Below are positions 1 through 22,191 of a stretch of DNA of 22,191 nucleotides, one piece after another; within the stretch, counting starts at the first letter, position 1, and every line of letters begins with the position of its first letter. The notes under the pieces were generated by a model that saw nothing but the letters and a program-made list of their open reading frames with translations, was not told the origin of the DNA and searched no databases. The DNA is from a virus. Position numbers and translations under genes: made by a program. Location of the stretch: positions 1 to 22,191 of IMG/VR virus record IMGVR_UViG_3300004369_000171, one strand, 5' to 3'.

Positions 1-4
1 TGTA

Positions 5-325
5 ATGGCTAATACATGGAAGCGCCTAGGACAAGTTGTTGCAACGACGACCACGCAAACCGAGGTATATGCGTGTCCGGCTGACACATCATTCATCGGA
101 AAACTGTTCCTTGCTAACCCCACGACGGGCAACGTCAAGGTGCGCGTCGCCCTCATCGGTGACGGCGAAACACTAGCAACCGCCAATTACCTGGCATACG
201 ACTTGTTACTGCCGGGTAACTCGACTATCGAGATCACGGGGGTTGTTGGATCTGGCGGAGATTCGGTGTCTGTATACGCTGACAACGACATCGCGGTGAC
301 GTTGACAGGAGTGGAGATCGCCTGA
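5..325 (+). CDS. small beta-rich structural (tail/fibre-associated) protein, putative
   Basis: This is a 106-aa protein beginning MANTWKRLGQ. It is rich in Thr, Val, Gly and Ala and has no Cys-rich or catalytic motif. The alternating hydrophobic pattern (KVRVALIGDG, STIEITGVV, DIAVTLTGV) suggests a small beta-sandwich, as in virion decoration or fibre-associated proteins. The start overlaps a TAA stop at 3-5 (TAATG), so an upstream gene probably ends here, outside the window. The end overlaps the next start by one base (TGATG). Its place directly before a kelch protein and the baseplate genes argues for a virion protein. The exact role is inferred from context only. Confidence 0.6.
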   Translation: MANTWKRLGQVVATTTTQTEVYACPADTSFIGKLFLANPTTGNVKVRVALIGDGETLATANYLAYDLLLPGNSTIEITGVVGSGGDSVSVYADNDIAVTLTGVEIA

Positions 326-1332
326 TGTCCCGCCTAGTTGGTGACACTTACGATATATCGCTCACCACTTTAAGTGGTGCCTTTGTGCTGAATGGGTCGG
401 TTGGGGCCGGTGGTGCGCTACTCCCAATGACCTGGGTGTCGTCGGCTGGGTCGTCCGAAACAATCGCAGTAACAGACGCTTCTAAATCAGGGCAATCCAT
501 AAGCGCTCCCGGTGCTGTCCACGCGTGCACAAACGAGGCTAACAGATGCCTCGTCGGTTCCAATGGGAGTGGTTTGACTTCCCTGAACTTTAGTGGTGGG
601 TCCTGGTCACAAGGCCCATCAACATTTAATTACGCTACAACCTATGGGTACACCAACGAGATAAATGGAAATATGAGTGTAGTCTATGATTACGCGAACA
701 ATGACACGTACTACGTTGGTGGGTACGGTGGGTTTAGTGGGTACGTACCATCCCTAGTACGCCACAATGGGAGTACAGACACGTTCACTACGCGAGCCTC
801 AATACCCCAGGGACGCGGGTACTCGATGTGTAGTGTTATTAGTTCTAATCGAGTGATATCGGTTGGTGGGGTTACAGGCTCCCCCGACGCCGGGTTTTCG
901 TACTCTTCCTCGACATACATTTACAACATGTCGTCCAACTCGTGGTCATCTGGTGCATCTTACCCAGCAGGTTCGGTATACGGGGGAGCGTGTGTTTGGG
1001 ATGGCGCTGACTATGTGTACGCCATGGGTGGGTATACCAGTGGCAATACCGCCAGTAGCAATGTTTACCGCTACACCATCAGCACAAATTCATGGACGAG
1101 TATCACAGCCATCCCCTTTACTGGGTACTGCACAGGGTTTAGAGGTCCAGACGGTTATCCGTACGTAAATGGAGGCTCAGGGCTGTACAAATACAATGGA
1201 TCGTCCTGGTCTCTAATCACGACCACTGGAATCGGAGTCGCGACAGCCTGTGAGGCTGGTCGTACCTCGTCGGGGGCCGTCTATTGGCCAACCTTCTCGT
1301 CGGGCACGATCACAATAAAGGGGTATGTATGA
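325..1332 (+). CDS. kelch-repeat-like beta-propeller protein, putative tail adhesin
   Basis: This is a 335-aa protein with repeated kelch-type blades. The pattern is an aromatic pair and N-x-W on one strand, then a paired Gly (for example YIYNMSSNSWSSG, then YVYAMGG, then VYRYTISTNSWTS, then YPYVNGG). Four to five degenerate blades are visible between about residues 60 and 330. Tyr, Ser and Gly are very frequent, as in extracellular carbohydrate-binding or adhesion propellers. No signal peptide or membrane segment is seen, which suits a virion protein. It sits between a small structural gene and the baseplate genes, so a receptor-binding or tail-decoration role is inferred. The stop overlaps the next ATG as ATGA. 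Confidence 0.7.
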   Translation: MSRLVGDTYDISLTTLSGAFVLNGSVGAGGALLPMTWVSSAGSSETIAVTDASKSGQSISAPGAVHACTNEANRCLVGSNGSGLTSLNFSGGSWSQGPSTFNYATTYGYTNEINGNMSVVYDYANNDTYYVGGYGGFSGYVPSLVRHNGSTDTFTTRASIPQGRGYSMCSVISSNRVISVGGVTGSPDAGFSYSSSTYIYNMSSNSWSSGASYPAGSVYGGACVWDGADYVYAMGGYTSGNTASSNVYRYTISTNSWTSITAIPFTGYCTGFRGPDGYPYVNGGSGLYKYNGSSWSLITTTGIGVATACEAGRTSSGAVYWPTFSSGTITIKGYV

Positions 1333-1541
1333 GCGACACCTTGACATGGGAACTCCAGGGATTGACCGTCCACATCTTGCGCGGGGACGAAATAGTCCTG
1401 GTGCAAGACCACATCCCCGATGGTAAACCATTTGCGTCTGAGGAGGACGCCTCCAGATGGGCGATGTTGTATGTCGCTATAATGAACGCTGTTAATAACA
1501 CCCCCGTAGAGATCAATGAAATGGGTGTAGTAAACTTGTGA
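1329..1541 (+). CDS. hypothetical protein, 70 aa, possible tail accessory
   Basis: I do not recognise this protein. The start ATG at 1329 overlaps the upstream stop as ATGA. A longer in-frame start at 1284 would lie inside the kelch gene and was not chosen. The protein starts MSDTLTWELQ and has a beta-rich first half (LTVHILRGDEIVLVQDHI). A helical segment follows, with DGKPFASEEDASRWAMLYVAI. Its position between the putative adhesin and the gp25-like gene suggests a small accessory or chaperone of the tail tip, but the sequence does not show this. Confidence 0.6.
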   Translation: MSDTLTWELQGLTVHILRGDEIVLVQDHIPDGKPFASEEDASRWAMLYVAIMNAVNNTPVEINEMGVVNL

Positions 1542-1557
1542 GTGACCGGAGGAAAAC

Positions 1558-1962
1558 ATGAAGGCAATTCGTGTACCATTTTCATTAGAAGGAGGGGGCA
1601 TCGGTGAGACGAGTGACCCTTCGCGTATCGCTGAGCAAAAGATCGTAAATACGATGGTCACAAACAACGGGGAGCGGGTCATGAACCCGAACTATGGGGC
1701 GTCTACTTCTCGGCTTATATTTGATATCTCGTCTTCGCTAGAGTTCTCGGACTTTAAAATTGATGCTTTACAGGAACTAAAGAAGAACATATCTAAAGCA
1801 GATATAATCGATGTGCGAATCAATGATTCGTTTTACAGCCAAGTATCGGAACCCACGACTGCCACAATCACGGTCATCTATCGGTTGCCATTAGGTAGTA
1901 TACAAACAACATCATTTAACATTGCTATCCCAGGTCAGGTGACCGAGGATACGCTGATCTAA
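1558..1962 (+). CDS. baseplate wedge protein, gp25/GPW family
   Basis: The 134-aa length is typical of the T4 gp25 / P2 gpW (lysozyme-like fold) baseplate family, which joins the wedge to the sheath. Family features visible are the N-terminal beta segment, the EQKIVNTMVTNNGERVMNPNYGA stretch in residues ~27-50 (family pattern: I..ll.T..GeR...P.fG), and an amphipathic helix (FSDFKIDALQELKKNI). A C-terminal beta hairpin with an ITVIYRLPLG-like strand follows. The RBS GGAGG lies just upstream of ATG 1558. The next gene is the baseplate-J protein, the normal partner of this family in contractile tails. Confidence 0.88.
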   Translation: MKAIRVPFSLEGGGIGETSDPSRIAEQKIVNTMVTNNGERVMNPNYGASTSRLIFDISSSLEFSDFKIDALQELKKNISKADIIDVRINDSFYSQVSEPTTATITVIYRLPLGSIQTTSFNIAIPGQVTEDTLI

Positions 1963-1970
1963 GGGGCGTC

Positions 1971-3428
1971 ATGGCAACCAACGCAGTATTCGATTTCGCC
2001 TCACGCGACTTTCAAAACATTAAGCAAGACCTACTTGCCCGTGCGTCAGTCACGGTTCCAGAGTGGACCGACCGTGATCCCGCCGACTTTGGCATGGTCC
2101 TCGTCGACCTGTGGGCGTACATGGGCGACATTCTCCACTACTACATCGACCTAGCCGCTCAGGAGGCGTTTGTCGAGACGGCAACCCAGCGCGAAAGCGT
2201 CCTGGCGTACGCCAACTTGTTCGATTACACCCCTAATTACAGAGGTGCTTCTTCTGCCACTCTAACTATCGCTAACTCAGGACTGACGGATTACACACTC
2301 GCGGCCTACACTGAGTTTATCGCTGAGTATGATGGTGTGTTCTACTACTTCTACACCGATCTTGAATACGTCATTCCGGCTGGTGGTAGTCAAAGCGTTG
2401 TTGTGTATGAGGGGGACTTTATTAGTGAGGAAGTCCTCACTACATCTGCTTCAGGGGCTATCAGCCAGCGCTACACCTTGCGTAACGAGAATGTCGTTCC
2501 GTCGTCGGTTCGTGTAGTCGTTTACGAAGATGTAAACAACCCAGACGAGTGGCAACAGGTAGAGAGTCTATACACCGTGGACTCCGGTACCGGAGCGTTC
2601 TCAGTGTACGTCAATGCCAACGACGATGTTGAGGTCGTATTTGGTACCCGTCTTAATGGGCGTATTCCCCCGACCGGTGTTCGTATTATTGCCAGGTATA
2701 GCACGAGTAGCGGAGAAAACGGGAATATACCAGCCAACCTTATTGACACGTTCCGGTCTGCCACTTCGTCTGAAATTACAATCCAGTCATCAACGGCCTC
2801 GACTGGTGGTGTTGACGCTGAATCAATCGCCTCAATGAAGGCATCGATTCAAAGTGTCACTCGCGCACAGGATCGAGCAGTAACCTTGAATGACTACGCG
2901 GATATCGCTTTATCTGTCTCGGGCGTTATGAAGTCCATTGCGTCATACAATTCTGGAACAGCCACCGTGACGGTTCACCCTGTTCCGTACGTGTCGGATT
3001 ACCCAAACTACTCAACTTACTCAATTGCAGTGCCATCAACTATACAGACTGACATTGTGGATTTATTGACTATAAAGACTATGGTTGGTGTTAGCGTTGA
3101 TTGTGCTACCGCTATTACTTTGGATCGGGTTGACATCACAGCAACTGTCAAAGTCGACGACCGTTATGTTGCTCCGTGGGTAGAGGATGATGTCAATCGC
3201 GCCATCAACGAGTTGTTTGCGTTTGATGCGGTGGAACTCGGTAAAGAAATACGCATAGGTGATGTTTACAAAAAGATACTCGCCGTTGAAGGTGTCGAAT
3301 ACGCCGTTATTACCACATTCCAACTCGCTGACTCTGGTGGGACTCCTCTCTCCTCCCTGGACCCAACCCACCTAATACGTAAAGGTGGTGTAACACTAAA
3401 TATTACTGGTGGGGTGAGCACTTCATAA
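1971..3428 (+). CDS. baseplate J-like protein (gpJ / gp6 type)
   Basis: This is a 485-aa baseplate wedge component that joins gp25 and gpI-like proteins in contractile-tail baseplates. The N-terminus has FASRDFQNIKQDLL and WTDRDPADFGMVLVDLWAYM. A helix-rich segment DILHYYIDLAAQEAFVETATQR follows, typical of gpJ-like proteins in phages and contractile injection systems. Central residues 90-250 are beta-rich. At about 270-300, GGVDAESIASMKASI is followed by TRAQDRAVTLNDYADIAL, the family's conserved core (aR..draVT..Dya). The C-terminal domain holds VAPWVEDDVNRAINELF and GKEIRIGDVYKKILAVEGVEY. The stop overlaps the next ATG (TAATG). Confidence 0.92.
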   Translation: MATNAVFDFASRDFQNIKQDLLARASVTVPEWTDRDPADFGMVLVDLWAYMGDILHYYIDLAAQEAFVETATQRESVLAYANLFDYTPNYRGASSATLTIANSGLTDYTLAAYTEFIAEYDGVFYYFYTDLEYVIPAGGSQSVVVYEGDFISEEVLTTSASGAISQRYTLRNENVVPSSVRVVVYEDVNNPDEWQQVESLYTVDSGTGAFSVYVNANDDVEVVFGTRLNGRIPPTGVRIIARYSTSSGENGNIPANLIDTFRSATSSEITIQSSTASTGGVDAESIASMKASIQSVTRAQDRAVTLNDYADIALSVSGVMKSIASYNSGTATVTVHPVPYVSDYPNYSTYSIAVPSTIQTDIVDLLTIKTMVGVSVDCATAITLDRVDITATVKVDDRYVAPWVEDDVNRAINELFAFDAVELGKEIRIGDVYKKILAVEGVEYAVITTFQLADSGGTPLSSLDPTHLIRKGGVTLNITGGVSTS

Positions 3429-5149
3429 TGGCTAGAGCGTCATTTACTCTTCGTAAGTCGACCTCTGAACAGGGGTCGTATCTCCAGTACCCCGTAGGCG
3501 ACCCTTTATTTACAGAGCGTACGGATAATGATAACTACCTAAAAGGTGACCAACTTACGCTTGCCCCTGTTGCCCCCGTGGCGGTTGGTGACGTTATGTA
3601 TCTTGACGCCATCGTTGTTGATTACGACACGGTGATTCTGGATTGGCAAGTGTTTTTAGAGTCAACACTTGGTACCACCCCGGTACCCTACGAGGCTTAT
3701 ATCAACTACGGAAGTAATGGTCCCCCTAAATCGATCAATAAAGGTGAAACCCTGGTATCCACTACTGTATCAGACACCTTTACGCATACCTTAAATGGCT
3801 CTAACCGTTGGGCCTACTACACCTTATTTGTTCGGTATTTGTCTACCGCGGGTGATGATTACTATGAACCCGTAGCAATGGTTAAAGTATTTATTCCCAA
3901 ATATATGGGAAGTACTGAAGACCTATACCAACGTATCCCTGAGTACTACAGATTGTTAGATTCCCGACAAGTAGGACCAGGAGACGAAGAGCCTCTGCAT
4001 AAGTTCCTATCTATCTTTGGCTGGGAATTGGACCGCACGAGGAGTTTGATCGATTACACCATTTCAATGAAAGACCCGCAACTTGCGGATGCTTCGGTTG
4101 TGGATTACCTCGCCAAAGACTTTGGCATTGACCTTTCCACGCAGGAGTTAGGGACTGGGCGTCTTCGTAATTACATCGACGCTATCGGGTATATCAGGCG
4201 AGGTAAGGGAACCCTCGATATTGTCGAGCGGACTTTCAAAGCGATCACTGAGTGTGACGTGGAGTATGACACCACAGCATCTCCTGTGCCAGAGATCCGT
4301 GTGTACGCACAGCGCTCAAACCTAGTTACTGACCCCAGGGTAACCAGTGGGGTTATTGGTAGCATCGATGGTGGGCACCCTTCGACGACTTACGCCGTAG
4401 GATTTGAACTCGATGCTGGGGTCGTGGGTGACCCCCAACTTGATGGTGACTACGATGGTGGTAGCACTCCTACACCCAGTTATTCAGGAATAGGGACATC
4501 TTCAACCTTATTATCTGGAGGTTGGTTAACCTACCCAGACCCCACAGAACCGGGGACCAACATCTTTGAACGCATAGTGGACGATATACTTGTCAAAACA
4601 GGGGATGTGCTCTACTTCTCTTGCCATGCTGACGCCGACGTGCAAGCATTAATTCAAGATGTGTACTTGTACACCTCTGGTGGTTACTCAAGCGGATCGT
4701 CTACGCAAATAACTATCAGCGTGTCAACTGTTATGGTTGGTACTACGACGTATTGGCGTCTAGAAATACCCGATGGTTACCCGTCCTACACTAATGCTGT
4801 TCTAGTAGTGCGTTACAGTGACTCCACAGAATATGGTGCCGAAGACTTTGATTACTTGTTGCTAGAACGAAACCTTATCGATGATTACTTCGATGGGAAT
4901 AGTAATGCTGGCGCATGGATTGTTGACAGCGTTGGAGCAGTATCAGATTATGGGTGGTCTGGAACTGAGAATAACTCTGTATCTGTTTACACTGACAACT
5001 TTCAGAGATTAAAGTACGCCTTTACACGTCTCGTACCGACAGTCCTTCCAGTCACAATGCTAGTCACCACGGGTACTGTTTATAGTAACCAACCTCTGAC
5101 AACAAACTTGAACTACAGTGTTTCATGGAACAACGTACCTGGAGTATGA
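3428..5149 (+). CDS. gpI-like baseplate/tail protein with C-terminal carbohydrate-binding-like region
   Basis: This 573-aa protein has three visible parts. Residues 1-155 are beta-rich. Residues ~155-285 match the P2 gpI-like tail protein type: RIPEYYRLLD, LHKFLSIFGWELDRTRSLID, VDYLAKDFGIDL, then RLRNYIDAIGYIRRGKGTLD and an aromatic strand. Residues ~300-573 form a beta-sandwich-like tail that includes YFDGNSNAGAWIVDS and GWSGTENNSVSVY. A similar YFDG...W.GT...S pattern occurs in many phage tail proteins with carbohydrate-binding-like modules. The gp25-J-I order supports a baseplate role. The C-terminal part may touch the host surface (inference). The end overlaps the next gene. Confidence 0.85.
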   Translation: MARASFTLRKSTSEQGSYLQYPVGDPLFTERTDNDNYLKGDQLTLAPVAPVAVGDVMYLDAIVVDYDTVILDWQVFLESTLGTTPVPYEAYINYGSNGPPKSINKGETLVSTTVSDTFTHTLNGSNRWAYYTLFVRYLSTAGDDYYEPVAMVKVFIPKYMGSTEDLYQRIPEYYRLLDSRQVGPGDEEPLHKFLSIFGWELDRTRSLIDYTISMKDPQLADASVVDYLAKDFGIDLSTQELGTGRLRNYIDAIGYIRRGKGTLDIVERTFKAITECDVEYDTTASPVPEIRVYAQRSNLVTDPRVTSGVIGSIDGGHPSTTYAVGFELDAGVVGDPQLDGDYDGGSTPTPSYSGIGTSSTLLSGGWLTYPDPTEPGTNIFERIVDDILVKTGDVLYFSCHADADVQALIQDVYLYTSGGYSSGSSTQITISVSTVMVGTTTYWRLEIPDGYPSYTNAVLVVRYSDSTEYGAEDFDYLLLERNLIDDYFDGNSNAGAWIVDSVGAVSDYGWSGTENNSVSVYTDNFQRLKYAFTRLVPTVLPVTMLVTTGTVYSNQPLTTNLNYSVSWNNVPGV

Positions 5150-5403
5150 TGAGTCTTCTTCTGGCGTCTCTCGCCCTATATAAAGTCCTACAAGCCTTTG
5201 ACGCTCTTACCCCACGAGAAGCAATGCCGTGGGTCAAAGTAGTCTTAGGGATTGCTCTGGGGTACCCAGCCGCAATTATCGCTGGTGTGTCAAATGTCGC
5301 ACTTGGAGGGTTGGCCGTCGCTACGCTGGCGGGTACGATCCATGCTGTCCTTCGGATGATCACACTCACCGGAGACATGGCTCGTAAGAAGAGCCTTCGG
5401 TAA
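5146..5403 (+). CDS. small membrane protein (possible holin-like)
   Basis: I chose the ATG at 5146, which overlaps the tail-gene stop as ATGA. The next codon at 5149 is also ATG and is better spaced from GGAG at 5141-5144. An upstream ATG at 5125 has no Shine-Dalgarno sequence. The ~85-aa product has a hydrophobic N-terminal segment (SLLLASLALYKVLQAF) and a polar turn TPREAMPW. Two close hydrophobic stretches follow (VVLGIALGYPAAIIAG and VALGGLAVATLAGTIHAVL), and the tail is basic (ARKKSLR). Two or three membrane helices with a charged C-terminus resemble a holin. No lysin gene is adjacent in this window, so a lysis role is only a possibility. Confidence 0.6.
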   Translation: MMSLLLASLALYKVLQAFDALTPREAMPWVKVVLGIALGYPAAIIAGVSNVALGGLAVATLAGTIHAVLRMITLTGDMARKKSLR

Positions 5404-5427
5404 AACCACAACACAAGGAGCATCAAC

Positions 5428-6198
5428 ATGGAGCATTATGGTGTGGTCGGTACAGGTACCGCCCCCAAGAAGGCGATCAATGCATCGCTGGATGACATTG
5501 GCTTAAAGGCGACATACATCATTCCCTGGTACGGACGCGCCCCCAAAGAAAACTCCGGGTTGGAGTGTGTCTACGATTGGGTGACAGAAAACGATGCTAT
5601 GTATAAGGTCGTATCCGCGGCTGGCGCAAAGCCCGTGCATAGGTCCATTGCTGAACGGGCGATAGAGATCATTGAAGTTGACGACGTAGATCTATCCATT
5701 CTCCGTGAACTCAAAGATGTTGCGGGCCTAACGCTGGTTTTGTGGGATGACGAAGACACGTCGCGGTCAACAGATACAGCCATGTCGTCCATCAACTTCA
5801 AACTTCCTACTTTAGAACTGACGAATGGGCTGACCCCCATTATCATTGAGTCCGATACCCCAGCAGTCGTTGAAGTCACAGATAGCACGGTAAACGACAT
5901 GGAAGAATTAGACGTGAGTTCTTTTGACCGCGAAACATTAGAGGTCATGCCAGCGGCCCATGTAAAGAGGTTGGCGCGTAATGCTGGTTACGAAGTTAAG
6001 ACAAAGGAAGAAGCCATCAGTGTAATCCTTGGTGAACCCCTTGAAACCAAGCCCAATGACACGACTGGCACGCTCCCCATCTCTGTTGCCGAGGTGGCCA
6101 TCACCTTTGACAACGGCGATCAGGTGACCTACCGAATTTCTCGTGAGACCATGAGTAAGATTCATCAATTAGTGGTTGACGAATTCGCAGGCATTTGA
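5428..6198 (+). CDS. hypothetical protein with alpha/beta N-terminus and SAP/HeH-like helical segment
   Basis: This is a 256-aa protein whose RBS AAGGAG lies 8 bases before ATG 5428. Residues 1-110 alternate strands and helices: HYGVVGTGTAPKKAI, ATYIIPWYGR, LECVYDWVTENDAMYKVV, GLTLVLWDDED. This suggests a Rossmann-like alpha/beta fold with an N-terminal Gly-rich turn. Residues ~170-205 (DRETLEVMPAAHVKRLARNAGYEVKT, broken over two helices, then EEAISVILG) resemble SAP/HeH-type helix-extension-helix domains that often bind nucleic acid. The end is a short beta-helix unit. It is the last gene before the convergent terminators. The fold calls are by eye and no function is assigned. Confidence 0.65.
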   Translation: MEHYGVVGTGTAPKKAINASLDDIGLKATYIIPWYGRAPKENSGLECVYDWVTENDAMYKVVSAAGAKPVHRSIAERAIEIIEVDDVDLSILRELKDVAGLTLVLWDDEDTSRSTDTAMSSINFKLPTLELTNGLTPIIIESDTPAVVEVTDSTVNDMEELDVSSFDRETLEVMPAAHVKRLARNAGYEVKTKEEAISVILGEPLETKPNDTTGTLPISVAEVAITFDNGDQVTYRISRETMSKIHQLVVDEFAGI

Positions 6199-6207
6199 TA
6201 CTCTCAA

Positions 6208-6231
6208 TGTTGACCCCAATAGGGGTCAACA
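6208..6231. repeat. perfect 10-bp inverted repeat, possible operator or hairpin
   Basis: The arms are TGTTGACCCC (6208-6217) and GGGGTCAACA (6222-6231), a perfect 10-bp inverted repeat with the 4-base loop AATA. It lies 9 bases after the last late-gene stop. No T-run follows on either strand, so a simple intrinsic terminator is not well supported. The GGGGTCA core also occurs in the repeats at 7812-7909. Confidence 0.6.
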
Positions 6232-6244
6232 AGATAAAAAGTGG

Positions 6245-6280
6245 GGTGAGTACCTCCCCCCCCCCTATCGGGTACTCACC
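6245..6280. repeat. perfect 10-bp inverted repeat with C-run in the loop
   Basis: The arms are GGTGAGTACC (6245-6254) and GGTACTCACC (6271-6280), perfectly complementary. They enclose a 16-base loop that contains ten consecutive C residues (6256-6265). It sits between the first inverted repeat and the bidirectional terminator. A factor-binding site or a second transcript-end structure is possible. Confidence 0.6.
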
Positions 6281-6282
6281 AA

Positions 6283-6312
6283 TGAAAAGGCCCCCTCACG
6301 GGGGCCTTTTCA
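6283..6312. terminator. bidirectional intrinsic terminator
   Basis: This is a perfect 13-bp stem (6283-6295 with 6300-6312) with loop TCAC. The stem has a G/C-rich core (GGCCCCC paired with GGGGGCC) and A/T runs at its base: AAAA on the left and TTTT on the right. It can therefore end transcripts from both sides. It lies between convergent operons, the late plus-strand genes ending at 6198 and the minus-strand small-gene operon ending at 6310. The stop codon of the last minus-strand gene is built into the stem base. Confidence 0.9.
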
Positions 6313-6420
6313 CTTGTCGGGTTTCTTAGGAACTTTGACGAGGTTTCCGTCAGAAGATCTGCGGTAACCACGGGGTATTACTCCGGGGCGTTTAACTCTC
6401 ACAACTTTTTTAGACTTCAC
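6310..6420 (-). CDS. very short basic protein, 36 aa
   Basis: I propose a GTG start at 6420-6418 that overlaps the upstream TGA stop as GTGA. A purine-rich AAGAAGAAG lies just before it. The open frame extends further upstream, but there it is a shadow of the neighbouring gene. The product starts VKSKKVVRVKRPGVIPRG (first residue Met when translated) and ends in VKVPKKPDK, with nearly a third Lys/Arg. The TGA stop at 6312-6310 is within the terminator stem, which fits a true last gene of the operon. No function is known. A nucleic-acid-binding or virion-packed role would fit the charge only by inference. Confidence 0.55.
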   Translation of the reverse strand: MKSKKVVRVKRPGVIPRGYRRSSDGNLVKVPKKPDK

Positions 6421-6533
6421 TTCTTCTTCTTGGCCGGGGCCTTTTTGTCGGTGGCCTTCTTTGCGCCCCTTTTGCCCTTGCCATAGCCTGGGGCCTTGGG
6501 GTTGCTGAGTCCGCATCCACATTCCTTGCACAT
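6417..6533 (-). CDS. short Cys/Lys-rich protein, 38 aa
   Basis: The product is MCKECGCGLSNPKAP, then a Lys/Gly-rich tail ending KKAPAKKKK. The ATG at 6533 is preceded by AGGGGG with a 7-base gap. Another ATG at 6539 overlaps the upstream TGA as ATGA and would add MI; I prefer 6533 for ribosome spacing. The CxxCxC cluster at residues 2-7 could bind metal. Short proteins beginning with this Cys cluster and ending in Lys runs occur in other environmental phages. It lies in a run of Lys-rich small genes with 1-4-base overlaps. The function is unknown. Confidence 0.7.
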   Translation of the reverse strand: MCKECGCGLSNPKAPGYGKGKRGAKKATDKKAPAKKKK

Positions 6534-6535
6534 AA

Positions 6536-6781
6536 TCATTCCCCCTTTCGGTACTTCGCAGTTTTCTTGGCGATGCTCTTGGGCTGGTCCACGTACTGCT
6601 TTCCCTTTTTGTTGCCCTCGGCTTTGGCCTTGTTTGTAGCGGCCTTCTCGGCTGGTGACAGTGAATCCCATGCCTTATCAGGAAGGTACCGCTTCTTGCC
6701 TTTCGATGGGGAACCGTCAGACGTACGCCACTCCTGCTTGGTCCAGTTCTCCAAGGACTTTTGAGATTCTTTCTTAGCCAT
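6536..6781 (-). CDS. conserved small Lys-rich phage protein (DUF5872-like)
   Basis: This 81-aa protein starts MAKKESQKSLENWTKQEW. It continues RTSDGSPSKGKKRYLPDKAW, then SLSPAEKAATNKAKAEG and ends PKSIAKKTAKYRKGE. The WTKQ.WRTSDG.PS..KKRYLPD.AW..LSPAEKAATN pattern is a recurrent small protein family in cyanophages and other environmental myoviruses. It is strongly basic, has no membrane segment, and its biochemical function is not established. It overlaps the genes on both sides by one to a few bases, so it is co-translated with its neighbours. Confidence 0.85.
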   Translation of the reverse strand: MAKKESQKSLENWTKQEWRTSDGSPSKGKKRYLPDKAWDSLSPAEKAATNKAKAEGNKKGKQYVDQPKSIAKKTAKYRKGE

Positions 6782-6972
6782 CAGTCCTTGTACCCTCCGC
6801 CAGCATCTTTGTACCGCTTGGCAAGTAGTTGTGCTTTACGGGCTGACCATTCTCCTGGATCGCCACCCTTGGTGCCAGCCTTAATCTCATTGAACAGACG
6901 CTTACGTAATGCTGGCTTAGTGTAGTTACCAGCCTCGTTGACCTTAGATTCGGTCTTCTTCTTAGCGGCCAT
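6781..6972 (-). CDS. conserved small basic phage protein
   Basis: The ATG at 6972 overlaps the upstream TAA as TAATG. A GTG two codons earlier (6978) is less likely. The 63-aa product has ESKVNEAGNYTKPALRKRLF, then NEIKAGTKGGDPGEWSARKA and QLLAKRYKDAGGGYKD. The pattern VN.AGNYTKP..RKRLF..IKAG.KGG.PG.WSARKAQ.LA..Y...GGGY is widespread in phages and some environmental bacteria. Its job is unknown. It is often found, as here, beside the DPRL...GVSG...PKRTP family and the WTKQ family. The net charge is strongly positive. Confidence 0.85.
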   Translation of the reverse strand: MAAKKKTESKVNEAGNYTKPALRKRLFNEIKAGTKGGDPGEWSARKAQLLAKRYKDAGGGYKD

Positions 6973-7274
6973 TACCACTTCACCTTGTCTGCCCAGTAAG
7001 CCGCGGACATCTTGCCCTTCTTGATGTTCTCACCATGACGGGCCTTGAATGAGTCGCGCTTCTTTTTCATGGTTTCAGACTCGCCTTCCTTCGGCTTGCC
7101 CGCAGTCTTTGCGCCCTGCTCACCAAAGCGGATTGTCTTGACCTGGTCACCTTCCTTGGCGACAACAATATGTGACTTAGTCGGATGATTGGGTGTGCGC
7201 TTGGGCTTGTTGTAACCGCTTACGCCAGCCCGCTCAAGACGTGGATCTTTCTTGGATTCCTTTTTATCAGCCAC
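6972..7274 (-). CDS. conserved small phage protein (DPRLERAGVSG...PKRTPNHPTKSH family)
   Basis: This is a 100-aa first gene of the minus-strand operon. It starts with GTG at 7274, preceded by AAGGAG with a 5-base gap. Its sequence holds DPRLERAGVSGYNKPKRTPN, HPTKSHIVVAKEGDQVKTIR, FGEQGAKTAG and KARHGENIKKGKMSAAYWAD. The PNHPTKSH...KTIRFG..GA.TAG core and KARH..NI.KGKMSAAYWADKVKW end are diagnostic of a small family common in cyanophages and other myoviruses, of unknown function. The composition is basic. A candidate -10 (TACAAT) lies about 40 bases upstream on the same strand. Confidence 0.88.
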   Translation of the reverse strand: MADKKESKKDPRLERAGVSGYNKPKRTPNHPTKSHIVVAKEGDQVKTIRFGEQGAKTAGKPKEGESETMKKKRDSFKARHGENIKKGKMSAAYWADKVKW

Positions 7275-7310
7275 GTGTACTCCTTACATAGGTGACTACA
7301 CCAATATGTA

Positions 7311-7316
7311 ATTGTA
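7311..7316 (-). promoter_or_regulatory. candidate -10 element for the minus-strand operon
   Basis: On the minus strand the hexamer TACAAT matches TATAAT at five of six positions, ~37 bases before the GTG at 7274. No convincing -35 is present at the usual distance (CCGACT at 17 bp matches three of six), so the call is tentative. Confidence 0.35.
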
Positions 7317-7328
7317 GCCGAAAACGAA

Positions 7329-7363
7329 AACGGAGTCGGGTGCTTGCGCGACCCGACCCCGTT
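7329..7363 (-). terminator. terminator-like hairpin on the minus strand
   Basis: The arms 7329-7341 and 7351-7363 form a 13-bp stem with a 9-base loop. Read on the minus strand, the single imperfect pair is a G-U wobble and the stem is followed by TTTTCGTTTT, as in intrinsic terminators. No T-run follows on the plus strand. Its position upstream of the minus-strand operon suggests either an attenuator in a longer leader or the 3' end of a short RNA. Confidence 0.6.
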
Positions 7364-7433
7364 CCCAAGGAAGAGGCATCCATGTTGAGTGCATGCCATC
7401 AGCGGGAGAACCACCAACCCTCTGATGAGTTGT

Positions 7434-7462
7434 AGCATATCAGTACTAAAAGGGTGTTGCAA
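7434..7462 (-). promoter_or_regulatory. candidate minus-strand promoter
   Basis: On the minus strand, TTGCAA (7462-7457) is followed after 17 bases by TATGCT (7439-7434), with TG one base before the -10 (extended -10). Each hexamer matches consensus at four of six positions. A transcript would start near 7427 and meet the terminator-like hairpin at 7363-7329. This is unproven. Confidence 0.4.
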
Positions 7463-7480
7463 ACATTCCACCGGAAGTCG

Positions 7481-7521
7481 TTGCGGTGCCCCTGTGACCT
7501 CGGCTATAGTCCACCGACTAT
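7481..7521 (+). promoter_or_regulatory. candidate leaderless promoter with overlapping dyad
   Basis: TTGCGG (7481-7486), an 18-base gap and TATAGT (7505-7510) precede the ATG at 7520 by only 9 bases, and no Shine-Dalgarno sequence is seen. This fits a leaderless or nearly leaderless mRNA. A perfect 6-bp inverted repeat, ATAGTC (7506-7511) and GACTAT (7516-7521), spans the -10 and the start codon and could be an operator. Confidence 0.45.
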
Positions 7522-8764
7522 GACCACCAACCACTTTGACGGGCCATTCGTAGCGGTCCCCGTGTGGGCCTTACCAATCATCCGCGACCACGGTCAAGCC
7601 CGTGACCTACAGGTACTCGTTGGTCTTGTTGGATGTATGGATCTCCGCACCCGTACGGTTACCGCGACAATCACTCAAGTCGCTGAATTCATGGGCGTCA
7701 GTACCGCCACTGTCAAACGGGCGCTTCGCTGGTTGGAGTCAGTAGGTATCATTTTGGTATCACGCAGGGCTACTTCTGTAAATGTCTACACCATCGTGTA
7801 CGACGGGGGGAGGGGGGTCACGGGTGATCCCATGGGGGGTCACGGAAGACCCCATGGGGGGTCACGGGTGATCCCCCCCTCCCCTACTAGGGGGGTCACG
7901 GGTGACCCCCTGAACGGTCGAGTTATACCTGCTCAAGCACCCGATAGCAATAGCACAGATATATATGTAAGTAATAGAGAAGTACTAAAGAGAACAGAGA
8001 TGGTCCCCTGCGGGGACGGAGGGGACGACATGATCCTAGGAAGTGATCCTGACGGGGAGCACCAAGAACCCACGCCGAAGGCCGTTAAGAAGCGTGCGCC
8101 CCGAAGCACCTACGAACTTGCTGATCTGTTCATGTATCACCCAAAATCCCTCATGTCTCGCAGTTACACCCAACGCGACCGCGTGATTTTGATGTCGACT
8201 ATGAAGAAACTCACAGAAAACGGGGTCACCCGATCCACGATCTCACGGATGATCAACCGCTTCTGGACTCACCCCTCGTTTCCATCGTACTCCAACCATA
8301 TAGAAGCCTTTGCTAGCCGAGCAGTACAGAAGACACTCATGGAAGACGTTGTTATACGGGTTGAAGACACCAACCCAGTGCTCAACCTGATGGCGAACGA
8401 TTTTGAACGTGGTGACGTAGAACTCCCGTGGAACCCTAGCGCCGACCAACAACTGGCCAAGGTAGTAATGATGCGTTGCATGGATGCGTGCTACCGGTAC
8501 CCAGAGGTAGTGGCTGACATAGCGAGACTGTGGGACGGTAACTTCGACGATGCCGAGTTTCTGGCAACCATTGATGCCCTCAACAGTCTTGTCAGGTGGC
8601 ATGCCTCAAATGAATCAATAGAACACGACGCAGTATTCTCGTTGTTAGAGTGTGTGTCTCTTCCTAGTGAACTCCGTAGTGACGACCCAACTATGCTCCG
8701 ACCCCCGGCTGGTACCATAGGAGAAGCGGTTTACAACTACAGGAGGTTTGGACATGAACGATGA
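7520..8764 (+). CDS. winged-helix replication initiator-like protein
   Basis: I chose ATG 7520 (MTTNHFDGPF), because an upstream in-frame start at 7454 would add residues with no phage-protein character. The product is 414 aa. Residues ~30-95 form a winged helix: TATITQVAEFMGVSTATVKR, then ALRWLESVGIILVSRR and a beta wing VNVYTIV. This resembles DnaD/RepA-type initiators. Residues ~98-135 are Gly/Pro-rich and encode four DNA repeats. Residues 190-414 are mostly helical. It opens the replication module, upstream of a helicase loader and DnaB-like helicase, as lambda O or phage DnaD-like proteins do. An alternative is a transcription regulator. Confidence 0.7.
   Translation: MTTNHFDGPFVAVPVWALPIIRDHGQARDLQVLVGLVGCMDLRTRTVTATITQVAEFMGVSTATVKRALRWLESVGIILVSRRATSVNVYTIVYDGGRGVTGDPMGGHGRPHGGSRVIPPSPTRGVTGDPLNGRVIPAQAPDSNSTDIYVSNREVLKRTEMVPCGDGGDDMILGSDPDGEHQEPTPKAVKKRAPRSTYELADLFMYHPKSLMSRSYTQRDRVILMSTMKKLTENGVTRSTISRMINRFWTHPSFPSYSNHIEAFASRAVQKTLMEDVVIRVEDTNPVLNLMANDFERGDVELPWNPSADQQLAKVVMMRCMDACYRYPEVVADIARLWDGNFDDAEFLATIDALNSLVRWHASNESIEHDAVFSLLECVSLPSELRSDDPTMLRPPAGTIGEAVYNYRRFGHER
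7812..7909 (+). repeat. four iteron-like dyad repeats inside the initiator-like gene
   Basis: Four 20-bp copies start at 7812, 7834, 7856 and 7890, at spacings of 22, 22 and 34 bp. The unit in copies 1 and 3 is GGGGGGTCACGGGTGATCCC. Copy 4 differs at one base near its end, and copy 2 is changed in the right half. Each unit has dyad symmetry (GGGGTCAC, GG, then GTGAYCCC). The copies fall in all three reading frames, so the DNA sequence rather than the protein is repeated. Confidence 0.85.
7951..8000. other. AT-rich segment next to the iterons, candidate DNA-unwinding element
   Basis: 35 of these 50 bases are A or T, including ATATATGTAAGTAATAG, in a gene that is otherwise near 50% GC. It begins about 40 bp after the last iteron. 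In lambda and many plasmid origins an AT-rich melting region sits beside the iterons. The role here is inferred from this layout. Confidence 0.5.
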
Positions 8765-9182
8765 GTTATTCTCCGATGACGATCCTGCGTACATGTTCGA
8801 CAGTCTGTCTGATCTCATTAACTTTGTTACCTGGTTAACAGACAACTTCGACAGCCCAGAAGACTTTGAAGCCCTGATTGCCGAAGTAACCCAGCAAGAT
8901 TTTGACGAAGCATATGAGGACGGGGCGGGGTTGGAAGATGTTCTTGACCGCATCCTCTTACGAGGTAGTTGTACCCGTCACGCCCAATCAGAAAATGAGT
9001 ACTTGGAATGTCCCGAGTGCGGTGCTATATTCGTCACCCCGTCAGGATTAGGAATCCACATGTCGGTGCTCCACACTGACAGCAATGCGTCTGATAAGGA
9101 CACCGAGTTTTGGTCCATCATAGAGAACTTCTACACGAACCACCAAGAGGAACCCAATGGCGACCTACAACATCCCGAGTGA
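8754..9182 (+). CDS. acidic protein with a C2H2 zinc finger
   Basis: I chose ATG 8754 because AGGAGG lies 7 bases upstream; a TTG at 8748 would add two residues. The start overlaps the initiator-like gene by 11 bases. The 142-aa product is very acidic in residues 1-65 (SDDD, DFDEAYEDGAGLEDVLD). It then has one C2H2 finger: C86-x2-C89-x12-H102-x4-H107 (LECPECGAIFVTPSGLGIHM). A single C2H2 finger near replication genes occurs in other phages and could mediate DNA or protein contact. It lies between the initiator and the helicase loader, so a role in assembling that complex is plausible but not shown. Confidence 0.8.
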   Translation: MNDELFSDDDPAYMFDSLSDLINFVTWLTDNFDSPEDFEALIAEVTQQDFDEAYEDGAGLEDVLDRILLRGSCTRHAQSENEYLECPECGAIFVTPSGLGIHMSVLHTDSNASDKDTEFWSIIENFYTNHQEEPNGDLQHPE

Positions 9183-9759
9183 ATGGAAACCCGAAGGATG
9201 GTGGCGTAACCGACCGGTAGACGAGAGGTTATTTCATCTCCATGTACCCCGTCGGTGGCGCGACACGCATTTTTGTGACTTAACTACCCCCGACACCACA
9301 GCGGATCAAATCGCTGAGTGGTTAGGTGGTTTTAGTAATGGCGACTGCCTGTATATCCACGGGCGCAATGGTGGCGGTAAGACCGTCATTGCTCAAGCGC
9401 TGGTTAAGTACCTTGTGAGTACCAATAAGTTGTCCGGTCGATTTCTTAGTAGTGAGCGCTATATCGACATGCTCCACGATTCGTTCGATAACAACAATGA
9501 GTTGCCCGAGATGTACTCATCTCGGCACCTGTTGAAGTACATCCAAGGGGTATTCGACATCCTGGTTCTCGACGGTGTTGGTCAAGAACGCGACACTGAA
9601 TTCACACGTCATGAGATCGGTAGTCTTATACGTCGTCGATATGAAGATGGTCGGTCGATTATTATTACAACGTCGTTCTCACAGATCGATTTTGTTCGCC
9701 GGTACGGTGACCGCGTCAAGATCGCAATTTCAGAAATGCCAACTCTGAAGGTGAGTTGA
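9157..9759 (+). CDS. DnaC/IstB-like AAA+ helicase loader
   Basis: This 200-aa ATPase is expected to load the DnaB-type helicase encoded two genes on. The Walker A motif is GRNGGGKT at residues 69-76. Walker B is ILVLD with D139, followed by GVGQE rather than the usual D-[DE]. A sensor-like ITTSF lies at ~170, and a short N-terminal Trp-rich segment (SEWKPEGWWRNRP) precedes the core. It lacks a long C-terminal domain, as do phage and bacterial DnaC proteins. The start overlaps the zinc-finger gene by 26 bases, with GAGGAA as RBS. The order initiator, loader, helicase supports the role. Confidence 0.85.
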   Translation: MATYNIPSEWKPEGWWRNRPVDERLFHLHVPRRWRDTHFCDLTTPDTTADQIAEWLGGFSNGDCLYIHGRNGGGKTVIAQALVKYLVSTNKLSGRFLSSERYIDMLHDSFDNNNELPEMYSSRHLLKYIQGVFDILVLDGVGQERDTEFTRHEIGSLIRRRYEDGRSIIITTSFSQIDFVRRYGDRVKIAISEMPTLKVS

Positions 9760-10199
9760 TGGAGGGCAACGATATCTTTTCGTATGACCGTATTGGGCAA
9801 TCGACAATGTTTGAAGGTGTACTAGCGTCACCGCCGTCTGGATCTAAGAAGTTACGTGCCAAGTTTTATGAAGGGCGTGACGACTGGGAAAGTGTCTTAA
9901 AGTTCTGGACTCCCAACGATCTCCCTCTACGATCACTCATTGATTGTGTGAATCGTTTACACCTTGGCACGGAAGTCATCACGTTTCTGCACTCCGACGC
10001 GGCTGAGCCGATCTACGAATGGTTGTCACGTAAAGGTGTTAGCGCTCCTGTCCTGTTCTATGAGAACGCTGAACAATACGCCGAAGATCTTCGATACAAC
10101 AGGGGGGTACGTGTGTTTTACACGAGTAACACAGAAGACGCACACACCGTAGGTATGCGTGCTACCGTCGTCAGTCCGAACACTGCGTGGAGACTCTGA
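9759..10199 (+). CDS. hypothetical alpha/beta protein, 146 aa
   Basis: The ATG at 9759 overlaps the loader stop (TGATG). A TTG one codon earlier is also open. The protein starts MEGNDIFSYDRIGQS. Its second half alternates strands and helices: EVITFLHSDAAEPIYEWLSR, APVLFYENAEQYAEDL, GVRVFYTSN, EDAHTVGMRATVVSP. This resembles the C-terminal part of a HAD-like or other Rossmannoid fold, but a catalytic DxDx(T/V) motif is not visible. I do not recognise the family. It lies between the helicase loader and the helicase, with 1-base overlaps on both sides, so it belongs to the replication operon. Confidence 0.65.
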   Translation: MEGNDIFSYDRIGQSTMFEGVLASPPSGSKKLRAKFYEGRDDWESVLKFWTPNDLPLRSLIDCVNRLHLGTEVITFLHSDAAEPIYEWLSRKGVSAPVLFYENAEQYAEDLRYNRGVRVFYTSNTEDAHTVGMRATVVSPNTAWRL

Positions 10200-11452
10200 T
10201 GGCGAGTAGCGAACTTCTTCTCATATCCAAAGTACTTGAGACCCGTGACCTCACCACACCAGTTCGTGGTGGTATCAAGCCCTACCACTTCACTGGTCAA
10301 TGGGAAAGTGTTTGGCAGTGGATCATTGAGTTCCAACGAGACCACGGTGAAGTGCCCACCGAGCGTGCTCTCCGATCAGAGTTTGGATCAATAACCCTTG
10401 CCGATACTGAGGGCGAGACCATGAGTCGACTCATGGAGGAACTCTTTGATGGTCACAAGACGCGCACGCTAAGTGATGGTCTACAGGAAGCCTTTAACGC
10501 TCTCAATGACAGCGACCCCGACAAGGCCATGTCTCTCGTTACCACCAGCGTGCAAAAAGCCGCTGTTGAATCCTCCCGCATCCGAGACGTAGACATCATT
10601 CAGAATTGGGAAGAACGTATTGCTCGTTACGAAGAAATGAGTAACACACCGAATGCACTTCGTGGGATTCCTACCGGGTTTGAAGGTCTTGACAAAATCA
10701 CCCACGGGTTGCGCCCCCAGCAGTTCATTGTGTTCGCTGGTGAGCCAAAGCGTGGTAAGTCGCTGTTCGCTTTGATCATCGCCAACAGTGCTCACCGTTT
10801 CGGTAAGCGCCCACTATTCGTATCATTTGAGATGAGTGTTGAAGAGCAGACCGCCCGATACGACTCCTTGATTTCTAAAGTTCCATACACACGTATCTTG
10901 TCCGGGGACCTTAACAAGGATGACAAGGACAAGATCAAGAAGGCGTTGATGTTACGGAAAAACATGCAACAGTTCATCATCAGTGAGGACACCTCATCGT
11001 TGACCACTGTTAGCGCCTTGTCAGGAAAAGTCAAGGAGTACAAGCCCGACCTGTTGGTTGTTGACGGTGTGTACTTAATGGATGACGACGAGGGTCAAGA
11101 AAAAGGTTCACCGCAGGCCCTCACGAATATCACACGCGCTCTTAAACGTCTTGCTCAACACCACGACATACCAGTGGTTGCAACAACACAGGTACTTGCT
11201 TGGAAAGTACAAAACCGTAAGACACGCGCGGTTACCGCTGATGCCATTGGGTACACATCATCGTTCGCTCAAGACGCAGACTTAGTACTTGGCGTAGAGC
11301 GAAACCCAGAATTAGACGATCAGGCAATCATCCGAGTTGTCATCGCACGAAGTGCTCCCACTGGAGAGGTGCACGTTAAGTGGGACTGGACAACAATGGA
11401 GTTTGAAGAAGTTTCCAATTATGACGGCTACTCAAACGCAACCTTCGACTAA
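10199..11452 (+). CDS. dnaB-like: DnaB-like replicative DNA helicase
   Basis: The ATG at 10199 overlaps the upstream stop (TGATG). A GTG at 10187 is possible but less coupled. The 417-aa product has a helical N-terminal domain (residues 1-130) and a RecA-fold motor. The motor begins with LRGIPTGFEGLDKITHGLRP and carries Walker A GEPKRGKS (181-188), FVSFEMSVEEQTARYDSLIS (motif H1a region) and Walker B LLVVD with D289. The motif VVATTQVL follows (~residue 330). This is the hexameric 5'-3' fork helicase that works with the loader, primase and polymerase of the same operon. Confidence 0.92.
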   Translation: MASSELLLISKVLETRDLTTPVRGGIKPYHFTGQWESVWQWIIEFQRDHGEVPTERALRSEFGSITLADTEGETMSRLMEELFDGHKTRTLSDGLQEAFNALNDSDPDKAMSLVTTSVQKAAVESSRIRDVDIIQNWEERIARYEEMSNTPNALRGIPTGFEGLDKITHGLRPQQFIVFAGEPKRGKSLFALIIANSAHRFGKRPLFVSFEMSVEEQTARYDSLISKVPYTRILSGDLNKDDKDKIKKALMLRKNMQQFIISEDTSSLTTVSALSGKVKEYKPDLLVVDGVYLMDDDEGQEKGSPQALTNITRALKRLAQHHDIPVVATTQVLAWKVQNRKTRAVTADAIGYTSSFAQDADLVLGVERNPELDDQAIIRVVIARSAPTGEVHVKWDWTTMEFEEVSNYDGYSNATFD

Positions 11453-12341
11453 TCTTGCCGACCTCCTACGCACAGCGGGTGTGTCGATTAAATCCGTTGG
11501 CGAGCGTGAGATAACCGGGAAATGCCCGGTGCACGTGCGCGTAACTGGTCGGGAAGACCGTTCGCCTTCTTGGAGTATTAACGCCGAGAGTGGTCTGTGG
11601 ATCTGTTTTTCATGCGGGGCTAAGGGCACCTTGTCGATGCTTCTTGCCGAGTTGTTAGGTGCTAACGCAACTTGGGACGTACAGAAGTTCATCATTCAGA
11701 ACTCGATTAATCGTCTCAATAACAAAGGCACTGAGCATCACGAACCGGTTGTCGATATCAACGAATTCACAGCGTTTTCGCGTGTGTCTGATACACGCTG
11801 TGAGTATAAAAACCTGGACCCCGACCTCGTTTACCAATACGGCGTTCGGTGGAACCCAAATAACAGATCATGGGCTATACCGATTGTCTCACCCTCTGCT
11901 GAACTCAAAGGATGGCAGGAGAAGAAGTCTTCTTGGGTGCGTAACTTCCCGATAGGGGTAGAGAAATCAAAGACGTTGTTTGGTATCGAACGCTTTAGAT
12001 CGCGTACGGCGATACTGGTTGAGTCTCCTCTAGACATAGTTCGCTTCGCGGCTGTGTTCTCACGCCCCCAGGCGCTCGCCTCGTTTGGAGCACATGTGTC
12101 CGATACGCAGTTATCTCTACTTACTGACGTAGCAGAACGAGTGGTTATCGCTATGGACAACGACGAGGCTGGGTTAGCGGCCAGTAAAAAGATCGCTAAG
12201 AGGATTGCCACCCCGCGCCGTGGTCTTATGTGGTGGAACTACTCGGGCACCGACGCTAAAGACATCGGTGATATGACCGATGATGAAATTGAAAGTGGTC
12301 TAACAAACGCAACAGTTGTGCCTCCCTGGGTTGGTCTCTAA
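11421..12341 (+). CDS. DnaG-type primase (CHC2 zinc finger + TOPRIM)
   Basis: I chose ATG 11421 (MTATQTQPST); the longer open frame upstream is inside the helicase gene. The gene overlaps the helicase by 32 bases. The 306-aa product has a CHC2 zinc finger with C35-x2-H38 and C62-x2-C65 around RSPSWSINAESGLWICF. Its TOPRIM domain has E201 in TAILVESPLDIVR, and D246 and D248 in VIAMDNDEAG. It is shorter than bacterial DnaG (about 580 aa) and lacks the helicase-binding C-terminal domain, as is common for phage primases. It makes RNA primers at the fork. The stop overlaps the next ATG (TAATG). Confidence 0.9.
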   Translation: MTATQTQPSTNLADLLRTAGVSIKSVGEREITGKCPVHVRVTGREDRSPSWSINAESGLWICFSCGAKGTLSMLLAELLGANATWDVQKFIIQNSINRLNNKGTEHHEPVVDINEFTAFSRVSDTRCEYKNLDPDLVYQYGVRWNPNNRSWAIPIVSPSAELKGWQEKKSSWVRNFPIGVEKSKTLFGIERFRSRTAILVESPLDIVRFAAVFSRPQALASFGAHVSDTQLSLLTDVAERVVIAMDNDEAGLAASKKIAKRIATPRRGLMWWNYSGTDAKDIGDMTDDEIESGLTNATVVPPWVGL

Positions 12342-13885
12342 TGTTTGTCGGGAGCCTGTATCCATACCAGCAAGAGTCGGTCGACAAAATGGTCGACCGT
12401 GGCCAAGTACTTCTTGGGCTGGTCATGGGTGCGGGTAAGACTGTGACGACTATCGCCGCGGTCGAAAAACTCATTGAGACGAATGAGATCGAGCGTTGCC
12501 TTGTTGTGGTCCCCGCATCCTTGAAGTACCAATGGATGCGCGAGATCAACAAGTTCACTAACTCACCGGTCGTTGTTATCGACGGTACACCAAAGCAACG
12601 AGAACAACTATGGAAAAGGTCGTTGTCATCCAAGTACACCATTGTGAACCCGGAATCCTTGATGAGGGACAGTAACGCCTATAAGTACCTGTCGTGGCAA
12701 TGCCTGATAGTTGATGAAGCAACCATGCTGAAGTCTCGGTCCAGCAAGCGGTCTAAGATGTTGAAGAGATTGGCCAAGCCGATCTACTACCGATACGCCC
12801 TGACGGGCCAGCCCATCGAGAATCGGCCCGAGGAACTGTTCTCCATTATGGAATTCGTGGACGCCAGCATTCTGGGTAGGTTCGATCTATTCGATAAGAC
12901 GTTTATCGTCCGCGACCACTTCGGTCGACCAAAGCGTTATAAGAATCTGGATGCTCTTCATGAATCCCTGAAAGAGTGCATGATCCGCAAGACTCGGGAA
13001 GATATAGCCGACCAACTCCCACAGATCATCCACCAGGTCATCCCCGTTGCCTTCGATAAGAAGGGCGCTGGTATATACAGTCGCATATCGTCTGACCTTC
13101 TTCATCAGTTACAGGCAGTGATCGGCGTCCACGGGAGCGCATTCAACCTATGGCGTCACTACAACGACGCGGCATCCAACGAGGCCCAGGGGCAGGTCAT
13201 GACCAGACTGACCGCCCTTCGGATGTTGTGTGACAACCCCGAACTGGTCGTCCGGTCATCCAATCTCTACCAGAGCACTAAGAGCGCTGAAGGGAGTAAG
13301 TATGCGTACGAGGTGTGTAAGGCAGGTCTATTCGATGGTCCACTCCACGCACCCAAGTTGGAGGCCGTTGTTGAGTACATACACGATGTCCTGGAGGAAG
13401 ACCACAACAATAAAGTTGTGCTCTTCTCGTTCTTTAAGGAGAACCTGAGGCTGATACAGAAAGCCACTCAAACTATGACACGTAGTGTCCTATTTATGGG
13501 TGGGATGAATGCTAAAGAGCGGGACGATGCAAAGCAACAGTTTAGTACCGATCCTGATACCCGGTTGTTCCTATCCTCGGATGCCGGTGGTTATGGGGTC
13601 GATCTACCGATGGCCAATTATTTGATCTCTTATGACCTCCCGTGGTCGAGCGGTAAGTTGGAACAGCGTGAGGCGCGCATTATTCGACTATCATCACAGT
13701 TCCCGCACGTAACGATTGCAACATTCGTTATGAAGGGAAGCATCGAAGAACGGCAGTACGAGATGCTCCAGCAGAAGAAGTCGATCAACGAGGCGTTTGT
13801 CGATGGTAAACACCACGATATCAAGGGTGGGTTTGACGTGACGCTAGGTAGCCTGTCAAACTTCCTGAAAGAATCCACTGTATAA
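12341..13885 (+). CDS. SNF2-type superfamily 2 DNA helicase/translocase
   Basis: This 514-aa protein is a two-lobed SF2 ATPase. Lobe 1 has the Q-region (LYPYQQESVDKM), Walker A GAGKT (30-34), VVVPASLKYQW (motif Ia), Walker B VDEAT (D125, E126; a variant of DEAH) and TGQPIENRPEELFSI (motif III), which is typical of SNF2 proteins. Lobe 2 has KVVLFSFFKE, LFLSSDAGGYGVDLPMANYL and a final motif VI-like EQREARIIRLSSQ. Phage SNF2 proteins act in replication, recombination or fork remodelling. It sits directly after primase with a TAATG overlap. Confidence 0.9.
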   Translation: MFVGSLYPYQQESVDKMVDRGQVLLGLVMGAGKTVTTIAAVEKLIETNEIERCLVVVPASLKYQWMREINKFTNSPVVVIDGTPKQREQLWKRSLSSKYTIVNPESLMRDSNAYKYLSWQCLIVDEATMLKSRSSKRSKMLKRLAKPIYYRYALTGQPIENRPEELFSIMEFVDASILGRFDLFDKTFIVRDHFGRPKRYKNLDALHESLKECMIRKTREDIADQLPQIIHQVIPVAFDKKGAGIYSRISSDLLHQLQAVIGVHGSAFNLWRHYNDAASNEAQGQVMTRLTALRMLCDNPELVVRSSNLYQSTKSAEGSKYAYEVCKAGLFDGPLHAPKLEAVVEYIHDVLEEDHNNKVVLFSFFKENLRLIQKATQTMTRSVLFMGGMNAKERDDAKQQFSTDPDTRLFLSSDAGGYGVDLPMANYLISYDLPWSSGKLEQREARIIRLSSQFPHVTIATFVMKGSIEERQYEMLQQKKSINEAFVDGKHHDIKGGFDVTLGSLSNFLKESTV

Positions 13886-13896
13886 AGGAGAACCAC

Positions 13897-14316
13897 ATGG
13901 AAAAGCCCGATAGCGAGTATCTACAGAAGTTAATCGACGAGTACGAGAAGTCCAAAGAGTTTGCTAACAAAGCAACTGCTCGCGTCGACGAACTGAAAGA
14001 GTCGCTCCGCGCATACGTCAAGAAGCACGGGACCACCGACGACCGAGGTCATGTGTGGCTACCCGCACAGACGCATCAGTTGAAGAACGAGAAGCGCGTT
14101 AGTCGAACATTCAACCGACCCGCCGCTGAGGCGTGGGCCAAGGAAGAAGGTTATTGGGATCTCGTCAAGCAGACCATCGAAGTGCTCGATGAGGACGCTC
14201 TCATGGCGCTGGTCTGGAAGAACCCCGAACTTGAGTTGGTCGTTATGAAGTTCTATACCGAAAAGGCATCGTGGGCCTTCAAGGTTGTAGAAGGAAAGTC
14301 TTACGACGACGAATGA
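13897..14316 (+). CDS. hypothetical coiled-coil protein in the replication operon
   Basis: This is a 139-aa protein with AAAGGAG 7 bases before the ATG. Residues 1-45 form a charged helix likely to coil (YLQKLIDEYEKSKEFANKAT, RVDELKESLRAYVKKHG). A beta unit HVWLPAQTHQL follows, then a helical region (AAEAWAKEEGYWDLVKQTIE) and a strand KASWAFKVV. I do not recognise the family. The arrangement (helix, beta hairpin with aromatic and charged residues) recalls host-nuclease inhibitor (Gam-like) proteins only in a general way. The end overlaps the following start as ATGA, so it is coupled to the MerR-like gene. Confidence 0.65.
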   Translation: MEKPDSEYLQKLIDEYEKSKEFANKATARVDELKESLRAYVKKHGTTDDRGHVWLPAQTHQLKNEKRVSRTFNRPAAEAWAKEEGYWDLVKQTIEVLDEDALMALVWKNPELELVVMKFYTEKASWAFKVVEGKSYDDE

Positions 14317-14750
14317 GCCGAGATCCGTTAGACCTATTGGGTGACCTCCCCGATTGGCCGGGTAATACCCCACCCAAGAACCGCCCTGGTTCTAAGAAGC
14401 GGGTGTCAGACATTGACGACCGCTTCAATGGGGCAAGGTCGAAGACCTTCGTTGTCAAAGGGGAAGAGCGGACGTTCTTCACAGTAGGTGAACTGGCTAA
14501 GGCTCTTAACCGTAAGCCGGTAACAATACGCTCGTGGGAATCACGAGGATGGATACCGAAAGCCAACTACAGGACTCCCACACCACGCGGGCAACAAATT
14601 CCAGGAAAACCTGTAAAAGGTAGTAGGCTCTATTCGCTGGAGCAGGTAGAGTTCCTCATGGACGCCCTCCAGCGTTTCAATCTTGATGACCCAGTCCAGG
14701 CCAACTGGGAAGGATTCAAGAAACACACCAAAACCAACTGGCCCAACTAA
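14313..14750 (+). CDS. MerR-like helix-turn-helix protein
   Basis: ATG 14313 overlaps the upstream stop as ATGA; the longer frame upstream is a shadow. In the 145-aa product, residues ~54-120 resemble the MerR DNA-binding fold. Its helix-turn-helix is FFTVGELAKALNRKPVTIRS, followed by a wing ESRGWIPKANYRTPTPRG and RLYSLEQVEFLMDAL. The N-terminus is Pro-rich. No C-terminal effector domain is present. It may regulate transcription or act as an accessory DNA-binding protein, like excisionase- or terminase-small-like MerR folds. It lies in the replication operon before the ssDNA-binding protein. Confidence 0.8.
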   Translation: MSRDPLDLLGDLPDWPGNTPPKNRPGSKKRVSDIDDRFNGARSKTFVVKGEERTFFTVGELAKALNRKPVTIRSWESRGWIPKANYRTPTPRGQQIPGKPVKGSRLYSLEQVEFLMDALQRFNLDDPVQANWEGFKKHTKTNWPN

Positions 14751-14764
14751 CCAAGGAGACAATT

Positions 14765-15511
14765 ATGAGCAGATACGACGACGACGACGAAAACGAAGTA
14801 ACAGAAGAGGCCCCGAAGCGTCGATACGAAGACGATGACGTTCCGGTACGTAAGGCACCACCAACCCGTGTCACCGCAGACGACGAAGACGAGGACGAAG
14901 AGGACACCGCTGTTAAGGCAAACGCTTCCCGCGTCATCAAGCGCGGATGGGCCGCGGCTGAGAAGTTGCAGAACGCTAATTCAGGCTTCGCCCAGCGTCT
15001 TCGTGTAACTGAAGACGCGGTCATCATCAAGTTTCTTGAAGACGACCCGTACGCTACGTACCGCCAACACTGGGTCGAGCGCAGTGGTCAGAAGTCCTTC
15101 ACGTGCATCGCAGACATTGATGACCGCGGTTGTCCGCTGTGCAAGGCGGGTAATAGGCCGACCATGAAGTTTGCGTTTAACGTGGTGCTGTTGGCATCCG
15201 ATGGGGATCACTCTGTGAAGTCCTACGAAGTTGGTGCTCGTGCCATCGATCAGTTGAAGAACTTCCACACCGACCCTCGACAAGGACCACTCAGCAAGAA
15301 CTACTGGGCGGTCAGTCGTTCAGGAAAGGGTGCTACTTCAGCGACGAATCATCAAATGATCCGTGATCGCGATCTTGAAGATTGGAACATGGAACCGATT
15401 TCTGACGCCGGTATCAAGGCGCTCATGAAAGAGGCTTACGGACCGGAGATCGTGCAGATCCCGTCCCGCAAGGACTTGATGAACATCGTCATTGAAGACA
15501 TGGGTGACTGA
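14765..15511 (+). CDS. gp32-like single-stranded DNA-binding protein, putative
   Basis: This 248-aa protein has AAGGAG 6 bases before the ATG. Residues 1-50 are extremely acidic (YDDDDENEVTEE, DDEDEDEEDTA). The core (75-215) has FLEDDPYATYRQHWVE, FTCIADIDDRGCPLCKAG and TMKFAFNVVLLASDGDHSVK, then YEVGARAIDQL. This looks like an OB-fold with a Cys cluster (C-x9-13-C-x2-C), as in T4 gp32-type proteins. The gp32 and bacterial SSB acidic tails are C-terminal, so the N-terminal acidic tail is unusual. Its place next to DNA polymerase and primase fits binding ssDNA at the fork. The assignment rests on pattern and context. Confidence 0.75.
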   Translation: MSRYDDDDENEVTEEAPKRRYEDDDVPVRKAPPTRVTADDEDEDEEDTAVKANASRVIKRGWAAAEKLQNANSGFAQRLRVTEDAVIIKFLEDDPYATYRQHWVERSGQKSFTCIADIDDRGCPLCKAGNRPTMKFAFNVVLLASDGDHSVKSYEVGARAIDQLKNFHTDPRQGPLSKNYWAVSRSGKGATSATNHQMIRDRDLEDWNMEPISDAGIKALMKEAYGPEIVQIPSRKDLMNIVIEDMGD

Positions 15512-15514
15512 CCC

Positions 15515-17605
15515 GTGCCAACATATGGTGACAGCGTAGGGGGCCACACGGCCCCCTACGTCGTCTCTACGATTGAAGAACTTCAGCGCATTGTCGATAC
15601 TGTCCTAGAGACAGGTCACTTTGTGTTTGACGTAGAAACGCGCGGTATTGTCGACCGTCACCCAGATGTGTTGGAGTGGGTCGAGCAAGAGTGGTCAGAG
15701 CACGCCACCACTTTAAAGACCACTAACCCCGAAGTTCTTGCCCGTTCACGTGAAACAATAATGAACCGTTGGCGTTCTACTCTCGCGCTGGACCCCATGC
15801 GTAATGAAGTGTTCTGGATCGGTATCGCTACGGAACGCCAATCGTGGGCTATCCCTATGGGGCACCCTAACGGAGAAGTTATTGAACCAGCCGAGCGCGG
15901 GGACGGTACAACCACACCTCCTCCCGGTTACCGCAATGTGCTTAAGAGCGGTAAGGAGTCGATGGCTAAGTCTAAGTACTTTAAGCCAGCCGTGTTCAGT
16001 GACCCACCGGAGCAGATGGTTCGATCAGAGGTTTTTAAGACTCTCCATCCCCTGTTTTTTGGTGACGTTCTCAAGATTGGGCACAACGTAAAGTTCGACG
16101 CTCGGTCGATACGTAAATACTACGACGACGACCTACCAACCGAGCCATTCATGGACACGATGATCATGCAACACATCGTGAACGAGAACCTCAGCAGTTA
16201 CAGCCTAGACGAGTTGATAAAGCACAACTTTGATGGGTTTACGGCGTATAAGGGCGACGGTAAGGTCGGCTCAATTATTACGGAAGTTCCGTTCTCGTCC
16301 GCCGCCAGGTACGTACACCGAGACGTTCGGTGGACCTGGAATCTGTATCGCTACCTATGGCGTCGTATGAAAAACGACGACCAGTTGATTACGTGCTTGC
16401 GACAAGACATGCGGGTGTTGCGTGTTCTGATGGAAATGGAAGACAACGGTATTCCCGTTAACCACCGGTCTATGAGGTCATTGGGTAAGCATCTAGATAA
16501 GAAACTACAAGACCTTCTTAAAGACATGATGGACTACGCCCCACCAGGGTTTAATCCAGACAGTACGAAACACAAACAAGAACTTCTATTCAAGAAAAAG
16601 AGAGAGGGTGGGTTGGGGCTTACCCCATCTAAGAAGACCAGCACAGGTGCCGCGTCTGTTGACGAAGAAACGCTACGTAAACTAGAAGCCAAGCACCCAA
16701 TGATTCCCATGCTACTGGACTGGTCTGAGACCAAGAAAGTGAAGTCAACTTATGTTGATGGGCTTTTGCCTAAGTTACACAAGGGGTCTCTCCACCCGTC
16801 ATTCCACTTACACCGCACCGCCACAGGTCGGTTGTCATCGAGCAACCCGAACCTACAGAACATCCCACGAGACTCCAGTGTCCGAGGTCTATTCGTAGCC
16901 CCCGAAGGGTACAAAATGCTGGTTGCTGACTACGACCAGATCGAACTCCGGGTTATGTGTATGTTCTCAGGAGATAAGAAGATGAGCGAATTCTTCCTCA
17001 CCGGAGCGGACATCCACGCTGGAGCCGCGGCCTTGGTGTTGGGCAAGGATGTAACTGAGGTAACGAGTGAAGAGAGGCAGTTAGGAAAGGGTGTAAACTT
17101 CCTAACCGCTTACGGTGGTGGTGCCCAGAAACTGGCGCGAACCACCGGCATCGACGAAGACCACGCCAAGTTCGTGATTGACCAGTACTACAGACAGTTT
17201 TCCGGGATTACTAAGTGGAAGCAGGATGTAGTGCGTCAGGCTATGTCGAAGGGTTACGTCACAACCATGTCAGGTCGTCGTCGGCGGTTGCCTGACATTC
17301 TGTCGACTGACCAAGCCCTTCGCTCACGAGCAGAACGCCAGGCGGTAAACGCTGTCGTGCAGGGGTCCGCGGCTGATATTTGTAAACAAGCAATGGTTAA
17401 CGTATATGACGCCCTATCGGGCACTGACGCAAAGATGCTCGTACAAGTCCACGACGAGTTGGTTGTCGTAGTGCCCGAGGACTCCGTAGAAGAGTTGGAA
17501 CCCGTGTTCGTCTCAGCCATGGGGGATGGTTTAGTGTACGATGGTATACCTCTGAAAGTGTCCTGCCATTCGGCCTATAGTTGGTCGGAAGCGAAAGGCA
17601 AATAG
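15515..17605 (+). CDS. polA-like: family A DNA polymerase with 3'-5' exonuclease
   Basis: The GTG start at 15515 lies 3 bases after the upstream stop. No ATG lies between it and the exonuclease motif. The 696-aa product has Exo I FDVETRG (D39, E41), Exo II HNVKFD (H190-D195) and Exo III YVHRD (Y266, D270). A ~150-residue spacer separates Exo I and II. Polymerase motif A is VADYDQIELRV (D472). Motif B is RQLGKGVNFLTAYGG (~521-535), with Phe at the dNTP-selecting position. Motif C is VQVHDELVVV (H646, D647, E648). No 5'-nuclease domain is present, as in T7-like enzymes. It replicates the phage genome. Confidence 0.97.
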   Translation: MPTYGDSVGGHTAPYVVSTIEELQRIVDTVLETGHFVFDVETRGIVDRHPDVLEWVEQEWSEHATTLKTTNPEVLARSRETIMNRWRSTLALDPMRNEVFWIGIATERQSWAIPMGHPNGEVIEPAERGDGTTTPPPGYRNVLKSGKESMAKSKYFKPAVFSDPPEQMVRSEVFKTLHPLFFGDVLKIGHNVKFDARSIRKYYDDDLPTEPFMDTMIMQHIVNENLSSYSLDELIKHNFDGFTAYKGDGKVGSIITEVPFSSAARYVHRDVRWTWNLYRYLWRRMKNDDQLITCLRQDMRVLRVLMEMEDNGIPVNHRSMRSLGKHLDKKLQDLLKDMMDYAPPGFNPDSTKHKQELLFKKKREGGLGLTPSKKTSTGAASVDEETLRKLEAKHPMIPMLLDWSETKKVKSTYVDGLLPKLHKGSLHPSFHLHRTATGRLSSSNPNLQNIPRDSSVRGLFVAPEGYKMLVADYDQIELRVMCMFSGDKKMSEFFLTGADIHAGAAALVLGKDVTEVTSEERQLGKGVNFLTAYGGGAQKLARTTGIDEDHAKFVIDQYYRQFSGITKWKQDVVRQAMSKGYVTTMSGRRRRLPDILSTDQALRSRAERQAVNAVVQGSAADICKQAMVNVYDALSGTDAKMLVQVHDELVVVVPEDSVEELEPVFVSAMGDGLVYDGIPLKVSCHSAYSWSEAKGK
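15535..15560 (+). promoter_or_regulatory. perfect 11-bp RNA hairpin in the first codons of the polymerase gene
   Basis: The arms CGTAGGGGGCC (15535-15545) and GGCCCCCTACG (15550-15560) are perfectly complementary around the loop ACAC. The hairpin begins 20 bases after the GTG, within codons 7-16. No T-run follows, so it is not a usual terminator. It could slow initiation or bind a regulatory protein. Confidence 0.6.
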
Positions 17606-17606
17606 T

Positions 17607-18047
17607 ATGACATCAACACCTGTAGACAAACGTAATTTCTACCTCTCTCTATCGGTGTCTGATGGTCAAGCCTTAGCCAACTCGGTTGGGTTCGCTGTTC
17701 CTTCAACAGAGGTGCAGAATCATGAACTTGTAGACACAGTCCAGAAATGGATGACACTCGCCGCGGTTGGAATTATCGATCAGGTGCGGGAATGCGCTGA
17801 ATGGATGGCTGAGGCCATACTGCAACTACAAGACCTGTCAGAAGAGGACATTAAAAATACACGAAGTGTATTAGTTTGCTATAGTGTGGCCCTATTATCC
17901 CACCTTATAGATAGCGAATTCATTGAACTACGTGTGCAAGAAGGCGCAGTACTAGATGTTTCTCGCATTGACAGGTTGCTAGAGTTCTTACAGGTCGAAG
18001 ACGACTTCGATATTGAGATATTTGACGAAGGGGATGATCTTCCATGA
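17607..18047 (+). CDS. hypothetical acidic helical protein, 146 aa
   Basis: The ATG at 17607 follows the polymerase stop by one base. The protein has a beta-rich start (RNFYLSLSVSDGQALANSVG). A mostly helical middle follows (VDTVQKWMTLAAVGIIDQV, ECAEWMAEAILQLQDLSEED, VLVCYSVALLSHLIDSEFI), and the tail is acidic (VEDDFDIEIFDEGDDLP). Some helices are hydrophobic but broken by charged residues, so membrane insertion is not favoured. I do not recognise a family. It may form a helical bundle that works with the polymerase, but the only evidence is adjacency. The end overlaps the next start as ATGA. Confidence 0.65.
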   Translation: MTSTPVDKRNFYLSLSVSDGQALANSVGFAVPSTEVQNHELVDTVQKWMTLAAVGIIDQVRECAEWMAEAILQLQDLSEEDIKNTRSVLVCYSVALLSHLIDSEFIELRVQEGAVLDVSRIDRLLEFLQVEDDFDIEIFDEGDDLP

Positions 18048-18457
18048 GTAATGACTGGTGGTCTAAGCGTCTATCCAACGCCCCACACCAACCACAGCCA
18101 CGTAACACAACGTCGTCTACACCCCCATCCTCACCCCCATTGAGGTTCCCGGTCCAGGTACCTACTACACCCCAACCTATCCAACAACAGCAAGTTCGCC
18201 AGCAGTTACTAGACGACAGTCGCCCACCCACTGATCAGATCAATATGGGTGACGCTATCCGTCTATGGAAGGGTGGCGAGGCTATGCGTAAAGAGGGTAA
18301 TATGACATGCCCCGAGTGCGGGAGCATGAACGTCTTTGGTCGTACCGCCCGAGCATCAAACACTACGGTTAGCGGTAATAGCCCCGCCCCGAGGTGCTTT
18401 GAGTGCGGATGGAATGGTCTATACAATCAGGCTATCGAAGGTTCTTGGGCCACCTAA
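18044..18457 (+). CDS. Pro-rich zinc-ribbon protein
   Basis: This 137-aa protein has a start that overlaps the upstream stop as ATGA. Residues 1-80 are Pro/Ser/Gln-rich and probably disordered (PQPRNTTSSTPPSSPPLRF, PIQQQQVRQQLLDDS). Residues ~85-130 hold a zinc ribbon with two C-x2-C knuckles: MTCPECGSMNVFGR and PRCFECGWN. Such ribbons bind metal and can contact nucleic acid or RNA polymerase. It sits just before recA. A role in recombination or late transcription is possible, but the sequence does not decide between them. Confidence 0.75.
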   Translation: MSNDWWSKRLSNAPHQPQPRNTTSSTPPSSPPLRFPVQVPTTPQPIQQQQVRQQLLDDSRPPTDQINMGDAIRLWKGGEAMRKEGNMTCPECGSMNVFGRTARASNTTVSGNSPAPRCFECGWNGLYNQAIEGSWAT

Positions 18458-18470
18458 CAAAGGATAAAAC

Positions 18471-19490
18471 GTGTCAAAAACTGAACAGCGTGAATCGCTT
18501 GAGTCGATCATTGCGTCGGTAAACAAGAAGTACGGGGAAGAGATAGTCATTCAGGGAAGCGCCATGCGGGAAGAGTTGCCCCGTATCACCACAGGTGTAT
18601 TGGCGTTTGACCTAATGCTTGGGGGTGGTTGGCCCACTAATCAATGGTCGGAGATCATTGGTGATGAGTCATCCGGTAAAACAGCGGTGGCGTATAAGAC
18701 CATCGCGGCTAATCAGGCGTTAGACCCTGAGTTCATTGCCATGTGGATCGCCGCCGAAGAGTTCGTACCCGAATACGCCAAGGCAATCGGTGTCGATTTG
18801 GAACGCCTGTGGGTCGTAGAGACCAACGTCATGGAGCATGCTTATGATCTCGTTATTCGTGCATTGGACAACCGAGCCGTTGATTGTATCGTCATTGATT
18901 CACTACCGGCGCTGGTTCCAGGCGACGAAGCCGAAAAGATGATGGACGAGTTCTCGGTCGGTATTGGCGCACGCCTGACTGGAAAGTTTCTTCGTAAATC
19001 ATCAAAGGCCCAGAAGCGTTCTATGACTCGTGAAGAGCGTGGGTGCACGGGTTTGATCATCAACCAGTGGCGCGAGAAGATTGGTGTCATGTATGGTGAC
19101 AACCGCACAACACCTGGTGGGCGCGCTAAGAACTTCCATTACTTCACACGTGTTGAGGTCAAGCGCGATGAGTGGCTGAAAGTCAAGGATGAGCCTGTCG
19201 GGCAGACAATCCGTGGGCGTACCTTGAAGAACAAGACCTACCGCCCTCAGCAGATCGCCCAGGTGGATTTCTATTTTGCTGACAGTAACACCTTTAAATT
19301 CGGTGACTTCGACACGATCAAGGATGTCGTGAACATCTGTATCGCAGTAGATATAATCACCCGAGCCGGGGCCTATTACAACTATGGGGATCAGAAGTGG
19401 CAGGGTAAAGACGCCTTGATCGCTGGTGTCCGTGAAGATATTGATCTACAAAATGAACTACGCCAGAAAGCGATGGACTACTTCCTATGA
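18471..19490 (+). CDS. recA-like: RecA-family recombinase
   Basis: This 339-aa protein starts at GTG 18471 with AAAGGA upstream. Residues ~36-54 have PRITTGVLAFDLMLGGGWP, typical of RecA. Walker A is GDESSGKT (64-71), catalytic Glu lies in IAAEEF (96-97), and Walker B is CIVID (D143) followed by SLPALVPGDE. Loop-2-like residues TGLIINQWREKIGVMYG and a PGGRAKNF segment complete the core. The C-terminus differs from cellular RecA and lacks the acidic tail. It should catalyse strand exchange for phage recombination and repair. It leads a cluster with three nucleases of the PD-(D/E)XK type. Confidence 0.93.
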   Translation: MSKTEQRESLESIIASVNKKYGEEIVIQGSAMREELPRITTGVLAFDLMLGGGWPTNQWSEIIGDESSGKTAVAYKTIAANQALDPEFIAMWIAAEEFVPEYAKAIGVDLERLWVVETNVMEHAYDLVIRALDNRAVDCIVIDSLPALVPGDEAEKMMDEFSVGIGARLTGKFLRKSSKAQKRSMTREERGCTGLIINQWREKIGVMYGDNRTTPGGRAKNFHYFTRVEVKRDEWLKVKDEPVGQTIRGRTLKNKTYRPQQIAQVDFYFADSNTFKFGDFDTIKDVVNICIAVDIITRAGAYYNYGDQKWQGKDALIAGVREDIDLQNELRQKAMDYFL

Positions 19491-19837
19491 TCTTCGGAGA
19501 TGACGAAGCCAAGGCGCGTCGTAAGGAGCACCAGCGGAGGATTATGAAAGCCTCCCGTAAACAGGAAGACCGCACGGCTAACCGTTACAAGGGTTCCCGT
19601 AATGCCGGGTCTGGCTCAGGATGGCTCCGCAAGAACGACGTGCGTTCTGACAACCTTCTTATCGAGAACAAACTGACTGAGAACACGAAGTCGTACTCGA
19701 TCAAGTTCAAGGAACTCGACGAACTGCGCCAGCGGGCGATTCTTGACGACCGACTTCCCGTACTCCAGTTCGACCTTGGTGGTCGTAACTTCGTGATCCT
19801 CAATGAGGACGATTTCCTGGCGATGATTGATGTCTGA
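19487..19837 (+). CDS. PD-(D/E)XK nuclease, Holliday-junction-resolvase-like
   Basis: This 116-aa protein starts with ATG overlapping the recA stop as ATGA. The first 40 residues are very basic (EAKARRKEHQRRIMKASRKQ). Then a Gly/Ser turn (GSGSGW, 41-46) and the nuclease core follow: D51/D55 and E60-N-K62 in NDVRSDNLLIENKLT. The end has VLQFDLGGRNFVILNEDDF, which fits the last strands. The layout resembles small archaeal/phage resolvases (Hjc-like) with a GSG turn before the D...ExK site. Cleavage of branched DNA made by the adjacent RecA is the inferred role; another endonuclease of the superfamily is possible. Confidence 0.75.
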   Translation: MIFGDDEAKARRKEHQRRIMKASRKQEDRTANRYKGSRNAGSGSGWLRKNDVRSDNLLIENKLTENTKSYSIKFKELDELRQRAILDDRLPVLQFDLGGRNFVILNEDDFLAMIDV

Positions 19838-20702
19838 TTGGGCCACCAAGGATTACAAGCAATCCTTCAAATCACGAGGACGTGTTATCCCCGCGGTTGA
19901 GCGGGCTTTGATGCGCGAGACGGTTGTCCGTAACGAGCATCGCGACACCCTCCACCTACACCCAAGTGAGATATCCAAGAAGGACTGGTGTCCTCGGGCC
20001 TCGTGGTACAAGATTAAGGGACACCCCGTACCGCCTGAGTCGCTGTCGTTTCAGCGTCTAAATATCTTCGCAGAGGGTCATTCGATCCACGAGAAGTGGC
20101 AACGCTGGCTACACCAGGCCGGTCTCTTATCTGGCCTATGGGAGTGTCGAGACTGTACAAATACTTTCTACGCTGATGCTCCTAACATCTGTCAATCCTG
20201 TTTCAGCACGGCGATCAAGTACAAAGAAGTGCCGATCCGTAACGACGAATTGCACATCATGGGGCACTCTGATGGTGAAATCTTTGATGATAATGGCCGC
20301 GCACTGATCGAGATCAAGAGCGTCGGTATTGGAACTGTGCGGTGGGAAAACCCCAGCCTATTCCACGGTTACCAGAATAAGGAACTGACCATCGATGGCG
20401 TGTGGAAGAACATCAAGAAGCCATTCGCTTCCCATATCCGTCAGGGCACGATCTACATGCACTGCCGGAAGATCGACACCATCGTGTTTATCTACGAGTG
20501 GAAGCCCACCCAGGATGTCAAAGAGTTCGTCGTCGAGTACCAGCCCGAAATCATGGAACCAATCATCCAGGGATGCAAGTCTGTTGTTGAGCATCTCGAC
20601 GGGGACACCCCACCGCCACGTACTACTTGGGCCTCGGTAGCCCACCCCGAGTGCAAGAAGTGCCCGTTCTATAAGGAGTGTTGGAGTGCGCGTAATACCT
20701 AA
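19830..20702 (+). CDS. Cas4/RecB-like PD-(D/E)XK exonuclease with Fe-S and zinc-ribbon cysteines
   Basis: ATG 19830 was chosen over a TTG at 19827; it overlaps the upstream gene by 8 bases. The 290-aa product has C54 near the N-terminus and H84 in FAEGHSIHEKWQRW. The active-site residues are D148 in MGHSDGE, E161 and K163 in LIEIKSV, and Q205/Y209 in RQGTIYMH. The C-terminal trio is C275, C278 and C284 (CKKCPFYKEC). Together with C54 these match the four-Cys [4Fe-4S] cluster of Cas4/AddB-type nucleases. A four-Cys ribbon C106/C109/C121/C124 is inserted between the H and D motifs. A DNA end-resection role for recombination is inferred. No cas genes or CRISPR array are present. Confidence 0.88.
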   Translation: MSDWATKDYKQSFKSRGRVIPAVERALMRETVVRNEHRDTLHLHPSEISKKDWCPRASWYKIKGHPVPPESLSFQRLNIFAEGHSIHEKWQRWLHQAGLLSGLWECRDCTNTFYADAPNICQSCFSTAIKYKEVPIRNDELHIMGHSDGEIFDDNGRALIEIKSVGIGTVRWENPSLFHGYQNKELTIDGVWKNIKKPFASHIRQGTIYMHCRKIDTIVFIYEWKPTQDVKEFVVEYQPEIMEPIIQGCKSVVEHLDGDTPPPRTTWASVAHPECKKCPFYKECWSARNT

Positions 20703-21183
20703 GGACAGCACACCGGACCCCGTCGTCGCACGGTTCTCACGTAAGTTCTCGTTGCCGTCTCGGCCATCGGACGAGGTACCGGACCTCCCGAAACACCTGG
20801 ATGACCTCGGTGATGATGATCTAATGGACTTGTACACAGAGTTCATGTCATGGGTGTCGTACGCCAAAGCCGAGATGGTCAACGCCGAGATCGCTGAGGA
20901 GCGTGAAGCGACCTTCCTTCGTGTGCTGGAAGCCAAAGTCCTTATCGAGCAATGGGGCGCTGAGGCTAAGGGAGACCGGGTTACCATCGCTAAGGCCCGC
21001 CGTGACATCGACTCACGTGTCGTCAGTCAGCAGGACGAGCACCGCCAGGCCCGTGCCTACCGCAAGTTGGTGGAGTCGGTATTCGACCGCTGTGAGCGTG
21101 GGGCGCAGTTGCTCTCCCGTGAACTCAGTCGACGGATCGGACTGCATTCTAAAGAGCACCGTGGTGGAAGGTTCAGCGCCTGA
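20686..21183 (+). CDS. hypothetical helical protein, 165 aa
   Basis: The GTG at 20686 has AAGGAG 7 bases upstream and overlaps the Cas4-like gene by 17 bases. After a Pro-rich start (PKDSTPDPVVARFSRKFS, PSRPSDEVPDLPKHLDD), the rest is long charged helices: LMDLYTEFMSWVSYAKAEM, EIAEEREATFLRVLEAKVL, then SQQDEHRQARAYRKLVESVF and a basic tail RIGLHSKEHRGGRFSA. A coiled-coil or helical bundle is likely. Its place between two nucleases suggests a partner or regulator of recombination enzymes. I do not recognise the family. The end overlaps the next gene by one base (TGATG). Confidence 0.7.
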   Translation: MRVIPKDSTPDPVVARFSRKFSLPSRPSDEVPDLPKHLDDLGDDDLMDLYTEFMSWVSYAKAEMVNAEIAEEREATFLRVLEAKVLIEQWGAEAKGDRVTIAKARRDIDSRVVSQQDEHRQARAYRKLVESVFDRCERGAQLLSRELSRRIGLHSKEHRGGRFSA

Positions 21184-21545
21184 TGGCAAACCGCAGTAAG
21201 GCCAAGGGTACATCTTTTGAAACCCTGATAAAGAACTTTCTAAACAATAACGGGTTCAAGAAGGCCCACCGCACGGCTCTCACTGGTGGTGACGACGCGG
21301 GGGATATCCACGGGATCGAGCGTCCTGACGGCCATAAGGCTATTATCCAATGTAAGAACCAGAAGAAGCACGACTTCAGCGGATGGCTTGACGCCACGGT
21401 CGAGCAAGCCTCCCGCGCGGATGACGCTGTACCCGCTTTAGTTGTTAAGCGGGCTGGTAAGGGAGAAAAAGCCGTGGGTGATTCCTACGTTGTTATGCGC
21501 CTTTGTGATTTCGTTTCTCTCCTGCACGAGGCAGACTACTCCTAA
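21183..21545 (+). CDS. PD-(D/E)XK nuclease, resolvase-like (QxK variant)
   Basis: This 120-aa protein starts at ATG 21183 (TGATG overlap). The motifs match a small resolvase/endonuclease fold. E13 is in KGTSFETLIKNFL, D41 is in GGDDAGDIHGIE, and IIQCKNQKK has Q56-x-K58, where Gln stands in for the usual Glu. The later helix (WLDATVEQASRAD) and strand (VPALVVKRAGKG) are typical of Holliday-junction-resolvase-like and Mrr-type nucleases. Phage versions with QxK are often still active, by analogy with other superfamily members. It is the third nuclease of this superfamily in 2 kb, after the Hjc-like and Cas4-like ones. Confidence 0.82.
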   Translation: MANRSKAKGTSFETLIKNFLNNNGFKKAHRTALTGGDDAGDIHGIERPDGHKAIIQCKNQKKHDFSGWLDATVEQASRADDAVPALVVKRAGKGEKAVGDSYVVMRLCDFVSLLHEADYS

Positions 21546-21576
21546 ACTCCTTGTCTAAGTGAGCACAACAAGGAGT
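21546..21576 (+). promoter_or_regulatory. hairpin pairing the Shine-Dalgarno site of the SpoVS-like gene
   Basis: ACTCCTTGT (21546-21554) is perfectly complementary to ACAAGGAGT (21568-21576), with a 13-base loop. The right arm contains the whole AAGGAG ribosome site of the gene that starts at 21582. The left arm begins one base after the stop codon of the upstream gene. Folding would hide the ribosome site. Confidence 0.65.
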
Positions 21577-21581
21577 ACCCC

Positions 21582-21863
21582 ATGTCTCAAGAGTCGTCCG
21601 ACGACATTATTAAAGTATCCGGCAGTAGCAGTCCCCAGAGCGTAGGGTCCATCGTGGCCCGGGGCGTTGTGGCTGGGCAATCCCCTAAGATGCGGGCCAT
21701 TGGAGCCAGCGCTGTCAACCAGGCCGTTAAAGCCTGTGCTATTGCCAGGGGGTTTGTGGCCCCTCGGGGTATTGACCTTTGCTTCATTATTGGGTTCGAC
21801 GACATCGCGGGAGAGAATGGCGATACTATTTCGGCCATCTCTTTCAAGCCTGTCGTCCGCTAA
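21582..21863 (+). CDS. spoVS-like: SpoVS-family (Alba-like) protein
   Basis: This 93-aa protein has AAGGAG at 21570-21575. The hallmark residues of stage V sporulation protein S are clear: IKVSGSSSPQSVGSIVA, then RAIGASAVNQAVKACAIARG and FVAPRGIDLCFIIGF. Cellular SpoVS is about 86 aa, so this is full length plus a short acidic N-terminus (MSQESSDDI). The family has an Alba-like, probably nucleic-acid-binding fold and affects sporulation and septation in Bacillus. It is also found in non-sporulating bacteria. In a phage it may act as a nucleoid or RNA-binding protein or alter host development; the actual role is unknown. Confidence 0.93.
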   Translation: MSQESSDDIIKVSGSSSPQSVGSIVARGVVAGQSPKMRAIGASAVNQAVKACAIARGFVAPRGIDLCFIIGFDDIAGENGDTISAISFKPVVR

Positions 21864-21868
21864 TACTG

Positions 21869-21877
21869 TGATAAAAT
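21869..21877 (+). promoter_or_regulatory. candidate extended -10 promoter element
   Basis: TGATAAAAT is an extended -10 (TGN plus TAAAAT, five of six to consensus), 34 bases before the ATG at 21912. No clear -35 is present. It could start transcription of the two small downstream genes separately from the recombination operon. Confidence 0.35.
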
Positions 21878-21911
21878 AAGAACGTGCCTATCCAGGGACC
21901 AACTATCTGTT

Positions 21912-22058
21912 ATGTCTAAAAAGAGAGACTACTCACACGAGTACTTCAAGGAAGACCTTGAAGAATTGAACTACAGTAAGAAGTACAACAAGTACGAGGC
22001 TAGGGACAGCAAACGCGATAAGCGCAAGCAAACAGCATCGGACTACTTCTATGACTAA
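21912..22058 (+). CDS. short charged protein, 48 aa
   Basis: The ATG at 21912 opens a frame MSKKRDYSHEYFKEDLEELN, then YSKKYNKYEARDSKRDKRKQ and TASDYFYD, with a TAA stop at 22056-22058. The protein is very rich in Lys, Asp, Glu and Tyr, with a repeated YxKxY-type rhythm. It is probably helical and soluble. No strong Shine-Dalgarno sequence is seen (AGGGAC is about 12 bases upstream). I do not recognise it. The next gene overlaps its end by 8 bases, and composition and stop placement support a real gene. Confidence 0.6.
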   Translation: MSKKRDYSHEYFKEDLEELNYSKKYNKYEARDSKRDKRKQTASDYFYD

Positions 22059-22182
22059 GAAGAAAGCCCCAGATAAGAAGGCTCCTGCGAAAAAGAAGAA
22101 GCCACGTCCGGTGTCAGCACGAGCAGGTGGAGGCCATCAAGGTGGTCTCCTATCAGGACCCGGTAACGGGTTAGGACGTTAG
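22051..22182 (+). CDS. short Lys-rich protein, 43 aa
   Basis: The ATG at 22051 overlaps the previous gene by 8 bases, and the frame ends with TAG at 22180-22182. The product is MTKKKAPDKKAPAKKKKPRP, then VSARAGGGHQGGLLSG and a Gly-rich end PGNGLGR. The first half is Lys/Ala/Pro-rich, like histone-H1-type tails; the second half is Gly-rich. The DKKAPAKKKK segment is identical to the end of the small Cys-rich protein on the minus strand (6417-6533). The role is unknown; nucleic-acid binding would fit the charge. Confidence 0.55.
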   Translation: MTKKKAPDKKAPAKKKKPRPVSARAGGGHQGGLLSGPGNGLGR

Positions 22183-22191
22183 GAGTCGTTA

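Follow-up and report, generated by a model that had tools for sequence, protein, structure and literature searches.

A probable replication origin inside the initiator gene of an uncultured contractile-tailed phage

Why would the coding sequence of a phage replication protein contain a cluster of 20-bp dyad repeats? The 22,191-base viral record analyzed here (the window) derives from a contractile-tailed phage, as judged by its baseplate genes, and an initial annotation of it had proposed that an initiator-like gene carries an iteron-type origin. From the sequence comparisons described below, we consider it very probable that the gene at 7520-8764 does carry the phage replication origin within its own coding sequence.

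The initiator gene and its replication neighbors

The proposal that the gene encodes a winged-helix protein was borne out by structure prediction. The DNA-binding domain is a CRP-like HTH by profile, with a recognition helix comprising residues 61-72 (STATVKRALRWL), and its structural matches include CRP, Fur, and an initiator N-terminal domain, with Z about 9-11. The linker that follows (residues 98-194) was modeled by AlphaFold2 with low confidence and is probably disordered. The dyads, an A/T-rich segment, and a GC hairpin (Table 1) all fall in the part of the gene encoding this linker, between the winged helix and the C-terminal helical domain; disorder of the linker, as modeled, would free the DNA there to evolve as an origin.

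Matches of the initiator to PHROG families were weak (phrog_270 "replication initiation protein," 1.3e-7; phrog_678 "O-like," 2.5e-5), which we count against the origin reading. Neither the window protein, nor four members of the same domain type, nor the protein of lineage L031 matched the Pfam replication protein O model at E 0.001, and for that reason we do not file the initiator in that family. A tblastn search of the window protein against the 50,697 records of an annotated phage collection returned nothing at E 0.01, the GTDB species contigs (host genomes) contained no relative of the C-terminal domain, and searches of solved structures by sequence (C-terminal domain, lambda O, L031) found none. 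Foldseek against the PDB gave only generic winged helices at E 0.05 or worse and was uninformative on the C-terminal fold. A viral structure library contained one full-length relative, an uncultured-phage protein with 39% identity (4.9e-28), and a large number of replication proteins of HTH or O-like type also matched (E 1e-5 to 1e-3), with low TM-scores that are probably due to the disordered linker.

The genes that come next confirm the earlier assignment of a DnaC-like loader and a DnaB-like helicase just 3' of the initiator, the loader gene lying close downstream as in other embedded phage origins. Overlooked in the initial annotation were the hairpin, a small zinc-finger-like gene that separates initiator from loader, and the downstream DnaG-like primase. 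The product encoded between loader and helicase has no Pfam, PHROG, or NCBIfam match. The window further encodes a SNF2-type helicase, a family A polymerase, RecA, an SSB-like protein, a RusA-like resolvase, and a Cas4-like exonuclease (19827-20702; NCBIfam cas4 2.3e-9, below cut-off; phrog_2506 exonuclease 4.9e-32). Rfam and tRNA scans found nothing. Upstream of the initiator, 78 bases (6974-7051) share 83-92% identity with Roseobacter phage SIO1 and relatives, where they are unannotated; they fall within a small minus-strand ORF (6972-7274) of family phrog_7595, of unknown function.

Table 1 Features of the initiator gene and adjacent replication genes, in coordinates of the window.
Feature	Coordinates	Strand	Basis or remark
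Initiator (replisome-organizer-like) gene, 414 aa, probable origin inside	7520..8764	+	Start conserved among relatives (MTTN...)
Winged-helix DNA-binding domain, residues 11-93	7550..7798	+	AlphaFold2 block, pLDDT about 75-93
Low-synonymous-change zone, probably the span of the origin	7802..8041	.	Synonymous difference trough
Dyad (iteron) 1, GGGGGGTCACGGGTGATCCC	7812..7831	.	7/8 symmetry
Dyad (iteron) 2, GGGGGGTCACGGAAGACCCC	7834..7853	.	6/8 symmetry; right half-site degraded
Dyad (iteron) 3, GGGGGGTCACGGGTGATCCC	7856..7875	.	7/8 symmetry
Dyad (iteron) 4, GGGGGGTCACGGGTGACCCC	7890..7909	.	8/8 symmetry
A/T-rich, purine-biased segment, probable DNA unwinding element	7944..8002	.	69% A/T, 71% purine
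GC hairpin GTCCCC-TGC-GGGGAC, far end of A/T segment	8003..8017	.	Paired changes
C-terminal helical domain, residues 195-414	8102..8764	+	AlphaFold2; common to L030, L031, L074
Small protein with C2H2-like zinc finger, between initiator and loader	8754..9182	+	Pfam zf-C2H2 5.2e-4, below cut-off
DnaC-like helicase loader (AAA+)	9157..9759	+	phrog_50 2.6e-20; DnaC, DnaI, IstB-type matches below cut-off
Protein between loader and helicase, function unassigned	9756..10199	+	
DnaB-like replicative helicase	10187..11452	+	Pfam DnaB_C 1.3e-37; phrog_19 1.8e-65
DnaG-like primase (zinc finger + Toprim)	11337..12341	+	Pfam Toprim_2 1e-9, Zn_ribbon_DnaG 7.5e-6; phrog_47 2.9e-28

Dyads, A/T segment, and hairpin among relatives

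The four 20-bp dyads, at spacings of 22, 22, and 34 bp, were reproduced exactly as first described, including the single degraded half-site in copy 2, which parallels copy 2 of the nearest relative, L079 (3 mismatches). The array (7812-7909) lies wholly inside the initiator coding sequence, and the copies occupy all three codon frames (1, 2, 0, 1 relative to 7520). When the codons of the gene were shuffled synonymously, the dyad count in 7800-7920, which is 14 in the native sequence, averaged 2.0 with a maximum of 9 (1000 shuffles), and GGGGTCA, present 6 times in the gene with both strands counted, averaged 1.0 with a maximum of 5 (2000 shuffles). One lone extra GGGGTCA half-site lies at 8222-8228, in the C-terminal part of the gene. 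Elsewhere in the window, TTGACCCCAATAGGGGTCAA at 6210-6229 holds the origin half-sites facing outward just 3' of the gene at 5428-6198 and is perhaps a terminator stem.

Relatives were found by scanning viral contigs with the protein, its helicase neighbor, a C-terminal alignment, and an N-terminal alignment, yielding about thirty distinct initiator genes, with 37-55% identity to the window protein in the aligned set. Using one half-site template per lineage, we found three to four dyads in the linker-coding region of each of the 31 family genes for which the linker was readable, counting that of the window. Dyad spacings in all 31 were 22-23, 33-34, or 45 bp, in the layouts 22/22/34, 22/23/34, 22/33/33, 45/34, 45/23, 23/45, and 23/22/23, setting aside one 39-bp spacing in L079 that arises from a weak, 3-mismatch match outside the array. 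These spacings lie near multiples of 11.25 bp with a coherence of 0.97, a value reached by 0.5% of random spacing sets. The check proposed at the outset, whether related phages keep the repeats while the surrounding codons drift, thus came out in favor of the origin: dyads and spacing are kept, their frames differ, and the synonymous sites around them drift. The proposed GC-skew check, run on six relatives of 92-99 kb, was uninformative: skew follows gene strand, and the lack of a switch at the dyads counts against the origin reading. Each of these six contigs (L123-L152) repeats its first 30 bases close to its opposite end, and in two of them the end repeats are exact over 127 and 67 bases, so all six are probably near-complete genomes.

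In a codon alignment of close groups, synonymous difference was about 0.01-0.12 at 7802-8041 versus about 0.15-0.30 across most of the gene, a trough that coincides with the dyads, A/T segment, and hairpin and rises again on either side. Four-fold sites were changed less often inside than outside the dyads in each of three groups (2.3% vs 14.3%, 0% vs 26.9%, and 3.5% vs 17.1%), the synonymous pair counts within a group not being independent of one another. Between the window and L079, codons for identical residues differed at 65% and 64% outside the region, at 35% in the dyads, and at 5% (1/20, a single synonymous difference) in 7913-8017. The trough and the differing frames support the initial claim that selection acts on the DNA and not on the protein, and the repeats are conserved as nucleic acid; the trough by itself fits DNA-level or RNA-level selection alike.

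The A/T-rich element adjoins the array, as in other embedded origins, and is predicted to unwind. The 35 A/T originally counted in 7951-8000 were confirmed, a level reached by 0.18% of the 50-base stretches of the window, and the best such stretch in the initiator gene, starting at 7944, has 36; the corresponding segment is 69-81% A/T in seven relatives. A DnaA-trio-like reading of the segment was dropped because coding periodicity could explain it equally well. A 14-base inverted repeat (93%), which may be due to chance, places one arm after dyad 4 and before the A/T segment (7931-7944) and the other 581 bases away, upstream of the initiator gene (7336-7349).

The hairpin just 3' of the A/T segment has the form GCTCCC-TGC-GGGAGC in L079, two paired double changes from the window, and in nine other relatives double changes occur at 2 of 4 pairs, with 36 of 36 cells paired. 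The covariation score was equalled in 2 of 500 shuffles, and some relatives keep just three or four pairs. Because comparison with codon shuffles gives the hairpin of a single sequence modest significance (0.002 to 0.2), our case for it draws on the paired changes and the constraint and not on stability. By these sequence criteria it is likely an origin element.

Co-variation of half-sites with the DNA-binding domain

Eleven lineages carry this type of DNA-binding domain. The half-site across their arrays is GTGTCA in L079, AGGTCA in L089, and GGGTCA in the other nine, and residue 66, within the recognition helix, is Ile in L079, Gln in L089, and Lys elsewhere. The lineages with an altered residue 66 are therefore the same two, alone among the eleven, that have an altered half-site; the chance of this match is 1 in 55 if the lineages are counted as independent, with n=2 changes, and the two changes sit separately on the C-terminal tree. 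L081 has R62 like L079, yet an ordinary half-site, which points to residue 66. A further lineage (L030, L031, and L074) has the same C-terminal domain, 35% identical in L031, joined to a different DNA-binding domain that matches O-like initiators strongly (HTH_36 2.9e-15; phrog_391 O-like 5.4e-19), and in place of dyads the linker contains direct repeats, three of 22 bp at 22/23 spacing. Since both the DNA-binding domain and the repeats differ while the C-terminal domain is kept, the domain and its repeats seem to move together as a unit; the swapped state may be either derived or ancestral, since the L031 branch of the C-terminal tree is long. The concerted change of half-site and residue 66 and the joint swap of domain and repeats are indirect signs that the winged helix may bind the dyads.

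Binding alone would also suit operators through which the protein represses its own gene or sets its timing, with the origin located elsewhere. Dyadic sites, like a CRP-like winged helix, are what one expects of a regulator, and initiators often autoregulate. The sites, however, lie about 290-390 bases into the coding sequence and not at a promoter, no promoter-like match was found near the dyads, the constraint runs on through the A/T segment and hairpin, the repeats are swapped along with the DNA-binding domain, and the loader and helicase genes come next; we judge this explanation very improbable. Slightly less credible still is action of the conserved segment in the mRNA, as hairpins that pause ribosomes between the two domains or regulate the operon. 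Both the 3' hairpin and the dyads are able to fold, a function in RNA would equally be expected to leave a synonymous trough, and the hairpin shows paired double changes; but the dyads of one genome change jointly, in step with the recognition helix, and not as separately drifting stems, L031 has direct repeats instead of stems at the same spacing, and the spacings fall in steps close to the helical repeat. The least probable is that the winged helix binds a partition (centromere) or packaging site, as in TubR systems. In favor of it, TubR and archaeal centromere-binding winged helices are among the top Foldseek PDB matches, all of them weak (E 0.05 or worse); against it, the neighboring genes tested are loader, helicase, primase, polymerase, and recombinase with no partition motor among them, and the A/T segment and embedded position suit an origin better.

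Proposed initiation and comparison with known origins

If the locus is an origin, the winged-helix domain would bind each dyad as a dimer, with one subunit per half-site. Taking about 11 bp per turn, the occupied dyads would lie approximately in phase and pack into a compact assembly; in supercoiled DNA this assembly would help open the A/T segment beside it. The C-terminal domain, which from its position and by analogy may contact the helicase loader, would bring the DnaC-like loader of the phage; the loader would place the phage DnaB-like helicase on the opened strand, and the phage primase would then start synthesis. The least certain step concerns the hairpin, which would form after strand separation and serve to mark, or to hold, the place where loading or priming occurs. 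An extended proposal, on balance doubtful, is that the hairpin constitutes a third origin element kept as a fold and not as a sequence (four paired double changes) and serves as a strand landing or priming site for the phage loader, helicase, and primase, that a palindrome in lambda is its counterpart, and that, with the pairing of residue 66 and half-site, the family forms a natural series of origin specificities.

This kind of system is already known; the window adds a protein outside the Pfam O family that is accompanied by a phage-encoded DnaC-like loader, DnaB-like helicase, and primase. Embedded origins have been worked out in a few laboratory phages, and here some thirty natural variants come from an uncultured phage family. 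The variants show what evolution fixes, namely dyad spacings close to multiples of 11 bp, the A/T segment, and the terminal hairpin, and what it swaps, namely the half-site or the whole DNA-binding domain with its repeats, and they make predictions about initiator-origin recognition testable. The search for synonymous troughs could find embedded origins in other viral contigs.

The likeness to lambda O and its origin drawn in the initial annotation holds for the order of elements, which we read in the lambda sequence, and less so for the gene set. In lambda the origin likewise lies within gene O (PMC7466680, PMC6022878, PMC5043065), with four inverted-repeat iterons of 18-19 bp at spacings of 20, 24, and 23 (J02459), followed on the 3' side by an A/T-rich, purine-biased tract (75% A/T, 70% purine) and a 28-bp palindrome in the same place as the window hairpin. 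Lambda O differs in belonging to the Pfam family that the window protein does not match, the PHROG they share being a weak match (phrog_678); the window dyads are GC-rich and without A-tracts; and lambda uses the host DnaB, whereas the window phage has a DnaC-like loader and its own DnaB-like helicase and primase.

With its helicase phage-encoded, the gene set is at least as similar to gp38-gp39-gp40 of SPP1 as to lambda O-P, and the presence of its own loader and helicase, as well as a primase, brings it nearer to SPP1. In SPP1, repeats and an A/T-rich unwinding element lie inside gene 38 (oriL), and the loader gp39 and DnaB-family helicase gp40 are phage-encoded (PMC6316719). The likeness is one of arrangement and gene set: the oriL repeats are direct, whereas the window units are dyads, and SPP1 has a second origin, oriR, for which no counterpart was seen in the related records here. 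In the ten such records with matches, 28 of 31 GGTCA-N4-TGACC sites fall within the initiator gene and no second dyad cluster was seen; as the window is a 22-kb fragment, a second origin may lie elsewhere in this phage. In staphylococcal phage 80alpha, the replisome organizer ORF20, which is SPP1-gp38-like (26% identity) and whose gene is believed to contain the origin, is likewise followed by a DnaC-like loader, ORF21 (PMC5499656); 80alpha is without its own helicase (PMC5499656), unlike the window phage.

In the iteron origins of plasmids (R6K, RK2, P1), arrays of helically phased initiator sites adjoin an A/T-rich region where opening occurs, and the iterons bind monomers (PMC5043065). The window units are instead dyads, with 6-8 of 8 positions symmetric, and not the direct repeats of those plasmids; direct repeats are found in the swapped lineage L031. 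At 5896-5919 of L031, where the A/T segment would be, two tandem copies of CCATCCATAGAA are followed by two hairpins.

Follow-up and report, generated by a model that had tools for sequence, protein, structure and literature searches.

The window (the whole analysed stretch of 22,191 nucleotides, IMG/VR virus record IMGVR_UViG_3300004369_000171) carries a 93-aa open reading frame encoding a SpoVS protein, preceded by genes for DNA replication and recombination. The features relevant to this gene are as follows.

1971 to 3428, plus strand: baseplate J-like protein of a contractile tail (PF04865, 51.4 bits; phrog_219)
10187 to 11452, plus strand: DnaB-like helicase (phrog_19, E 1.8e-65), the probe of the co-occurrence test
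14765 to 15511, plus strand: single-stranded DNA-binding protein (SSB; phrog_14578, E 1.4e-9)
15515 to 17605, plus strand: DNA polymerase A (PolA; phrog_17, E 2.7e-133)
18471 to 19490, plus strand: RecA/UvsX recombinase (PF00154, 172.9 bits; phrog_97)
19487 to 19837, plus strand: second Holliday junction resolvase-like protein (phrog_2002, E 1.4e-19)
19827 to 20702, plus strand: Cas4-domain-like exonuclease (phrog_2506, E 4.9e-32; phrog_1990)
20686 to 21183, plus strand: conserved module protein of 165 aa, with homologues in most related loci
21183 to 21545, plus strand: PDDEXK nuclease, Holliday junction resolvase-like (phrog_244, E 1.3e-26; PF24608 and PF04471 above cut-off)
21570 to 21575, plus strand: ribosome-binding-like motif AAGGAG, read from the sequence, 6 nt before the SpoVS ATG
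21582 to 21863, plus strand: SpoVS (Alba-like), 93 aa (PF04232, phrog_35646, AlphaFold2 model and VIA fold matches)

The replication part runs in the order replication initiator, DnaB, primase, SNF2 helicase, SSB and PolA, and is followed by RecA, the Holliday junction resolvase-like protein, the Cas4-like exonuclease, the 165-aa protein, the PDDEXK nuclease and, after a gap of 36 bp, SpoVS. An earlier note made from the sequence had described a contractile-tailed phage with this gene closing a recombination module, and both statements hold, the tail through baseplate J together with baseplate-wedge genes in the window. Promoter and terminator scans around the SpoVS gene gave nothing above chance. 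The 165-aa protein, for which Pfam and PHROG searches found no match, keeps its place after the Cas4-like exonuclease and ahead of the resolvase slot throughout most of the lineage. The SNF2-type helicase (12341 to 13885) lies between primase and SSB, the place at which phage BRock has a 'DNA helicase', and a Kelch-repeat protein (325 to 1332), possibly a receptor-binding or tail-tip protein, adjoins the baseplate genes. Two tiny ORFs (~48 and ~42 aa), basic or highly charged, follow SpoVS at 21912 to 22176, the second of which is matched in locus L002.

The Pfam SpoVS profile PF04232 matches residues 8 to 88 of the protein with 71.3 bits against a cut-off of 24 (E 5.6e-20), and the alignment spans positions 1 to 80 of the 83 in the profile, a domain-wide match which bears out the earlier description of a full-length SpoVS with an intact core. 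The PHROG match is phrog_35646 'sporulation protein' (E 2.6e-16), the SpoVS of Thermus thermophilus (2eh1) is matched by sequence with E 4.7e-11, and an NCBIfam search of the protein returned no SpoVS model. The AlphaFold2 model (pLDDT 92) shows the strand and helix order b-a-b-a-b-b of the Alba topology, and the VIA fold search ranked the B. subtilis SpoVS model 9a7h_B first (Z 15.7, 48% identity), with T. thermophilus SpoVS at Z 15.0 for 2eh1 (2eh1 and 2ek0, Z 15, 36% identity), so that the model falls within the SpoVS fold. Thermus thermophilus is not known to sporulate. The B. subtilis protein, the closest solved or modelled fold, is the product of a cellular gene, whereas the phage copy lies among recombination nucleases.

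Archaeal Alba chains come next after the SpoVS entries in the fold search (Z 9 to 10.4), including an Alba-RNA complex (3wbm, Z 10.3) and an Alba-DNA complex (3u6y, Z 9.3); they share the topology of the window protein, yet only 14 to 17% identity, and nucleic-acid binding by SpoVS itself is putative. Membership of SpoVS in the Alba superfamily is supported by the available part of an Alba survey (PMC11621453), in which the words 'phage' and 'virus' are absent. The RNA complex, the RNase P/MRP Alba subunits that are also among the fold matches and the low net charge of the phage protein (~+1) would all suit an RNA-binding protein, of the sort known among Alba proteins, with control over transcripts of the phage or the host; this role is rather unlikely, as the neighbours of SpoVS are DNA nucleases, RecT and SSB and include no RNA enzymes.

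Eight residues (G41, N46, Q47, K50, A53, I54, G63 and F72) are fully conserved across a set of 43 rows from viruses and cells, and the window protein has them all. Position 15 is K or R in 74% of cellular SpoVS rows and in 0% of 45 window-type and 37 BRock-type rows; a basic residue here is a common rather than a defining trait of cellular SpoVS, and the window protein lacks it. R38 and R62 are fixed in both phage clades, in contrast to cellular rows, only 1% and 5% of which are basic at these positions, while R27 and K36 are characteristic of window-type rows. Judged from these alignments, the surface of phage SpoVS is remodelled and not simply kept, with K15 lost and R38 and R62 fixed, which sets the phage clade apart from B. 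subtilis SpoVS. SpoVS is evidently under strong purifying selection, with a dN/dS among close relatives of ~0.01 to 0.05 where synonymous sites are unsaturated.

The presence of SpoVS in a contractile-tailed phage had been regarded as unusual, a view that has to be given up. In tblastn searches with PolA and baseplate J, the Streptomyces myophages BRock, LuckySocke, Alone3, GiJojo and pSt2308 ranked first, and these account for 6 of the 10 phage records with a SpoVS match (BRock counted twice); the nearest cultured relatives of the window by PolA are thus themselves SpoVS-bearing Streptomyces myophages. BRock gp51 and LuckySocke gp174, from Borockvirus and relatives, are the same gene in the same module order (42% and 40% identity to window SpoVS), with a Holliday junction resolvase gene immediately upstream, which is RuvC-like there and PDDEXK in the window. 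Unlike the window, both phages carry WhiB inside the module. The protein is labelled 'sporulation protein' in BRock and 'hypothetical protein' in LuckySocke and others (L082, L083).

An IMG/VR scan with window SpoVS yielded 86 relatives, the best 80 of which were kept; these 80 loci hold 44 distinct SpoVS proteins, and since near-copies abound among the contigs, locus counts should not be taken as independent events. Synteny is conserved across the whole module in related loci. A comparison of SpoVS with both RecA and PolA was possible in 75 of these 80 loci, where a sufficient part of the module was present; in 71 of them SpoVS had the highest conservation of all matched module genes, and median identity to the window across loci was 80% for SpoVS, 75% for RecA and 67% for PolA, in a sample picked by SpoVS similarity and hence biased toward high SpoVS conservation. 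Because of this bias, relatives were also retrieved by DnaB, baseplate J having found none as a probe. SpoVS was present in 15 of the 30 DnaB-retrieved records, located 10.3 to 14.6 kb downstream of DnaB; in the other 15, no more than 10,373 bases follow DnaB, which falls short of the smallest observed distance plus the length of the gene, and these records are therefore too short to be informative, so that 15/15 testable records carry SpoVS. With at least 575 viral SpoVS stretches in a further IMG/VR scan, SpoVS is among the common viral genes in that database, and in a large actinobacterial myophage lineage it belongs to the core genes instead of being an odd recent capture.

In a tree of 95 SpoVS rows sampled from 193 distinct ones, the 42 rows of the window's phage lineage lie on one side of a single branch with support 100/99, although the bootstrap was not fully settled, and the remaining viral rows intermingle with cellular ones. 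The tree had been proposed as a means to find a bacterial donor clade, and none is visible among the cellular rows sampled. The best cellular identity to window SpoVS is 56% among the matches listed from one genome-contig scan with two short patterns, which a nearer cellular relative could have escaped. Recent capture of the lineage SpoVS from a host was rejected on the separate clade and this best listed identity; the gene appears to be anciently acquired and phage-owned, apart from the sampled cellular SpoVS.

A resolvase-type endonuclease, a putative resolvase by its family label, lies upstream of SpoVS in 160/160 loci (80 window-type and 80 BRock-type), comprising, with families taken from the matches of reference proteins, 145 PDDEXK (phrog_244), 9 RuvC-like (phrog_159) and 6 Endonuclease VII (PF02945 / phrog_307) proteins. 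Ten of the 80 BRock-type upstream genes, unassigned at first, were labelled via HMM scans of representatives and relabelling. The gap between nuclease and SpoVS is at most 200 bp in 159 of the 160 loci, the exception being L190 with 663 bp and three small ORFs between. A third set from another scan (L377 to L420, 44 loci) has RuvC upstream in 43/43 assessable loci, L384 being left out as it starts too near the contig end; RuvC is adjacent in 38 and separated by 263 to 1509 bp in the other five. In total, the nuclease is upstream in 203/203 assessable loci and directly adjacent in 197, a sum of three sets that may share contigs and hold many near-copies rather than independent events. Small ORFs intervene in 6 of the 203 loci, which means that contact between nuclease and SpoVS is not obligatory.

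The PDDEXK, RuvC and Endonuclease VII families have unrelated folds. A quick tree of 54 Cas4 exonuclease rows shows at least 5 changes of nuclease type. The simplest reading is that SpoVS stays beside whichever nuclease fills the slot, though shared synteny could give the same picture. Two members of the Endonuclease VII clade (L174 and L180) have PDDEXK in the same slot; this recent swap might allow the exchange to be dated.

Outside this lineage, viral SpoVS of the cellular type was sampled in 36 loci from the IMG/VR scan with at least 575 stretches, together with LysYB1 and Stenotrophomonas phage TS-12, and falls into ~18 contexts grouped by eye. In 5 of the ~18 (a raw count), SpoVS lies directly before or close to a gene for handling single-stranded DNA. 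RecT (phrog_148, E 3.1e-67 or better) is beside SpoVS in L352 to L354, in L355 and in L359; SSB and then PolA accompany it in L338/L339, the gene that directly follows SpoVS in L338 belonging to phrog_14578, the same PHROG as the window SSB; and in L337 it occurs with Sak4, an SSB-like protein and primase. The gap from SpoVS to the RecT (L352, L355, L359) or SSB-type gene (L337, L338) is 1 to 2 bp, and is wider in L354 (394 bp) and L339 (632 bp). About 13 of the 18 contexts have no immediate RecT/SSB neighbour, the genes there being terminase/portal, integrase or unassigned, and in L334 other nucleases lie ~1 kb from SpoVS. The viral SpoVS genes beside RecT/SSB were acquired independently of the window lineage.

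A passenger role, in which common descent accounts for the terminal place of SpoVS in the module and no function links it to the adjacent genes, would agree with the synteny of the entire module and with the loci in which ORFs intervene, but is very unlikely given the strong purifying selection, the absence of SpoVS loss among the testable DnaB-retrieved relatives and the similar gene company in unrelated phages. The preferred reading, held with a probability of roughly 55%, is that the phage-owned Alba-fold SpoVS is a small nucleic-acid-binding accessory of phage replication/recombination and not a sporulation gene. We infer both the nucleic-acid binding and the partnership with the nuclease. 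SpoVS and the resolvase-type nuclease immediately before it are probably expressed together; SpoVS would bind phage DNA in the branched or single-stranded form that RecA and the Cas4-type exonuclease produce, and may help to present such DNA to the resolvase for debranching ahead of packaging. That SpoVS is kept near a junction-cutting enzyme suggests handling of the virus's own DNA instead of spore formation. This recombination accessory role is supported by family, fold, conservation, lineage-wide presence, the separate clade, the resolvase neighbourhood maintained through swaps and the RecT/SSB adjacency. Against it stand the capacity of conserved synteny alone to keep neighbours together, the many other viral contexts lacking RecT/SSB, the net charge, which is weak for a general DNA coater, and the ties of cellular SpoVS to septation and sporulation, as given in passages of the literature.

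An alternative, in line with the 'sporulation AMG' reading in the literature, is that phage SpoVS alters host septation or sporulation, alone or with WhiB, which occurs in Actinobacteria and in the phages that infect them. WhiB was found in 25 of 27 lineage records tested, taken from 35 lineage records of at least 70 kb, which points to actinobacterial hosts; isolated relatives of the window infect Streptomyces, and the window phage itself probably has an actinobacterial host. All of this is compatible with control of host development, as is the position of WhiB within the recombination module in BRock-type loci; in window-type loci, WhiB is absent from the module and SpoVS stays. Among 396 Actinomycetota genomes, SpoVS was found in 127, WhiB in 177 and both in 10 (Fisher p ~7e-27, which ignores the relatedness of genomes), and SpoVS occurred in 0/29 WhiB-bearing genomes of at least 5 Mb, so most of the likely hosts would offer no SpoVS for a phage to mimic. 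Together with the location of SpoVS among DNA-repair genes and its better conservation than RecA, this makes host control distinctly unlikely. The earlier note had left the choice between a recombination role and control of host development: the former is the better of the two, and the latter loses weight given how few WhiB-bearing Actinomycetota possess SpoVS themselves.

Published work already describes viral spoVS and reads it as a gene of sporulation or dormancy, in passages on viral contigs from permafrost soil viromes (PMC6172770) and from an oxygen minimum zone (PMC8940887); in these passages the sporulation reading of the 'spoVS AMG' is given without genomic context. The main text of a human-gut phage survey (PMC10294663), as far as available, does not contain 'spoVS', and no report of SpoVS pairing with a nuclease or RecT was found in the titles, abstracts and passages covered. 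What is new is accordingly the pattern, namely the SpoVS-nuclease and SpoVS-RecT/SSB pairing, and not the protein family. Virome counts of 'sporulation AMGs' may partly measure recombination genes.

What SpoVS does at the molecular level has, to our knowledge, been an open question ever since its description in 1995. The pairing with three unrelated resolvase families and elsewhere with RecT/SSB offers a specific and cheap test of SpoVS function. As a tentative extension of the recombination accessory role, SpoVS might in essence be a DNA-recombination accessory acting with RecT, SSB and junction resolvases, taken up by phages again and again in that capacity; the defects in sporulation and septation that cellular spoVS mutants show would then be effects downstream of chromosome processing. 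Ten loci of cellular SpoVS gave no clear pattern of neighbours, and a crude pattern search placed a YmdB-like motif near cellular SpoVS in 19/110 loci.

Besides recombination genes, some viral loci offer another type of neighbourhood, in which SpoVS adjoins the terminase large subunit (L356, L357) or lies upstream of portal (L370). The SpoVS of phage TS-12 (MW302330, 10909 to 11184; L084/L421) falls in with SpoVS of the Bacillus type, and the genes around it (monooxygenase, ABC transporter, phosphohydrolase) resemble those of a chromosome; host flank may form part of the record. SpoVS copies similar to that of TS-12 adjoin an integrase in L324.
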